Below are positions 1 to 64,000 of a stretch of DNA of 64,000 bases, piece after piece. Under the pieces are notes generated by a model. The model was not told where the DNA came from and did not search any database. It worked only from the letters and a program-made list of their open reading frames with translations. Numbering within the stretch: the first letter of the stretch is position 1; every line of letters starts with the position of its first letter. This stretch comes from Azotobacter salinestris (GTDB lineage Bacteria > Pseudomonadota > Gammaproteobacteria > Pseudomonadales > Pseudomonadaceae). The position numbers and the translations under genes are program-made. The stretch is taken from assembly GCF_009363155.1 (NCBI RefSeq), contig NZ_CP045302.1, positions 4,665,194 through 4,729,193 of the forward strand, read 5' to 3'.

Positions 1-597
1 GATCAGCCCGAAATAGGCGAAGTCGTTGCGTTTGAGGATGGCCTCGGCGAGCTGCAGGTCGAGCTGGTGATCGTGGGTCATGACGATGAAGTAGCTGCCG
101 GCGGGCATCCGCTCGACCTCCACGAGCACCTCGTCGTTCACCACCTGTTCCACCCCGGCCGGTACGGGGTCGGGGAATTCCTGCGCGCGCGCGTCGATCC
201 AGCGCAGCCGGCACGGCAGGCCGGCGAGCAGCGGCGCCAGGGCGCGGCCGACGTGGCCGGCGCCGAACAGGGCGATACGCGCCTGCGGCTGGCCCAGCGG
301 TTCGAACAGCAGCACGGTGGCGCCGCCGCAGCACTGGCCGAGGCTGGCGCCGAGGGCGAAGCGCTCCAGGCGCGCGGCCTGGCTGCGGCTCTCCAGCATC
401 TCGCGGGCGATCTGCAGGGCCTTGAATTCCAGGTGGCCGCCGCCGATGGTGTCGTGCAGCCGCTCGCGCTCGACCACCATCTTCGCCCCGGCATTGCGCG
501 GCGTGGAGCCCTGCTCCTCGACGATGGTCACCAGCACGCAGGGTTCGCCGCGTTGCTTGAGGTCGGCGAGGGCGTCGATCCAGCTCATGTTGCTCAT
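1..597 (-). CDS. xdhC: Xanthine dehydrogenase accessory protein XdhC (partial, C-terminus outside window)
   Basis: XdhC binds and sulfurates the molybdenum cofactor and hands it to the xanthine dehydrogenase large subunit. Translation from an ATG at 597 stays open for 199 codons to the window edge, starting MSNMSWIDALADLKQRGEPC. Visible family marks are the early GSTPRNAGAKM segment, IGGGHLE, and QCCGGATVLLFEP, then a Rossmann-type turn LFGAGHVGRAL in the second half, as in the two-domain XdhC family. The gene follows xdhB on the same strand after about 90 bp that contain two short hairpins, so it is the last known member of the deaminase-xdhABC run. The N-terminal two thirds are present; the rest is cut by the window, not broken. 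Confidence 0.9.
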   Translation of the reverse strand, partial: MSNMSWIDALADLKQRGEPCVLVTIVEEQGSTPRNAGAKMVVERERLHDTIGGGHLEFKALQIAREMLESRSQAARLERFALGASLGQCCGGATVLLFEPLGQPQARIALFGAGHVGRALAPLLAGLPCRLRWIDARAQEFPDPVPAGVEQVVNDEVLVEVERMPAGSYFIVMTHDHQLDLQLAEAILKRNDFAYFGLI

Positions 598-610
598 GGT
601 TTGGTCCTTG

Positions 611-695
611 GTAGGGTGGACAACGCTTTGCTTGTCCACCTTGAGCCCCCGAAGATGGATACGGTGGAAAACGCTTCGCGGTTTTCCACCCTACG
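611..695. repeat. Double hairpin repeat (GTAGGGTGG family) between xdhB and xdhC
   Basis: Two adjacent perfect inverted repeats are visible: GGTGGACAA (615-623) with TTGTCCACC (632-640), and GGTGGAAAAC (663-672) with GTTTTCCACC (681-690). The right end, CCCTACG, overlaps the TAG stop of xdhB at 691-693. The same family recurs at 4557, 8221, 8307, 23026 and 39417. It could act as an intercistronic RNA hairpin or as a mobile REP-like element. Confidence 0.75.
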
Positions 696-3084
696 TTGAT
701 TCGCCCGTGTGCTCGTGCACCGCACCTTGGGGCTGCTGCAGCCTTTTCATCTGCTCCACGCCCCAGAGCACCCGCTCCGGGGTCGCCGGGGCGTCGATGG
801 CCGGCTGCAGGCGGTAGTCGGCGAGGCTGGCCACGGCGTCCTTGATCGCGCACCACACGGAGATGCCGAGCATGAACGGCGGCTCGCCGACGGCCTTGGA
901 GTGGAACACCGTGTCCTCCGGGTTGCGGCGGTTCTCCACCAGCTTGACCCGCAGATCGGCCGGCACATCGGCGACCGTGGGGATCTTGTAGCTGGCCGGC
1001 CCGGCGGTGAGCAGGCGGCCCTTGTCGTCCCAGACCAGCTCCTCGCTGGTCAGCCAGCCCATGCCCTGGACGAAGCCGCCCTCGACCTGGCCGATGTCGA
1101 TGGCCGGGTTCAGCGAGGCGCCGACGTCGTGGAGGATGTCGGCGCGCAGCAGGCGGTACTCGCCGGTCAGGGTGTCGACCAGCACCTCGGCGCAGGCCAT
1201 GCCGAAGGCGTAGTAGTAGAACGGCCGGCCGCGCGCCTGGGCGCGGTCGTAGTAGATCTTCGGCGTACGGTAGAAGCCGGTGCTGGAGAGCGACACCTGG
1301 CCGACGTAGGCCGCCTGGATCAGCTCCTCGAAGCTCAGGTAGCGGTCGCGGATGCGCACCTGGCCGTTCCTGAACTGCACATCTTCCTCGCCGACCTGCC
1401 AGTGCCGGGCGGCGAATTCGACCAGGCGCTGCTTGATGGTCTGCGCAGCTTCCTTGGCCGCCTTGCCGTTCAGATCGGCGCCGCTGGAGGCGGCGGTGGG
1501 CGAGGTGTTGGGCACCTTGCCGGTGTTCGTCGGGCTGATCTGGATGCGCGCGATGTCCACCTGGAACACCTCGGCGACTACCTGGGCAACCTTGGTGTTG
1601 AGGCCCTGGCCCATCTCGGTTCCGCCGTGGTTGAGGTGGATGCTGCCGTCGGTGTAGACGTGCACCAGTGCGCCGGCCTGGTTGAGGAAGCTCGACGTGA
1701 AGCTGATGCCGAACTTCACCGGAGTCAGCGCCAGGCCCTTCTTCAGCACCGGGCTCTGCGCGTTGAAGGCGCGGATTTCCTCGCGGCGTGCGGCGTAGTC
1801 GCAGCTTGCTTCCAGCTCGGCGGTCATCTCCTCGAGCAGGTTGTGTTCCACCGTCTGGTGGTAGTGGGTGACGTTGCGCTCGCTCTTGCCGTAGTAGTTG
1901 AGCTTGCGCACCGCGAGCGGGTCCTTGCCGAGCCGGCGGGCGATGGCGTCCATGATCTCCTCGATGGCGAGCATCCCCTGCGGGCCGCCGAAGCCGCGAA
2001 AGGCGGTGTTCGAGGCGAGGTTGGTCTTGCAGCGGTGGCCGTCGATCAGCGCTTCGCCCAGGTAGTAGGCGTTGTCGGCGTGGAACATCGCGCGGTCGAC
2101 GATGGCCCCCGAGAGGTCCGGCGAATAGCCGCAGTTGGCCGCCAGCTGGATGTGCACGCCGTGCAGGCGGCCGTCGTCGTCGAAGCCGACCTCGTACTCC
2201 AGCTGGAAGGGATGGCGCTTGCCGGTGATGCGCATGTCCTCGTTGCGCGGCAGGCGCATCTTGGTCGGCCGCCCGGTGAGGCGGGCGATCACCGCGCATA
2301 GGCAGGCCGGCGCCGCGGCCTGGGTTTCCTTGCCGCCGAAGCCGCCGCCCATGCGGCGCATGTCCACTTCCACCTTGTTCATCGGCACGCCGAGCACCTC
2401 GGCGACCAGCTTCTGCACCTCGGTGGGGTGCTGGGTCGAGCTGTGGACCAGCATGCCGCCGTCCTCGGTGGGCAGCACCGCGGCGATCTGCGTCTCCAGG
2501 TAGAAATGCTCCTGGCCGCCGATCCGCAGGCTGCCGGCGAGGCGATGGGGGGCGCTGGCCAGCGCCGCGGCCGCGTCGCCGCGCCGGTGGCTGTGACTGT
2601 CGAGGACGAACTGCTGGCGGCGCAGGGCCTCGTCCACCGTCAGCACCGGCTCCAGGTCCTCGTACTCGATCACCGCCGCCAGCGCCGCGCGGCGGGCGTT
2701 CTCCAGGCTGTCGGCGGCCACCGCCAGCACCGGCTGGCCGAGGTACTGCACGGTGCCGTCGGCGAGCAGCGGGTCGCCGGGGAACACCGGGCCGATGTCC
2801 AGCTTGCCGGGCACGTCGGCGCTGGTGATGGCGATGGCCACGCCGGGGACGGCGTAGCATGGCGCGGTGTCGATCCTGAGGATGCGCGCATGGGCACGCT
2901 CGGACAGGCGCGCGTAGACGTGCAGCTGGTTGGGAAACTCCAGGCGATCGTCGACGTAGAGCGCCTCGCCGGTCACGTGCTTGGCCGCGCTCTCGTGCCT
3001 GACGCTGCGGCCGACGCCGCTGACCAGCTCCGCGCGGAACAGCGCGGCGAGTTCTTCCTGGGTATGGGGTGTGAGGTTAGACAT
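691..3084 (-). CDS. xdhB: Xanthine dehydrogenase, molybdopterin-binding (large) subunit
   Basis: This is the molybdenum subunit that oxidises hypoxanthine and xanthine to urate. The 797-residue product has the family length. It shows the cofactor-binding loop GGGFGGKE (about residues 245-252), the substrate-pocket RGFGGPQGM (about 362-370) and, near the C-terminus, VGEPPFMLG carrying the expected catalytic Glu (about 735). The start overlaps the xdhA stop by 8 bp, so the two subunits are translationally coupled. The TAG stop is formed by the edge of the hairpin repeat that follows, which may mean that the repeat replaced the native last codons. Nothing in the domain core looks damaged. Confidence 0.95.
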   Translation of the reverse strand: MSNLTPHTQEELAALFRAELVSGVGRSVRHESAAKHVTGEALYVDDRLEFPNQLHVYARLSERAHARILRIDTAPCYAVPGVAIAITSADVPGKLDIGPVFPGDPLLADGTVQYLGQPVLAVAADSLENARRAALAAVIEYEDLEPVLTVDEALRRQQFVLDSHSHRRGDAAAALASAPHRLAGSLRIGGQEHFYLETQIAAVLPTEDGGMLVHSSTQHPTEVQKLVAEVLGVPMNKVEVDMRRMGGGFGGKETQAAAPACLCAVIARLTGRPTKMRLPRNEDMRITGKRHPFQLEYEVGFDDDGRLHGVHIQLAANCGYSPDLSGAIVDRAMFHADNAYYLGEALIDGHRCKTNLASNTAFRGFGGPQGMLAIEEIMDAIARRLGKDPLAVRKLNYYGKSERNVTHYHQTVEHNLLEEMTAELEASCDYAARREEIRAFNAQSPVLKKGLALTPVKFGISFTSSFLNQAGALVHVYTDGSIHLNHGGTEMGQGLNTKVAQVVAEVFQVDIARIQISPTNTGKVPNTSPTAASSGADLNGKAAKEAAQTIKQRLVEFAARHWQVGEEDVQFRNGQVRIRDRYLSFEELIQAAYVGQVSLSSTGFYRTPKIYYDRAQARGRPFYYYAFGMACAEVLVDTLTGEYRLLRADILHDVGASLNPAIDIGQVEGGFVQGMGWLTSEELVWDDKGRLLTAGPASYKIPTVADVPADLRVKLVENRRNPEDTVFHSKAVGEPPFMLGISVWCAIKDAVASLADYRLQPAIDAPATPERVLWGVEQMKRLQQPQGAVHEHTGEST

Positions 3085-4525
3085 GATCGGTCACCCGGGT
3101 CGGCAGTGCCGGCGTGTGCAGTTCGAGGAAGGCCTTGCGCAGCAGGTTCTGCGCGGCGAGCAGGCGGTACTCGCGGCTGGCGCGGAAATCGCTGAGCGGC
3201 GCGAAGTCGCCGGCCAGCGCCGCGCAGGCGCGCTCGATGGCAGCGGCATCGAACGGCTGGCCGAGCAGGGCCTGCTCGCAGGCCGCGGCGCGTCTGGACG
3301 TCGCCGCCATGCCGCCGAAGGCGATGCGCGCTCCGCGCACCCGGCCGTCCTCGATCTGCAGGTTGAAGGCGGCGCAGACCGCCGAGATGTCGTCGTCCAG
3401 GCGCTTGGACAGCTTGTAGGCGCGAAACGCCTGGCCGGGACGGGCGCGCGGCACGAGGATCTTCTCGATGAACTCGCCCGGCTCCAGGGCGGTGACCCGG
3501 TAGTCGAGGAAGAAGTCCTCCAGCGCCAGGCTGCGGCTGGCCTCGCCCTTGCGCAGCAGCAGGCGCGCGCCGAGGGCGATCAGCAGCGGCGGTGCGTCGC
3601 CGATCGGCGAGGCGTTGCCGATGTTGCCGCCCAGGGTGCCCTGGTTGCGGATCTGCAGGGAGGCGAAGCGCGCGAGCAGGGCGCCGAAGTCTGGGTACTC
3701 GGCGGCCAGCGCGGCATAGCAGTCGGTGAGCGGCGTGGCGGCACCGATCTCGATGGCCTCGTTGCCCACCGTCACCCGCTTCAGCTCCTCGATCCGGCCG
3801 AGGTGGATGGTCAGCGGCAGGGCGCGGTGCTGCTGGGTCACCTCCAGGGCGAGGTCGGTGCCGCCGGCGAACAGCCGCGCTTCGGGGTGGGCCGCGTAGA
3901 GCGCGGCCAGTTCGGCGACGCTGGCCGGCAGCAGGCAGCGCCTGTCGCCGTCGGCCAGCTCGGTGCCGTCCCGGGCGATGGCCTTGAGCGCGGCGACGAT
4001 CTCGGCCTCGGCGGCGTCGAACTGGTCCGGCGGCGCAGCGCTGCAGGCCTGCTCGGCGGCGGCGAGGATCGGCCGGTAGCCGGTGCAGCGGCAGAGGTTG
4101 CCGGCCAGGGCCGTGCAGGCCTCGTCCCGGTCGGGACCGCCGGCGTTCTTCTGCAGGGCGAACAGCGACATGACCACGCCGGGCGTGCAGAAGCCGCACT
4201 GCGAGGCGTGCTGGTCGACCACCGCCTGCTGCACGCTGTGCAGCTGCCCCTGGTGCCGGAGGTCTTCCACCGTGAGCAACTGCTTGCCGTGCAGGGCGGC
4301 GACGAAGGTCAGGCAGGCGTTGAGGCTGCGGTAGCGCAGGCGTTCCCGGCCGCCCTCGTCGACCAGCTCGCCGACCACCACGGTGCAGGCGCCGCAGTCG
4401 CCGGAGGCGCAGCCTTCCTTGGTGCCGGTGCGGTGCAGGTGCTCGCGCAGGTAGCGCAGCACCGTGAGGTTCGGGTCGAGGGCGCGTTCGCTGCGCAGCT
4501 CGCGGTTGAGAAGAAACTGGATCAC
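3077..4525 (-). CDS. xdhA: Xanthine dehydrogenase, FeS/FAD (small) subunit
   Basis: This is the electron-transfer subunit (482 aa) that passes electrons from the molybdenum site through two 2Fe-2S clusters to FAD and NAD+. The plant-type 2Fe-2S Cys set is EGCASGDCGAC (about residues 38-48). The second cluster Cys lie in QCGFCTPGV (about 112) and NLCRCTGYRP (about 148). The FAD domain shows LFAGGTDLALE (about 222) and LGGNIGNASPIGD (about 298), followed by the CO-dehydrogenase-type C-terminal domain. It lies 133 bp downstream of the deaminase gene, with a double-hairpin repeat between them, and overlaps xdhB. The start is ATG at 4525, giving MIQFLLNRELRSERALDPN. Confidence 0.95.
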   Translation of the reverse strand: MIQFLLNRELRSERALDPNLTVLRYLREHLHRTGTKEGCASGDCGACTVVVGELVDEGGRERLRYRSLNACLTFVAALHGKQLLTVEDLRHQGQLHSVQQAVVDQHASQCGFCTPGVVMSLFALQKNAGGPDRDEACTALAGNLCRCTGYRPILAAAEQACSAAPPDQFDAAEAEIVAALKAIARDGTELADGDRRCLLPASVAELAALYAAHPEARLFAGGTDLALEVTQQHRALPLTIHLGRIEELKRVTVGNEAIEIGAATPLTDCYAALAAEYPDFGALLARFASLQIRNQGTLGGNIGNASPIGDAPPLLIALGARLLLRKGEASRSLALEDFFLDYRVTALEPGEFIEKILVPRARPGQAFRAYKLSKRLDDDISAVCAAFNLQIEDGRVRGARIAFGGMAATSRRAAACEQALLGQPFDAAAIERACAALAGDFAPLSDFRASREYRLLAAQNLLRKAFLELHTPALPTRVTDHV

Positions 4526-4556
4526 GGCATTCTCCGGGGATTCGACGGTAGCGCAT

Positions 4557-4638
4557 GTAGGGTGGGAAACGGCCGCAGGCCTTTCCCACCAGCGGTGCGG
4601 TCATGGTGGAAAATCGCGACGCGAGTTTTCCACCCTAC
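4557..4638. repeat. Double hairpin repeat between xdhA and the deaminase gene
   Basis: The element starts GTAGGGTGGG and ends TTTTCCACCCTAC. Stem 1 pairs GGTGGGAAA (4561-4569) with TTTCCCACC (4582-4590). Stem 2 pairs GGTGGAAAA (4605-4613) with TTTTCCACC (4626-4634). It has the same plan as the element at 611-695 but different stem sequences and loops. It sits in the xdhA leader. Confidence 0.75.
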
Positions 4639-4658
4639 AAGAGCCATAGGCCGGCCCC

Positions 4659-5666
<1,008 letters not shown>

Positions 5667-5847
5667 CTATGTCTAGCTTGCCTCTTGTCGCCGCGCCCTG
5701 CCACTGCCGCGAGGGCAGTGGGCGCGGTCGCGACGCTCCGACGAAGGCGATCCTGATGCCTGGCGCACAGGTCGTTGGTGAAGCAGCGCACGGATGGCAC
5801 CGAGTGGCCGGGGGCCACCGGGTGCCTTTGCAGGGAGTGGAGGGGCC

Positions 5848-6762
5848 TCAGCCGGCCTTCTTCAGCGCCGCCTTGTCCGCTTCGCTGCGCGGGATGCGGC
5901 TCTCCGGGGACGGCTTGATCGCCCGGCTGCTCTCGCCGCCGACCGATACCGGGATCTCGCCGAGCACCGTGGTGCGGCGCACGATGCGCCGGGCGCTGCC
6001 GTAGTCGTCGACGGCGATGTGCTGGGTGGCGCGGTTGTCCCACAGCGCCACGTCGCCTTCGCTCCAGCGCCAGCGCACGATGTTCTCCAGCCTGACGGTA
6101 TGCGCCTGGAACAGGTCCAGCAACGCCCGCGAATCGCGCGAGTTGAGGCCGACGATCTTCTGCGCGAAGTGGCCGAGCACCAGTGCCTTCTCGCCGGTTT
6201 CCGGATGCACGCGCACCAGCGGGTGCTCGCTTTCGTACACGGTGGAGGTGAACTGCTCGCGGAAGCGCTTGTTGGCCGCCACCTCGATCTGCTTGGGCGC
6301 GGCGTAGTCGTAGTCGTTGGTGTGGCGTACCCACAGGCTGTCGGCCAGCCGCTGCAGCGGCTCGGGCAGGTCCTGGTAGGCGCTGACGGCGTTGGCGAAC
6401 ACGGTGTCGCCGCCCGCCTCGGGGATCACCTCGCCACGCAGGATGGTGATCTTCGGGTAGTCGACGACGAAGGTGATGTCGCTGTGCCAGGAATTGGCCC
6501 GCGAGCGCTCGGAGTCCACATCGAGGATACCGGCGGTGTTTTCCGCGGTATGCACGGTCGGATGCACCACCAGCTCGCCGAAGCGGCGGCCGAAGGCTTC
6601 CTGTTCGGCGTCGGTCAGGTGCTGGTTGCGCAGGAACAGCACCTTGTGCTCGAGCACGGCCTGCTGCAGCTCGGCGAATTGCGCATCGTCCAGATCGGTC
6701 AGGCGCACGCCGCTGACGATGGCGCCGATGCGGCCGGTGACGGGGCGGATATCCAGGGACAT
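5848..6762 (-). CDS. atsK: TauD/AtsK-type Fe(II)/2-oxoglutarate dioxygenase
   Basis: 304-aa oxygenase of the TauD family, whose members cleave taurine or alkyl sulfate esters to release sulfite or sulfate. The Fe ligands are visible as WHSDITF (His-x-Asp, about residues 108-112) and the distal His in NRATQHIAVDDYG (about 262), with the 2-oxoglutarate-binding Arg in SARRIVRRT. The sequence resembles AtsK alkylsulfatases more than TauD itself, so alkyl sulfate esters are the likely substrate class (inference). It is transcribed divergently from the SfnR-like activator gene. A sigma-54 site lies about 125 bp upstream (6887-6902). A second TauD-like gene lies at 10212. Confidence 0.85.
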   Translation of the reverse strand: MSLDIRPVTGRIGAIVSGVRLTDLDDAQFAELQQAVLEHKVLFLRNQHLTDAEQEAFGRRFGELVVHPTVHTAENTAGILDVDSERSRANSWHSDITFVVDYPKITILRGEVIPEAGGDTVFANAVSAYQDLPEPLQRLADSLWVRHTNDYDYAAPKQIEVAANKRFREQFTSTVYESEHPLVRVHPETGEKALVLGHFAQKIVGLNSRDSRALLDLFQAHTVRLENIVRWRWSEGDVALWDNRATQHIAVDDYGSARRIVRRTTVLGEIPVSVGGESSRAIKPSPESRIPRSEADKAALKKAG

Positions 6763-7134
6763 GGGATTTTCTCCTGTGGGGCTGCCGCGGCTCCTTGCCG
6801 CGGGCGAATGGTTGAGTCTGCGCGGCGCGTCGCCAGCGGCAGATCGTTCGGCGGACGGTGGCCGCGCCGCTCTCGTCCAAGGCAGGAGCAGAAAGCGTGC
6901 CAGTGCTCGAAATCCTGTTATTTCGCGGCTTTTGACCGCTTTATGGCCGCAGGGCTGTTGGATTTCGCGCAGCTTGCGCAGAAGGCTGGCGCTTATCCGG
7001 CAGCGGGAACATGCATTCCGGCAGACGGCTTTATGTGAGTAATGGAATATACAAATCTAATTTGATTATTTTTAAATATATGCATTGGCCGCTAGAGTCC
7101 TGCCGCACCGATATATCTGTCCGCGAGGCCGTCC
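6763..7134. other. Divergent promoter region between atsK-like and sfnR-like genes
   Basis: No gene is seen in this 372 bp. It holds the minus-strand sigma-54 site at 6887-6902 and, at about 7036-7085, an unusually AT-rich patch just upstream of the activator start. The patch would suit a sigma-70 promoter or a CysB-type site for the regulator gene; I could not fix exact -35/-10 boxes. Confidence 0.6.
6887..6902 (-). promoter_or_regulatory. Sigma-54 (-24/-12) promoter for the atsK-like gene
   Basis: On the minus strand the site reads TGGCACGCTTTCTGCT, matching TGGCACG-N4-TTGCW with one mismatch and the obligatory GG-N10-GC spacing. A start about 12 bp downstream would give a leader of roughly 110 nt before the ATG at 6762. 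The SfnR-like enhancer-binding protein is encoded next door. Confidence 0.7.
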
Positions 7135-8202
<1,068 letters not shown>

Positions 8203-8220
8203 GGTGTTCTCGGGGCAGCA

Positions 8221-8370
8221 GTAGGATGGATGGCCGAAGCCATCCACCATGGTGGACAAGCCTGCGGCGTTGTCCACCCTACGAAACTGCGGGGATGGAT
8301 GTAGCAGTAGGGTGGATGGCCGAAGCCATCCACCATGGCGGACAAGCCTGCGGCGTTGTCCGCCGCTACG
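8221..8370. repeat. Tandem pair of about 63-bp double-hairpin repeats
   Basis: Copy 1 (8221-8283) and copy 2 (8307-8370) are near-identical direct repeats. Each has a stem GGTGGATGGC-cgaa-GCCATCCACC (copy 1 has GGATGGATGGC on the left arm) followed by a second stem. The second stem reads GGTGGACAA/TTGTCCACC in copy 1 and GGCGGACAA/TTGTCCGCC in copy 2. The paired change keeps the stem, so the structure appears to be under selection. They lie between the convergent activator and aldo-keto reductase genes and could serve as a bidirectional terminator. Confidence 0.8.
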
Positions 8371-8383
8371 AAAGCGGCGGCTT

Positions 8384-9424
8384 TCAGGGCGCCGGGTTGG
8401 GCTGCTCGGTGTGGATGCGCTCGATGCCGGCCAGCAGCTCGTCGCTCGGCTTCAGCTCCAGGCTGGCGATGTTGCTGTCCAACTGCTCCAAGGTGGTCGC
8501 GCCGATGATGTTGCTGGTGAGGAACGGCCGGCTGGTGACGTAGGCCAGGGCCAGCTGCGCCGGATCGACGCCGTGCTCGCGGGCCAGGGCGATGTAGGCG
8601 CTGGCGGCGCGGCGCGCCTGCGGGTTGTTGTAGCGCTGGAAGCGCTCGAACAGGGTCAGCCGCGCCTTGGGCGGCTGTGCACCGTTCTCGTACTTGCCGG
8701 AGAGCAGGCCGAAGGCCAGCGGCGAGTAGGCGAGCAGGCCGACCTGTTCGCGGATGGCGATTTCCGCCAGGCCCACCTCGAAGCTGCGGTTGAGCAGGTT
8801 GTAGGGATTCTGGATCGACACCACCCGCGGCCAGCCGCGGGTCTCGGCCAGGTGCAGGAAGCGGTGCACGCCCCAGGGCGTCTCGTTGGACAGGCCGATA
8901 TGGCGGATCTTGCCGTTCTTCACCAGGCCGTCCAGGACCTCCAGCGTCTCCTCGATCGGCGTGATGTGGGCGTCCGGGTCGTGCCGGTAGCCGAGCTGAC
9001 CGAAGAAGTTGGTCTGCCGGTCCGGCCAGTGCAGCTGGTAGAGGTCGATGTAGTCGGTCTGCAGGCGCGCGAGGCTGGCGTCCACGGCGGCGGTCAGGTT
9101 GGCCCGGTCGAAGTGGTTGCGGCCGCCGCGGATGTGGCTGATGCCGTTGCCCGGGGGCGCCGCCTTGGTGGCGAGGATCCAGTCGCCGCGCCCGCCATGA
9201 CGCTTGAAGTAGTTGCCGATGATGGTCTCGGTGGCCCCGGCGGTTTCCGCCTTCGGCGGCACCGGGTACATCTCGGCGGTATCGATGAAGTTGATCCCGG
9301 CCGCCTGGGCGCGGCGGATCTGCTCGAAGCCCTCGGCTTCGCTGTTCTGTTCGCCCCAGGTCATGCTGCCGAGCGCCAGCGCGCTGACCTGGAGATCGGT
9401 TCTGCCGAGTGGACGGTAAAGCAT
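8384..9424 (-). CDS. Aldo/keto reductase, Tas family
   Basis: 346-aa NADP(H)-dependent oxidoreductase of the Tas subgroup of AKRs (E. coli Tas is the same length). The start MLYRPLGRTDLQVSALALGS is the typical family N-terminus. The catalytic tetrad is visible: Asp and Tyr in FIDTAEMYP (about residues 55-60), Lys in LATKAAPP (about 92) and His in LYQLHWPDR (about 135). The C-terminal NADP-binding SNIIGATTLEQLDSN is present. It is the last gene of the minus-strand run monooxygenase, dioxygenase, GST, AKR, so it may reduce an aldehyde or ketone released from the oxidised organosulfur substrate (inference). Confidence 0.88.
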   Translation of the reverse strand: MLYRPLGRTDLQVSALALGSMTWGEQNSEAEGFEQIRRAQAAGINFIDTAEMYPVPPKAETAGATETIIGNYFKRHGGRGDWILATKAAPPGNGISHIRGGRNHFDRANLTAAVDASLARLQTDYIDLYQLHWPDRQTNFFGQLGYRHDPDAHITPIEETLEVLDGLVKNGKIRHIGLSNETPWGVHRFLHLAETRGWPRVVSIQNPYNLLNRSFEVGLAEIAIREQVGLLAYSPLAFGLLSGKYENGAQPPKARLTLFERFQRYNNPQARRAASAYIALAREHGVDPAQLALAYVTSRPFLTSNIIGATTLEQLDSNIASLELKPSDELLAGIERIHTEQPNPAP

Positions 9425-9537
9425 TGGAAATTCCCTTTGCTGAGCTGGGTGGAAGGGCAGAGTACCCCATGTGGCGGCCTGTCGCAGACAGGTAGGACCG
9501 GCGTTCGGCGGCGGGGCCGGGCGCCCCGCCGTCGGAA

Positions 9538-10158
9538 TCACAGGAGACCTTCGGTGGCCAGCGCCTGGCGGACCGCCGGGCGGGCGCGGAAGGCCGCGCC
9601 GATGCGGGCGATCTGCGCAAGGTCGCCGAAACGCTCGCCGAGGCGCGGCAGCCAACCGGCGAACACCCCGAGATAGGCGTCGGCGATGGTATAGCGCTCG
9701 CCCACCAGCCACTGCCGCCCGTTCAGCTGGCGTTCGATGTGCGCCAGCGCCTGATGCAGTTGCTCGGTAGCCTGGACGCGGATGCCCGGGTGCGCGCCCT
9801 CGTCGGCCGAGTAGCGCTCCGGACGGTTCAGCGGGCGGAAGCCGCCGACATGCACCTCCGAGGTCAGGTAGCCGATCCAGCTCTGGATCTGTGCGCGCTC
9901 TCTGCTCCCGGCCGGGGCGAACAGCCCGGCTTCCGGCCTGAGGTCGGCCAGGTAGGGCAGCAGTGCACTGTTCTCGGTGAGCACGCTGCCGTCGTCCAGC
10001 CGCAGCGCCGGCACCCTGCCCAAGGGGTTGACGGCGTGGATCGGCGAGTCGGGGGTGCGCAGGGCCACCGATTCGATGCGGATCGGCAGGTCGAGCTCGT
10101 GGATCAGGCTGTGGGCGGCCAGGGAGCAGGCGCCGGGGGCGATGTACAGAACGGTCAT
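9538..10158 (-). CDS. Glutathione S-transferase-like protein
   Basis: 206-aa soluble protein of the bacterial GST fold. The thioredoxin-like N-terminal half carries MTVLYIAPGACSLAAH, with Ser or Cys near residues 11-12 as possible glutathione-activating residues. The cis-Pro segment GRVPALRLDDGSVLTENSAL (about residues 48-67) includes the glutathione gamma-glutamyl-binding E-S/N-A motif. The C-terminal helical half has YTIADAYLGVFAGW, the family N-capping box region. It lies between the TauD-like and AKR genes in the same transcription unit (gaps about 53 and 113 bp). A role in handling sulfite or electrophilic intermediates is a guess from context. Confidence 0.8.
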   Translation of the reverse strand: MTVLYIAPGACSLAAHSLIHELDLPIRIESVALRTPDSPIHAVNPLGRVPALRLDDGSVLTENSALLPYLADLRPEAGLFAPAGSRERAQIQSWIGYLTSEVHVGGFRPLNRPERYSADEGAHPGIRVQATEQLHQALAHIERQLNGRQWLVGERYTIADAYLGVFAGWLPRLGERFGDLAQIARIGAAFRARPAVRQALATEGLL

Positions 10159-10211
10159 GCGATACCTCATGGGCAGGGGGCGCATATCCCCCAGTGGATG
10201 GAAGGAAGGGA

Positions 10212-11159
10212 TCAGGCGGCCAGCACCGGCTCGCCGGCGATGGCGCGGGAGGGACGGCCGTCCGGGCCGACGGGGATGTCGCCGACCAGGGTGATGCGAT
10301 AGAGCTGACGGGGCAGATCGGTGGCGTGGATATCCGTCGGCGGCTGGTGGGCGGTGACCCGGTTGTCCCAGAAGGCCAGCGAGCCGGGCCGCCACTTGAA
10401 GCGCACGCTGTATTCGGGACGGATCGCGTGCTCGAAGAGCAGCTCCAGCAACTGTTCGCTCTCGCGCGGGCTGAGGCCGACGATGCGCTTGAGGAAGGCC
10501 GGGCTGACGAACAGCGCCTTCTCGCCGGTCTCCGGATGCACCCGCACCAGCGGGTGTTCGCTGACCAGCGGCCTGGCCGCCAGCGGCTCGCTGAAGCCCG
10601 GCCGCGCCTCGGCGCCCTCCGGCGGGGTGAAGCGGTGCTCGCCGCGCAGGCCATGGACGAAGGCCCGCAAGGTCGGCGACAGGCCATTGTAGGCGGCCAC
10701 CAGGTCGGTCCACTGGGTGTCGCCGCCATAGGGAGGGATGTCCACGCCGCGCAGGATCGCCGCCGCCGGCGGGTTGACCGCGGCGCTCACGTCGGTGTGC
10801 CAGCCGCTCCAGGGGCGCACCAGGCGCTCGTCGGTGAAGCGCGCCTTGAAGCGGTCGCGGCCGACCGAATAGATCTCCGGATAGCCCTCGACATGGCCGA
10901 ATACCGGGTGGCCGACGGTCAGCTCGCCGAACTGTCGGCCGAACGCCACCTGCTGGGCGTGGTCGAGGTGCTGGTCGTGGAAGAACAGCACCTTCCAGCG
11001 CAGCAGGGCGGCGCGGATGGCTTCGCGCTGGGCGGAGGGCAACGGGCGCGACAGGTCGACCCCGTCGATCTGGGCGCCGATGTGCAGGGACAGCGGGGTG
11101 ACGACGATCGCCTCGGCGGCGGGCAGCGCGGCCTGCTGCGAGCGGGCGGAAGACGGCAT
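10212..11159 (-). CDS. TauD-family Fe(II)/2-oxoglutarate dioxygenase
   Basis: 315-aa second member of the taurine/alkyl-sulfate dioxygenase family in this region. Fe ligands are WHTDVSA (His-x-Asp, about residue 119) and the His in DNRVTAHQPPTD (about 270); the 2-oxoglutarate Arg lies in LPRQLYRITLVGD. The segment SEHPLVRVHPETGEKAL is nearly identical to the 5848 gene, so the two are paralogues with probably different substrates. It lies 62 bp downstream of the flavin monooxygenase gene and upstream of the GST gene, so co-expression from the sigma-54 site at 12655-12670 is likely. The exact substrate is unknown. Confidence 0.85.
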   Translation of the reverse strand: MPSSARSQQAALPAAEAIVVTPLSLHIGAQIDGVDLSRPLPSAQREAIRAALLRWKVLFFHDQHLDHAQQVAFGRQFGELTVGHPVFGHVEGYPEIYSVGRDRFKARFTDERLVRPWSGWHTDVSAAVNPPAAAILRGVDIPPYGGDTQWTDLVAAYNGLSPTLRAFVHGLRGEHRFTPPEGAEARPGFSEPLAARPLVSEHPLVRVHPETGEKALFVSPAFLKRIVGLSPRESEQLLELLFEHAIRPEYSVRFKWRPGSLAFWDNRVTAHQPPTDIHATDLPRQLYRITLVGDIPVGPDGRPSRAIAGEPVLAA

Positions 11160-11221
11160 GGGCAACTCCTTGTGCGGATGAAACGCTGGGGCGGGCCGCG
11201 GCGGCCCGCCGGGACGGGGGA

Positions 11222-12583
11222 TCAGCTCGCCGCGCGCTGGTCGCGCCCGGCGGCATGGCGGTTTTCCGGACGGGCCAGGCCCAGGTGCTCGCGCAGGGTG
11301 CTGCCGCGGTACTCCTCGCGGAACAGGCCGCGGCGGCGCAGTTCCGGCACCACCAGCTCGATGAACTCCTCCAGCCCGCCCGGCAGCCAGGGCGCCAGCA
11401 CGTTGAAGCCGTCGGCCGCGCCCTGCTCGAACCAGCTCTGGATCTGATCGGCGATCTGCACCGGGGTGCCCACCACCGTCCAGTGGCCGCGGGCGCCGGC
11501 GATGCGCAGGTAGAGTTCGCGGATGGTCAGGTTCTCGCGGTGCGCCAGCTCGAGCAGCAGGGCCTGGCGGCTCTTGTTCTGGTTGGTGGCCGCCAGCTCG
11601 GGCAGCGGGCCGTCGACATCGAAGCCGGACAGGTCGCTGCCGATCAGCGCGCTGAGCAGGTTGACGCCGACCCGCGGGTCGATCAGCTCCTGCAGCTCGC
11701 GGTACTTGGCCTGGGCTTCGGCCTCGCTGCGGCCGACCACCGGGAAGATCCCCGGGAGGATCTTCAACTCCTCGGGCGCGCGTCCGTACTTGGCCAGGCG
11801 CCCTTTCACGTCGGCGTAGAAGGCCTGGGCGCTTTCCAGGGTCTGGTGCGCGGTGAAGATCGCCTCGGCGCTGCGCGCCGCGATCTCCCTGCCCGGCTCG
11901 GAGGAGCCGGCCTGCACCAGCACCGGGTAGCCCTGCGGCGGGCGCGCCACGTTCAGTGGACCGCGCACCCGGTAGTGCTCGCCCTGGTGGTTCAGCACAT
12001 GCAGCTTGGCCGGATCGAAGAACTGGCCGCTGGCCTTGTCGCGGGCAAAGGCGTCGTCCTCCCAGCTGTCCCACAAACCCTGCGCCACGTCGAGGAACTC
12101 CTCGGCGCGCCGGTAGCGCTCGCCGTGTTCGGGCAGCTCGCTCTGGCTGAAGTTCAGCGCCTCGGCCGGCGCCGAGGAGGTCACCAGGTTCCAGCCGGCG
12201 CGTCCCCTGGAGATCCAGTCCAGCGAGGCGAACTTGCGCGCCAGGTGGTAGGGCTCGTTGTAGGTGGTGCTGACGGTGGCGATCAGGCCGATCCGCTCGG
12301 TCACCGCGGCCAGCGCCGAGAGCAGGGTGAAGGGTTCGAGGCGGGTGCCGCGGGCGGTCAGTGCCAGTTCCTCCAGGCCGCTGCCGCCATTGCCCGCGTT
12401 CACCGCCACCGAGTCGGAGACGAACAGCGCATCGAACTTGGCCGCCTCGGCCAGGCGGGCCACGCGCACGTATTCGCCGAAGTCGTGGTTGGCGTGCTCC
12501 GGCACGTCCGCGCGCCGCCAGGCAGCGATGTGATGGCCGGTCGGCAGGATGAAGGCATTCAGCGCAAGCTGGCGTTTGCTCAT
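11222..12583 (-). CDS. Flavin-dependent monooxygenase, NtaA/SnaA/DszA family
   Basis: 453-aa luciferase-like (two-component, FMNH2-dependent) monooxygenase. The family includes nitrilotriacetate, pristinamycin and dibenzothiophene-sulfone oxygenases; members near sulfur genes usually desulfonate or cleave C-S bonds. Recognisable segments are the N-terminal ALNAFILPTGHHIAAWR, the flavin-site stretch LDWISRGRAGWNLVTS (about residues 129-144) and YPVLVQAGSSEPGRE, plus the C-terminal GTPVQIADQIQSWFEQGAADG. The ATG at 12583 follows a plausible Shine-Dalgarno. It heads the minus-strand operon and is transcribed divergently from an SsuA-like binding protein. No flavin reductase gene is seen nearby, so the reductant partner must be encoded elsewhere. 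Confidence 0.88.
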   Translation of the reverse strand: MSKRQLALNAFILPTGHHIAAWRRADVPEHANHDFGEYVRVARLAEAAKFDALFVSDSVAVNAGNGGSGLEELALTARGTRLEPFTLLSALAAVTERIGLIATVSTTYNEPYHLARKFASLDWISRGRAGWNLVTSSAPAEALNFSQSELPEHGERYRRAEEFLDVAQGLWDSWEDDAFARDKASGQFFDPAKLHVLNHQGEHYRVRGPLNVARPPQGYPVLVQAGSSEPGREIAARSAEAIFTAHQTLESAQAFYADVKGRLAKYGRAPEELKILPGIFPVVGRSEAEAQAKYRELQELIDPRVGVNLLSALIGSDLSGFDVDGPLPELAATNQNKSRQALLLELAHRENLTIRELYLRIAGARGHWTVVGTPVQIADQIQSWFEQGAADGFNVLAPWLPGGLEEFIELVVPELRRRGLFREEYRGSTLREHLGLARPENRHAAGRDQRAAS

Positions 12584-12654
12584 GGCGCATTTCCTTGGCA
12601 GGGAGTCGTGAAGAAGGCTTCCGGATAACGCCGGAAGGTCGCGAGGAGTGCCGA

Positions 12655-12670
12655 GGCAGAATGCATGCCA
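12655..12670 (-). promoter_or_regulatory. Sigma-54 promoter for the monooxygenase operon
   Basis: The minus strand reads TGGCATGCATTCTGCC: GG-N10-GC spacing is exact and two consensus positions differ. It shares the CTGC variant -12 box with the sites at 6887 and 19019. The predicted start is about 60 nt upstream of the ATG at 12583. Confidence 0.62.
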
Positions 12671-12914
12671 GCGTCTTGTCTCTTCGCCGCAGGCCGCGCC
12701 GGCTCTGGGCCGCAGGGAGTCGCCGGCGTTTGCGGCGGGCGCTTCGGCGAAAAAGGCGAACAGGCGCTGGGGGATTTTCAACACTTGGCCGCGGCGGCTG
12801 CGCCGTTTGCAACAGTTGCCGCGGCCGGACAGGGCGCCGATCCGGCCGGTTTCCCCGCGATAACGCCCCGCTGCGCCGCGCCATGCGCGGACCGCGCCCG
12901 GCGCCGCATGCGCC

Positions 12915-12931
12915 TGGGCACAGCGCTTGCT
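12915..12931 (+). promoter_or_regulatory. Sigma-54 promoter for the SsuA-like gene at 12997
   Basis: TGGGCACAGCGCTTGCT has GG-N10-GC (GG at 12917, GC at 12929), a full GCAC and a perfect TTGCT -12 element. Transcription would start near 12943, leaving a leader of roughly 54 nt. Confidence 0.65.
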
Positions 12932-12996
12932 CCGTGGGATTCGGGCAGTCGCCCTGCGCACCGCCAAGTCTTCCAAGCCGAATAAGGAAATCCGCG

Positions 12997-14076
12997 ATGA
13001 AAAAGAACCATCCCTTGGCCTCCCTGCTGCCCGGATTGCTGAGTGCAGCCCTGCTGCTGGCGCCGCTTCCGCTCAGCGCCGCCGAGTCCGTGACCATCCG
13101 CTTCGGCGTCGCCCAGGTCGGCAAGGGCGGCGTGCCCTTTTCCAGCGGCGGGGTGGCCGGTCTCGCCGACCAGCGCAAGGCTATCCAGCAGGAACTGGAG
13201 GGCAGCGACGTGCGGGTGGAGTGGTTCTACTTCAAGGGCGCGGGACCGGCGGTCAACGAGGCGCTGGCCAACCGGCAGCTGGATTTCGCCGTGCAGGGCG
13301 ACCTGCCGGCGGTGGTCGCCAAGGCCGGCGGCCTGGACACCCGGCTGATCACTGCCGACAACCTGCTCACCTCCACCTACCTGGTGGTGCCGGCCGATTC
13401 TCCGGCCAGGAGCCTCGCCGACCTCAAGGGCAAGCGCGTGGCGCTCTTCAAGGGCACCAACCTGCACTTGGCGATCCTGCGCGCGCTGAAGCAGCAGGGC
13501 CTCGGCGAGCGCGACTTCCGCACCCTCAACATGGATTTCGCCACCATGGCCGCCGCGCTGACCTCGAAGAACATCGACGGCGCCTGGTTCGATGCGCGGG
13601 CCTTCGATCTGCAGGCTTCCGGCGTCGGCCGGATTCTCTACGACACCCGCGCCGTCGATCCGCGGCTGACCCGCCAGGGCCATGTGCTGGTACGCGGCGA
13701 GTTCGAGCGCGAGCATCCCGAGCTGGTGCAGAAGGTGGTGACCGCGCTGGTCAAGACCGCGGCCTGGGCCTCGGACCCGGCCAACCGGGAAGCGGTGCTC
13801 GCGCTCTGGGCCAACTCCGGCACACCGGTCGAGGCGCTGCGCGCCGAGCAGGAGGGGCAGTCGTTCCAGCGCCGCTATTCGCCGCTGCTGGACGAGTTCT
13901 TCGTCGAGCGCTACCGCACCACGGTGCAGGAATCCAGGGAGCTCGGCCTGATCCGCGGCGACGTCGACGTGGCCCGGTGGATCGAGCCGAAGTACGTCCA
14001 GGCCGCCATCGAGCAGCTCGACCTGCAGAAGCTGTGGCCGGCCCACGATGCCGGCAACCGCCCCGTCGTCCGCTGA
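12997..14076 (+). CDS. SsuA-like periplasmic substrate-binding protein (aliphatic sulfonate/sulfate-ester type)
   Basis: 359-aa exported protein: signal peptide MKKNHPLASLLPGLLS with predicted cleavage after LSAA. The mature protein is of the NMT1/SsuA periplasmic fold, with VTIRFGVAQVGKGG, the domain-closing KGAGPAVNEALANRQLD, QGDLPAVVAKAGG and LADLKGKRVALFKGTN. It is a close paralogue of the product at 19100, sharing long identical stretches. No permease or ATPase gene accompanies it, so it probably feeds the importer encoded at 21389-23881, or extends its substrate range. The start ATG 12997 follows AATAAGGAAATCCGCG. Confidence 0.88.
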   Translation: MKKNHPLASLLPGLLSAALLLAPLPLSAAESVTIRFGVAQVGKGGVPFSSGGVAGLADQRKAIQQELEGSDVRVEWFYFKGAGPAVNEALANRQLDFAVQGDLPAVVAKAGGLDTRLITADNLLTSTYLVVPADSPARSLADLKGKRVALFKGTNLHLAILRALKQQGLGERDFRTLNMDFATMAAALTSKNIDGAWFDARAFDLQASGVGRILYDTRAVDPRLTRQGHVLVRGEFEREHPELVQKVVTALVKTAAWASDPANREAVLALWANSGTPVEALRAEQEGQSFQRRYSPLLDEFFVERYRTTVQESRELGLIRGDVDVARWIEPKYVQAAIEQLDLQKLWPAHDAGNRPVVR

Positions 14077-14288
14077 GCCCCGTTCCGGCGAGGACGGCCG
14101 TGCCTTCGCCGGCTTCCGGCGGCTTCGGGACCGGACGCCGGCGAATGATCGTCCCCATCCCGCCGCCGATGCAGCGCAATGACCATGGGCCGCGCCGAAT
14201 GCGCCTATGGTTAATGGCGCGAGCGCTCTGTCTCCAGCATTGGCAATGCGCCATGGCCGAGTCATATGCCTGCGGGCGGGAGAGCGAG

Positions 14289-14960
14289 ATGACTTTCATT
14301 GCGACAGTCAGCATGGGGGATTGCACGATACTGGCCGCCGATCGCGCGACCTTCTATGTCGGTGCCGGCATTTCCATTCCGTCGGCGCATCTGGAGCGGA
14401 AGATCGCCGGGAACCGGCATGGCTATATCACGGCCGCCGGCTTCGTCGAGCTCATCCGGCCGGTGAAGGAGCGCTTCGTGGCGGAAGCGCCCGGGAGCCT
14501 GGAGGCGGTGATGCGGCTCATCGCGGACGAGCAGGAGCGCTTCAGGCGGCGGAATTATTTGAAGGCGGTGGTCGAGTCCCGGGTGAAAAGCTGCTCATGG
14601 ACGCTAACCCTTGCCGACGGAGAAAAATCCGTCCTGGCGGCCGTATACGATTATGCGGGCGATGGATTGCTCGCCCTTGCCAAGGGGCATTCGATATTCA
14701 ACTACCCGTCCGATGTGGCCGAGCATGAAAAACGGCATGTCGAATCCATGGCGGCCGAATTCAGCTTCGGATGCAGGGGTGAAGGCGCATCTCTTCAGGA
14801 TATTCGCCATAACATGTCCCAGATCCTGTCGATTGCCGGATACCTGAGAGGACGTGGTCGCTGTCTGACGTCCCAGATCGACTTTGCCGTGCATGCCGTC
14901 GGCTGGCGGAGGGAAGTCGACTCCGGCCAGTTTCTGGAAAAAGGCCTGTCGTTGCGCTGA
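14289..14960 (+). CDS. Orphan proteasome/HslV-like Ntn hydrolase (putative)
   Basis: The 223-aa product has no obvious relative among its neighbours. The N-terminus, MTFIATVSMGDCTILAADRA, looks like a self-compartmentalising protease subunit. After Met removal Thr is residue 1, Asp falls at 17 in the ILAADRA strand, as proteasome Asp17, and Lys is at 37 (ERKI), near proteasome Lys33. A GYITAAGF turn follows, where proteasome subunits carry a Gly-rich loop. HslV proteins start in the same way. No HslU, Mpa or other ATPase gene is next to it. Codon choice is less GC-rich than in its neighbours. Function is unproven; a non-proteolytic Ntn amidohydrolase is the main alternative. Confidence 0.6.
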   Translation: MTFIATVSMGDCTILAADRATFYVGAGISIPSAHLERKIAGNRHGYITAAGFVELIRPVKERFVAEAPGSLEAVMRLIADEQERFRRRNYLKAVVESRVKSCSWTLTLADGEKSVLAAVYDYAGDGLLALAKGHSIFNYPSDVAEHEKRHVESMAAEFSFGCRGEGASLQDIRHNMSQILSIAGYLRGRGRCLTSQIDFAVHAVGWRREVDSGQFLEKGLSLR

Positions 14961-14989
14961 GCGAACGCTTCGTGCCCGGATAGCGAGGC

Positions 14990-15012
14990 TGCAAGGCACG
15001 ACAGGCCTTGCA
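14990..15012. terminator. Hairpin between convergent genes
   Basis: An inverted repeat TGCAAGGC (14990-14997) / GCCTTGCA (15005-15012) with a 7-nt loop lies between the stops of the convergent Ntn-hydrolase and porin genes. No long T tract follows on either strand, so strength is uncertain. Confidence 0.45.
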
Positions 15013-15022
15013 AGCGGCGCGG

Positions 15023-16291
15023 TCAGAACAGCGAGAGCGGGTACTGGACGATCAGCCGGTTGTCGTCGAACTTGTTGTTGGCTCCCCAGTCGCGGCGGAT
15101 GGTCGAATTTCGCCAGCGCAGGCTCAGGGCCTTCAGCGGGCCGCTCTGCACCACGTAGCTGAGCTGGGTCTCGCGGTTCCATTCCTCGCCGTCGTCGATG
15201 GCGCCGGCGTGCACGTTGGTGCCCTTGATATAGCGGGTCATCAGGGTCAGCCCGGGAATGCCGAGGGCGGCGAAGTCGTAGTCGTAGCGCACCTGCCAGG
15301 AGCGCTCGCGGGCGTTGTCGAAGCTGCCGTTGTAGCTGTCGTTGGCCGCCGTGCCGCCGCTGGTGCCGTTGACCCGCAGCCACTTGTCGTCGCCCGTGAC
15401 CCGCTGCAGGCCGAGGTAGAAGACGTGCGCGCCATGCTTGAGGGAGAACAGCCCGGAGAGCAGCGTGTTGTCGAGCTCGCCGGCCTGGGCGCTGCCGTCC
15501 TCCTCGCCGTCGAAGTAGCCGATATTGGCGCCGAGCGCCCAGTCCTTGCCCAGCGGCTGGGTGTGGGTGAGCTGGAAGTAGCGCTGCTTGTAGATGTCCT
15601 CCAGCTGGCCGAACCAGGCGCCGACCAGCGTGCGGTTGTCGTTGAAGGCGTATTCGGCGCCGGCGAAGCTGAAGCGGTCGGAGGTGACGCTGGAATTGCC
15701 GACCCAGCTCATGTCATTGAGGCTGCTGTCGTCGCGCGGGCTGTTGCCGCGAAAGCGTCCGCCGTAGACCGTCAGGTTCCTGATCTCCTTCGAGGTGAGC
15801 ATGCCGCCCTGGAAGGTCTGCGGCAGCGAGCGGCCGTCGTCGGAACGCAGGATCGGCAGCGCCGGCGACCACTCGCCGGCCTTCGCCTCGGTTTTCGAGA
15901 AGCGCAGCTTGCCGGCCACCGCCAGACGGCCGAACTGGTCGGCCGGGTCGCCGTCCTTGCCGACTGGCAAGAGTTGGGTGCCGCCGGTGCCCTGGCCGCC
16001 GTCGAGCTTGACCGACCAGAGGCCGAGCACGTCGAGGCCGAAGCCGACCGGACCTTCGGTGTAGCCGGACTGCAGGTCGAGGATGAAGCTCTGGGTCCAT
16101 TCCTCGGCCTTGCTGCGGGTGGCGCCGTCGTCGACGAAGTTGCGGTGGATGTAGAAGTTGCGCAGGGTCAGGGTGCCCTTGGCGTCGTCGACGAAGGCCG
16201 CCTGGGCAGTGGGCAGGAAGCCCGCCAGAAGCAGGGGCAGAACAAGCGTACGGGGGCAATCCAGCAGCGAGGGTCTATTGCTGTTTTTCAT
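15023..16291 (-). CDS. OprD-family outer membrane porin
   Basis: 422-aa substrate-specific porin of the OprD family, an 18-strand beta-barrel for small carboxylates or amino acids. A signal peptide ends at PTAQA, followed by the family opening AFVDDAKGTLTLRNFYIHRNF. Typical inner segments are EEWTQSFILDLQSGYTEG, GGRFRGNSPRD and, near the end, RYDYDFAALGIPGLTLMTRY. The terminal NRLIVQYPLSLF ends in Phe, as outer-membrane proteins do. It lies 212 bp downstream of gntT on the same strand, so it may admit gluconate or a related sugar acid (inference). A second OprD-like gene lies at 23998. Confidence 0.9.
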   Translation of the reverse strand: MKNSNRPSLLDCPRTLVLPLLLAGFLPTAQAAFVDDAKGTLTLRNFYIHRNFVDDGATRSKAEEWTQSFILDLQSGYTEGPVGFGLDVLGLWSVKLDGGQGTGGTQLLPVGKDGDPADQFGRLAVAGKLRFSKTEAKAGEWSPALPILRSDDGRSLPQTFQGGMLTSKEIRNLTVYGGRFRGNSPRDDSSLNDMSWVGNSSVTSDRFSFAGAEYAFNDNRTLVGAWFGQLEDIYKQRYFQLTHTQPLGKDWALGANIGYFDGEEDGSAQAGELDNTLLSGLFSLKHGAHVFYLGLQRVTGDDKWLRVNGTSGGTAANDSYNGSFDNARERSWQVRYDYDFAALGIPGLTLMTRYIKGTNVHAGAIDDGEEWNRETQLSYVVQSGPLKALSLRWRNSTIRRDWGANNKFDDNRLIVQYPLSLF

Positions 16292-16503
16292 TATTGTTGT
16301 CCTGGCAATCGATAAAGATCGGGCGGCATCCGACGCCGCCGCCATGGGGTGAAAGGGGGGGTATCGGTCGCTGCCGGCACTGGCCGGCCGGAGCGAACCG
16401 CTTGGGGGAGTTGTCTTGGGGTTGACAGCCGACCGGCGTGGCGACCGTGGCGGGACTGGCGATCCCGACTCGCCGAGCGAGCCGGGATCGCCTCCCCGCC
16501 CGC

Positions 16504-17856
16504 TCAGACCACCAGCGAGAGCAGCAGGATAAACACCAGGCCGACCACGGAGAGCAGGGTCTCCATCGCGGTCCAGGTCTTGAAGGTTTCGCTGACGCTC
16601 ATGTTGAAGTACTGCTTGACCATCCAGAAGCCGGCGTCGTTGACGTGCGAGAGGATCAGCGAGCCGGCCCCGGTGGCGAGCACCAGCAGCTCCCGGTTGA
16701 CCCCCGGCATCATCTCGATCACCGGCACCACGATGCCGGCGCCAGTGATGGTGGCGACCGTGGCCGAGCCGGTGGCGATGCGGATCAGCGCGGCGACCAG
16801 CCAGGCCAGCAGGATCGGCGAGACCTGGGCGTTCACCGCCATCTGGCCGATCACGTTGCCCACTCCGCTGGTCACCAGCATCTGTTTGAAGCCGCCGCCG
16901 GCGCCGATGATCATGACGATGGCGGCGGTCGGCGCCAGGCTCTCCTCGAGCAGCTTGAACACCCGCTTGGGCGCGAAGCCGCGGGCGTAGCCGAAGGTGT
17001 ACAGCGACAGCAGCAGGGCCAGCAGCAGGGCGCTGATCGGGTGGCCGATCAGGTCCATCCAGGCGCGGACGATGTGCCCCTCGGCCAGGGCCACGTCGGC
17101 GAAGGTCTTCAGCAGCATCAGGAACACCGGCAGCAGCACGGTGACCAGGGTCACGGAAAAGCTCGGCAGGTTGCCGGCCTCGGACTCGTGGGCGAGCTGC
17201 TCCATCAGCTCGGGCGAGGGGGTGCCGGGCACCCGGCGGGCGATGAAGGAGGCGAACAGCGGGCCGGCGATGATGGCGGTCGGCAGGGCGACGATCAGGC
17301 CGTAGAGGATGGTCTTGCCGATGTCGGCGCCGAACACGCCGATGGCCAGCAGCGGGCCGGGGTGCGGCGGCACCAGGCCGTGGACCGCGGAGAGGCCGGC
17401 GAGCAGGGGGATGCCGATCCGGATCAGCGAGACCCCGGTGCGCCGGGCGACGATGAACACCAGGGGGATCAGCAGGACGAAGCCGATCTCGAAGAACAGC
17501 GGGATGCCGACCAGGAAGGCGGCGAACATCATCGACCACTGCACGCGTTCCTTGCCGAAGGCCTGGATCAGGGTGCGGGCGATCTGATCGGCGCCGCCGG
17601 ACTCGGCCATCATCTTGCCGAGCATGGTGCCCAGGGCGAGGATGATGCCGACGAAGCCGAGGACGCCGCCGAAGCCGTCCTGGAAGGCCTTGATGACCTG
17701 GTCCACCGGCATGCCGGAGGTCAGGCCGAGGAACAGGGCGGAGATGATCAGGGCGAGGAAGGGGTGCAGCTTGAAGCGGGTGATCAGGACGATCAGGCCG
17801 ACGATGGCGATCAGCGCATCGAGCAGCAGCAGGGTGGTGTGGGACAGGCCCGGCAT
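16504..17856 (-). CDS. gntT: Gluconate:H+ symporter, GntP family
   Basis: 450-aa inner-membrane carrier that imports gluconate. It has the family length and about 12-14 hydrophobic segments. Recognisable stretches are the N-terminal ALIAIVGLIVLITRFKLHPF, LVPPHPGPLLAIGVFGAD and GAGGGFKQMLVTSGVG, and near the end HVNDAGFWMVKQYFNMSVSE, all characteristic of GntP permeases. It follows gntK after 83 bp, and a GntR-type operator (17898-17913) lies in that gap, so it can be controlled separately from gntK. Confidence 0.93.
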   Translation of the reverse strand: MPGLSHTTLLLLDALIAIVGLIVLITRFKLHPFLALIISALFLGLTSGMPVDQVIKAFQDGFGGVLGFVGIILALGTMLGKMMAESGGADQIARTLIQAFGKERVQWSMMFAAFLVGIPLFFEIGFVLLIPLVFIVARRTGVSLIRIGIPLLAGLSAVHGLVPPHPGPLLAIGVFGADIGKTILYGLIVALPTAIIAGPLFASFIARRVPGTPSPELMEQLAHESEAGNLPSFSVTLVTVLLPVFLMLLKTFADVALAEGHIVRAWMDLIGHPISALLLALLLSLYTFGYARGFAPKRVFKLLEESLAPTAAIVMIIGAGGGFKQMLVTSGVGNVIGQMAVNAQVSPILLAWLVAALIRIATGSATVATITGAGIVVPVIEMMPGVNRELLVLATGAGSLILSHVNDAGFWMVKQYFNMSVSETFKTWTAMETLLSVVGLVFILLLSLVV

Positions 17857-17897
17857 GGGAGTTCTCCTATTTGTCGTTGTTTTGGATGGAGCAATAC

Positions 17898-17913
17898 GAG
17901 ACAGCGCTATCTT
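17898..17913. promoter_or_regulatory. GntR-type operator upstream of gntT
   Basis: GAGACAGCGCTATCTT: on the minus strand it contains AAGATAGCGCT, fitting the Pseudomonas GntR pattern AAG-N-TAGCGCT. It is 41 bp before the gntT start and is the first of three near-identical copies. Confidence 0.75.
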
Positions 17914-17939
17914 TGCGGATTAAAAAAATATGGCCTTGA

Positions 17940-18464
17940 TCAGTCCGGCCGATGCCGGCGCCACCAGTCAGCGGCGGCCGTGGCCAGTTGCCGTATGTCT
18001 TCGCGCGCGGCGTCCAGGACCAGGGTCAGGGGTTCGCCCTGCGGCGGCTCGAGGGTGGCGAACTGGCTGTCGATCATGCTGGCCGGCATGAAGTGGCCGG
18101 GGCGCTCGGCGACCCGGCGGGCGGCGACGGCGGGGCTCAGTTCGAGGTACACGAAGCCGAGCCCGGGCACGGCGCTGCGCAGGCGTTCCCGGTAGCTGCG
18201 CTTGAGCGCCGAGCAGGACAGCACCGGACGCCGTCCGGCGGCGATGGCGTGGCGCAGCTCGTCGCACAGGATGCCGAGCCAGCCGTCGCGGTCCTCGTCG
18301 GTCAGCGGGATGCCGGCGCTCATCTTGCGGATGTTTTCCGGTGGGTGGAAGGCGTCGCCCTCGATGGGCATGGCGCCGTTGAACTGGCAGAGCGCATGGC
18401 CGACGCTGGACTTGCCGCAGCCGGCGACGCCCATGATCACCAGGGCATGGATGGGTGGAAGCAT
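17940..18464 (-). CDS. gntK: Gluconokinase
   Basis: 174-aa kinase that phosphorylates gluconate to 6-phosphogluconate for the Entner-Doudoroff pathway. The P-loop is MGVAGCGKSSVG (about residues 11-22), followed by the substrate region IEGDAFHPPENIRKMSAGIPL, then DRDGWL, CSALKRSYRE and the lid-side PGHFMPASMIDSQFATLE. These are all hallmark stretches of GntK. It is upstream of gntT on the same strand and is preceded by two GntR operators (18481-18496 and 18629-18644). No gntR repressor gene is present in the window. Confidence 0.95.
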   Translation of the reverse strand: MLPPIHALVIMGVAGCGKSSVGHALCQFNGAMPIEGDAFHPPENIRKMSAGIPLTDEDRDGWLGILCDELRHAIAAGRRPVLSCSALKRSYRERLRSAVPGLGFVYLELSPAVAARRVAERPGHFMPASMIDSQFATLEPPQGEPLTLVLDAAREDIRQLATAAADWWRRHRPD

Positions 18465-18480
18465 AAGGCACCTCAGCAGA

Positions 18481-18496
18481 AAGACAGCGCTATCTT
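18481..18496. promoter_or_regulatory. GntR-type operator next to the gntK start
   Basis: AAGACAGCGCTATCTT is an almost perfect palindrome centred on AGCGCT, 17 bp before the gntK ATG. Read on the minus strand, AAGATA within it is preceded at 17 bp by TTGCGA, so it may also overlap a -10 box. Confidence 0.75.
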
Positions 18497-18628
18497 TGAG
18501 AAATTGAGAAAAGTCGCAAGATAAAACCGTTACCGCTTTGTTGTCGTTAACATTGGGTGGGCCGGATTTAGCGGTCTACAGGCAATGACGCTGCACTTCA
18601 AGAGTACATGAGTCCTGCAAACGCCCTA

Positions 18629-18644
18629 AAGACAGCGCTATCTT
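18629..18644. promoter_or_regulatory. Distal GntR-type operator
   Basis: AAGACAGCGCTATCTT, identical to the copy at 18481, lies about 165 bp upstream of gntK and overlaps the -10 box of a strong-looking minus-strand promoter. Paired operators 148 bp apart could allow looping. Confidence 0.72.
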
Positions 18645-18668
18645 AGGATTGGTCTTTTCGTTTGACAA
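18640..18668 (-). promoter_or_regulatory. Sigma-70 promoter candidate for gntK
   Basis: The minus strand has TTGTCA (18668-18663), a 17-bp spacer and TAAGAT (18645-18640). The -10 box lies inside the distal GntR operator, which would give simple repression. Confidence 0.55.
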
Positions 18669-19018
18669 GTAGCCAGCCACATCCCCCCGAAGCGAGGCGT
18701 TGGTTCGGGTACTTCCCCATACACCGGAGCGGATTCGAAAAAACTCGTCGGGTTTATAGAGATCACTGCGGAAAACCATGCACAGAGGTCCCATCACAGT
18801 CCCGCGCAGGCGAGGGCATGACCGTCAGCTGTGGCATTTCCCGCAGCCTGCGGCACCTTCTGCCGGGATTCCCGCAGCACCGTCCGTGACAGCCGCATGC
18901 CGGCGAGCCGATCCGGCAGGCGCGCACGGGCGGGCGAGGGCATGGCAGGGCCTGCGCAGCGTCCAGGCCGGCTGGTTATGTCTTTTCTGCATCATGATCT
19001 GGAAAAAATAGAAGCGGT

Positions 19019-19034
19019 TGGCATAACCCCTGCA
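19019..19034 (+). promoter_or_regulatory. Sigma-54 promoter for the ABC importer operon
   Basis: TGGCATAACCCCTGCA has exact GG-N10-GC spacing and the same TGGCA...CTGC variant as the sites at 6887 and 12655. The start would be near 19045, about 55 nt before the binding-protein ATG. Confidence 0.62.
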
Positions 19035-19099
19035 ACACCGGCCTTCACCCGCCAGGACTGCACGGGGCAGTCCGGCATCCGGCTACAGGACGCCAACCC

Positions 19100-20173
19100 A
19101 TGAAACGCACGCTGCTCCTTCCCCTCATCGCCGCGCTCGCCGGCACCTGGCTGGGCACCGCCCCGGCCGGCGCCGCGGACAATCCGCAGGTGATCCGCTT
19201 CGGCCTGGCCACCGTCGGCAAGGGCGGCATCCCCTTCGCTTCCTCCAGCGTCACCAGCCTGGCCCACCAGCGCCAAGCCATCGAGAAGGAACTGGAGACC
19301 GACGGCATCAAGGTCGAGTGGACCTATTTCAAGGGCGCCGGTCCCGCGGTCAACGAGGCGCTGGCCAACAAGCAGCTGGACTTCGCCTGGCAGGGCGACC
19401 TGCCGGCGGTGATCGCCAAGGCCGGCGGCCTCAATACCAAATTGATCGCCGCCGACGGCCTGCTCGCCTCCAACTACCTGGTGGTGCCGGTCGACTCGCC
19501 GGCCAGGACCCTGGAGGATCTCAAGGGCAAGAAGGTGGCGCAGTTCAAGGGCACCAACCTGCAACTGGCCACCGCGCGCACCCTCAAGCGCGCAGGCCTG
19601 CAGGACCGCGACTTCCGCACCATCAACATGGACTTCCCCACCGCCGCGGCGGCGCTGGCCTCCAGGGACATCGACGGCGCCTGGCTGTCGTCCACCGCCT
19701 TCGAACTGCAGAAGAACGGGGTCGGCCGGATCATCTACGACACCCGCGCGGTGGACGCCCGCCTGACTCGCCAGACTCACGTGTTGGTGGACGGCGACTT
19801 CGAGCGGCAGCATCCGCAGATCGTGCAGAAGGTGGTCGACGGCTTGGTGAAGACCGCCGCCTGGGTGTCGGCGCCGGAGAACGATAACGCGGCGTTCGAG
19901 CTGTGGGCCAAGTCCGGCACCCCGGTCGACTCGCTGCGTGCCGAGCAGGGCGAGCTGAGCCTGAAGCGCCGCTACTCGCCGCGCCTCGACGAGTTCTTCG
20001 TCGACCGCTATCGCGCCACGGTGCGCGAGTCCCGCGAGCTGGGCCTGCTGCGCGGCGATGTCGACGTCGACGGCTGGATCGAGCCCAGGTACGTGAACGC
20101 CGCCATCGACCGGCTCGGCCTGCAGACGCTGTGGCCGGCCTACGATGCCGACAACCGCCCGCAGGCCCGGTGA
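19100..20173 (+). CDS. SsuA-like periplasmic substrate-binding protein of the ABC importer
   Basis: 357-aa exported binding protein. The signal peptide MKRTLLLPLIAALAGTWLG ends near PAGAA, then the mature start NPQVIRFGLATVGKGGIPF follows. The same landmarks as in the 12997 product are present (KGAGPAVNEALANKQLDF, QGDLPAVIAKAGG, LEDLKGKKVAQFKGTN), with clear overall paralogy. The family binds aliphatic sulfonates, sulfate esters or related anions. It is the first gene of a run with an MFS carrier, two ABC permeases and an ATPase. The preceding sigma-54 site links it to the SfnR-like regulator. Confidence 0.9.
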   Translation: MKRTLLLPLIAALAGTWLGTAPAGAADNPQVIRFGLATVGKGGIPFASSSVTSLAHQRQAIEKELETDGIKVEWTYFKGAGPAVNEALANKQLDFAWQGDLPAVIAKAGGLNTKLIAADGLLASNYLVVPVDSPARTLEDLKGKKVAQFKGTNLQLATARTLKRAGLQDRDFRTINMDFPTAAAALASRDIDGAWLSSTAFELQKNGVGRIIYDTRAVDARLTRQTHVLVDGDFERQHPQIVQKVVDGLVKTAAWVSAPENDNAAFELWAKSGTPVDSLRAEQGELSLKRRYSPRLDEFFVDRYRATVRESRELGLLRGDVDVDGWIEPRYVNAAIDRLGLQTLWPAYDADNRPQAR

Positions 20174-20180
20174 GGTGCCC

Positions 20181-21392
20181 ATGACCCGGACTGCCCCCGG
20201 CCTGGCCGATACGCGTGCCCTGGCGGCCTTCATCCTGCTGGCCAGCCTGTCGGGGATCGGCGTGGGCCTGGCCAAGGTCAACTTCGCGCTCTATGCCCTC
20301 AGCCTGGAGGCCTCGCCGCTGGAGCTGGGCCTGGTGGCAGGGGCGCAGACCGCCGGCCTGCTGCTCGCCAGCCTGCCGTGCGGGATGCTGGTCGAGCAGT
20401 TCGGCCCGCTGCGCCTGTACCTGTTCGGCAGCCTGGCGGCCGGCGGCCTGTTCCAGCTCCTGCCGCTGGTCGGCCAGCCGCTGCTCCTGCTGTTGCCGAC
20501 CTTGCTGATCGGGCTGTGCATGCCGTGCCGGCTGGTCTCGCTCAACGCGGTGTTCATGCAGCAGCTGGCCCAGGTCGGCGAGGCGCGCGCCGGCTGGTTC
20601 CGCGGCTCGCAGATGATCGGCATGCTGCTGCTCGCACCGCCTCTGGCGGCGCTGTTCGCCGGCTGGCTGGGGGCGGGCGGCAGCTGGCTGCCGATCGGCC
20701 TGCTGTTCGCCATCCCGGTGCTGCTGGCACCGCGGGTGCTGCACATCTACCCGACCCGCCAGCAGAGCGCCGAACCGCTGAGCCTGGCCGCGCTGGGCCG
20801 CCAGCTCGGGGTTCTGCGCGAGCAGCCGACGCTGCGCGACAACTGCCTGCTGGAGTTCTGCGTGCAGGCGGCGGCGATGTTCTTTTCCTGGTTCATCGTC
20901 GCCATCACCGTGCAGGACTACGGCTGGTCGGCCGGTGAGGCCGCCGCGCTGCTCAGCACCCACGGGCTGGCCTACATCTTCGCGCTGTTCGGCCTCGGCC
21001 GGCTGCTCGGCGGCAGCGGCCAGGCCGGTTTCGCCGCCAGCCTGCTGCTCTGCGTCGTCGCCCTGGCGAGCCTCGGCCTGAGCGGCCGGGCGCCGCTGCT
21101 GTGGGGCGGGGCGCTGCTGCTCGGCCTGGGCCTGGGCATGTTGCAGGTGGTCACCCTGTCTGCCTATGCCCGGCACGGCGCGCAGCTCGGCCACGGGCGG
21201 ATCGCCGGCCTGGCGGTGCTGGCCGGGCCGGGCGGCAGCCTCGCCGGCAGTCTGCTCGGCGGCGCGCTCGGCGAGTGGTTCGGCCTGCAGCCGCTGTTCC
21301 TGCTCTTCGTTCCGCTGTTTCTCGGCTTTCTCTTGCGGCCCTCGCCGCAGCATCCGCAACCCGCGCTCTGCGCAAGGAGGATTTCCCGATGA
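20181..21392 (+). CDS. Major facilitator superfamily transporter
   Basis: 403-aa inner-membrane protein with about 12 hydrophobic helices. It is of MFS type, with the N-terminal ALAAFILLASLSGIGVGLAK and the loop 2-3 region GMLVEQFGPLRLYLFGS. The start ATG 20181 is 7 bp after the stop of the binding protein, with GAGGTG before it; the stop overlaps the next permease start (ATGA). It may export a product, such as sulfite or an organic residue, or take up a related compound. Such a carrier is not a usual part of an ABC sulfonate operon and its substrate cannot be told from sequence. Confidence 0.8.
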   Translation: MTRTAPGLADTRALAAFILLASLSGIGVGLAKVNFALYALSLEASPLELGLVAGAQTAGLLLASLPCGMLVEQFGPLRLYLFGSLAAGGLFQLLPLVGQPLLLLLPTLLIGLCMPCRLVSLNAVFMQQLAQVGEARAGWFRGSQMIGMLLLAPPLAALFAGWLGAGGSWLPIGLLFAIPVLLAPRVLHIYPTRQQSAEPLSLAALGRQLGVLREQPTLRDNCLLEFCVQAAAMFFSWFIVAITVQDYGWSAGEAAALLSTHGLAYIFALFGLGRLLGGSGQAGFAASLLLCVVALASLGLSGRAPLLWGGALLLGLGLGMLQVVTLSAYARHGAQLGHGRIAGLAVLAGPGGSLAGSLLGGALGEWFGLQPLFLLFVPLFLGFLLRPSPQHPQPALCARRISR

Positions 21393-22231
21393 GCACGATT
21401 CAGGCTTCGCATCCGTTCCACGCGTTCCACGCGTTCCCGACCCGCCCCTGGCCGGGGTTCGCCCGCGCCCTGCGCCGGGTCGGTGCCGGCGGCGCCGCAC
21501 TGCTGCTGCCGGCGCTGCTGCTGGTCGTCTGGCAGATCGCCGTCGAGCGGCACTGGGTGTCGGCGCAGATCCTGCCGCCGCCGTCGCGGGTGCTGGAGAC
21601 CTTCGGCGAGCTGTGGGCGAGCGGCGATCTGTGGTTCGAGCTGTCGATCAGCCTGCAGCGGGTGCTGATCGGCTCGCTCATCGGCGGCGCCTTCGGCCTG
21701 CTGCTCGGCCTCGCCATGGGCCTGTCGCGCCAGACCGAGGCCTATCTCATGCCGCTGTTCCAGGCGCTCAGCCAGGTGCCGGTGCTGGGCTGGATTCCGC
21801 TGTTGATGATGCTGGTCGGCATCGACGAGACGCTGAAATACCTGGTGATCGCCAAGGCGGTGCTGGTGCCGCTGACCCTCAACACCTTCTCCGGCATCCG
21901 CAGCATCCCGCCGAGCTACCTGGAGGTGGCCCGGGTGTACCGCCTCGGGCTGCTGCTGCGCCTGCGCCGGGTGATCCTGCCGGCGGCGCTGCCGAGCATT
22001 TTCACCGGGGTGCGCTTCGCCCTCACCAAGGGCTGGATCGCCCTGGTCACGGTGGAGCTGCTGGCCTCCAGCGAGGGCATCGGCTACCTGATGGTCGACG
22101 GCCGGCAGCTGTTCCAGCTCGATCTGGTGATCGTCGCCATGCTGGTGGTCGGGCTGGTCGGCCTGGTCCTCGACCAGGGGCTGGCGCTGATCGAAACCCG
22201 CCTGCAGCGCTGGCAGCGCCAGGCCTTCTGA
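21389..22231 (+). CDS. ABC transporter permease (SsuC-like), first of two
   Basis: 280-aa inner-membrane permease of the BPD_transp_1 family. There is one N-terminal helix (ALLLPALLLVVWQIAVERHW), the family segment ILPPPSRVLETFGELWASG and about five further helices. The ATPase-contact (EAA) loop is YLEVARVYRLGLLLRLRRVI-L-PAALPSIFTG (about residues 175-207). It overlaps the MFS gene by 4 bp and is followed after 12 bp by a second, distinct permease, so the channel may be a heterodimer. Confidence 0.88.
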   Translation: MSTIQASHPFHAFHAFPTRPWPGFARALRRVGAGGAALLLPALLLVVWQIAVERHWVSAQILPPPSRVLETFGELWASGDLWFELSISLQRVLIGSLIGGAFGLLLGLAMGLSRQTEAYLMPLFQALSQVPVLGWIPLLMMLVGIDETLKYLVIAKAVLVPLTLNTFSGIRSIPPSYLEVARVYRLGLLLRLRRVILPAALPSIFTGVRFALTKGWIALVTVELLASSEGIGYLMVDGRQLFQLDLVIVAMLVVGLVGLVLDQGLALIETRLQRWQRQAF

Positions 22232-22243
22232 AGGAGCGCGCGC

Positions 22244-23017
22244 ATGTCCGAAGCAACCCGCAAACGGCCCGATCTGCGCGGCTGGGTGGTGCCGGGAGTC
22301 CTGCTGCTGCTCTGGTGGCTGGCCACCGCGCAGGACTGGGTGGATACCAAGCTGGTCGCCAGCCCCGTGGCGGTGCTGGAGACGGCCTGGCAGGCGGTGG
22401 CCAGCGGCGAGCTGTGGCGGAGCCTCGCCGCCAGCCTCGGCCGTAACCTGTCGGGCTTCGCCCTCGGCAGCCTGGCGGGCCTGGTCTTCGGCGGCCTGCT
22501 CGGGCTGTCGCGGCTGGCCGAGCGGCTGGTCGGGCCGACCTTCCACGCCCTGAAGCAGATCGCCCTGTTCGCCTGGATTCCGCTGCTCTCGGCCTGGTTC
22601 GGTTTCGGCGAGCCGGCCAAGGTAGCCTTCATCGCCCTGGCGGTGTTCTACCCGGTGGCGCTGAACAGCTTCGAGGGCATCCGCGCCACCCGCCACGAGC
22701 TGCTCGAGGTGGCCCGGGTGCTCGGCCTGACCCCGGCGCAGCGGCTGCTGCGCCTGGTGCTGCCGTCCGCCGCGCCGGCGATCTTCACCGGCCTGCACCT
22801 GGGGCTGATCTACGCCTGGCTGGCCACGCTCGGCGCCGAGTACTTCTTTTCCGCCGGGCCGGGGATCGGCAACACCATGATCGACGGCCGCGAGCATTTC
22901 GAGATGGACCAGGTGATCTACGGCCTGCTGGTGGTCGGTGCCGTCGGCCTGGTCCTCAATCGCCTGGCCGCCTGGATCGAGGCGCGCGCGCTGGCCTGGC
23001 GCGGCGGCGGGCGCTGA
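22244..23017 (+). CDS. ABC transporter permease (SsuC-like), second of two
   Basis: 257-aa permease of the same family as the preceding gene but clearly diverged. N-terminal helix GWVVPGVLLLLWWLATAQ, then TKLVASPVAVLETAWQAV; the EAA loop is LLEVARVLGLTPAQRLLRLV-PSAAPAIFTG (about residues 157-187). The C-terminus ends in an Arg-rich tail (RALAWRGGGR). It is close enough behind the first permease (12 bp) for coupled translation. SsuC normally works as a homodimer, so two genes suggest either a heterodimer or two alternative importers sharing one ATPase. Confidence 0.88.
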   Translation: MSEATRKRPDLRGWVVPGVLLLLWWLATAQDWVDTKLVASPVAVLETAWQAVASGELWRSLAASLGRNLSGFALGSLAGLVFGGLLGLSRLAERLVGPTFHALKQIALFAWIPLLSAWFGFGEPAKVAFIALAVFYPVALNSFEGIRATRHELLEVARVLGLTPAQRLLRLVLPSAAPAIFTGLHLGLIYAWLATLGAEYFFSAGPGIGNTMIDGREHFEMDQVIYGLLVVGAVGLVLNRLAAWIEARALAWRGGGR

Positions 23018-23025
23018 GTGCCGCT

Positions 23026-23059
23026 GGTGGGAAAGGCCGGTGGCCGTTTCCCACCCTAC
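23026..23059. repeat. Single-hairpin repeat of the GTAGGGTGG family
   Basis: GGTGGGAAA (23026-23034) pairs with TTTCCCACC (23047-23055), followed by CTAC. It separates the second permease from the ATPase gene and could temper expression across that gap. Confidence 0.7.
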
Positions 23060-23113
23060 ACAACGGACAGTCCTGGATTCACCGTTTTGCACTTCAACTG
23101 ATGGGAGTTTTCG

Positions 23114-23881
23114 ATGAGAGGGACCGGTTTTCTGAGTTTGCACGGCGTGGACAAGCGCTTTCCCTTGAAGGAGGGCGAGCTGCACGTTCTCGACGACATT
23201 TCCCTGGACATCCGTCAGGGCGAGTTCGTCAGCATCGTCGGCGGCAGCGGCTGCGGCAAATCCACCCTGTTGCGCCTGCTGGTCGGCCTGGAGGAGGCCA
23301 GCGGCGGCAGCCTGCGCCTGGACGGCGCACCGATCCACGGCACCGATCCGGCGCGCGGCATCGTCTTCCAGGATCACCGCCTGTACCCCTGGCTGACGGT
23401 GGAGGACAACGTGCTGCTGGCGCTGGCCAACTCGCCGCTGGACAAGGCCGAGCGCCTGGCCCGGGTCCACGCGCACCTGGAGCTGGTCGGCCTGAAACAC
23501 TTCGCCAGGGCCTGGCCGGCGCAGCTCTCCGGCGGCATGAGCCAGCGCGTGGCGATCGCCCGCGGGCTGGTCAACCGGCCGAAGGTCCTGCTCCTCGACG
23601 AGCCCTTCGGCGCCCTCGATGCGCTGACCCGCGCCCAGTTGCAGGACGAGCTGGCGCGCATCTGGCAGACCGAGGGCATCACCACCGTGCTGGTCACCCA
23701 CGACGTCGACGAGGCGGTGCTGCTCGGCGACCGGGTGGTGGTGATGGAGCCGCGCCCCGGACGCATCCGGCGCATCGTTCCGGTCGATCTGCCCCATCCG
23801 AGGAGGCGCGACGATCCGCGGCTCGCCGAGCTGCGCAGCGACATCCTGCAGGACTTCACCCGCCGCCAGGCCATCGCCTGA
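23114..23881 (+). CDS. ABC transporter ATP-binding protein (SsuB/TauB-like)
   Basis: 255-aa ATPase energising the importer. It has Walker A GGSGCGKST (about residues 41-49), Q-loop VFQDHRLYPW, signature LSGGMSQRVAIARGL (about 138-152), Walker B VLLLDEPFGALDALTR and H-loop VLVTHDVDEAVLLGDRVVVM. These match the nitrate/sulfonate/taurine ATPase subgroup. It lies 96 bp downstream of the permease, with a hairpin repeat in the gap, and 116 bp upstream of an OprD porin. MRGTGFLSLHGVDKRFPLKE starts just after a GGGAG sequence. Confidence 0.92.
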   Translation: MRGTGFLSLHGVDKRFPLKEGELHVLDDISLDIRQGEFVSIVGGSGCGKSTLLRLLVGLEEASGGSLRLDGAPIHGTDPARGIVFQDHRLYPWLTVEDNVLLALANSPLDKAERLARVHAHLELVGLKHFARAWPAQLSGGMSQRVAIARGLVNRPKVLLLDEPFGALDALTRAQLQDELARIWQTEGITTVLVTHDVDEAVLLGDRVVVMEPRPGRIRRIVPVDLPHPRRRDDPRLAELRSDILQDFTRRQAIA

Positions 23882-23997
23882 CGCCGCGGGTTTCCTCCAA
23901 GCCGACACCTTCACGGGGGTCGGTCCGCGACAGCCCATTCGACGACGAAACGTTCTCCCGGCCGACCCGACCAATTGCACGCTTCCGGAGCTGAAGC

Positions 23998-25329
23998 ATG
24001 AGAACGTCCATTCTGGCCATGGCCACGGTGGCGGGCGTCGTGGGTCTGCCATGCGCATCCGCCGCAGGTTTCATCGATGACAGCAAGGCCAGCCTCGGCC
24101 TGCGCAACTTCTACTTCAATCAGGATTACCGCAGCGGCGAGGCGGCGCCCTCGAAGGCGGAGGAGTGGGGGCAGGGTTTCATACTCAATTTCCGCTCCGG
24201 CTACACCCAGGGACCGGTCGGCGTCGGCCTCAATGCCATCGGCCTGCTCGGCGTCAAGCTGGATTCCGGCGGACGCACCGACAAGGCCGGGCGCAGCCGC
24301 AATCCCGGCCAGCTGTTCCCCCTCGACCACGACAACAGCGCGGTCGACCACTTCGGCTCTCTCGGCCTGACCGGCAAGCTGCGCATCTCCAGGACCGAGG
24401 CGCACATCGGCACCCTGCAGCCGCGCCTGCCGGTGGTGGTGTTCAACGACGGCCGCCTGCTGCCGCAGACCTTCGAGGGCGGGCAGATCACCTCCGCCGA
24501 GTTCGCCGACCTGACGCTGATCGGCGGCATGCTGGAGCACGCCAAGGGGCGCGCCTCCACCGACCGCCAGGCGCTCAGCGTGCCCGGCAACCGCACCCGG
24601 CGCAGCAACAAGTTCTACTACGGCGGCGCCGACTACCGAATCGGCAAGAACCTGCTGCTGCAGTACTACTACGCGACCCTGGAGGACTTCTACGAGCAGC
24701 ACTTCGTCGGCCTGACCCATACCCTGGCGCTGCCGGTCGGCAGCCTGACCAGCGACCTGCGCTATTTCCACAGCGAGCCGGACGGCGACAACGCCAGCGC
24801 CGCCGGCCGCGCCGACGGCTACACCATCGGCGACGCGCGGCTGGCCAACGACCTGGAGAAGGGCGAGGTGGACAGCCGGCTGTGGAGCGCGCTGTTCACC
24901 TACCGCCTCGGCGGCCATGCGCTGGGCCTCGGCTACCAGCAGAACGAGGGCGACAGCGAGCTGCCCTATCTCAACCAGAGCGACGGCGCCACCAGCTACA
25001 CCATCGCCACCCGCCAGATCGGCGGCTTCAGCTGCGCCGGCGAGCGCGTGCTGGGCGCGACCTACAGCTACGACTTCGCCGCACTCGGCCTTCCCGGCCT
25101 GAGCGCCCGGGTGATCTACAACAAGGCTTGGCACATCGACGTTGCCGGCCGTGCGCGCAGCGACCGGGAATGGGAGCGCGACCTGCGCCTCGACTACGTG
25201 CTGCAGAGCGGCCCGCTCAAGGGGCTGGGCATCGCCTGGGCCAACGCCTCGCTGCGCAGCCACGTGGCCAGCCAGCGCGACATCGACGAGAACCGGCTGA
25301 TTGTCCTGTACAGCGTGCCGTTGTTCTGA
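23998..25329 (+). CDS. OprD-family outer membrane porin (second copy)
   Basis: 443-aa outer-membrane channel. Signal peptide MRTSILAMATVAGVVGLPCA, then AAGFIDDSKASLGLRNFYFN, the conserved mature start. It continues with EEWGQGFILNFRSGYTQG and ends YSVPLF with terminal Phe. It resembles the porin at 15023 in overall plan, but loops differ strongly. Placement at the end of the ABC importer run suggests it provides outer-membrane entry for the same sulfur compounds (inference). No further gene follows on this strand before 25988. Confidence 0.9.
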   Translation: MRTSILAMATVAGVVGLPCASAAGFIDDSKASLGLRNFYFNQDYRSGEAAPSKAEEWGQGFILNFRSGYTQGPVGVGLNAIGLLGVKLDSGGRTDKAGRSRNPGQLFPLDHDNSAVDHFGSLGLTGKLRISRTEAHIGTLQPRLPVVVFNDGRLLPQTFEGGQITSAEFADLTLIGGMLEHAKGRASTDRQALSVPGNRTRRSNKFYYGGADYRIGKNLLLQYYYATLEDFYEQHFVGLTHTLALPVGSLTSDLRYFHSEPDGDNASAAGRADGYTIGDARLANDLEKGEVDSRLWSALFTYRLGGHALGLGYQQNEGDSELPYLNQSDGATSYTIATRQIGGFSCAGERVLGATYSYDFAALGLPGLSARVIYNKAWHIDVAGRARSDREWERDLRLDYVLQSGPLKGLGIAWANASLRSHVASQRDIDENRLIVLYSVPLF

Positions 25330-25413
25330 GGGGAGAGGGCAGGGCGAGCGCCCGGCATCCGGGCGTTCCGGAGGGCGCGCCCGCGCGGGGGCGGGCACGC
25401 CTGGCGGCGGGGA

Positions 25414-25698
25414 TCAGTCGTTCTCGCTCCAGAGGTACTGATCGATTTCCTGCATCAGGTAGGCGTTGTTCCTGATATTGCGTGCCTCCGCCTCGGCCTC
25501 TTCGCGGGTGTAGCCGTTCAGGGTGAAGCTGGTCCGGCCCGCCGGATGGGTCTCGTAGAACAGGCGCACGTCCAGCAGCCAGGTGTCGGCGCGGTGCCGG
25601 TCGGGCAGCAGGCGCAGATGCGCCTTCAGCTTTCGCTCGAGCGGGACGATCAGGTTGAACACTTCCGTCGATACAGGCGATGAATTCACCTCACCCAT
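25414..25698 (-). CDS. Hypothetical protein, 94 aa
   Basis: I do not recognise a family. The product is soluble and charged, beginning MGEVNSSPVSTEVFNLIVPL. There are no membrane helix, signal peptide or cysteines. The middle, LDVRLFYETHPAGRTSFTLN, could form beta strands and the end, TREEAEAEARNIRNNAYLMQ, a helix. Codon use looks ordinary for the region. It is isolated: 85 bp after the porin stop (convergent), with nothing upstream on its own strand within 0.7 kb. Confidence 0.55.
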   Translation of the reverse strand: MGEVNSSPVSTEVFNLIVPLERKLKAHLRLLPDRHRADTWLLDVRLFYETHPAGRTSFTLNGYTREEAEAEARNIRNNAYLMQEIDQYLWSEND

Positions 25699-25987
25699 TT
25701 TTCTCCCCTTGTCACTGCAAAGCCGCTGCGCCTACGCCGGGCTTTCCGGTTCATGATGTTCTTCCGCCTGTGCCCGGGCCTGTCGTTGCCGTCCGACGAG
25801 CGGTTTGGCAACATCCCCGCAGCCTGCGGGCTGCCCTGGCGGGGGCGATTGGCGCATGGCCGACCGCTGATCGGGCCGCATTAGAGCAGATCGTCATCCG
25901 CCGTGATACCGCGTGCAACGCTCGGTTTTTTGCAACCGGTTTTGAAGAATGCTGTTTCGGAAGCGGTGGGAGATACGGAGCGCGAGC

Positions 25988-26299
25988 ATGAATATCTGGG
26001 CGCTGGACAAACATCAGGACATTCGCCATGTGTTGTTGCTGCTGAGCGAGCAGCTGGGGCCGGATGCCTTCGGCATCGATGCCACGACCTCGCTGGACCC
26101 GCGGGCCGTCTATCTGCTGCACCGCGAGGAGCCCGGCGTGCGCGCCTGGCTCTACACACTCGGGCAGAGTGCGGATCGCTACGGCGTGCATCTGGAATAC
26201 CCGAACAGCACCGATACCCACGAGAACGTGCCGCTATCGGAGCTGGTGGCGATGCTCGCCGTGCATTTCGACGTGCCGACGATCCGGCCGCTGCCCTGA
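25988..26299 (+). CDS. Hypothetical protein, 103 aa
   Basis: No family recognised. The start MNIWALDKHQDIRHVLLLLS is favoured over an upstream in-frame ATG because an AGCG/GAG-type ribosome site precedes it and the earlier codons look random. The product is small, acidic and soluble, with LEYPNSTDTHENVPLSELVA and a hydrophobic close VAMLAVHFDVPTIRPL. Just downstream lies the large inverted repeat at 26311-26381, which may end its transcript. Confidence 0.5.
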   Translation: MNIWALDKHQDIRHVLLLLSEQLGPDAFGIDATTSLDPRAVYLLHREEPGVRAWLYTLGQSADRYGVHLEYPNSTDTHENVPLSELVAMLAVHFDVPTIRPLP

Positions 26300-26310
26300 T
26301 TCCTCCGGCT

Positions 26311-26381
26311 TAGGGCCTGTTAACCCTACTCCACACGGCCGCGGCAACGCGGCTTGCGGAGAGTAGTGTTAACAGGCCCTA
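26311..26381. repeat. Long inverted repeat (21-bp arms) after the sirtuin gene
   Basis: Left arm 26311-26331 begins TAGGGCCTGTTAAC and right arm 26361-26381 ends GTTAACAGGCCCTA; 20 of 21 positions pair, around a 29-bp GC-rich centre. It lies between convergent genes, so a bidirectional terminator is plausible. Its length and its insertion over the sirtuin stop (TAG at 26379-26381) also suit a small mobile repeat. Confidence 0.75.
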
Positions 26382-27227
26382 GGCGACCCCCAGGCGCTCG
26401 GCGAGCCAGGGCAGCACCTGCTCGCAGGGCCGCTCGATCTTCAGGGTCAGCAGGGCTTCGGCGCGCATCGCGCCCTGGTTGATCGCCGCCAGCGGCTTGC
26501 CCAGCTCGGCGATCGAGCGACACAGCCGGAAGCTGGAATAGGTCATCACCGTCGAGCCGATCACCAGCAGCGCCGGCGCCCGCTCGATGCTCCGCGCGGT
26601 CGCCTCGGTCTGCTCGGCCGGCACGCCCTCGCCGTAGAACACCACATCCGGCTTGAGCAGGTCGCTGCCGCAGCAGGGGCACCAGGGGACGCGGAACCCC
26701 TCCAGCCAGGCCTCCGCCAGCCGGGCGTCGCCGTCCGGGGCGAGGACGGCCTCGGCGCCCTGCAGGTAGGCGTTCTCCGCTTCCAGCACGGACTGGATCT
26801 CGCTGCGCCACAGCCGTTTGCCGCAATCCAGGCAGCGCACCCGGTGCAGGTTGCCGTGCAGCTCGATCACGTCCTCGCTGCCGGCCGCCTGATGCAGCCC
26901 GTCCACGTTCTGGGTGATCAGGCCGGCGATCCGCCGTCCGGCCGAGAGCCTGGCCAGGGACTGGTGCGCCGCGTTCGGCTGCGCCTCGCGCATCTTCGGC
27001 CAGCCGATCATGCTGCGCGCCCAGTAGCGCCTGCGCGCCGCGGCCGAGCCGGTGAACTCCTGATAGGTCATCGGCGTCCGGCCATGGCGGACGCCCTCCT
27101 TGTCGCGATAGGCCGGAATGCCCGAGGGCGTGCTGAGGCCCGCGCCGGTCAGGACCAGCAGCGGCTGCCGCGCCATGAGCGCGCACAGCTCCAGCAGGGC
27201 GGCGGGGGGATCGAGGTCGTGCGGCAT
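26379..27227 (-). CDS. Sir2-family NAD-dependent protein deacylase
   Basis: 282-aa sirtuin that removes acyl groups from lysine using NAD+. The NAD motif is LTGAGLSTPSGIPAYRD (about residues 25-41), then ITQNVDGLH and the catalytic His in ELHGNLH. The Zn site Cys are CLDCGK and CPCCG, and VVFYGEGVP follows. It belongs to the class II-like bacterial sirtuins rather than the CobB type. The ATG at 27227 is chosen because GGAGAC lies 7-8 nt upstream; longer in-frame starts exist but add a low-complexity leader. The C-terminus, WLAERLGVA, ends on a TAG that belongs to the adjoining inverted repeat. Confidence 0.85.
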   Translation of the reverse strand: MPHDLDPPAALLELCALMARQPLLVLTGAGLSTPSGIPAYRDKEGVRHGRTPMTYQEFTGSAAARRRYWARSMIGWPKMREAQPNAAHQSLARLSAGRRIAGLITQNVDGLHQAAGSEDVIELHGNLHRVRCLDCGKRLWRSEIQSVLEAENAYLQGAEAVLAPDGDARLAEAWLEGFRVPWCPCCGSDLLKPDVVFYGEGVPAEQTEATARSIERAPALLVIGSTVMTYSSFRLCRSIAELGKPLAAINQGAMRAEALLTLKIERPCEQVLPWLAERLGVA

Positions 27228-28063
27228 GGGTGTCTCCACATCTGTCGGTTCGGCGGAAGCGGCCGGCCGGTCGTGCGCTGTCTCGGCGAACGGCATGGGG
27301 TGAAACGGAAAGGCTGAGCATAAGGCAGAGTCGATCCGGCCGCTTGAGTGCGCCATTGCCCACAGGGTTATCCACAGATTTTTTCCCGGCCGGCAGTTGA
27401 CAAGCAAGGGCTTGTAGTACCTCCGGGCGTGTCGGTTATCTCCTGTCGGCCTACTGGAAATGACTTGATATTTCAGGTGGTTATGTGCTGGCAGGAGGCT
27501 TCGTCATGCCGCTGGTCAAAAAGTGAGCGCTGCCCTCCAGGCCAGGTTTCATCGGCTCTGCGGCCAGTCATACCGCATTTGTCCACAGTTCGATCCACAC
27601 TTTCTGTGGGCAAACATGCAGGCCCGATCCGCTGTTCCGTAGGCGGAGTCCGCAGCTCGATCGGCGTCCGGTTGCCGGGATCGGGAGCCGTTTTTCCGGA
27701 GTCCGGCAGATAAGATTTCGTCAACCTCTACCGCGGTGGCCGCGGCGACGCCAGCCACGGCGTCTGTCAGCCGTACGGCGAGAGCCGGAAGCTGGGGGCT
27801 GATCGGGTGGCACAGGCGATCTGCCCGGCCTCATGGCGCGCAGCGCCGGGGCGTCTGGGCCGAGGGCTGGTGCGGCATGGTCTGGCCATGGCCGGCCGGA
27901 GGAAGGCGCAGGCCGCGGCAGTGGCGAGCCGACTCCCCGCAAGATCGCACTCCAGCCGACTCCGGGCGGTGTCCGCTGGTTTTCGATGCTCTGTTAGCAG
28001 AGGCGACGGGGCCGTTCTAAGATTGCCGGGCGAGCCGAGCAATTCGTCGATCGAGGAGAAACC
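27228..28063. other. Gene-poor stretch with DnaA-box-like motifs
   Basis: No gene is supported in these 836 bp. It holds a perfect TTATCCACA (27369-27377), a TTGTCCACA (27577-27585) and near matches about 10-30 bp further on (GATCCACAC, TGTGGGCAA), with patchy lower GC content between 27360 and 27720. The rest, 27720-28040, is GC-rich without coding signs. The last 40 bp carry the GST ribosome site (GAGGAGAAACC). Confidence 0.45.
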
Positions 28064-28669
28064 ATGAAGCTCTACTACACCCCGGGGGCTTGCTCCCTGG
28101 TTCCGCACATCGTTCTTTGCGAACTGGGCCTGCCCTATGAATTGGAGAAGGTAGATCTGAAGAGTCATACCATCGAGGGCGGTGGGGATTACTACAACGT
28201 CAATTCCAAGGGTTATGTGCCGACCCTGCAGCTGAACGACGGCCAGCGGCTCACCGAAAGCGGGGCCATCGCCCTGTTCCTCGCCGAGAAGTTGCCCGAG
28301 GCCGGTCTGCTGCCCTCCAACGGCACCCTGGAACGGTTCCGCGTCCACGAATGGCTGTTCTTCATCAGCAGCGAACTGCACAAGGAGATCGGTCAGCTGT
28401 TCAATTCGCAGATCACTCCCGAGTGGAAGCAGGCCGCACTGGCCGCCCTCGAGAAGCGCCTGGCCTACGTCGACAAGGTGCTCACCGGCCAGGACTACCT
28501 AAACGGTGCGCGCTTCTCCGTGGCCGACGCCTATCTGTTCACCGTGCTGAGCTGGACCAAGCCGCTGGACATCGATCTGTCCCCCTGGCCGGCCTTGCGC
28601 GCCTTCCACGACCGGGTGGCGGCGCGGCCCGCCGTGCAGAAGGCGATGCAGGCGGAGGGGCTGATCTAG
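28064..28669 (+). CDS. gst: Glutathione S-transferase
   Basis: 201-aa soluble enzyme, a beta-class bacterial GST. MKLYYTPGACSLVPHI carries the family Cys10 that forms a mixed disulfide with glutathione. KGYVPTLQLNDGQRLTESGA contains the cis-Pro and the ES glutathione-binding pair, and FSVADAYLFTVLSW is the C-terminal N-cap box. The ribosome site GAGGAGAAACC is strong. It stands alone, not in an operon; likely roles are detoxification or peroxide defence. Confidence 0.92.
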   Translation: MKLYYTPGACSLVPHIVLCELGLPYELEKVDLKSHTIEGGGDYYNVNSKGYVPTLQLNDGQRLTESGAIALFLAEKLPEAGLLPSNGTLERFRVHEWLFFISSELHKEIGQLFNSQITPEWKQAALAALEKRLAYVDKVLTGQDYLNGARFSVADAYLFTVLSWTKPLDIDLSPWPALRAFHDRVAARPAVQKAMQAEGLI

Positions 28670-28950
28670 CGGGACGGGCAGCGCCACCCTGACCGTTTGC
28701 CGTGGGACAGGGGGAGGGCCGCCCCCGCCCACGACGCTCCGCCCAGCGCTTCCCGGACGGTCCGTGGCGCGCCGCGCCCGATGCGAGTCCTTCGCGTTTT
28801 GACAGCCACGGATAATGCTGCCATAGCTTTTGAGCGACGCCGGGCCAGCCTGCCGCCCGGCTCCGGGCATTCGCCGGCAGCGCCCGGCCGCAGGCGGGCG
28901 GCGGATCTCCCCCGCCAATCCATCCGAATCGCCGTGGGGAGGTTTCCCCG

Positions 28951-29289
28951 ATGCTCAGCTTCGATGAACTGCGCGGCTACCTCGTCTACATCCGCATCGC
29001 CCACCACATCCACGGGCGTATCCGCCTCAAGCTGGTGGCCGACTACGAGTCAATCGTCCGCCAGGGCCGGCAGGCCCGACAATTCAAATCTATTCTGGAT
29101 CGCACGCCGGGCGTGCACTCGATAAGGGTCAATCTGCTGGCTCGCTCGTGCTCCGTGGAATACGACCCGCAGGTGATTCCGGCCGAGGCCTGGAGCGATT
29201 TCCTGGCCGGCGTCGAATCGCCTGCCGCGGCGACTCTCGAGCAGATTCTGCGTGAGATCTACGGGGAGATCATGCATGAGAAACTATGA
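28951..29289 (+). CDS. HMA-like small protein with GRIR motif (Fez-type), head of the iron operon
   Basis: 112-aa protein with no signal peptide. Near the N-terminus is IRIAHHIHGRIRLKL (about residues 14-28), matching the R-x-x-H-x-x-x-G-R-I-R motif seen in ferrosome (Fez) proteins. What follows (TPGVHSIRVNLLARSCSVEY) looks like a ferredoxin-fold heavy-metal-associated domain of the kind named HMA_2, without the usual CxxC. The ribosome site GGGAGG is strong. The stop overlaps the ferritin-like gene by 14 bp. As the first gene of the run ending with feoABC and dps, it probably binds the iron-handling membrane system (inference). Confidence 0.72.
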   Translation: MLSFDELRGYLVYIRIAHHIHGRIRLKLVADYESIVRQGRQARQFKSILDRTPGVHSIRVNLLARSCSVEYDPQVIPAEAWSDFLAGVESPAAATLEQILREIYGEIMHEKL

Positions 29290-29971
29290 CGAGCCGATCC
29301 TGCGCAGCCAGCGGATCGATCCCGCCGCTCCCTTTCCCATCCTGCATCAGGCCGTGCGCATCGCCCTCTACGACGAATACGCCGCCCAGAGCTTCTATGC
29401 CGGAGTGGTCGAGGCGTTCGGGGCGCGTCAGCCCTTCGCCAGCATCCTGCGCTCCGAGGAGCGGCACATCGCCGCGCTCTCGAACCTGTGCCAGCGCTTC
29501 GGCATTCCCCGCCCGTTGAATCCCTTCCCGCAGGAAACCAGCGTCTCGCCCAGCTGGCTGGTCAACTGCGAGCGGGCGGTCGCCGGCGAGATCGCCAACA
29601 TCCGCCTGTACGACTATCTGCTCTCCCAGGCGGCCGAGCCCGAGGCGCGCCGGGTGTTCCAGAGCCTGCGGGCGGCCTCGCTGGAGCGGCACCTGCCGGC
29701 GTTCCGCCAGGCGGTGCTGGAGGCCATGGCGCAGGAGCGCTACCACGCGGACAGGGGCATCCCGCCGCAACAGGCCTACGTGCAGCACGGCCCGCTTTCC
29801 GACTTCATGGAGCGGGCGTTCGCCCATCTGGGCATCCAGGCCGGTCCGCTCGGCATTTTCAGCCCCCTCTTGCGTCACAGCCATCCCGCCATGCTGGCCG
29901 GCATGCTGGCAGGCGGGACGGGGGTCTATCTGCTGAAGAACCGGCCCGGTCGAAATCGAAAGGAGGACTGA
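29276..29971 (+). CDS. Ferritin-like four-helix protein
   Basis: 231-aa protein. Carboxylate/His ligands typical of diiron helix bundles occur as YDEYAAQSFYAGVVEAFG (Glu), RSEERHIAAL (ExxH) and, later, AVAGEIANIRLYDYLLS (Glu) and SLERHLPAF (ExxH). Two ExxH pairs plus the two Glu give a diiron centre as in ferritin-like and DUF2202 proteins. The C-terminal tail includes HPAMLAGMLAGGTGVYLL, a possible single membrane anchor. It overlaps the GRIR-motif gene by 14 bp. A ferroxidase or iron-storage function tethered to a membrane is the natural reading. Confidence 0.72.
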   Translation: MRNYDEPILRSQRIDPAAPFPILHQAVRIALYDEYAAQSFYAGVVEAFGARQPFASILRSEERHIAALSNLCQRFGIPRPLNPFPQETSVSPSWLVNCERAVAGEIANIRLYDYLLSQAAEPEARRVFQSLRAASLERHLPAFRQAVLEAMAQERYHADRGIPPQQAYVQHGPLSDFMERAFAHLGIQAGPLGIFSPLLRHSHPAMLAGMLAGGTGVYLLKNRPGRNRKED

Positions 29972-29972
29972 G

Positions 29973-30386
29973 ATGTTCCATATCATTCCCTTTGCCGTCG
30001 GCGTCGTGACGGGAGCCGCGTTGCTCAAGCTGTTCAAGAGCGAGAAGACCCAAGAGGGCCTGGACAAGGCCCAGGGCGGTCTGCGCGGCGCCACCGTGTC
30101 CAGTCTGGAGGCGATCGAGAACGCCTCGGCGCGGGCCCGCGCCCGTCTCGCCGGGAGGCAGGAGGCCGCACCCGGGCCCGAGCAGGCCGCCGCCGGCGAA
30201 CCCCCGCACCTGAACGAGGAGGAGGCGGCCACGGCGCGCGCCGCCGCCGAGCCGGTGACGGGCACGCCGGGCACCCAGGGCGCACAGGGCAGGCAGGGCG
30301 GAGCGGTCGGGGGCGAGCGCCATCTCTGGACCGCCAGCGAGTCCCTGGAAGGCACTGAGGGCAAGAGGGGGGATCGGGCACCATGA
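29973..30386 (+). CDS. Small membrane-anchored protein with long disordered tail
   Basis: 137-aa protein. The first 25 residues (MFHIIPFAVGVVTGAALLKLF) form one membrane helix with small-residue packing, as in YtxH-like proteins. The rest is low-complexity, Ala/Gly/Glu-rich and probably disordered, with GTPGTQGAQGRQGG near the end. It starts 1 bp after the ferritin-like gene and shares ATGA with the next. No enzymatic motif is visible; a structural or membrane-shaping role in the iron cluster is possible. Confidence 0.65.
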   Translation: MFHIIPFAVGVVTGAALLKLFKSEKTQEGLDKAQGGLRGATVSSLEAIENASARARARLAGRQEAAPGPEQAAAGEPPHLNEEEAATARAAAEPVTGTPGTQGAQGRQGGAVGGERHLWTASESLEGTEGKRGDRAP

Positions 30387-30745
30387 GATACCAGCCCCTC
30401 GGCCCCGGCCATGTGGCCTATCCGGCGTATCCGCTCTATCCGCCGCCGCTGCCCATGAGCACCGAATTCACCCGCGCCTTCGTCGCCACCGCCTGTCTCT
30501 CGGCGTTCCAGGGCGGCGCCCGCCCGCAGTCGCCGACCCAGCTGCGGAAGGTGCTGCGCCAGGCCCTGCAGGGCGGCACGGCATTCGCCGCCGGGTCGCG
30601 GGCCGCGACGGCCGTCCGCCAGGGCGACTATTCCAGCGCGCTGGTCGCCGCTGCACTCGGTGCCGGGGGCGTGCTGCTGCTCGAACAGCTGCTGCGCGAT
30701 GCGGCCCGGCTCGACAAGGAGAAACAGGATGGGCAAGAAGCATAA
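30383..30745 (+). CDS. Small membrane-associated protein of the iron cluster
   Basis: 120-aa protein of unknown family. The first 25 residues are rich in Pro and Tyr (YPAYPLYPPPLP). The C-terminal half has an Ala/Gly-rich hydrophobic stretch (SALVAAALGAGGVLLLEQLL), likely a membrane helix, followed by a charged tail ([16 protein letters not shown]). It overlaps its upstream neighbour by 4 bp and runs 17 bp into the next gene. It resembles the next product in having a hydrophobic helix placed after a low-complexity head. Confidence 0.62.
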   Translation: MRYQPLGPGHVAYPAYPLYPPPLPMSTEFTRAFVATACLSAFQGGARPQSPTQLRKVLRQALQGGTAFAAGSRAATAVRQGDYSSALVAAALGAGGVLLLEQLLRDAARLDKEKQDGQEA

Positions 30746-31253
30746 GTACAAGAAGCAGTACGCCGGCGGCGGACCCTATGGCATGGGTTATGGCGAAATG
30801 CCGCCCCAGGCGGCCGGGTCGCAGTACGGCGAGGGCGGCGGCTATGGGACGGCATATGGCGGTTACGGTGGGTATGGCGGCGGGCCGCAGCCGCAGCAAG
30901 GTTTCGATGGCATGCATGGCGGTACCTACCACCACCATGGCCACGGCTATGGATACGGCTACGGTGGCAATGGCGCGTTCGGCGGCGGCTTCCCCGGCGC
31001 CGGCCTGTTCGATGCCGGCCTGCTGCAGAACATGCCGGCCTTCCTGCGTTCGGGCAATGCCGAGCAGTTCCTGCTCGGCGCGGTGCTCGGCGCCACCGCG
31101 GCCTGGGTGCTGGCCGACGAGGAGCTGCGCGGCAAGCTGATCAAGGCCGGCATGAAGCTCTATGCCGGCGTCGCCGGCGGCTTCGAGGAGATGAAGGAGC
31201 AGATGGCCGACCTCAAGGCCGAGGTCGCCGCCGAGCGTCACGGAGAGGACTGA
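30729..31253 (+). CDS. Gly/Tyr/His-rich protein with C-terminal helix
   Basis: 174-aa protein. A basic start ([15 protein letters not shown]) leads into about 90 residues made mostly of Gly, Tyr and His ([28 protein letters not shown]). A hydrophobic helix, [20 protein letters not shown], and an amphipathic helical tail, [20 protein letters not shown], follow. Gly/Tyr-rich segments with His clusters suit mineral or metal contact, as in magnetosome-type proteins, but I know of no proven homologue. The stop overlaps the ATPase start (TGATG). Confidence 0.68.
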
Positions 31254-33421
31254 TGGACGGCGACTGGTTCGTCCGGCTGCAGCCGCTGCACCAAACGCTC
31301 GGTCGGGTGCGCTTTCGCTACCGCTGCCGGGCGGGCATGCCGCTCGATGCGCACAGCATCGAATACGAGGTCAGAACCCTCAAGGGCGTGCTGCAGGCGC
31401 GCGCCAATCCGGCGGCGCGCTCGCTGGTGGTGGAGTTCGAGCCGGGCGTCACCGACCCCGACAGCCTGGCCGCCGCCATTCTCGCCCTGTCGCCGTCGGG
31501 CCTGCCGCTGCCGGCCGCCAACCACCGGCACAGCGAGGCCGCGCGCCTGGGCGCGGTGGCCATGAGCGGCGCTACATTGCTGGCCACCTCCAGCCTGCAG
31601 CCGACCCTGCAGGCGCCGGTCGCCTTCGGCGCCGCCGTGCCGCTGCTCGGCGAAGCGGTCGACGACTTTCTCGAGAAGGGCATCACCTCCCATGTGCTGG
31701 AAGCTCTCGCCGTGGGCATCTCCATCGGCCGCAGCGATTTTCTCGCCGCCAATACCACTTCCTTTCTACTGGCGCTCGGCGAATACCTCGAGGAGTCCAT
31801 CGAGCGCCGCTCCGACGAGCTGCTCAAGCACCTGTTGCGCCCGCCGGGCGGCGAGGTGTGGGTCGAGCGCAACGGCGTCGAGACGCTGATCGATGCCGCC
31901 GAGGTGCAGGTCGGCGACAGCGTGATCGCCGCCACCGGCACGGTGATCCCGGTGGACGGCACCGTGCTCGGCGGCGAGGCGCTGGTCAACGAGGCGACCA
32001 TGACCGGCGAGAGCGTGCCGGTGGTACGCCGGCGCGGCGACCGGGTGCTGTCGGCGACCCTGATCGAGGAGGGGCGCCTGCGCATCTACGCCGAGCGGGT
32101 CGGCCGGCAGGCCGCCGCCGCGCGGATCGCCGAATTCGTCGAGCAGTCGCTCTCGGTGAAGAGCGAGACCCAGCTCGAGGCCGCGCGCCTGGCCGACCGC
32201 CTGGTGCCCATGGTGCTCGGCCTGGCCGGCGCCACCTGGCTGCTGACCGGCGACGGGCAGCGCGTCGCGGCGGTGCTGCAGGCCGACTATTCCTGTGCCT
32301 TGAAACTGGCCACGCCGGTGGCCTTCAAGGCGGCGATGTACCGCGCCGGACAGTCGGCGATCCTGATCAAGAGCGCCAAGGCCCTGGAGCGCCTGGCTCG
32401 CGCCGACACCTTCGTCTTCGACAAGACCGGCACCCTGACCACCGGCGTGCTCAAGGTGACCGATTCGATCGCCTTCAGCGCCGCCTATACCTCGGAGGAC
32501 CTGACCAACCTGGCCGCCTCGGTCGAGGAGCATTACGTCCATCCGGTCGCCGAGGCGGTGGTGGCGGCGGCCCACCGCCTCGAACATCCGCACCACTTCG
32601 ATCACCAGGCCGTGCAGTTCGTGGTCGCCCATGGCGTGGCCAGCGTGATCGACGGCAAGCGCGTCGTGGTCGGCTCGCGGCACTTCATCGAGGACGACGA
32701 GGGGATCTCCACCGCGGCCCATGCCGAGGTGATCGAGCGCCTGCACGGCGAAGGCAAGACCCTCCTCTACATCGGCTTCGGCGGCGAGCTGATCGGCGTC
32801 CTGGGGCTGACCGAGAGCGTGCGCGACAATGCCGCCCAAACCGTGGCGCGGCTGCGCGCGCTGGGCGTCCGGCGCATCCTGATGCTCACCGGCGACCAGC
32901 CGGAGCGCGCCCGTGCGCTGGCCGAGGAGTTGGGCCTCGACGAGTTTCGCGCCGGCCTGCTGCCGGAGCAGAAGGCCGAGGTGCTGCAGCAACTCGCCGC
33001 CGAGGGCGCGCGCATCGCCTTCGTCGGCGACGGGGTGAACGACGCGCCGGCGCTGACCGGCGCCCTGGTCGGCATCGCCATGCACCATGGCGCCGACATC
33101 GCCCGCCTGGCTTCCGACATCACCTTGCTGGAAGACGATTTTTCCCGGGTCGCCGACGCCCGTGCCCTGGCGCTGGCCACCCGGCGGCTGATCGACGGCA
33201 ACTTCAAGCTCACCGCCGGCCTCAACACCAGCATCCTCGGTGCGGCGGCCTTCGGCCTGCTGACCCCGGTGGCCGCCTCGATGCTGCACAACGGCAGCAC
33301 CATCGCCATCCTCCTGCGCGCGCTGGCCGGCGCCGGCCTGCCGCGCGAGCCCGGGACCCGGGTGAAACGCTGCGCCGCGAAGCGTTCCGATGCCGGACCC
33401 GCGACCGCCACAGGCCACTGA
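31253..33421 (+). CDS. P1B-type metal ATPase without CPC motif (FezB-like)
   Basis: 722-aa heavy-metal pump. The N-terminal HMA_2-like domain contains [14 protein letters not shown] (about residues 12-25), akin to the GRIR motif of its neighbours. Pump domain marks are the actuator loop MTGESVP, phosphorylation DKTGTLTTG, the P1B HP dipeptide in [10 protein letters not shown], and hinge [10 protein letters not shown]. The ion-site helix reads [10 protein letters not shown] in place of CPCALGLATP, so the usual Cys-Pro-Cys is missing. This fits the P1B-6 type known from ferrosome clusters. Direct coupling to feoAB suggests iron as the cargo. Confidence 0.85.
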
Positions 33422-33448
33422 CCGACATCCGAACAAGGAGGTTTTTCC

Positions 33449-33676
33449 ATGCTGCTCAGGGATCTTCACGTCGGCGAGCGCGCCAGGGTCCTCGGCTTCG
33501 CCGAGGGCGGCAGCGCCTACCGCCGCAAGCTGCTGTCGATGGGCCTCACGCCAGGTGCGGAAATCAGCATCACACGGGTGGCGCCGATGGGCGATCCGGT
33601 GGAAATCCGTGTGCGCGGCTTCGCCCTGTCGCTGCGCCGGGACGAGGCCGACGCGCTCTCGGTGGAGCGGCTATGA
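33449..33676 (+). CDS. feoA: Ferrous iron transport protein A
   Basis: 75-aa SH3-like cytosolic protein needed for FeoB activity. The sequence, [20 protein letters not shown] then [20 protein letters not shown], with the ending [20 protein letters not shown], is typical of FeoA. A strong AAGGAGG ribosome site precedes ATG 33449. The stop shares ATGA with feoB. It is 27 bp after the ATPase gene, so it belongs to the same transcript. Confidence 0.93.
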
Positions 33677-36012
33677 AGGACCTCTACCTGATCGCCCTGG
33701 TCGGCAATCCCAACTGCGGCAAGACCACCCTGTTCAACGCCCTGACCGGCTCGCACCAGCGGGTCGGCAACTGGCCGGGGGTGACGGTCGAGCGCAAGAG
33801 TGGCGAATACCTGTTTCGCGGGCTGCGCTTCGAGGTCGTGGACCTGCCGGGCACCTACTCGCTGGACGTGACCGACCAGGAGGTCTCCCTCGACGAGAAG
33901 CTCGCCCGCGACTATGTCCACGGCAGCGAGGCCGATCTGGTGATCAACATCGTCGACGCCGCCAACCTGGAGCGCAACCTCTACCTGACCAGCCAGCTCG
34001 TCGAGATGCGCGTGCCGCTGCTGGTGGTGCTCAACATGGTCGACGTGGCCGAGGCCCGGGGCATGACGCTGGATGCCAGGGCCCTGGTCGAGCGCCTGGG
34101 CTGCCCGGTGGTGCCGGTGGTCGCCTCCGAGGGCGAGGGCATCGAGAAGCTCAAGGCGGCCATCGCCGAGGCCGTCGCCGAACGCCGCGGCGCGACCGCC
34201 GAGGTCGCCTACGCGGCGGCGCTGGAGGAGGCGATCGCTGCCCTGGCACCGCAGCTGGCGGCGACCGCCGCCCATGCCGGCACCTCGACGCGCTGGCTGG
34301 CGGTGCGCCTGCTGGAGGGCGACGATCTCGCCCGGCAGACCGCCGGCAGTGCGCTGAGCGGGCAGGCGCAGGCGCTTGCCGCGAAGCTGGGCGAGGACCT
34401 CGACATCCAGGTGGCCGATGCCCGCTACGGGCTGGCCAACCGCCTGGCCGGCGAGGTGGTCGGCGTCGGCGGCCGGGTCGGGCGCGACCTCACCGAGCAC
34501 ATCGACCGCGTGGTGCTCAACCGCGCCCTGGGCATCCCGATCTTTCTGGCGATGATGTATCTGATGTTCATGCTCACCATCAACCTCGGCGGCGCCTTCA
34601 TCGATTTCTTCGAGCAGCTCGTCGGGGTGCTGCTGGTCGACGGTCTGGGTGCGCTGCTGGCCAGTCTCGGCGCGCCGGGCTGGCTGGTGCTGCTGCTGGC
34701 GCAGGGCGTCGGCGGCGGCCTGCGGGTGGTGGCGTCCTTCATTCCGATAATCGGCTTTCTGTTCCTGTCCCTGTCGCTGCTGGAGGATTCCGGCTACATG
34801 GCCCGGGCCGCCTTCGTGATGGACCGCTTCATGCGCTGGATCGGCCTGCCGGGCAAGTCCTTCGTGCCGCTCCTGGTCGGCTTCGGCTGCACGGTGCCGG
34901 CGATCATGGCGACCCGCACCCTGGAACACCGCCGCGACCGCCTGATGACCATCGCCATGGCGCACTTCATGTCCTGCGGCGCCCGCCTGCCGGTCTATGT
35001 GCTGCTGGCCGCGGCCTTCTTCCCCGAGGGTGCGCAGAACGTGGTGTTCGGCCTGTACCTGATCGGCATTGCGGTGGCGGTGCTGACCGGGCTGGTGCTG
35101 AAGAACACCCTGCTGCAGGGCGAGGCCACGCCCTTCATCATGGAGTTGCCGCCCTACCATGTGCCGACCGTGCGGGGCGTGCTGATCCATGCCTGGGACC
35201 GCCTGAAGCGCTTCATCTTTCGCGCCGGGCGGGTGATCGTGCCCATGGTACTGGTGGTGAACGTGCTCAATGCGCTGGGCACCGACGGCAGTTACAGCAA
35301 TGAGAACAGCGACCGATCGGTGCTGGCCGCCGTGGGCCGCGGCGTCGCACCGGCCTTCGCGCCGCTGGGGCTGGACGAGGACAACTGGCCGGCGGTGGTC
35401 GGCATCTTCACCGGCGTGCTGGCCAAGGAGGCGATAGTGGGCACCCTGAACGCCGCCTATGCGTCCCTGGCGGCAGGCTCGCAGGATGCCGGCGAGAGGT
35501 CACCCCTCGCCCTGGGCGCCGGCATCGCCGCCGCCTTCGCGACCATCCCCGCCAACCTCGCCGCGCTGTTCGACGGCTGGCTCAAGCTGCTGCCGGGCAG
35601 CACTTCCTGGCGCCGGGATGTCGCCGGCATCGAGGCGCAGAGCCAGAGCCTGCCGGAGGCGGATCAGGCCCGAACCAGCAGCGTCTTCGGTGCCATGGCG
35701 AGCCGCTTCGACGGGCGTGCCGGCGCCTTCGCCTACCTGCTGTTCATTCTGCTCTACATGCCCTGCACCTCGGCAACCGCGACGGTCTACCAGGAGTCCG
35801 GTCCGCGCTGGACGCTGTTCGTGGCGCTCTGGACCACCGGGCTGGCCTATGGCGTGTCGACCCTGTTCTACCAGGCGGCGACCCTGACCCGTCACCCGCT
35901 GTCTTCGCTGGTCTGGATCGGTGCGCTGCTGATGTTCTTCGGCCTGGTGCTGTACGCCATGCGCCGTTTCGCCGGGCGCGGCGCCCCGGCAGCTGTTCCC
36001 CAGCGAACCTGA
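33673..36012 (+). CDS. feoB: Ferrous iron transporter FeoB
   Basis: 779-aa inner-membrane Fe(II) transporter. The N-terminal G domain shows G1 GNPNCGKTT (about residues 11-19), the switch region [11 protein letters not shown]3 DLPGTYS and G4 NMVD. The membrane part has two Gate motifs ([40 protein letters not shown]) and Cys at [13 protein letters not shown] and [11 protein letters not shown]. The C-terminal helices end PAAVPQRT. The whole gene is intact. Its position after a P1B ATPase and ferritin-like genes is not the usual simple feoABC operon. Confidence 0.95.
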
Positions 36013-36023
36013 GGAGGAAGACC

Positions 36024-36251
36024 ATGATCCTGTCGGAGATCGGCCAGTACCTGCGACTGCACGGCCGGGCCAGCCTGCGCGATCTGGCGACGGCCACCGG
36101 CAGCACGCCGGAGGCGGTCGAGGCCATGCTCGCCACCCTGGAGCGCAAGGGCCGCGTGCGCCGCCTGCCCGCCGGCTCCACTTGTGGATCGTCCTGCTGC
36201 CAGTGTGATCCGGGCACGCTCGTGCTCTACGAGTGGACCGGCGACTCCTGA
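36024..36251 (+). CDS. feoC: FeoC-like winged-helix protein
   Basis: 75-aa protein. The first 50 residues form a winged helix (ILSEIGQYLRLHGRASLRDL, then EAVEAMLATLERKGRVRRL). A Cys cluster, STCGSSCCQCDPG (about residues 54-66), suits an Fe-S site as in FeoC. It starts 11 bp after feoB. FeoC proteins tune FeoB stability or sense iron/oxygen; the gene is typical in Feo operons of gammaproteobacteria. Confidence 0.85.
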   Translation: MILSEIGQYLRLHGRASLRDLATATGSTPEAVEAMLATLERKGRVRRLPAGSTCGSSCCQCDPGTLVLYEWTGDS

Positions 36252-36260
36252 GCGGCGCCG

Positions 36261-36818
36261 ATGAACACCCCCCCGACGCTGCTGGTGATCGGCATCCACC
36301 GCGAGGAACTGGCCTTCGGCCAGGCCGTGGCCGGAGGCATGGACCCGGCGCAGGTGGCGGTGCTGGAGATCCCGGAAGGGCTGTCCGGGCAGCCGCCGCC
36401 CGCCGCGCGGCGCTTCCAGTACGAGGCCCTGCACCGGGCACTGTACCTGCAGCTGCTGCCCCATGTGCTCAATCGTCACCGTTTGCTCATCGACCTGCAC
36501 AGCGGCTCCGATCCGCAGCTCGGCGCCGACCTGATCTGCGCCGACCCGGCACTGTGCGCCTGCCTGCGCACGGCGTTGGCCGGTGCCGAGCGCCTGACCG
36601 GCGCGGAGGTCCGTGTGGTGCCCCTCGGCGACGAGGGCGCCGACCTGCACGCGCGCACCATCATCCCACCGCAGGTGTGGCGCAACCCGGCCTTTCTCTA
36701 CCTGGGGCTGGAGATCTACCTGCCTGAGCTGGCGGATGCCTGGCCGGGCGCCCGCGAGCTGGCCCGCGAACTGATCGCCATCGCCGCCGGCTGCGTCGGG
36801 CGGCTCGATGGGCGCTGA
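36261..36818 (+). CDS. Aspartoacylase/AstE-like protein (putative hydrolase)
   Basis: 185-aa protein. The family metal motif G-x-H-x-x-E appears as GIHREE (about residues 11-16), and the second His as LIDLHSGSDPQ (about 76-86), the two Zn ligand sites of the succinylglutamate desuccinylase/aspartoacylase group. It is much shorter than AstE (about 330 aa) and lacks a clear C-terminal beta domain, so it may be a minimal amidohydrolase of unknown substrate. It lies 9 bp after feoC and overlaps the next gene by 11 bp. Confidence 0.6.
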   Translation: MNTPPTLLVIGIHREELAFGQAVAGGMDPAQVAVLEIPEGLSGQPPPAARRFQYEALHRALYLQLLPHVLNRHRLLIDLHSGSDPQLGADLICADPALCACLRTALAGAERLTGAEVRVVPLGDEGADLHARTIIPPQVWRNPAFLYLGLEIYLPELADAWPGARELARELIAIAAGCVGRLDGR

Positions 36819-37941
36819 GCGAGTGTCGCTGCTGTGCCGGCTGGTGCTGCTGTTTCTGCTCGCAGGCCCGCCTTCGGCGTTCGCCGAACCGCCAGCGGAC
36901 CACGCCGGGGAGCAGACGGTCGAGGTGTTCGTGCGCGACGGCTGTCCGCACTGCAGCGTGGCCAAGGCCTTTCTCGCCGAGCTGGCCGCCGAGCGCCCCG
37001 AGCTGCGCATCGTCCTGCGCCCGGTGGACCGCGATGCCGCGGCGCGCGAGGATCTCTTGCGGATTTCCCGCAAGGCCGGCGTCTGGCCGTCCGGCGTGCC
37101 GACCTTCGTGATCGGCGAACGGGTGCTGGTCGGCTTCGACGCTGCCGGGCGCACCAGCGCCGAGCTGGTCGCGCTGCTCGATCGGCAAGCGTTGCCTGTC
37201 GATTCGCTCGAAACCGGGCTGTTCGGCACCCTCAGCGTGGAGCGCCTGGGGCTGCTGCTGTTCACCCTGGCCCTCGGCCTGCTCGACGGCTTCAATCCCT
37301 GCGCGATGTGGCTGCTGCTGTTTCTTCTCTCGCTCCTGGTGCGCCTGCACGACCGCCGGCGCATGGCGCTGGTCGCCGGCACCTTCGTGCTGGCCGGCGG
37401 CGCGGTCTACTACGCCTTCCTGACCGCCTGGCTCAACCTGTTCCTGCTGGTCGGCGTCTCCGCGGCGCTGGCCCGGCTGCTCGGCGGCCTGGCCCTGCTG
37501 ATCGGTGCGCTCAATCTCCGGGACGGACTGCGGCCGGGCGGCGACTTCACGCTGTCGATACCGGCCGCGGCCAAGCCCGGGCTCTATGCCCGCCTGCGTG
37601 CCATCCTGCAGGCCGAGCGGCTGCTGCCGGCGCTCGCCGGCGTCGCCGTGCTGGCGCTGCTGGTGAACGTCGTCGAGCTGCTGTGCACCGCAGGCTTCCC
37701 GGCGCTCTACACGGCGATCCTCGCCCGCCAGGACCTGACTCCGGCCGCCCACTATGCCTACCTGGGCCTGTATGTGCTGGGCTAGCTGGCGGACGACCTG
37801 CTGATGGTGGCCAGTGCGCTGCTCGCCCTCGGCGGGCGGCAGCTGTAGGAACGGGCGGGGCGCTGGCTCAAGCGTGTGAGCGGGGCAGTCATGCTGGCTC
37901 TGGGGGCGGTCATGTTGCTGCGGCCGCAGTGGCTGGCGTAG
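36808..37941 (+). pseudogene. Glutaredoxin/DsbD-like membrane protein interrupted by two in-frame TAG codons
   Basis: The first segment (36808-37785, 325 aa) has a signal-like helix (LLCRLVLLFLLAGPPSAFAE), a periplasmic thioredoxin-like domain with CPHC (about residues 45-48) and cis-Pro SGVPTFVIGE, then several helices like DsbD/CcdA (LLDGFNPCAMWLLLFLLSLL). It meets TAG at 37783. The same frame continues sensibly: LADDLLMVASALLALGGRQL, TAG at 37846, then [20 protein letters not shown] and a final TAG at 37939. No frameshift has occurred, so two point mutations or readthrough explain it. Full length would be about 377 aa. Confidence 0.78.
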
Positions 37942-38173
37942 CGCCCGGCCATCTGCACGCTGCTGGCTCTTCGCCGTTCACCGACGGCGGCGTGGACCGT
38001 CACTTTCAGGGCTAACCTTTTTCTGCTGGGGGCGTCTTCCGCTTTTCCGGATGCTCCAGAAAGCCCGCTTCCCGCTCGGGAATGCCCGGTTCCTGGCAAG
38101 GCTGGCCGATTCGGTCGACAGCATGGCTTCGCCCGGGCATCAGGAAGGTCGTTTCTTCGAGAGGAGTGTTCCC

Positions 38174-38668
38174 ATGGAAAACCGCAAAGCCAAGCTTCCC
38201 GCCATCGATATCGGCATCGAGGCCGCGGATCGCGAGCAGATCGCCAACGGCCTGTCGGCACTGCTCGCCGACAGCTTCGCGCTCTATCTGATGACCCACA
38301 ACTTTCACTGGAACGTGACCGGCCCGCAGTTCAATACACTGCACCAGATGTTCATGACCCAGTACACCGAGCAATGGGATGCCCTCGACCTGATCGCCGA
38401 GCGCATCCGCGCGCTGGGCTTTCCGGCGCCGGGCACCTATGCGGAATTCGCCAGACTGGCTTCCATCGAGGAGGTGAAGGGGGTGCCGAAGGCGAGCGAG
38501 ATGGTCCGTCATCTGGTCGCCGCCCAGGAAGCGACCGCCCGCACCGCCCGCAAGCTCTTCCCGGTGGTCGAGAAGGCCGGCGACCAGCCGACGGCCGATC
38601 TGCTCACCCAGCGGCTGGAGGTGCACGAGAAGACCGCCTGGATGCTGCGCAGTCTTCTGGAGGAGTAG
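38174..38668 (+). CDS. dps: Dps-family DNA-binding ferritin
   Basis: 164-aa dodecameric mini-ferritin that stores iron and shields DNA from peroxide. Ferroxidase ligands are visible in [15 protein letters not shown] (His, about residues 39-53) and [18 protein letters not shown] (Asp/Glu). The start [20 protein letters not shown] is preceded by GAGGAGTG. It lies 230 bp downstream of the interrupted redox gene, and so may have its own promoter. Together with the ferritin-like protein it supplies iron-oxidising capacity to this locus. Confidence 0.93.
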
Positions 38669-38696
38669 ACCATGCGCGGAGCGTGGCCTGGGATGC

Positions 38697-39125
38697 TCAG
38701 CGCACCAGCGAGCGCCGATGCACGCCCAGGTGCACGCCCAGGCAGGCCACGAACAGGCCGCCGGTGACGGCATGCGCGCCTTTCTTGCCGGCCGCGGCCA
38801 GCGCCAGCGAGGCGGCCAGGCTGCCCAGCATGCCGAGCTTGGCGCCGCGGTTGATCTGCATCTTCAGCGAGCGCCGGCGCGGCGCGTGGGGCCGGGCCAG
38901 TTCGGCGTCGATGATCGAGTCGACCTTCGCCTCCAGCGCCTCGACCGCGGTCCGCGCGGCATCGAAGTGCAGGACGAGGCTGCCGGCACGGGCGTTGGGC
39001 TGCAGGCTGTCGACGCCTTCGAGGCCGGCCAGGGCCTCCTCAATCCGGGCCAGGCGCGCCCGGTCCCGCAGCACTCGGTCACGGATGCGGATGCGCCCGG
39101 GCAGCGCGGAAACGATACGACTCAT
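38697..39125 (-). CDS. Second GRIR-motif HMA-like protein with membrane helix (Fez-type)
   Basis: 142-aa protein. It opens MSRIVSALPGRIRIRDRVLR, the GRIR motif again; then an HMA-like ferredoxin fold (LEGVDSLQPNARAGSLVLHF) and a C-terminal hydrophobic region (LGMLGSLAASLALAAAGKKG ... GGLFVACLGVHLGVH), one or two helices. It faces the iron operon from the opposite strand and ends only 28 bp from dps. A Fur-box-like sequence lies about 120 bp upstream. This links it to iron control and to the 28951-38668 operon. Confidence 0.7.
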   Translation of the reverse strand: MSRIVSALPGRIRIRDRVLRDRARLARIEEALAGLEGVDSLQPNARAGSLVLHFDAARTAVEALEAKVDSIIDAELARPHAPRRRSLKMQINRGAKLGMLGSLAASLALAAAGKKGAHAVTGGLFVACLGVHLGVHRRSLVR

Positions 39126-39243
39126 GGGTGATTCATCCTGTACGGCAGATGAGCGACTCTCCGCCAGTCATGGCTCGGCATGGCTGTGCGCAGGACGGGA
39201 AGGGGAGTCGGCATCAACGGGGTGGGTGCGAGAATTGGCAACT

Positions 39244-39262
39244 GATAATTATACGCATTTGG
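39244..39262. promoter_or_regulatory. Fur-box-like operator
   Basis: GATAATTATACGCATTTGG matches 13 of 19 positions of the consensus GATAATGATAATCATTATC, including both GATAAT and CATT cores. It lies in the only AT-rich patch upstream of the GRIR-motif gene at 39125, so iron-repressed expression is likely. Confidence 0.5.
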
Positions 39263-39416
39263 CTTCCGTGGCAAGCCGAACCGGATGTTCGGTCAGCCTG
39301 GCGTTGCGCCTTCGCTGAAGCGGAATGTATCCCGAGTCATGCGGCCAGCCGGGTGGCTGCAGTATTTTCCGCCTGCCATCCTTCCGGGACGGCCTTCCGA
39401 TGGCCACTGCCTCACG

Positions 39417-39454
39417 CCGTAGGATGGGTATCGCTGCGTCAACCCATCCTACGG
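39417..39454. repeat. Palindromic repeat, GTAGGATGGGT arms
   Basis: CCGTAGGATGGGT (39417-39429) pairs perfectly with ACCCATCCTACGG (39442-39454) across a 12-nt loop. It is related to the GTAGGGTGG family elsewhere in the window and may terminate transcription from the diguanylate cyclase side. Confidence 0.65.
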
Positions 39455-39536
39455 CTACACGAGGGCGTCGCCACGGCTGCGGGTGGCAAGGCCCTGTGCG
39501 GACCTGCAGGACGGCGAAGTAGCAGCGCCTTCAGCG

Positions 39537-40485
39537 GGTGTGCTCCACCCGGTTGCGTCCGTTGCGCTTGGCCTTGTAGAGCTCCGCATCCGCCAGGCTG
39601 AGCATGTGTTCGAGGTCCAGCGAACCGTTCTCGCAGACGGCGACGCCGAAGCTGGAGGTGCAGCGGATGACGACCGGCGCCGTGCGCGAGGCTGGTGGCG
39701 GCGATGGCGCCGCGCAGCCGTTCGGCGACGGTCAGCGCCTCGGGCAGGGAGGTTTCCGGAAGGATCAGCGCGAATTCCTCGCCGCCGAGCCGTCCGGCGA
39801 TGTCCGCCTCGCGCACCTGCGCGCGCATGCTGTCGGCCACCGCGACCAGCACCTTGTCGCCGACGAGGTGGCCATGGACATCGTTGATCTGCTTGAAATG
39901 ATCGAGGTCGAACATGATCACGGCGATGGGGCTGGCGGCACGCGCGGCCTGCCTGAAGGCCTGCAGGCCCAGCTGGAAGAACGCCCGGCGGTTGTTCAGG
40001 CCGGTGAGCTCGTCGATCTGCGCCAGGGCTTCGGCCTGGTGCTTGGCCTCGGCGAGCTCCGCCTCGATGCGCTTGCGCTCGGTGATGTCGGTGGCGATCT
40101 CGATGCGCACCAGGCGGCCGTCCGCCCAGTAGCGCGCCCGGTCGCGGCATTCGTACCAGCGGCCGGTACGGGTGTTGCGGATCTCCCAGACGTGGACGCC
40201 GGCCGGCTCGCCGTTGCCGTCGAGCAGATAGGGGTTGCTGCAGAAGTCGCAGGGGCCGGACTGTCCGGCCTGCATCACCTGCCAGCACTTCATCCCTCCG
40301 GGATTGCCGTAGTACTGGCGTCCGTAGCTGTTGAGAAACAGCAGGTCATGGCTGTGCATGTCCGCCACATAGACGATGGCGTCGATGCTGTCGAGGATGA
40401 TCTCGAGGCTGGCGGCCCGGCTGCAGTCGCAGGCCGTCCCTGGCCCGCGACCGGTTTCTTCTGGGGTGCTTTCTGGCGAATGCAT
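39537..40485 (-). pseudogene. PAS-GGDEF diguanylate cyclase with a 1-nt frameshift near the C-terminus
   Basis: The product would make cyclic di-GMP. From MHSPESTPEETGRGP it has a PAS domain with unusual cysteines (MKCWQVMQAGQSGPCDFC), then a GGDEF domain: IDELTGLNNRRAFF, IMFDLDHFKQIND, and the active loop GGEEF in GRLGGEEFALILPE. After AIAATSLAHGA (about 39680) the frame is lost; in the next frame the expected ending resumes as VIRCTSSFGVAVCENGS ... LADAELYKAKRNGRNRVEHTR with stop at 39537. One extra G restores or breaks the frame. Either a real mutation or a sequence error could account for this. Confidence 0.75.
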
Positions 40486-40622
40486 GTCCGCTCTACTGCT
40501 GGGCCGGCACTCCGGCCGGCGGGAATACACCCGTCTGCCTCACAGGCGGCAGACGGAGCCAGGGGCAGAATAGATCAAACTGCCATTATGCGGAGGCTTT
40601 CGCGCCGAGCCGCCGGCCTTCT

Positions 40623-41969
40623 TTAGTCGAGCCCGCCGAGCACCTCGCCCACGGCGTCGAACAGGCGGTCGAGTTCGCTGGCGGAGCTGGTGAAGGGGGG
40701 GCCGAACTGCAGGGTATCGCCGCCGAAGCGCACGTAAAAGCCCCGCCGCCAGAGCTGCATGGCCGCCTCGAAGGGCCGGATCAGGGCATCGCCGTCGCGC
40801 GGGGCGAGCTGCAGGGCGCCGGCCAGGCCGCAGTTGCGGATGTCGAGGATGTGCCGCGCACCGCGCAGGCCGTGCAGGGCGTTCTCGAAGTGGGGGGCCA
40901 GCTCCGCCGCCTGCTGCACCAGGCTCTCGCGCTCCAGCAGCTCGAGCGTGGCGAGGGCGGCGGCACAGGCGACCGGGTGGGCCGAGTAGGTGTAGCCATG
41001 GGCAAACTCCACCGCGTGCTCGGGCAGGTCCTGCTGCATGAAGGTGTCGTAGATCGCCCCGCTGACCACCACCGCGCCCATGGGGATGGCGCCGTTGGTG
41101 AGCTGCTTGGCCAGGTTGAGGATGTCCGGCGTCACGCCGAAGCGCTCGGCGCCGAACAGCGCGCCGGTGCGGCCGAAACCGGTGATGACCTCGTCGAAGA
41201 TCAGCAGGATCTCGTGGCGGTCGCAGATCTCCCGCAGCCGCGCAAGGTAGCCCTCGGGCGGGACCAGGACGCCGGCCGAGCCGGACATCGGCTCGACGAT
41301 CACCGCGGCGATGTTCGAGGCGTCGTGCAGCTCGATCAGCCGGAGCAGCCCGTCGGCCAGCGCCGCGCCGCCGTGCGCGGGCAGGCCGCGGCTGAAGGCG
41401 TTCTCGGCGAGCAGGGTGTGCGGCAGGTGGTCGACGTCCAGCAGCGGGCCGAAGGCCTTGCGGTTGCCGACGATGCCGCCCAGGGCGGTGCCGCCGACGT
41501 TGACTCCGTGGTAGCCGCGGGCGCGGCCGATCAGTCTGGTCTTGCCGGCCTTGCCCTTCAGGCGCCAGTAGGCGCGGGCGATCTTCAGCGCGGTGTCGGC
41601 GCATTCCGAGCCGGAGTTGGTGAAGAACACGTGGTCGAGGCCGGCCGGGGTCAGGCCGGCGATCCGCTCCGCCAGGCGGAAGGACAGCGGGTGGCCGAAC
41701 TGGAAGCCGGGGGAGTAGTCGAGGGTGCCGAGCTGGCGCGCCACCGCCTCGGCGATCTCCCGGCGGCCGTGCCCGGCGCCGCAGCACCAGAGGCCGGAGA
41801 GGCTGTCGTAGACCTGCCGGCCTTCGGCGTCGGTCAGGTAATTGCCCTGCGCCGCGACCACCAGGCGCGGGTCGCGCTGGAAGTTGCGGTTGGCGGTGAA
41901 GGGCATCCAGTGGGCGCGCAGGTCAAGTCCGGCGACGGAGAGGGTGGGGATTTCCAGCGGTCGATTCAT
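40623..41969 (-). CDS. Omega-amino acid:pyruvate aminotransferase (class III)
   Basis: 448-aa PLP enzyme of the beta-alanine/omega-amino acid:pyruvate transaminase group. N-terminal LRAHWMPFTANRNFQRDPRL is the diagnostic start. Further marks are YDSLSGLWCCGAGHGR, FFTNSGSECADTALKIAR, the PLP-ring Asp in LLIFDEVITGFGRTG, and the Schiff-base Lys in NLAKQLTNGAIPMG. It converts beta-alanine and other omega-amines with pyruvate. It is monocistronic here. Confidence 0.92.
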   Translation of the reverse strand: MNRPLEIPTLSVAGLDLRAHWMPFTANRNFQRDPRLVVAAQGNYLTDAEGRQVYDSLSGLWCCGAGHGRREIAEAVARQLGTLDYSPGFQFGHPLSFRLAERIAGLTPAGLDHVFFTNSGSECADTALKIARAYWRLKGKAGKTRLIGRARGYHGVNVGGTALGGIVGNRKAFGPLLDVDHLPHTLLAENAFSRGLPAHGGAALADGLLRLIELHDASNIAAVIVEPMSGSAGVLVPPEGYLARLREICDRHEILLIFDEVITGFGRTGALFGAERFGVTPDILNLAKQLTNGAIPMGAVVVSGAIYDTFMQQDLPEHAVEFAHGYTYSAHPVACAAALATLELLERESLVQQAAELAPHFENALHGLRGARHILDIRNCGLAGALQLAPRDGDALIRPFEAAMQLWRRGFYVRFGGDTLQFGPPFTSSASELDRLFDAVGEVLGGLD

Positions 41970-42061
41970 GAGGCCTCGCAGGCTGGGAAGGGGGCTGATT
42001 CCAGTCTAGCGGCCTGTGCCGTCGTTGGGCGACTCGGCCCCGGAGGGGCGAAGACGCCTGC

Positions 42062-42745
42062 CTAACGCCTGGCGCCGAGGATCGTCAGGCCGATCAGGCG
42101 CGAGACCACCAGGGTGAAATACATGACTCCGGCGAATTCCTCGAGCATCACCAGGGCGCGGGAAAAGGGCTTGAGCGGCAGGATGTCGCCGACGCCGACC
42201 CCGGAGAGGGTGGTGAAGCTCAAGAACAGCAGGTCCATCCAGCTGCGCGTCGCGCCGGGATTCACCTGGCCGACGAAGCTGTCCGGGGCGACGAGCTGGC
42301 AGGCCATGAACAGGTAGGCGAAGGCCCAGGCCAGCAGGGTGAAGGTCGCGCCGGCGGCGAAGAGCTCGTCGGTGGTCGCCCGCTGGTCCTCCATCATGTA
42401 GAAGATCAGGCTGCCTGCCGCATAGAAATAGAAGGCGCTCTCCAGCAGGGCCAGGCTCAGCTTGATCTCCCAGGCGGAGACCACGGTGTTGGCCAGCATC
42501 AGGACGAGGATGGCGACGGCCAGCACCAGGGCGATCCAGGTCACCGCGGCGCTGCGGCGCACCATGCGCAGCGCCGCGCCCAGCACGACGATCCCGAAGG
42601 CCCCGAGCAGCGCCGGTCCGATCTGGGTGTCCTCCATCAGCGGATAGAGCAGCACGCCCAGCAGCTGGATGAACAGCAGTCCGGCGGAAGGCAGGCGGAT
42701 GAAGTGCTGGAAGAGTGGCTGCATCGGCGGCAGAGGCGTCGGCAC
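42062..42745 (-). CDS. Ion channel protein, two-pore-loop type with atypical filter
   Basis: 227-aa inner-membrane protein with about six hydrophobic segments. The last third carries a pore-loop helix, WMDLLFLSFTTLSGVGVGDILPL (about residues 167-190), like the ion-trans_2 family. The potassium filter T-x-G-Y-G-D is altered to SGVGVGD, with Tyr replaced by Val; selectivity is uncertain. An inner helix, LVMLEEFAGVMYFTLVVSRL, follows. Isolated gene. Confidence 0.75.
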   Translation of the reverse strand: MPTPLPPMQPLFQHFIRLPSAGLLFIQLLGVLLYPLMEDTQIGPALLGAFGIVVLGAALRMVRRSAAVTWIALVLAVAILVLMLANTVVSAWEIKLSLALLESAFYFYAAGSLIFYMMEDQRATTDELFAAGATFTLLAWAFAYLFMACQLVAPDSFVGQVNPGATRSWMDLLFLSFTTLSGVGVGDILPLKPFSRALVMLEEFAGVMYFTLVVSRLIGLTILGARR

Positions 42746-42842
42746 AAGACTGGGGCAGTGTAAATAGGCGCGGCGGGGCTGTCATGGGGCGCAGCCATCG
42801 GATAGATTTTCGCCCTCCCAATCTCCGGCCTGCTCCACGCCC

Positions 42843-43211
42843 ATGGACCTCCCGCGCGCCCACCGCTCGCTGATCGCCTGGATGCTGTATTTCAGCGTCC
42901 TGCTCGGCGCGTTGCATTGCAGCCTCGGTCATGGACAGATGGTCGGCTTCATGCCGGCCGGGGTGGAGGGCTCCTGTGCGAGCGAAGGGCATGCCGGACC
43001 GATGTCCCATGGCGATGAGGAGGATTCGACGCAGATGCCGGCCTTCTTCAAATGCCCGCTCTGCAGCTGCCTCGCCCTCGTCGATCTGGCCCTGCTGTTC
43101 GTCCTCGGCGCCTGGCTGCGCCCGCTGCACACCTGGCGTCGCGGTCGGGCCCGGCGCGGCAAGGCGCCGCCCCGCCAGCACTGGCCTCCGGCCAATCCCC
43201 GCGCGCCCTGA
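42843..43211 (+). CDS. DUF2946-like small membrane protein
   Basis: 122-aa protein. An N-terminal hydrophobic helix (LIAWMLYFSVLLGALHCSLGHG) is followed by a His/Cys/Met-bearing middle (HAGPMSHGDEEDSTQMPAFF), CPLCSC and a second helix (ALVDLALLFVLGAWL). This is the plan of DUF2946, often linked to copper. It lies 160 bp upstream of a TonB-dependent receptor on the same strand, so copper or another metal import is a reasonable context guess. Confidence 0.65.
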   Translation: MDLPRAHRSLIAWMLYFSVLLGALHCSLGHGQMVGFMPAGVEGSCASEGHAGPMSHGDEEDSTQMPAFFKCPLCSCLALVDLALLFVLGAWLRPLHTWRRGRARRGKAPPRQHWPPANPRAP

Positions 43212-43371
43212 TTCCCGCCTGGCTTCGCCGTCGCTCCCATCCCCGGGCGTCTGCCCGTGGCGGGAGCGTGCGCCCGCGAAGCCGACCCTTCCTGCGACTT
43301 CGGCGTGGTTCCGGCCACGGCCGGGCCCATGCCCGACACGGAACGAAGAAGAATCAAAGGAGACGACGGGG

Positions 43372-45408
43372 ATGCGCCCTTCATCCATTCTGAGCCTGCT
43401 GGCCCTGAGCGCCGGCCTGGCAACCCCTGCTTTTGCCGAACAGATCGAACTGGACAGCATGACCATCGATGCACGCCACGAATCGGACCCGACCGCGCCG
43501 ACCCTGGCCGAGAAACGCGCCGAGTTCGCGCGGATTCCCGGCGGCGCCACGCTGGTCGATAGCGAAACCTGGAAGACCGGCCGCAGCAGCACCCTGCAGG
43601 ACGCCCTGGGCATGGCCACCGGGGTGTTCGTCCAGCCGCGCTTCGGCGCCGAGGAGTCGCGCCTGTCGATCCGCGGCTCCGGCCTGCAACGCACCTTCCA
43701 TGGCCGCGGCCTGCTGCTGATGCAGGACGGCGCGCCGGTCAACCTGGCCGACGGCAGTTTCGACTTCCAGGTCATCGAACCCCTGGCCACCGACCACATC
43801 GAGGTGCTGCGCGGCGCCAACGCCTGGCACTACGGTACGGCCACCCTCGGCGGGGCGGTCAACTTCGTCGCGCCCACCGGCAGGAGCGCACCGCCGCTGG
43901 ATCTGCGCTACGAGGGCGGCAGCTTCGACTACCAGCGGCTGTACCTGGCGGTCGCCCAGGACTTCGGCGATTGGGACGCCTACCTGAGCATGACCGACTC
44001 GTCCCAGGACGGTTTTCGCGAGCATGCCCGGCAGGACAACCAGCGCTACTTCGTCAACCTCGGCGGGCGGCTCACGGATCGGCTGTCGACCCGTTTCTAC
44101 CTGACCCACGTGGAAACCGACTCCGAACTGCCGGGCAACCTGACCAGGGCACAGATGCATGACGACGACGAGCAGGCCGCCCCGAACAACCTGCGCAACG
44201 ATCAGCGCCGCGACTTCACCCTCGACCGCATCGGCAACCGCACCGTCTGGGCGCTGGGCGGCGGCCACAGCCTGGAGCTGGCCAGCTTCTACAGCGAGAA
44301 GGATCTCTGGCACCCCATCCATCAGGTGTACGACGTGGACAGCGAGGACTACGGCCTGCGCCTCACCCACAAGTGGCAGCGCCAGGGCTGGCGCTGGACC
44401 GGCGGCATCGAGGCCAGCCACGGGCGCAACCGCGACGTGCGCCACCAGAACGTCGGCGGCCACGCCGGGCGCAAACTCAACGAGCTGCGCCAGACCGCGC
44501 GCAACCTGAACGCCTTCGCCGAGCTGGAAATCCCGCTGGTCGAGCGCTGGGCGCTGATCGGCGGGCTGGCCTGGCTGCACCAGGAGCGCGAGGTCGACGA
44601 CCGCCTCAAGTGCAGCACCGCGGTCGCCAGCCGCTGCGTGTTCCAGGACGAATCCTTCGAGGCGACCTACGTCGGCCGCGTCGCGCGCCTCGGCGTGCGC
44701 CACGATCTGGCCGAGGGCGTGCAACTGTTCGCCAACTTCAGCCAGAGCTACGAGCCGCCGACCTTCAGCGAGCTGACCGGCGGCCAGATCGTCAGCAAGA
44801 ACGACGCCCAGCGGGCCAGGACCTGGGAAGCCGGCCTGCGTTACGACCGCGGCGGCGTGGAGCTGGACCTGGCGGTCTACCGCAGCGAAATCCGCGACGA
44901 GCTGCTGGCGCTGAACGACGCCAACGGCGATCCGCTGGGCACGGTCAACGCCGACCGCACCCTGCACCAGGGCGTCGAGCTGGGCGGCGCCTGGTCGGTC
45001 GGCGCCTTCGTCCTGCGCGGGCAGTACCTGTTCAACGACTTCCGCTTCGATGACGATGATGTCTACGGCGACAACCGCCTGGCCGGCGTGCCGCGCCAGT
45101 TCGTCAAGGGCGAGCTGCTCTGGCAGCGGGCGGGCTGGTACGCCGGGCCGACCTTCGAGTGGGTGCCGAGCCACTATGCGGTGGACCACGCGGAAACCCT
45201 GTACACCGACCGCTACGCCCTCTGGGGGCTCAAGGCCGGCTACCGGCCGGCGCAGGGGCCGGCCTTCTTCGTCGAAGGCCGCAACCTCTCCGACCGCCGC
45301 TACGCCGCCGCCACCGGGGTGATCGCCGACGCCCGCGGACAGGACAGCGCCCAGTTCCTGCCGGGCGACGGGCGCAGTCTCTACGCCGGGGTGGAGTGGC
45401 GCCTGTGA
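43372..45408 (+). CDS. TonB-dependent outer membrane receptor
   Basis: 678-aa receptor. Signal peptide MRPSSILSLLALSAGLATPA ends at AFA. A plug domain follows with DALGMATGVFVQPRFGAEES and LSIRGSGLQRTFHGRGLLLM (plug motif) and IEVLRGANAWHYGTATLGGA. The barrel ends AGVEWRL, with ARGQDSAQFLPGDGRSLYAG before it. A TonB box is not certain. The ligand is unknown: it may be a siderophore or, from the DUF2946 neighbour, a copper chelate. The ribosome site AAGGAGACGACGGGG precedes the start. Confidence 0.9.
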   Translation: MRPSSILSLLALSAGLATPAFAEQIELDSMTIDARHESDPTAPTLAEKRAEFARIPGGATLVDSETWKTGRSSTLQDALGMATGVFVQPRFGAEESRLSIRGSGLQRTFHGRGLLLMQDGAPVNLADGSFDFQVIEPLATDHIEVLRGANAWHYGTATLGGAVNFVAPTGRSAPPLDLRYEGGSFDYQRLYLAVAQDFGDWDAYLSMTDSSQDGFREHARQDNQRYFVNLGGRLTDRLSTRFYLTHVETDSELPGNLTRAQMHDDDEQAAPNNLRNDQRRDFTLDRIGNRTVWALGGGHSLELASFYSEKDLWHPIHQVYDVDSEDYGLRLTHKWQRQGWRWTGGIEASHGRNRDVRHQNVGGHAGRKLNELRQTARNLNAFAELEIPLVERWALIGGLAWLHQEREVDDRLKCSTAVASRCVFQDESFEATYVGRVARLGVRHDLAEGVQLFANFSQSYEPPTFSELTGGQIVSKNDAQRARTWEAGLRYDRGGVELDLAVYRSEIRDELLALNDANGDPLGTVNADRTLHQGVELGGAWSVGAFVLRGQYLFNDFRFDDDDVYGDNRLAGVPRQFVKGELLWQRAGWYAGPTFEWVPSHYAVDHAETLYTDRYALWGLKAGYRPAQGPAFFVEGRNLSDRRYAAATGVIADARGQDSAQFLPGDGRSLYAGVEWRL

Positions 45409-45442
45409 CGGGGCGCCTGTGGCCGCCGAGGAGCCGGGCGGG

Positions 45443-46111
45443 TTAGCCGCCCGCCTTGCCCGGCGCCTCGCCGGTGGGCGCGATCAGGGGTGTCTTGATG
45501 CACTTCATGGCCGGTGAGTCGTCTCCCCAGGTGACCAGCGCATCGTTGTCGTGCTCCCACAGCGTGGTTTCGTCCAGCCCGGCGTATTTGGCGCCGGTAC
45601 TGCTGGGCTGGGCGATCATGACCGCGCTTTGCTCGCCGTACTCGGCATAGAGCGAGGGTGGATTGGTCTCGTAGAAGCGGGCGTGGATGATCTTGTTCTG
45701 GTCGTCGTCGCAGGTGTAGGTGAAGGTGCCGCTGATGGGAACCAGCCCGTAGCGCGCCTGCAGCTCGGCGATCCGCTGTGTATAGCTCTCCTGCAGGCAT
45801 TCGGACGGCTCCGCAGCCTTCTCGCAGGCGTCGCGCGACTCGAGCCAGCCTCGCTGCCGTTCTTCCAGGCCTGCCGGATTCTCGGCGGCGGCCTTCTGCT
45901 GCGCGGCCGAGTAGACCTCGGCCATCTTCCGGTCCAGCGCCGAGAGGTTCTGGTCCGTGCAGATCGTTTCCTCCAGGGTGCCGGACATGTTCTCGCCGCA
46001 TTCGTAGGGGGGCGCCTCGCCCGCTTCGGCGGGCAGGCCGAGGCAGCCTGCGAGCATCAGCAGGGGCAGTGTCGCGCGCGATGGCGGGTTGAAGCGAAGC
46101 AACTGGTTCAT
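45443..46111 (-). CDS. LprI/MliC-type lysozyme inhibitor lipoprotein
   Basis: 222-aa lipoprotein: MNQLLRFNPPSRATLPLLML with lipobox LAGC (Cys about residue 22). The first half has the DUF1311 (LprI) pattern C-x-n-GTLEETICTDQNLSALDRKM and RGWLESRDACEK. The second half is an MliC domain: YTCDDDQNKIIHARFYET, VMIAQPSSTGAKYA and TLWEHDNDALVTW. Both domains are known to inhibit lysozymes, so it likely shields peptidoglycan from c-type lysozyme. It is alone in its strand segment. Confidence 0.8.
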   Translation of the reverse strand: MNQLLRFNPPSRATLPLLMLAGCLGLPAEAGEAPPYECGENMSGTLEETICTDQNLSALDRKMAEVYSAAQQKAAAENPAGLEERQRGWLESRDACEKAAEPSECLQESYTQRIAELQARYGLVPISGTFTYTCDDDQNKIIHARFYETNPPSLYAEYGEQSAVMIAQPSSTGAKYAGLDETTLWEHDNDALVTWGDDSPAMKCIKTPLIAPTGEAPGKAGG

Positions 46112-46294
46112 GGAAAGGTCCTTGATGGGCGCTCCTGGCGAGCAGGGAAAAAGGGTGGCCCGCGCCAGGACGTCCGCTGTCGCCGGACGGCGGCCCGGCA
46201 CCGGCCTGCCTTGGCTGGGCCTTACTCTTGACAAGCAGGTGCGCGAAGCCGTTTCAAGGCGTCGGAGCGTTATCGGCTCGATCGGCGCGATTTC

Positions 46295-47047
46295 TCAGCG
46301 CGGACGGAAGCGGTAGCCCCTGTAGTTCAGCACCACGCCGTCGCTGGCGATCTGCTCCAGGACGATGCCGGGGCCGGCCTGGTCGCCCTGGTGCAGGATG
46401 CGGTCGTTGATCACCGCCATGCGCATCTTCGGCTCGTCGGCATAGGAGAAGCCGGCGAGGGACAGGGGCGGGAGGCTCTGGCGCAGCTCGCTGGGCAGCT
46501 CGTGGAAGCCGAGCACCCGCTCGGGCGGCGCCGGCAGGGCGTGCGGGAGCACCGGCACGCCGGGCGCGGGACGGGGCGCCGCGGGGAGGGCGGCGGGCGG
46601 CGGGGCTGAGGACGGGGTGTCGGGCTCCGCTACCGGATCCACACGGATCAGCGGCTCGGAAGCGGCGACCGGAGCGGCCGGTGGGGCAGCGGCGACGGCC
46701 GGTCTGGCCGCTTCCGGGGCTGGCGCGACGCTGGCGGCGACAGGCGCTGTCGGGGCCGGCTGCACGGGGTCGGCCGGCCGGAGGGCGGCGGGCTGTGGAG
46801 CTGGCGTTTCGGGCAACGGCGCCTGGACCATGAGGCGGTCTTCTGCAGTGACCTGCCAGGGACGCCACCAGCCGAGGCCTGCGCCGATCAGCGTCAGGCC
46901 GAGCGCCAGCGACAGGTAGGCCGGTGGACGGCGGCGGGCGGTTTCGCGGGGGGCGGCGAGCAGGGGCGGCAGGCTGTTGAGGGCCGGCGCCTTGCCCTGC
47001 CGGCGGGCGTGTTCCGATTGTTTCAGGGCTTCGAGTATGTAGGACAT
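46295..47047 (-). CDS. gspB: General secretion pathway protein B (GspB-like)
   Basis: 250-aa inner-membrane protein. MSYILEALKQSEHARRQGK is the signature N-terminus of GspB/ExeB. A membrane helix (LSLALGLTLIGAGLGWWRPW) is followed by a Pro/Ala-rich periplasmic linker (about residues 75-165) and a small C-terminal domain (DRILHQGDQAGPGIVLEQIA and VLNYRGYRFRPR). It starts 1 bp after the gspA stop. Together with GspA it inserts the secretin into the outer membrane. Confidence 0.9.
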   Translation of the reverse strand: MSYILEALKQSEHARRQGKAPALNSLPPLLAAPRETARRRPPAYLSLALGLTLIGAGLGWWRPWQVTAEDRLMVQAPLPETPAPQPAALRPADPVQPAPTAPVAASVAPAPEAARPAVAAAPPAAPVAASEPLIRVDPVAEPDTPSSAPPPAALPAAPRPAPGVPVLPHALPAPPERVLGFHELPSELRQSLPPLSLAGFSYADEPKMRMAVINDRILHQGDQAGPGIVLEQIASDGVVLNYRGYRFRPR

Positions 47048-47048
47048 G

Positions 47049-48758
47049 TCAGTAGCTCAGTGCGGCCATCTCGGTGGTGCCCAGGCCGGCCAGGCGCTCC
47101 AGGGTCTGCGCGCCGACCACGCCGTCGGCGAGCAGGCCGTTGGCCTGCTGGAACTGGCGCACGCGCCGCTCCAGATCGCTGCCGAACAGCGGATCGCCGG
47201 CGCGCGGCCGGTTCTGTCCTTCCCAGCGGGCCAGTTGCAGATCCACCCAGGCCACGTCGGCGCCCTGGCTGCCGCGGCTCAGGCGCCGGCCTTGGGCCAG
47301 CGGCGCCTGCTGCAGCAGGACGTAGCGGCCGCTCCAGCGGCGCGTCAGCGCGGTGAGGCCGACCTCGCGGACGGCGCCGGCCACGGCCAGTTGCGCTCGC
47401 CGCTCGTCCCTGCTCAGCAGGGTGGCCAGGAAGGGCGGGCCGTCGGCCGGGACGAGTTCGAGGATGAGCGGGGGCGGCAGGCTGGCCAGGGATGCCGGCT
47501 CGGCCTGCCGGCGCAGGCAGCGCAGGCCCATTTGCTCGACCTGGCGGCAGGCGCCGTCGAGGTCGCTGGGCTGACGGATGGCGGCCTGCCAGTGGCCGAA
47601 CAGGGCGCGTACCGCCAGCGCCTCGTGCAGCCAGTGACTCTCGGGCGCGGGGCCGACGACATCTTCCTCCGGCGGCAGCTCGATGGGCTCGGGACGCGGC
47701 GGCTCCAGGGGCGGGACGCTGTCCTCCGCCGGCAGGCCGGACGAGGGCATCGGCTCTGCGCCGCTGTCCGGGGCGCCGGCCGGCGGCAGCATGTCCCGGG
47801 GGGCTGTGGCGGCGAGCAGGCTGTCCAGTTCGCTGCGGCCGGCGGCCAGCAGGGGCTCCGGCGCCAGCTGCCAGCCGGCCGTGGCCACGCCGGCGAGCAG
47901 GCCGATGCCGAGGAGCGCGGCCAGGGCGGCCGGACGTCCTGGGTGGCGCCGCGGGCCGAGCACCTCGCGGGCGGCGTTGTCCAGGGTGGCCCGGTCCACC
48001 GCGGCCTTGCCCTGCACGTAGGCGCCGAGCAGGGCGCGGTCGCAGAGCACGTTGATCAGCCGCGGCGTGCCGCCGCTCAGCCGGTACAGGCGCTCCAGCA
48101 AGGACGGCGCGAAGAGCGCGGCGCGGGTACCGGCGACGGCCAGGCGATGGCGGACGTAGGCGCCGACCTCCGGGCCCGACAGCGGCTCCAGGTGATAGCG
48201 GGCGACGATGCGCTGGGCGAGCTGGCGCATGTCCTCGCGGGCGACGAGGTCGCGCAGCTCCGGTTGGCCGAGCAGGATGATCTGCAGCAGCTTGTGCCGG
48301 TCGGTCTCCAGGTTGGTCAGGAGGCGCAGCAGCTCCAGCACCTCGGCCGACAGATTCTGCGCCTCGTCGATGATCAGCACCGTCTTGCGGCCGCGGGCGT
48401 TGCCCTCCAGCAGATGGGCGTTGAGCCGGTCGAACAGGGTCTTGAGGCTGCGGACCCCTTCCGGCAGGGCGATGTGCAGCTCCTCGCAGAGGGTCTTGAG
48501 CAGATCCAGGCGGGACAGCTTGGGGTTGAAGATGAAGGCGATGTCACAGTGCTCCGGTACCTTCTCGAGCAGGCAGCGGCACAGGGTGGTCTTGCCGGTG
48601 CCGACCTCGCCGGTGAGCAGCACGAAACCGCCGTCGATCTGCAGGCCGTAGAGCAGGTGGGCGAGCGCCTCGCGATGCCGCTCGCTCATGAACAGGTAGC
48701 GCGGATCGGGCGCGATGGAAAAGGGGGCCTCGGAAAAGCCGAAATACTGGTTGTACAT
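47049..48758 (-). CDS. gspA: General secretion pathway ATPase GspA/ExeA
   Basis: 569-aa protein. MYNQYFGFSEAPFSIAPDPR is the family start. The AAA domain shows Walker A LLTGEVGTGKTTL (about residues 45-57), Walker B VLIIDEAQNLS and the arginine region GGTPRLINVLCDRAL. A transmembrane helix lies at AALAALLGIGLLAGVATAG, and a C-terminal peptidoglycan-binding domain at LFGSDLERRVRQFQQANGLL. It is directly upstream of gspB. No other gsp genes are in the window, so the pair serves a secretion system encoded elsewhere. Confidence 0.92.
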   Translation of the reverse strand: MYNQYFGFSEAPFSIAPDPRYLFMSERHREALAHLLYGLQIDGGFVLLTGEVGTGKTTLCRCLLEKVPEHCDIAFIFNPKLSRLDLLKTLCEELHIALPEGVRSLKTLFDRLNAHLLEGNARGRKTVLIIDEAQNLSAEVLELLRLLTNLETDRHKLLQIILLGQPELRDLVAREDMRQLAQRIVARYHLEPLSGPEVGAYVRHRLAVAGTRAALFAPSLLERLYRLSGGTPRLINVLCDRALLGAYVQGKAAVDRATLDNAAREVLGPRRHPGRPAALAALLGIGLLAGVATAGWQLAPEPLLAAGRSELDSLLAATAPRDMLPPAGAPDSGAEPMPSSGLPAEDSVPPLEPPRPEPIELPPEEDVVGPAPESHWLHEALAVRALFGHWQAAIRQPSDLDGACRQVEQMGLRCLRRQAEPASLASLPPPLILELVPADGPPFLATLLSRDERRAQLAVAGAVREVGLTALTRRWSGRYVLLQQAPLAQGRRLSRGSQGADVAWVDLQLARWEGQNRPRAGDPLFGSDLERRVRQFQQANGLLADGVVGAQTLERLAGLGTTEMAALSY

Positions 48759-48931
48759 ATGTCTGCGTTCCGTGGCTGGAAACATTCCTTCAGGGTAGAC
48801 CCGCCGTCCGACAGCCTGACGGCCGAATGTTGCATTCGGCCATCGGCTCGCTGCCGGGCGACGGGCCGGCATTGCCGGTCAGGGCGGCCCCGGCCGCGAT
48901 GCGTGTCGTCGCGACCGGGAGCCATGCGGCC

Positions 48932-51163
48932 TCACTGGATGGTCACGGGGATCGTCATGCCCTGGGTCAGGCTGCTGCTGACGGTGATCGTCCCGCTGAT
49001 CGGCGGCGCCACACTGCTGTTGTTGGCCTTGATCTGCCAGCGGCCGTTCTGGCCCGGCGTGGCCGTGCCCAGGACGACGCCGTCGACCAGGACCCGGATG
49101 TTGTTGCCGTTCACCACGCTGGTGGTGCCGCGGATGTCCCAGTTCCAGCGGTTGCGGTTCTTCGCCTGCACGCTGGCGCTCTGCACCGCCAGGTTCTCCT
49201 GGACGACGGGCGCAGTGACCGCGACGGTCACGCTGGCCACGTTGGAGACGGCGCCGAGGCTGTCCCGGGCCTGGTAGGTGAAGCTGGTGCCGAAGTCGGC
49301 GGTGACGTTGCCCGGCGGGGTGTAGGTGACCTCAGTGCCGTCGCTGGCGACCGTGCCCTGGCCGGCGGGCGGCGCGGTCAGGTTGACGATGGTTAGTGGT
49401 GTGTTGCCCTCCGGATCGCGGTCGTTGGCCAGCACGGCGATGTTCACCGGCGTGCCGTTGCCGTTGCCGCTGGCGCTGGCCGTATCGTTTGCCGTGGTCG
49501 GCGCCTGGTTGGCCGCCACGCTTACGGTGACGGTGGCCGGCTCCGAGCGGCCGCCGCGGGCATCCTGGACCCGGTAGGTGAAGGTTTCCACCAGTCCCTC
49601 GGCAGGCACGCCGCTGCTCGGCGCGGTGTAGAGCGCCTGGGTGCTGCCGCTGGGCGCGACGCTGCCGAGCGAGCCTGCGGCCATGACCAGGTCGACCACG
49701 CCGAGCGGCGTGTCGCCGTCCGGATCCTCGTCGTTGGCCAGCACGGCGATGGTCACCGGCACGCCCTCGCTGGTCGAGGCGCTGTCGTTGCGGGCCAGGG
49801 GAAGCTGGTTCTCCCCGACTGGCGGCGCGCTGCCGACCACCGTCACCGGCTCGGTATCGATGCCGCCGGCGGCGGATTTCACGCTGACGCGGGCCGGCGG
49901 CTGGGCCAGGCCAGTCACAGTCAGGGTCTGCAGGATGCCGGTCTTGGCCAGGCGGCCGTAGCCTTCCGCGGCGAGGTCGGGAATCGCCGTTTCGTCGCTG
50001 GAGTTCGCCTCGATGGTCAGCGTGCGGTCGGCCCAGGAGTAGCGGGCGGTCTTGATCTTCACCACGTCGGAGAGGTGTGACGACAACGAGGTCGACCGGG
50101 TCGCCCGCTCCGGATCGCTGGCGGTGAGCACCACGAAGGGCGACAGGCCCTGGCTGGGCGGGTTGCTGGCGAAGAAGTGTCCGTTGCCGTCGCCGGTCAG
50201 CGTGTGCAGGCAGGGCGAGGTGCCCTCGATCAGCTCCAGGCTTTCGCGGTAGCAGAGTTCGGCGTCGTCGCTGGAACTGGCGAACAGGTCGATCCGGGTG
50301 CCCGTGGAGGTGCGGCTGTAGGTGCTGCGGCCGACGTTCAGCGCGGTCGCCGGGCGGGCGTCGAGGACCTTGCCGGACAGGACGAACTGGTCGGACTCGA
50401 TGCTTCCAGCCGGGCCCTGGATACGCACGAAGTTGGTGTTGAAGGGGCTGCCGGTCGCGGACGTGGTTTCGTTGGGATCGCCGATGAAGGTTTCCGCCTG
50501 GCCGGTTTCCGGGTTGGTGGCCGTGATCCGCGCGCCGTCCGCGCGGGTCAGGAAGGGGCCGACATCGCCGGCGAGGGCGCCGCTGAAGTCGCCCGGCGCG
50601 CCGATGCCGATGTCGCGGGTGATGTTGATCGCCCGCCGGCCCGGAGTGGTGACCTGGACCTTCTCGACGCCGTAGGGGTGGGTGATGGTGTATTCGCCGG
50701 CCACCGGCACCGAGGCGCGGATGCGGATGCGCGCGAAGCTCTGCTGGTTGCCATCGCGCGGCTGTTCCGAGGCGAAGGCCGCCTCGATGGCGGCGATGTA
50801 GACCTCCAGTTCGAAGCCGCTGTTGTTGGTGGCGGGGATGCTGGTTTCGGCGAGGAACCAGAAGAGCTCCGGGGGCCAGTTGTCCGGGAAGACCATCGGC
50901 TGGGTGTCGTCGTAGACGCCCGGTTCGGGAATCAGGGTGCAGAGGTAGGCCGGTGCGCCCGGCGTGCCGGGTACCGACGGGCTGACCGCCTTCGACTGGC
51001 AGAGCTCCAGTTGCAGCCCGGTGTCGTCCTGGTACCACTGGGGAAAGCCGCCGGTCGCCGGGGTGTAGGGGCCGGGGTCGACGGCCGCGAGTTCGGCCCG
51101 GGCCGCGCCGGTCGCGGCGATCAGCCCCAGGGTGCCGAGCAGTAATGCTGACCACTTCTTCAT
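48932..51163 (-). CDS. Secreted protein with cadherin/Ig-like repeats
   Basis: 743-aa exported protein. Signal peptide MKKWSALLLGTLGLIAATGA; the mature N-terminal half is the same domain as in the upstream paralogue (AAVDPGPYTPATGGFPQWYQ; PEPGVYDDTQPMVFPDNWP; ITRDIGIGAPGDFSGALAGD). Two cadherin-like or VCBS-type repeats with VTIAVLANDEDPDGDTPL and VNIAVLANDRDPEGNTPL follow, then a C-terminal domain with NRWNWDIRGTTSVVNGNNIR. The LAND-DPDG motif is typical of calcium-binding surface repeats. No sortase or autotransporter part is seen; type II secretion is possible, since gspAB lie beside it. Substrate or role unknown. Confidence 0.75.
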   Translation of the reverse strand: MKKWSALLLGTLGLIAATGAARAELAAVDPGPYTPATGGFPQWYQDDTGLQLELCQSKAVSPSVPGTPGAPAYLCTLIPEPGVYDDTQPMVFPDNWPPELFWFLAETSIPATNNSGFELEVYIAAIEAAFASEQPRDGNQQSFARIRIRASVPVAGEYTITHPYGVEKVQVTTPGRRAINITRDIGIGAPGDFSGALAGDVGPFLTRADGARITATNPETGQAETFIGDPNETTSATGSPFNTNFVRIQGPAGSIESDQFVLSGKVLDARPATALNVGRSTYSRTSTGTRIDLFASSSDDAELCYRESLELIEGTSPCLHTLTGDGNGHFFASNPPSQGLSPFVVLTASDPERATRSTSLSSHLSDVVKIKTARYSWADRTLTIEANSSDETAIPDLAAEGYGRLAKTGILQTLTVTGLAQPPARVSVKSAAGGIDTEPVTVVGSAPPVGENQLPLARNDSASTSEGVPVTIAVLANDEDPDGDTPLGVVDLVMAAGSLGSVAPSGSTQALYTAPSSGVPAEGLVETFTYRVQDARGGRSEPATVTVSVAANQAPTTANDTASASGNGNGTPVNIAVLANDRDPEGNTPLTIVNLTAPPAGQGTVASDGTEVTYTPPGNVTADFGTSFTYQARDSLGAVSNVASVTVAVTAPVVQENLAVQSASVQAKNRNRWNWDIRGTTSVVNGNNIRVLVDGVVLGTATPGQNGRWQIKANNSSVAPPISGTITVSSSLTQGMTIPVTIQ

Positions 51164-51195
51164 GATGCCTCCTGGCAGGTGAGGGGTGCTTCTTT

Positions 51196-52560
51196 TCACG
51201 GGAGGATGAGCACGTCTTCGGTGTCGCTGCCGCCGTGGGCGGAGGCCACCGTGACGCGGGCCGGAGGCACGGGGCCGACGCCGCTGGTCAGGGACTTGAG
51301 CGCCCCGTCGCCGCCGAGCGGGCCGATCGGCGAGCCGCTGCCGGCATCGCTGGCGCTCAGCGCGGGCCGGTCGATCCGGTCGCTGGAGCTGGCCACCACC
51401 AGCAGCTGGCCGGAGCCGAGGCTGTACTCGGCCCGCTCGATGGTCACCTGGTCGACCAGGCTGGCGGGCAGGCTGGTCGGTGCATTGGGTGGCGTGGCCA
51501 GGCTGTTGTCGGCGGTGATCTCCAGCGGGGCCCCGGGCGCCGGAGCGGCGGCCGACTGGCCGTACCAGTTGCCGGTGCCGTCGGCCTCGCTCATCTCGAC
51601 GCTGGCACCGCTGCTGTCCTCGAAGCGGGCCCTGCCGGGGGGCGGCGGCGCCTGGACGAACAGGTCCTGGCTCTGCACCGTCGCGTTGTTCTCGTCGGTG
51701 TCGCGGTAATAGGTGGTGCGCTGGATGGCCAGCGGGGTCGGCCGTTCGAGCGTGGAGAGCTTGCCGGACACGGCGAAGCGTTCGGTGCGCAGGTCGAGGC
51801 CGTTCGGTCCCTGGATGCGCACGTAGTTGGTGTTGAAGGGGCTGCCGGTGACGGCCTCTTCGAGGTTGGGATCGCCGACGAAGAGCTCCACCGCGCCGGT
51901 GTCCGGGTTGGACTCCTGGTAGGGGCCGTCGACGCTGCGCAGGAAGGGCCCGACGTCGCCGGCGAGGGCGCCGCTGTAGTTGCCCGGCGCGCCGATGCCG
52001 ATGTCGCGGGTCAGGTTGATCGCGTTCACGCCGTCGTTGCCGATGTCCTCGGCGGTGACGTTGAACACTTCGACCCCATAGGGGTGGGTGATGGTGTAGC
52101 TGCCGGGGGTGGTCAGGTCGGCGTGGATGCGGATGCGCGCGAAGCTGATCTGGTCGCCGTCGACCGGCTATTCGGTGTTGAAGGCGGCCTCCAGGGCCGC
52201 GCCGTAGCTGAGGTCGATCCCGCCCTGCTGGATGAGGGCGTCGGCGGTGAACCAGAAGGCCTCGCTGGGAAAGTTGCCGGGGAAGGCGAGCGGCTGGGTG
52301 TCGTCGTAGACGCCCGGTTCGGGAAGCAGCGTGCACATGTAGCTGGGGGTGCCGGGCGTGCTCGGCACGCGCGAGCTGAGCGCCTTGGACAGGCACAGGT
52401 CGAGGACGCGGCCGTGACTGTCCTGGTACCAGGCGGCGAAGCCGGCGGTGTCGTTGCCGTAAGGGCCGGGGTCCACGGCGAAAAGCGCCGCCTGGGCGGC
52501 ATTGCCTGCCGTGAGGCCGAGCAGGGCTGCGGTCGCGGCTGTCGAGAAGGTTCTGCGCAT
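51196..52560 (-). pseudogene. Paralogous secreted protein interrupted by in-frame TAG
   Basis: The frame starts at MRRTFSTAATAALLGLTAGN (signal peptide; GGAGAG ribosome site) and is homologous to the first half of the 48932 product. It hits TAG at 52168-52170 after GAALEAAFNTE; the paralogue reads EAAFASEQPRDG at the same spot, so the stop replaces a Gln (CAG to TAG, one transition). The frame after it is clean to 51196 (PVDGDQISFARIRIH ... GGSDTEDVLILP), with no other stop or shift. Full length with readthrough would be 454 residues. It lacks the repeat-bearing C-terminus. Confidence 0.75.
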
Positions 52561-52833
52561 AAGTCTCTCCCTGATGATGAGCAGGGCCGCTCGTGGACTT
52601 CTGGACTGCCTGTACACACCACTGGCTGGCTGCCATCAGCGTGGGGCAACTTTCATACCAGGCCGCTTCGTTGATGGCCAAATAGCGAAACGGCGAGGCT
52701 CTGGCAGAGTGCCACCTTCAGGGGGATGGGGAGCGGGGAGGCGGGACTGTACCCGGAGTTGGGTGTTCTCCGGGGCAGCGGGTGGGGAAAGGGACGGGCG
52801 TGCCTGGCGCCGCTAACAGGCACGCCCGCAGGT

Positions 52834-55548
<2,715 letters not shown>

Positions 55549-56130
55549 CGCATTCCTCGTTCTGTCTGTCCTGGCGGGCTCGGCGGCGCCCGCCGCCTGC
55601 ACAGGCCCGGTCGCACCTTTCCCGGTGCGTCGCCAGGCCCGTCTCCACGGGATGGCAGCTGCTTTCGCCGCATCCGCGCTGCGCGCGACGCCAGGCAGCG
55701 GGGCGAAAACCAGTGTGCTCCTGTTCCGGCCGCCTGTCGCCGGCACGCGGCGTGGGTACGGGCTATCCTCGCCCAGGCGCAGAGTGTGCGCCTTGCTCAC
55801 CGTCAGGCCGGGCTACCGGGCGGTCTGCGTCGTGCCTCCGGTGGCGGCAGGGAGGAGGCGGGTGGCTGTCGGCGGAACATAGCGCATTCGGCGAGGCAGA
55901 CGCCGTCAATCGATTGTTTCCGGATCGTGCGGCAATCCGTCCGGGTCCGCGGCGGTGGCTGCGTCCCGGCGGATGCGACATGCACTGTTGCTCGCTACGG
56001 GCATGCTGACACCATCGCACATGCCTCGCTGGCCACGTTTCATGGAGTCCTTTCCGATGCTTGTCCTGGACCGCATCCAACCCTGGACGCTCTTGGGTCT
56101 GCCATCCGCCGAGTTTCATCCACCATGCCT
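55549..56130. other. Intergenic stretch between the P2 ATPase and the remnant
   Basis: About 580 bp with no supported gene. Open frames here are GC-driven and lack ribosome sites or recognisable sequence. I see no strong promoter. It joins the decayed ADP-ribosylglycohydrolase remnant downstream. Confidence 0.5.
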
Positions 56131-56355
56131 TGCTGCGCTGGTTGCTGACTTTCCCAACGCCTTCGACAAGGCCGCCGAGTCCGCGCACCTGACCCACGAC
56201 CACCCGACCGGCTACCCGCCCGCTGGCTGGACGGGCTGGAGCTGCGCGACGCGATCGAGCGCGTGGCGCTGGACATTTGCCTGGTGCCTGGGCGGTACCG
56301 CAACGACGGCAGCGAGGCGAGCCGGGCGATCCTGGCGCGGTATCCGGGCTGGTGA
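56131..56355 (+). pseudogene. Remnant of an ADP-ribosylglycohydrolase-like gene
   Basis: Two pieces in different frames read like the C-terminal part of an ADP-ribosylglycohydrolase (DraG/ARH) protein. AADFPNAFDKAAESAHLTHDHPTGYP-like text (from about 56140; family LTHGHPTGY) is followed, after a frame change near 56220, by RWLDGLELRDAIERVALDIC to a stop at 56355. There is no start or catalytic N-terminus. The gene is broken by truncation and a frameshift and cannot encode a working enzyme. Family assignment rests on short stretches only. Confidence 0.5.
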
Positions 56356-56461
56356 GGCGCCAGGGCGGCCTGCTTCACATTTTGACCGCTGCGCGCGCCT
56401 GCGGCTTTGCCATGGGGGGGAGGCCGGTAGCATCGGGCTTTCGCAATCTAGGGAATCAGAC

Positions 56462-57379
56462 ATGCGCGCGCGACTGGAAAGCTGTTTGCAGAGTATCGAC
56501 CGGGTATTGCTGGGCAAGGAGCTGCAGGTGCGCCTGGCCCTGACCTGTCTGCTGGCGCGCGGCCATCTGCTGCTCGAGGATCTGCCCGGCATGGGCAAGA
56601 CGACCCTGAGCCATGCCCTGGCCAGGGTGCTGGGCCTGGGTTTCCAGCGCATCCAGTTCACCGCCGACCTGCTGCCCGGCGACATCCTCGGCACCTCGGT
56701 GTTCGACAAGGAAAGCGGGCAGTTCGTCTTTCATCCGGGGCCGATCTTCGCCGAATTGATCCTGGCCGACGAGATCAACAGGGCCACCCCGAAGAGCCAG
56801 AGCGCGCTGCTCGAGGCGATGGAGGAGGGCCAGGTGACCATCGAGGGCGCGACCCGGCCGCTGCCGTCGCCGTTCTTCGTCATCGCCACCCAGAATCCGG
56901 TCACCCAGGGCGGTACCTTCGCCCTGCCGGAGTCGCAGCTGGACCGCTTCCTCATGCGCCTGTCGCTGGGTTATCCGGGGCGCGCCGCGGAGAGGGCGCT
57001 GCTGCTGGCCGGTTCGGGACGCCAGCGCCTGCCGGAGCTCGAGCCTGTCCTCGACCATGCCGCGCTGGCGGCGATCCAGGCGGAAATTCCCCAGGTGCGG
57101 GTCAGCGATGCGCTGGTCGACTATGTGCTGCGGCTGGTCGAGGCCACCCGCAGCCAGCCGCAGTTCGCCTGGGGGCTGTCGCCGCGGGGCAGTCTGGCGT
57201 TGCTGGCCGCCGCCCGGGCCTGGGCCTATCTCGCCGGGCGCGACTACGTGATCCCGGAGGACGTGCAGGCGGTGCTGCCGGCAGTGGCCGGCCACCGTCT
57301 GCGCGAGCGCGCCGATCCGGCGGGACAGGGTAGCGGCGCGCTGGTGCAGTGGCTGCTGCGCGAGGTGGCGGCGATCTGA
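56462..57379 (+). CDS. MoxR-family AAA+ ATPase
   Basis: 305-aa chaperone-like ATPase. It begins MRARLESCLQSIDRVLLGKE and carries Walker A LEDLPGMGKTTLSHAL (about residues 38-53), the substrate segment RIQFTADLLPGDILGTSVF, Walker B ELILADEINRATPKSQSALL, and sensor-1 IATQNPVTQGGTFALPESQL (about 139-158). It overlaps the DUF58 gene (TGATG). MoxR-DUF58-transglutaminase trios are common and are thought to act together in cell-envelope protein maturation. Confidence 0.92.
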   Translation: MRARLESCLQSIDRVLLGKELQVRLALTCLLARGHLLLEDLPGMGKTTLSHALARVLGLGFQRIQFTADLLPGDILGTSVFDKESGQFVFHPGPIFAELILADEINRATPKSQSALLEAMEEGQVTIEGATRPLPSPFFVIATQNPVTQGGTFALPESQLDRFLMRLSLGYPGRAAERALLLAGSGRQRLPELEPVLDHAALAAIQAEIPQVRVSDALVDYVLRLVEATRSQPQFAWGLSPRGSLALLAAARAWAYLAGRDYVIPEDVQAVLPAVAGHRLRERADPAGQGSGALVQWLLREVAAI

Positions 57380-58338
57380 TGCTGGCCGAATCCCTGAAGG
57401 GCGCCCGGCCCCGCTGGCCGGGGCGGATCGTCCGTGCCGCGGGCGGTGCGCGCCTCGACCGCAGCTGTATCTTCATCCTGCCCAGCCGCATCGGCCTGGC
57501 CTTCGGCGTGTCCCTGCTGCTGATGCTGCTGGCGGCGATCAACTACCGCAACAACCTGGCCTATGCGCTGATCTTCCTGCTCGGCTCGGTGTTCATGGTC
57601 GGCGTGCTGCATACCTATCGCAACCTGGTCGGGCTGCGCCTGCAGGTTGGGGTGCCGCCGGCGCTGTTCGCCGGCGGGCAGGCGCGCTTTCCGGTCCGCC
57701 TGGAGAGCGACGGCCGTACCCGCCAGGCGCTGGCGCTGGGCTGGTCGGGCGGCGCGCTGCAACTGCACGACCTGCCCGCCGGCGGCAGCGCCTGCGTGGA
57801 ACTGAGCCTGCCCGCGGCACGGCGCGGCTGGCTGCCGGCGCCGCGCCTGCGGGTCGAGAGCCGCTTTCCGCTGGGCCTGATGGTGGCCTGGAGCTGGGTC
57901 GACCCGGAGCAGCGGGCGCTGGTCTATCCGCAGCCGCTGGCCGGCGATCTGCCGCTGTCCGCCGGTGCGCCGGAGGAGTTCGGGAGCGAGGGCCGGCAGG
58001 CGCGCGGCGAAGGTGTGGACGACTACCAGGGACTGCGCGCCTATCGCCCCGGCGACTCGAGGCGGCGTCTGGACTGGAAGGCCTATTCCCGCGGCCGGGG
58101 CCTCCTGGTCAAGGAGTTTTCCGCACTGGAAAGCGGCGAGCTGTGCCTCGATTTCGCCGCACTGGCGGGCGATGGCGAGACGCGCCTGTCGCTGCTCTGC
58201 CACTGGGTACTCGAGCTGTCGGCGCAGCGGCGCCCGTTCGTCCTGCAATTGCCCGGCCAGCAGCTCGGCCCGGCCGGCGGCGAGACGCATCGCGACGCCT
58301 GCCTGCGCGCCCTGGCGCTGTACGGGGAAGCGCCATGA
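57379..58338 (+). CDS. DUF58-domain protein
   Basis: 319-aa protein. Two N-terminal membrane helices (GLAFGVSLLLMLLAAINYRN; ALIFLLGSVFMVGVLHTYRN) precede a beta-rich region. The DUF58 signature is YRPGDSRRRLDWKAYSRGRG (about residues 222-241), preceded by GEGVDDYQGLRAY. It overlaps both neighbours (1 bp with moxR, 4 bp with the transglutaminase gene) and is the partner of MoxR. Confidence 0.9.
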   Translation: MLAESLKGARPRWPGRIVRAAGGARLDRSCIFILPSRIGLAFGVSLLLMLLAAINYRNNLAYALIFLLGSVFMVGVLHTYRNLVGLRLQVGVPPALFAGGQARFPVRLESDGRTRQALALGWSGGALQLHDLPAGGSACVELSLPAARRGWLPAPRLRVESRFPLGLMVAWSWVDPEQRALVYPQPLAGDLPLSAGAPEEFGSEGRQARGEGVDDYQGLRAYRPGDSRRRLDWKAYSRGRGLLVKEFSALESGELCLDFAALAGDGETRLSLLCHWVLELSAQRRPFVLQLPGQQLGPAGGETHRDACLRALALYGEAP

Positions 58339-60335
58339 CGACGCAGCCCGGCGCAGCACTGCAGCCGATTCCGCGGGGCGGCCTGACCTGGCTGCTGGTC
58401 GCCCAGCTCCTGGTGGTCCTGCCGCATCTGGGCCATCTGCCGCTGTGGATCGTCGGCCTCTGGCTCGGCTGCGCGGCCTGGCGCATCCAGATCTTCCGCA
58501 TGCGCGCGCCCTATCCCAACGGCTGGATCAAGGCCGGGCTGATGCTCGGCACCGGTTTCGGCGTATATCTCTCCCGCGGCGGGCTGGTCGGCCTGGAGGC
58601 CGGGGTGGTGCTGCTGATCGCCGCTTTCATCCTCAAGCTGGTGGAGATGCGCAGCCGGCGCGACGCCCTGGTGGTGATCTTCCTCGGCTTCTTCGCGCTG
58701 GCCACCGCTTGCCTGTTCGAGGACGGCATCCTCGCCGCGCTGTACTACCTGCTGCCGCTCACCGCCCTGCTGGCGGCGCTGATCGGCCTGCAGCAGAGCG
58801 CCCCGGCCGCCGAGCCCTGGGCCACCCTGCGTCTGGCCGGCAGCCTGCTGCTGCAGGCGGCGCCGCTGATGCTGCTGCTGTTTCTGTTCTTCCCGCGCAT
58901 CGAGCCGCTGTGGACTCTGCCCGGGCCCCGCGAGCGCGGCGTGACCGGCCTGTCCGACAGCATGACGCCCGGCGACATCGCCGAGCTCGGCCAGTCCGGC
59001 GAGCTGGCCTTTCGCGCCAGCTTCGAGGGGCCGGTGCCGGAGCGCAGCCGGCTCTACTGGCGGGCGCTGACCCTGGAGCATTTCGACGGGCGCCGCTGGT
59101 CGCAGGCATCGGGGCCGCAGGGCCAGCCGCCGCTCTGGGAGAGGCGCGGCGAACCGCTCGCCTACAGCATCGTCATGCAGCCGAGCAACCAGCCCTGGCT
59201 GTACAGCCTGGACGTCGCCGAAGGCAGTCCCGGCGATGCCCGCCTGATGGAGGATTTCCGTCTGCAGCAGCGCCATCCGGTGACCGGGATGCAGCTCTAT
59301 CGGGTGACTTCATGGCCGGATGCCCTGCGCGAGCCGAAGGGGGCCGTGGGCGCCTTGCAACGCGCCCTGCAACTGCCGGAACAGGGCAATCCGCAGAGCC
59401 GCGCCTGGGCCGCCGAGCTGCGTCGCCGCTACCGGCAGCCGGAGGCGCTGGTGCAGGCGTTGCTCGATCACTTCGGCCGCGAGGCCTTCCACTACACCCT
59501 GAAGCCGCCGCGGCTGGGGCGCGACAGCGTCGACGAATTCCTGTTCTCCACCCGCCGCGGCTTCTGCGAGCACTTCTCCAGCGCCATGACCTTCGTGTTG
59601 CGCGCTGCCGGGATTCCCACGCGGGTGGTCATCGGCTATCAGGGCGGCGAGTTCAATCCGGCCGGCAACTACCTGCTGGTGCACCAGTTCGATGCCCATG
59701 CCTGGGTCGAGTACTGGCAGCCGCAGCACGGCTGGACCAGCGTCGATCCGACCTTCCAGGTGGCGCCGGAGCGCATCGAGCGGGGGCTGGAGCAGGCGCT
59801 CGGCCAGGACCAGGACTTCCTCGAGGGGGCGCCGTTGTCCCTGGCGCGCTATCGTGGCATCGACTGGTTCAACCGGCTGCGCCTGTCCTGGGACAATTTG
59901 AACTACGGCTGGCAGCGCTGGGTGCTCGGCTACCAGGGCGAGCGGCAGATGCAGGTTCTGCGCGCCTGGCTCGGCAGCGCCGACCTGCGCCTGCTGGGGT
60001 TGAGCGCCGTCGCCGCGGTCGCGACGATGCTGGCGCTGGTCGCGCTCTGGCTGTTCAAGCCCTGGCGGCGCGAGGGCGACGCGCAGCAGCGGCTGTTCGG
60101 GCGCTTCGAGCGGCTGCTGGCGCGTCACAGCCTGCACCGCGCGCCCGGCGAGGGACCGCGGGCCTTCGCCGAGCGGGCGGCGCGCCGCTTGCCCGCCCAG
60201 GCTGGGGAGATCCTGGCCTTCGTCGCACTGTTCGAGGCGCAGCGCTATGGCGGGCGGCAGGACGCACCGGGCGACCTGGCAAAAGTCTTGCGGCGCCTGC
60301 GCCGGGCGCTGCCCTGGCGTACGGGCGAGGGCTGA
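58335..60335 (+). CDS. Transglutaminase-like membrane protein (TgpA type)
   Basis: 666-aa protein. About six N-terminal helices (up to residue 200) are followed by a periplasmic transglutaminase-like domain. The catalytic Cys is in STRRGFCEHFSSAMTFVLRA (about residues 411-430), His in HQFDAHAWVEYW and Asp in WTSVDPTFQVAP, making a full triad. A further helix (LLGLSAVAAVATMLALVALW) and a cytosolic DUF4129-like end follow. It resembles P. aeruginosa TgpA, an essential periplasmic transglutaminase. It is third in the moxR-DUF58 operon. Confidence 0.9.
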   Translation: MTTQPGAALQPIPRGGLTWLLVAQLLVVLPHLGHLPLWIVGLWLGCAAWRIQIFRMRAPYPNGWIKAGLMLGTGFGVYLSRGGLVGLEAGVVLLIAAFILKLVEMRSRRDALVVIFLGFFALATACLFEDGILAALYYLLPLTALLAALIGLQQSAPAAEPWATLRLAGSLLLQAAPLMLLLFLFFPRIEPLWTLPGPRERGVTGLSDSMTPGDIAELGQSGELAFRASFEGPVPERSRLYWRALTLEHFDGRRWSQASGPQGQPPLWERRGEPLAYSIVMQPSNQPWLYSLDVAEGSPGDARLMEDFRLQQRHPVTGMQLYRVTSWPDALREPKGAVGALQRALQLPEQGNPQSRAWAAELRRRYRQPEALVQALLDHFGREAFHYTLKPPRLGRDSVDEFLFSTRRGFCEHFSSAMTFVLRAAGIPTRVVIGYQGGEFNPAGNYLLVHQFDAHAWVEYWQPQHGWTSVDPTFQVAPERIERGLEQALGQDQDFLEGAPLSLARYRGIDWFNRLRLSWDNLNYGWQRWVLGYQGERQMQVLRAWLGSADLRLLGLSAVAAVATMLALVALWLFKPWRREGDAQQRLFGRFERLLARHSLHRAPGEGPRAFAERAARRLPAQAGEILAFVALFEAQRYGGRQDAPGDLAKVLRRLRRALPWRTGEG

Positions 60336-60399
60336 TTTTCGGACATGTTGATCGGGCCGCAGTTGCAGGGCGGAACGCTGCGTTCGGGGGAGGTAGTGG

Positions 60400-61155
60400 A
60401 TGATTGCCAATCGCTTGCAGGATCAGGTTCTGCGCCTGGATGTCGCCTTGCAGGCTTGCGCCGCTCGCCTGGCAGCGCGCAGCGATGGCGAGGCGCTGCA
60501 CGACCTGCGCATTTCCTTGCGCCGATTGCGCAGCCTGCTGCGCCCGTTGCGCGGTATGCCCGGTGTCGAGCCGCTGGAGCAGGCTGCTGCCGCCATGGGG
60601 CGACTGAGTACGCCGCTGCGCGACGACGAGGTGCTGCTGCAGGAGCTGCAGGCCGCCGGTTTGACCGGGCTGATCGGCGTGCGCCGGGAGCGCCTGGCGG
60701 CCGGACGCGACAGCCTGCTGGCCAGTGCCGAGTGGCATCAGCTGTGCAGCACCCTGGTCGTCTGGCCTTCGCTCTGGCGTCAGGCCGGGCGCGATGGCGT
60801 CCTGCGCGGGCTGCGCCGGCGCATCGGCAAGCGTCAGGCGCGCCAGGCCCGGCGCCTGGGCGAGGCGCTGCGCGATCCGGCCCACGACCGGCACCGGCTG
60901 CGTCTGCTGATCAAGCGGGTGCGCTATGGCGCCGAGGCCTATCCCGATCTGGTCGAACTCTCGAAAGACGGGGCGAAGCGGCTGAAGACGGCGCAGTCGG
61001 CGCTCGGGGATTGGCACGACCGTCTGCAATGGCTGGCGCGCGCGGAGCGGGAGATCGACCTGCAGCCGCTGACGGCCCGCTGGCGCGCAGAGCTGGAGTC
61101 GAGCGCGCAGCGGGCCGACCGGATCCTGCTGAACCTGACCAAGGATTTCGGCTGA
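60400..61155 (+). CDS. CHAD-domain protein
   Basis: 251-aa soluble alpha-helical protein. The CHAD domain is identified by repeated His/Arg/Lys-rich helices: EALHDLRISLRRLRSLLRPL (about residues 27-46) and HRLRLLIKRVRYGAEAYPDL (about 166-185). CHAD proteins bind inorganic polyphosphate. No CYTH triphosphatase domain is fused to it. It starts 64 bp after the transglutaminase gene and may be co-transcribed. Confidence 0.85.
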   Translation: MIANRLQDQVLRLDVALQACAARLAARSDGEALHDLRISLRRLRSLLRPLRGMPGVEPLEQAAAAMGRLSTPLRDDEVLLQELQAAGLTGLIGVRRERLAAGRDSLLASAEWHQLCSTLVVWPSLWRQAGRDGVLRGLRRRIGKRQARQARRLGEALRDPAHDRHRLRLLIKRVRYGAEAYPDLVELSKDGAKRLKTAQSALGDWHDRLQWLARAEREIDLQPLTARWRAELESSAQRADRILLNLTKDFG

Positions 61156-61170
61156 GCCGGCTTCCGTCGC

Positions 61171-61533
61171 TCACTCGCGCTTGCGCTGGCAGGCTTTCCA
61201 GGCGCGCCGCCAGGCGCCGCTCAGAACGAACCAGGGAAAGGTCAGGAACTGCTCGACCAGCAGGTGGGGCAGGGAGTTCTCCGGATGCCGCGGATCGGCA
61301 CCGGCCTCGAAGCGATGGCCCTGGGCGATCAGGGCGAGGGCGGCGGACAGGCCGAGTACGCCGAGCACCAGCGCCAGCAGATCCCGCTGCAGGAGTGCGC
61401 TGATCAGCACCAGGCAGGCCACGACGAACAGTGGCAGGGCGAGCATGTGCAGGGCCAGGTTGGTCTGGTTGTGGTGGCAGTCCTCGTAGTGCTGCCATTG
61501 ACGGTGGAAATACTCCGCAGCGCGCTTGCCCAT
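61171..61533 (-). CDS. DUF962/Mpo1-like membrane protein
   Basis: 120-aa membrane protein. MGKRAAEYFHRQWQHYEDCH then HNQTNLALHMLALPLFVVAC has the His pattern (HxxxxxxxxH) typical of the Mpo1/YGL010w family, whose yeast member is an Fe-dependent fatty-acid dioxygenase. A third hydrophobic stretch is LLALVLGVLGLSAALALIAQ, and the end FPWFVLSGAWRRAWKACQRK is basic. The start is ATG 61533; upstream codons are not conserved-looking. Confidence 0.78.
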   Translation of the reverse strand: MGKRAAEYFHRQWQHYEDCHHNQTNLALHMLALPLFVVACLVLISALLQRDLLALVLGVLGLSAALALIAQGHRFEAGADPRHPENSLPHLLVEQFLTFPWFVLSGAWRRAWKACQRKRE

Positions 61534-61649
61534 GTCCGTACTCCTCGAGACCTTGGATGAGAAAAGTCTAGTCCGGTTTCGGGCATGTACCTGCGAGCGG
61601 GCGTGCCCGGGCAGTCGCAACTGCCGGCAGCGGGTCCGGAGCACAGGCC

Positions 61650-62084
61650 TCAGCGACGCAAGGCCCCGAGCAGGGTGGCGACGTTGTGCCGATAGAGACC
61701 GAGGTAGGTGCTGGCGGGGCCTTCGGCGGCCAGCGCGTCGGAATACAGGGTGCCGCCGATCCCGGCTCCGCTTTCCTCGGCGATCTGCCGGAGCAGCATG
61801 GCCAGCTCCGCCGCGGAGGGCTCCCGTTCGGTCGACAGGCCCTGGGGCGCGAGGATGTCGAGACGGTAGGCTTGGCCGAGATAGCCGAAGGCGTCATGGG
61901 AGGTCAGGATGCGCCGGTGCTCGGGCGGAAGGGCGCGAAAGGCCCCGTCCACCCCATCATCCCCAGTCGCTCGATTTCTGCTGCGTAGGCGGCAAGGTTG
62001 TGCCGGGTCGTCCGTCTCGATCAGCACCCTGGCGGTGTTCTCGGCGTGGATCCGTGCGTTGGCCAGATCGTGCCAGGCCAGGGC
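61650..62084 (-). pseudogene. znuA: Truncated zinc ABC binding protein ('znuA)
   Basis: Only the C-terminal half of a ZnuA-type zinc-binding protein is left: AWHDLANARIHAENTARVL, GAFRALPPEHRRILTSHDAF, DILAPQGLSTEREPSAAELA and the final TLYSDALAAEGPASTYLGLY. The signal peptide and the N-terminal metal His are absent. The stretch between LLRQIAEES and GGTLYSDA is also about 20-25 residues shorter than usual. It is joined directly to a 5' znuC fragment in a different frame, so a deletion has removed the rest of znuC, the permease gene and the front of znuA. Confidence 0.75.
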
Positions 62085-62355
62085 CTGCCAAAGCGGCCAG
62101 ATCGATGGGGAACTGCCGGTCGAGCGGCGATTGCTGGGGCAGATAGCCGATGCCGCCCAGCCTGGGCACCTTGAGACTCAGGGTGCCGGCCAGCGGCTCC
62201 TGCCAGCCGGCGATGACCTTCAGCAGGCTGCTCTTGCCGCTGCCATTGGCACCGACGAGTGCCGTCAGGCTGCCTGTTTCCAGGCGCAGATTCAGCGGCG
62301 GGGTCAGCGGCCGGCCGGGCATCCCCCATTGCAGGGCGGTGCAGTTCAGCATCAT
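62085..62355 (-). pseudogene. znuC: Truncated zinc ABC ATPase (znuC')
   Basis: MMLNCTALQWGMPGRPLTPP starts at 62355, overlapping the folE2 stop (ATGA). The Walker A region LVGANGSGKSSLLKVIAGW and Q-loop IGYLPQQSPLDRQFPIDL are intact, but Walker B and the signature motif are missing: the sequence passes into the znuA remnant near 62085. With only the N-terminal third it cannot form an ATPase. The boundary coordinate is approximate. Confidence 0.75.
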
Positions 62356-63251
62356 CCGTGGCTCCAGTTCCAGGCGCTCTCGGCGACGGCATCGTGGGCG
62401 TGCAGGCTTTCGGCATGCACCACGCGGACATGGAAGGCCCGGATGCCGTCGAAGCCGCTCAGGGCCCGGTGCAGCCGCCGTGCGGCATCCTCGCAGAACA
62501 TCGGGTTCTGTCCGTTGGCCAGGGCGAAGGCCTGTTCGTCGCCGCGCTTGACGGCGGTTTGTACGGGGGTGGCGAGTGCCTCCTCGGCAGTATCCAGCAG
62601 GGTCCGCAGCGGGAGTTCGTCCTGGCTGGCCGACAGCCTGATGCGCAGCGAGGCGACGCTGCGCTGGCTGTGCGGGGTCGCGGCGATGCCCCGTTCGCTG
62701 CCCAGCCAGGCGAGGAGTTCGGCGCGCTGCAATGGCCGGCCGGAGAAGTCCTCGGCGAAGCGTTGCTGGATCACCTGCCTGGCCAGCGCGGCCGAGCAGG
62801 GGCAGGTGGAGGAGTAGTCGACATCCAGCTTCAGCTCGATCCGCAGGCCCTTCGCGTCGAGGCGTGCGCTCACCTCGAACGGATACGACTTCCAGCCCGA
62901 CAGCGGACTGACCAGGGCGGGACGCTTCAGCAGCAGTTCGCCACGCACGGCCAGGAATGCGCGTTTCGACAGGCCCGCGTGGGTGGCGAGGAAGCGCCCG
63001 AGTCCATATTTCAGCAGCTTCGGAGTCAGCGGCCGGTCCTCCAACTCCTCCAGCGCCAGGTAAAGCCTCGACATGTGAATGCCGCGGGTGGCGGGATCGT
63101 CGAGGCTGACGCCCGCGTCGACGGAGGCAGCGATCCGCTGGTCGGCCAGCACGACGGGCAGCGCGATGTTCCGCATGCCGACCCATTCGAGCGCGATGTC
63201 CTGGTGCGCACGGGTCTGGCTGGCGACGTCGGGTAGGGCGAGGGAATTCAT
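62352..63251 (-). CDS. folE2: GTP cyclohydrolase IB (FolE2)
   Basis: 299-aa enzyme making 7,8-dihydroneopterin triphosphate for folate without needing zinc. Family marks are MRNIALPVVLADQ, KYGLGRFLATHAGLSKRAFL, and the active-site Cys in YSSTCPCSAALARQ (about residues 147-160), then NGQNPMFCEDAARRLHRAL. A Zur-type operator lies 20-40 bp upstream. It replaces FolE when zinc is scarce, as in P. aeruginosa where it is near dksA2 and zigA. Confidence 0.92.
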   Translation of the reverse strand: MNSLALPDVASQTRAHQDIALEWVGMRNIALPVVLADQRIAASVDAGVSLDDPATRGIHMSRLYLALEELEDRPLTPKLLKYGLGRFLATHAGLSKRAFLAVRGELLLKRPALVSPLSGWKSYPFEVSARLDAKGLRIELKLDVDYSSTCPCSAALARQVIQQRFAEDFSGRPLQRAELLAWLGSERGIAATPHSQRSVASLRIRLSASQDELPLRTLLDTAEEALATPVQTAVKRGDEQAFALANGQNPMFCEDAARRLHRALSGFDGIRAFHVRVVHAESLHAHDAVAESAWNWSHG

Positions 63252-63270
63252 GGGCGCTGGTCCAGGATAA

Positions 63271-63290
63271 AAATGTTATGTTATAACAAT
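63271..63290. promoter_or_regulatory. Zur-type operator between folE2 and dksA2
   Basis: AAATGTTATGTTATAACAAT contains the perfect palindrome TGTTATAACA (63279-63288), matching the Pseudomonas Zur box. Being between divergent genes, it can control both folE2 and dksA2. Confidence 0.8.
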
Positions 63291-63412
63291 AATTATCGTG
63301 TTCCTCTCATGCAAGGTATGCAAGCGGAAGTCTTGCTGCGACGCGGGGGAGGAGCGTTGCGAGGCAACCCCTCTGGAATGCGCCTGTGGAGGTCCTGACC
63401 CTGGAGACGCCC

Positions 63413-63817
63413 ATGACCGAAGCCGAACTGCTGGCCCAGCCCGAAGAGGCCTACATGAACGAGCGGCAGCAGGCCTTCTTCCGCGAGCTGCTGCTGGCGC
63501 AGCGCGCCGAGCTGCAATTGCGTATCGACGAGAGGTTCGCCGCCTTGCGCGAGCCGGAGCCGAGCGGCGATCCGGCGGATATCGGCAGTGCCGAGGAGCA
63601 GCGGCAATGGCATCTGCGCGTGCTGGAGCGGGAGAAGAAGCTGCTGGACAAGATCGATGCGGCGCTCGAGCGCCTGGCCCATGGCGCCTATGGCTGGTGC
63701 GTCGAGACGGGCGAGCCGATCGGCCTGCGGCGCCTGCTGCTGCGTCCCACCGCAACGCTCTGCATCGAGGCGAAGGAACGTCAGGAGCAGCGCGAACGAC
63801 ACCTGCGTGACACCTGA
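63413..63817 (+). CDS. dksA2: DksA2, zinc-independent DksA paralogue
   Basis: 134-aa RNA polymerase-binding regulator. A coiled-coil stretch ([20 protein letters not shown] ... [20 protein letters not shown]) carries the acidic tip. The zinc finger is degenerate: [20 protein letters not shown] then [12 protein letters not shown] has only two of the four Cys, as in P. aeruginosa PA5536. It can replace zinc-dependent DksA in low zinc. The start [20 protein letters not shown] is chosen by family alignment. It is followed after 10 bp by a cobW gene. Confidence 0.92.
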
Positions 63818-63827
63818 GGAGAATCCT

Positions 63828-64000
63828 GTGGATCGACGACTGCCCGTGACCGTGCTGTCAGGCTTTCTGGGAGCCGGCAAGAGCACCCTGCTCAACCATG
63901 TCCTGAAGAATCGCGAAAACCTCCGGGTGGCGGTGATCGTCAACGACATGAGCGAAATCAACATCGATGGCAGCGAGGTTCAGCGCGACGTCAGCCTCAA
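63828..64000 (+). CDS. zigA: CobW/COG0523 GTPase, ZigA-like (partial, runs off window)
   Basis: GTG start at 63828 after GAGGAGAATCCT. The visible 57 codons read [20 protein letters not shown], the G1 loop of COG0523 GTPases, then [18 protein letters not shown], the family's second segment. These proteins insert or deliver zinc; the context (Zur-type site, dksA2, folE2) points to the Zur-regulated ZigA type. The C-terminal most part is outside the window. Confidence 0.9.

Follow-up and report, generated by a model that had tools for sequence, protein, structure and literature searches.

The 64,000-nucleotide stretch of Azotobacter salinestris DNA analysed here (the window) contains what is probably a ferrosome-type (fez-like) operon, judged from gene content, order, and conservation, from the clade of the ATPase, and from predicted folds. 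Six tightly coupled plus-strand genes (28951-33421) encode an HMA_2 protein (A), a ferritin-like protein (B), three small proteins (C, D, and E), and a P1B ATPase, and feoABC continues this run directly behind the ATPase gene. An earlier note on this DNA had read the region as a ferrosome-type locus of a pseudomonad-like organism, joined to Feo, a ferritin-like gene, and dps. The genes that it named were all found in their places by coordinates and translations, and the tight plus-strand run that it described was confirmed: between 28951 and 37785 each gene either overlaps the next or is separated from it by no more than 27 bp. The interval between feoC and dps holds two further genes (36261-36818 and 36808-37785) that are absent from that note. 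The comparison of gene neighbourhoods that the note proposed showed the same order, A-B-C-D-E-ATPase, in A. vinelandii, A. chroococcum, A. beijerinckii, and Azomonas macrocytogenes. As the order is kept in three other Azotobacter genomes and in Azomonas macrocytogenes, the run is not due to chance. The ATPase without CPC, the HMA_2 proteins, the Pseudomonadaceae host, and feoABC agree with the earlier reading, but the link to dps is weakened: dps adjoins the cluster in only 2 of the 60 loci with enough flank, both from Azotobacter, and we rejected it as part of the module. The dps product itself scores 7e-21, which is under its NCBIfam cut-off.

The ATPase (722 aa; 31253..33421, plus strand) is FezB-like. 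It matches TIGR01525 at 3.3e-137, and in TM4 it reads DYSCALK, which confirms the earlier claim that CPC is missing. CPC in TM4 is the hallmark of the P1B-1 and P1B-2 (Cu, Zn) ATPases and is present in all seven other P1B ATPases taken from relatives. A TM4 motif was found in 87 of 93 cluster ATPases, and in these 87 it reads [YF][SA]C[AGS][LI]K. In our tree (a quick LG+G4 search of 89 rows, with long branches flagged) the cluster ATPases separate from the seven CPC pumps at SH-aLRT 100. The N-terminus carries H-x-x-x-G-R-V-R and matches Pfam HMA_2 weakly (E 0.012). Motif and branching, set against CPC pumps, suggest that the enzyme is P1B-6-like. Since Fe(II) is listed as a P1B-6 substrate (PMC7558416), its clade suggests that it may pump Fe(II).

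Protein A (112 aa; 28951..29289, plus strand) is the FezA-like candidate. It matches Pfam HMA_2 at E 6.3e-7 with 29.9 bits (cut-off, 30) and, as claimed before, carries the exact R-x-x-H-x-x-x-G-R-I-R sequence (RIAHHIHGRIR), which that note gives as the motif of ferrosome HMA-like membrane proteins. A small HMA_2 protein with a GRIR motif beside the ATPase presumably defines Fez clusters, and A is present in most of the related clusters mapped. Hydropathy analysis of A showed no hydrophobic segment above threshold, and the HMA_2 proteins contain no CxxC.

Protein H (142 aa; 38697..39125, minus strand), the FezC-like candidate, combines an HMA fold with a two-helix hairpin that carries two histidines, H118 and H132, invariant in an alignment of 47 H-type sequences. 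It is the opposed second GRIR-motif protein of the earlier note; strand and GRIR are as claimed, but the full motif is not, since RIVSALPGRIR has S instead of the motif H. Pfam HMA_2 was found in 47/47 H-type proteins and DUF4405 in 35/47 (both at E≤0.1; best DUF4405 E, 9.3e-4). For H itself the HMA_2 match (E 2e-6, 28.2 bits) is under the cut-off, as is DUF4405 (E 0.034, 15.1 bits; cut-off, 26.7). The predicted model of H (pLDDT 91) matched HMA domains in the PDB, none of them at E≤0.001. Judged from its sequence, H may be a FezC-type cytochrome.

Upstream of H there is a Fur-like box (39244..39262, minus strand), as the earlier note had claimed for the opposed gene. Scored against a 19-position consensus, it agrees at 13/19; among 200 mononucleotide shuffles, 3 did at least as well. 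The box before H is also 13/19 in A. vinelandii, A. chroococcum, and A. beijerinckii. Fur control has been reported for the ferrosome genes of C. difficile (PMC12574912). Upstream of the operon itself, neither the best Fur-like (9/19) nor the best FNR-like match (7/10) in the window exceeded the shuffles. The lack of a prominent Fur-like box ahead of the operon in Azotobacter counts against the ferrosome reading. As leads, an FNR-type box precedes many related clusters but not those of Azotobacter, and a possible sigma70-type promoter (TTGACA-N17-CATAGC; 28799..28827, plus strand), read from the sequence, is shared with A. vinelandii and A. chroococcum.

The three small proteins are all encoded on the plus strand. 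C (137 aa; 29973..30386) has one N-terminal hydrophobic helix (hydropathy 1.78 at residue 3) and D (120 aa; 30383..30745) has one C-terminal hydrophobic helix (1.88 at residue 86); gene maps place both in the same slots in related clusters. E (174 aa; 30729..31253) consists of a Gly/Tyr-rich N-terminal half (residues 1-100 include 37 Gly and 13 Tyr), a hydrophobic helix, and a YtxH/DUF5132-like C terminus with weak Pfam matches (DUF5132, 0.0031; YtxH, 0.024), and its homologues in Azospirillum and Arcobacter are annotated as "YtxH domain-containing." These proteins are not extras peculiar to this locus, as genes for all three are a normal part of the clusters in relatives. The usual cluster in related Pseudomonadota has six genes, H (HMA_2/DUF4405-type), A (HMA_2), C, D, E, and the ATPase gene, a set found in Azospirillum, Magnetospirillum, Rhodoblastus, and Aeromonas. 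Grant et al. in 2022 reportedly described six-gene fez operons in Rhodopseudomonas palustris and Shewanella putrefaciens, with a P1B-6-type ATPase and its fez partners. By gene content, C, D, and E probably correspond to the remaining genes of these operons. In the same comparison the Azotobacter locus resembles them in having the ATPase and its partners in one operon, where the core genes number six once the opposed H is included, and it differs in the ferritin-like gene inserted after A, in the move of H downstream to the other strand, and in feoABC directly behind the ATPase gene.

The ferrosome reading rests on the ATPase branch apart from the CPC pumps, the TM4 motif, and HMA_2 in A and the H-type proteins, and further on the conservation within Azotobacter and Azomonas and on feoB, which lies within 6 kb of the cluster in 24 of the 60 loci with enough flank. 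The six-gene set of the relatives is in line with the six fez genes of R. palustris, whose operon is reported to make ferrosomes (PMC12016538); in R. palustris strains at low light, the fez genes fell together with iron genes (PMC6879726). DUF4405 in the H-type proteins also supports it, as FezC of Desulfovibrio magneticus shows DUF4405 homology and bound haem as a recombinant protein (PMC10979944). The fezABC cluster of that species combines a P1B ATPase with a DUF4405-like partner (PMC10979944), of which H is the candidate counterpart; Azotobacter has more genes, and its H has an N-terminal HMA_2 domain. Several observations count against the reading. The HMA_2 scores of A and H are just under the cut-off, that of the ATPase is weak, and DUF4405 in the window is under its cut-off. 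The two-His hairpin is missing from H-type proteins of more distant clusters, and in A. beijerinckii feo and dps are absent beside the operon. Furthermore, Azotobacter is an obligate aerobe, whereas the ferrosome makers described in the accessible parts of the literature are strict or facultative anaerobes, or the organelle serves anaerobiosis.

If the operon does build ferrosomes, we infer roles for its products as follows. FeoB would import Fe(II) into the cytoplasm, and the P1B-6-like ATPase, in a small internal membrane, would pump it into a membrane-bounded compartment. The HMA_2 domains of A, H, and the ATPase N terminus may dock or hand over iron, though they do not have the CxxC of copper chaperones, and the helix proteins C, D, and E may shape or coat the compartment. 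H could be a dimeric haem-binding FezC-type cytochrome that alters the redox state of the stored iron, as its DUF4405 similarity and two invariant histidines suggest. The ferritin-like protein would be an added iron-handling or scaffold subunit, and the store could supply nitrogenase in this obligately aerobic nitrogen fixer.

The same genes could instead encode a simple exporter of Fe(II) (or Ni/Co) that sits in the cell membrane, is assisted by helper proteins, and guards against iron overload after Feo import; no organelle would be made. Most P1B ATPases work in export, and this one would by itself move metal out of the cytoplasm. In addition, feo is found next to the fez-like genes, as is dps in some Azotobacter. 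We consider this improbable, because a six-gene set with three small helix proteins, kept across many families, is more than a lone exporter needs, and because ferrosome formation has been reported for the R. palustris operon (PMC12016538). An ordinary cluster for resistance to copper or zinc is far less probable still. The NCBIfam name, heavy metal translocating P-type ATPase, would fit it, and the ATPase passes the general cadmium-family model (341.8 versus 313.5 bits), but the copper model TIGR01511 gives 307.7 versus 397 and the CopA and ZntA equivalogs are below cut-off. The lack of CPC, the separate branch with a support of 100, the feoABC neighbours, and the HMA_2 proteins without CxxC all argue against such a cluster.

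The extra gene of the Azotobacter operon is a recurrent accessory that encodes the ferritin-like protein (231 aa with a C-terminal extension; 29276..29971, plus strand). It occurs in 39 of the 89 clusters in the tree, between A and C in the gene maps. Its Pfam matches, DUF2202 (0.0012) and COQ7 (0.0028), are both under the cut-off. The AlphaFold model (pLDDT 81; residues 185-231 under 50) predicts a four-helix ferritin-like fold: two PDB matches reached E 0.001, both to the hypothetical protein MJ0754, and ferritins, bacterioferritins, Dps-like proteins, yciE, and symerythrin followed at E 0.002-0.025 with a probability of 0.99-1.00. When the alignment of ferritin-like copies was used as a profile against the PDB, no convincing match emerged (best E 0.029, to a bacterioferritin). 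The predicted fold is like that of DUF2202 and other ferritin-like four-helix proteins, and Pfam DUF2202 was found in 18/36 members at E≤0.1; unlike DUF2202 proteins, the family has its own C-terminal extension, with an E/H/H/E set in the Pseudomonadota copies, and a diiron site that is often incomplete. Homologues were found in 7 of 369 Gammaproteobacteria genomes, including that of the window. A single origin of the gene is not supported by the ATPase tree, which requires nine changes, or seven without the 10 rows lacking a detected A; the number is rough. Around the six others, which lie outside fez clusters, searches of 8 to 20 kb regions at E≤0.001 detected no counterpart of A, C, D, or E. 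Of these regions, three contain generic P-type ATPases (24-29% identity over the longer matches) and one, L024, has a relative of the glutaredoxin membrane protein.

The protein might be a genuine diiron ferroxidase or a subunit for iron storage that perhaps assembles into a cage, and it could act in the same pathway or simply share the operon. This concerns the ferritin-like protein only and is compatible with a ferrosome operon. The predicted fold would suit such a role, and the earlier claim of ferroxidases holds insofar as the window copy has all five diiron ligands (E34, E61, H64, E105, and H139). Yet the set is complete in only 19 of 36 aligned fez-linked Pseudomonadota copies (L113, two Arcobacter plasmid copies, and repeat copies of genomes already included are left out of the alignment) and is incomplete in A. 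vinelandii and A. beijerinckii, and helix-4 position 137 is Glu in just 12/36. By contrast, E154, H157, H171, and E179 in the C-terminal part are kept in 36/36, and also in L113, and the six homologues outside fez clusters match the ferritin domain alone (residues 21-148) and stop shortly beyond it. The most distant copies, two near-identical ones from Arcobacter plasmids, point the other way: they keep all five diiron ligands and read T/H/N/E at the C-terminal positions. The diiron site may therefore have come first, and we rejected the Glu/His set as a universal feature of the family. On balance we regard the ferroxidase or storage role as possible but rather doubtful. The Arcobacter plasmid clusters (CP129951 and CP134847) have the same order, an A-like hypothetical protein, DUF2202, two hypothetical proteins, YtxH, and a P-type ATPase that is 45-50% identical to the window ATPase over the aligned part; in CP134847 the ATPase region is annotated as two ORFs.

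A. vinelandii is a standard organism in nitrogenase research, and fixing nitrogen takes a great deal of iron. The cluster suggests a testable iron reservoir in this classic model. A 2023 review of A. vinelandii iron homeostasis lists one ferritin, two bacterioferritins, one mini-ferritin, and two feo operons, and its accessible text names no such system (PMC10669500); a term search of the literature collection found no paper naming both ferrosome and Azotobacter, and one paper, a review of magnetotactic bacteria, in which ferrosome occurs along with nitrogen-fixation terms. If the operon builds ferrosomes, an organelle known mainly from anaerobes and facultative species would open to genetic study in an aerobic model organism, and the ferritin-like module would offer a handle on how iron is deposited inside it. 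As a lead in which kinship is not accounted for, nifH is present in 35 of 48 cluster-bearing named genomes versus 38/398 in the phylum sample. One could speculate that the obligate aerobe Azotobacter stores iron for nitrogenase in ferrosomes made with a new, ferritin-like component, whose best-kept site in Pseudomonadota is the C-terminal Glu/His set and not the diiron centre, and that nitrogen fixers more generally tend to have ferrosome operons, which are switched by FNR-type regulators in facultative species and freed from FNR in Azotobacter. Taken jointly, these proposals are tentative and more probably wrong than right. Diazotrophy as the reason for the ferritin-like gene was rejected, as nifH goes in the opposite direction (15/26 genomes with the gene versus 20/22 without it).

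The neighbouring feo genes, feoA (33449..33676), feoB (33673..36012; its start overlaps the feoA stop), and feoC (36024..36251; Pfam FeoC 4.5e-21), are on the plus strand. Of these, feoB is a conserved neighbour, and feoA is found close to the ATPase gene also in Thauera, Pseudomonas, and Azomonas agilis. Behind feoC, an unannotated plus-strand gene (36261..36818) encodes a 185-aa protein with AstE/AspA-like HxxE, DLH, and E residues in an alignment of 14 sequences, one of which matched Pfam AstE_AspA_cat weakly (0.062); a PDB profile search with this alignment gave no match. The gene lies within 6 kb of the ATPase gene in 14/31 clusters with the ferritin-like gene versus 1/29 without it.

The A. 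salinestris locus consists of six genes (28951-33421, plus strand) that overlap or almost abut: A (28951-29289), encoding an HMA_2 protein with an exact RxxHxxxGRIR motif; the ferritin-like gene (29276-29971); C (29973-30386); D (30383-30745); E (30729-31253), whose Gly/Tyr-rich product has a YtxH-like terminal part; and a P1B ATPase gene (31253-33421). These are followed by feoA (33449-33676), feoB (33673-36012), feoC (36024-36251), the gene for an unannotated 185-aa protein, a gene for a glutaredoxin-domain membrane protein, dps, and finally the opposed H gene (38697-39125, minus strand), encoding another HMA_2 protein. The 77-residue ATPase segment is 99% identical to that of A. vinelandii CA and 94% identical to that of A. 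chroococcum. The locus is common to all four genomes of the genus, and Azomonas macrocytogenes, like the three other Azotobacter genomes, has the six genes in this order. The tight run from the GRIR protein through the P1B ATPase to feo described in the earlier note is present, with its core order conserved. The note had also joined feo and dps to the locus. This is true of the window but not of a core, since neither adjoins the operon in A. beijerinckii, and we regard both as neighbours. The conserved ferrosome-type operon is real; the organelle is a prediction from its genes.

To find relatives, named genomes were scanned with the ATPase segment, giving 279 candidate stretches, of which 198 were relatives; as only the best 80 were used, counts on them are biased to close relatives. 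Cluster maps were drawn by iterative profile search for 95 sequences (the window plus 94 loci, including second fetches of four genomes), with the C and D labels interchanged in a few clusters. A six-gene cluster of H, A, C, D, E, and the ATPase gene is found in Azospirillum, Magnetospirillum, Rhodoblastus, and Aeromonas, and therefore the window carries the complete usual set plus one. The small proteins, thought earlier to be possible new organelle components, are indeed there, but C, D, and E belong to this usual set. Aromatoleum has the same six genes and the ferritin-like gene, placed between A and C. Azotobacter, several Thauera, and the two Pseudomonas have the H gene behind the operon and in reverse orientation. 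The ferritin-like gene is absent from eight more distant clusters; genes for A, an E-like protein, and the ATPase are present in six of these (L038, L040, L042, L048, L153, and L154), and no A gene was seen in the other two (L047 and L156). Four fez-like clusters (L044 to L047) are plasmid borne, including that on pORIO2 of Cereibacter azotoformans, conjugative according to PLSDB; genes for a TonB-dependent receptor and FecR lie close by.

The view that the ATPase lacks the CPC motif was borne out. Of 93 cluster ATPases, 87 showed the TM4 stretch [YF][SA]C[AGS][LI]K, the other 6 giving no match to the pattern, and in a tree made of cluster ATPases (89) and CPC-type P1B ATPases of relatives (7), the former fell on one side of a branch (SH-aLRT 100). 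A published table gives Fe(II) as the P1B-6 substrate (PMC7558416). On the Arcobacter plasmid CP134847 (L046, 5696-7809), the annotation divides the ATPase region between a hypothetical protein and a P-type ATPase; CP129951 has a single ATPase open reading frame.

With moderate confidence, we consider H the best FezC candidate, because of its invariant histidines, DUF4405 matches, and modelled helices. G10, R11, R13, H118, G122, and H132 are invariant in an alignment of 47 H-type proteins, 35 of which match Pfam DUF4405 at an E value of ≤0.1 (best, 9.3e-4); the window protein scores 15.1 bits (cut-off, 26.7). In its predicted model (pLDDT 91), two long helices come after an HMA-like domain, and its PDB matches are mostly HMA domains, none at an E value of ≤0.001. 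The two-His hairpin is absent from H-type proteins of the more distant clusters. DUF4405 homology is cited by Huang et al. (PMC10979944) for D. magneticus FezC; in their work, recombinant FezC from Desulfurispirillum indicum, modelled as a dimer, bound haem.

The ferritin-like gene is scattered across the ATPase tree (39 of 89 rows, 9 changes). Its product may or may not be a ferroxidase, as had been proposed. The predicted fold is ferritin-like, and the window protein has all five expected diiron ligands (E34, E61, H64, E105, and H139, our own assignment from the alignment), but only 19 of the 36 Pseudomonadota copies have the whole set: E61 is missing in A. vinelandii, E34 and E61 in A. beijerinckii, and several ligands in one Aromatoleum/Azoarcus group. 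E154, H157, H171, and E179 occur in all 36 copies and D176 in 33. In our reading, the protein is an accessory that binds iron or serves as a scaffold. As a caution on the C-terminal residues, two near-identical Arcobacter copies, which do not belong to the 36, retain the five diiron ligands but have neither E154 nor H171, so the diiron site may have come first, and the C-terminal Glu/His set may be peculiar to Pseudomonadota. None of the six non-fez homologues has the C-terminal extension, which ends in a weakly hydrophobic helix modelled with low confidence; membrane anchoring is therefore a guess.

Sufficient flank was available at 60 loci. Of the 31 that carry the ferritin-like gene, 16 have feoB no more than 6 kb away, versus 8 of the 29 that lack it. 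In L153 and L154 (order of Rhodoblastus), feoAB and the cluster are arranged divergently. The 185-aa protein is encoded close to the ATPase gene in 14 of the 31 clusters that carry the ferritin-like gene and in 1 of the 29 that lack it. In the window (36261-36818) it looks, by sequence, like a cut-down AstE/AspA zinc hydrolase, and HxxE, DLH, and a late Glu are invariant in 14 sequences.

There may also be a link with nitrogen fixation. A nifH match above the curated cut-off was found in 35 of 48 named genomes (the best 80 less 32 labelled as MAGs, chosen by likeness to the Azotobacter protein) versus 38 of 398 in an even phylum sample, uncorrected for kinship. Inside that sample, nifH occurs in 4 of 8 genomes that bear the cluster, counting that of the window, versus 34 of the 390 without it (Fisher p 0.004, also uncorrected); a fifth genome has a partial match below the cut-off. 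For the ferritin-like gene the direction is opposite, with nifH in 15 of 26 genomes that have it versus 20 of 22 that do not. Ferrosome operons are already known. No paper in the literature searched mentions both ferrosomes and Azotobacter, and a review of A. vinelandii iron (PMC10669500), searched by terms, returned from the text covered ABC, Feo, and ferritin systems only. Three features seem to be new, namely the ferritin-like component, the Feo junction, and the diazotroph link, but the main ferrosome papers may already mention them.

The Fur-like box noted earlier at the opposed H gene (39244-39262, minus strand) was confirmed, at 13 of 19 positions in the window and in three other Azotobacter species; none was found before the operon in the four Azotobacter loci. 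A perfect FNR-type box (TTGAY-N4-RTCAA) lies upstream of 10 of 76 clusters (0.05 expected from shuffles), namely the fez-like operons L057, L062, L063, L071, L073, L085, L089, L090, L099, and L124, and a box with at least 9 of 10 positions upstream of 20 (about 1.4 expected). The four Azotobacter loci reach only 7 or 8 of 10. A. vinelandii and A. chroococcum share with the window a TTGACA-N17-CATAGC block before the operon. As a lead, this pattern would be consistent with an obligate aerobe having been freed from oxygen control.

The glutaredoxin-domain membrane protein frame (36808-37785) has 336 codons from stop to stop versus 375 in A. chroococcum (L050), and no such gene was seen next to the A. 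vinelandii operon (L014). Elsewhere in the window (about 53317-53724, minus strand), a portion of another P-type ATPase with a 992-codon frame weakly matches the fez-like ATPase (E 1.2e-10).
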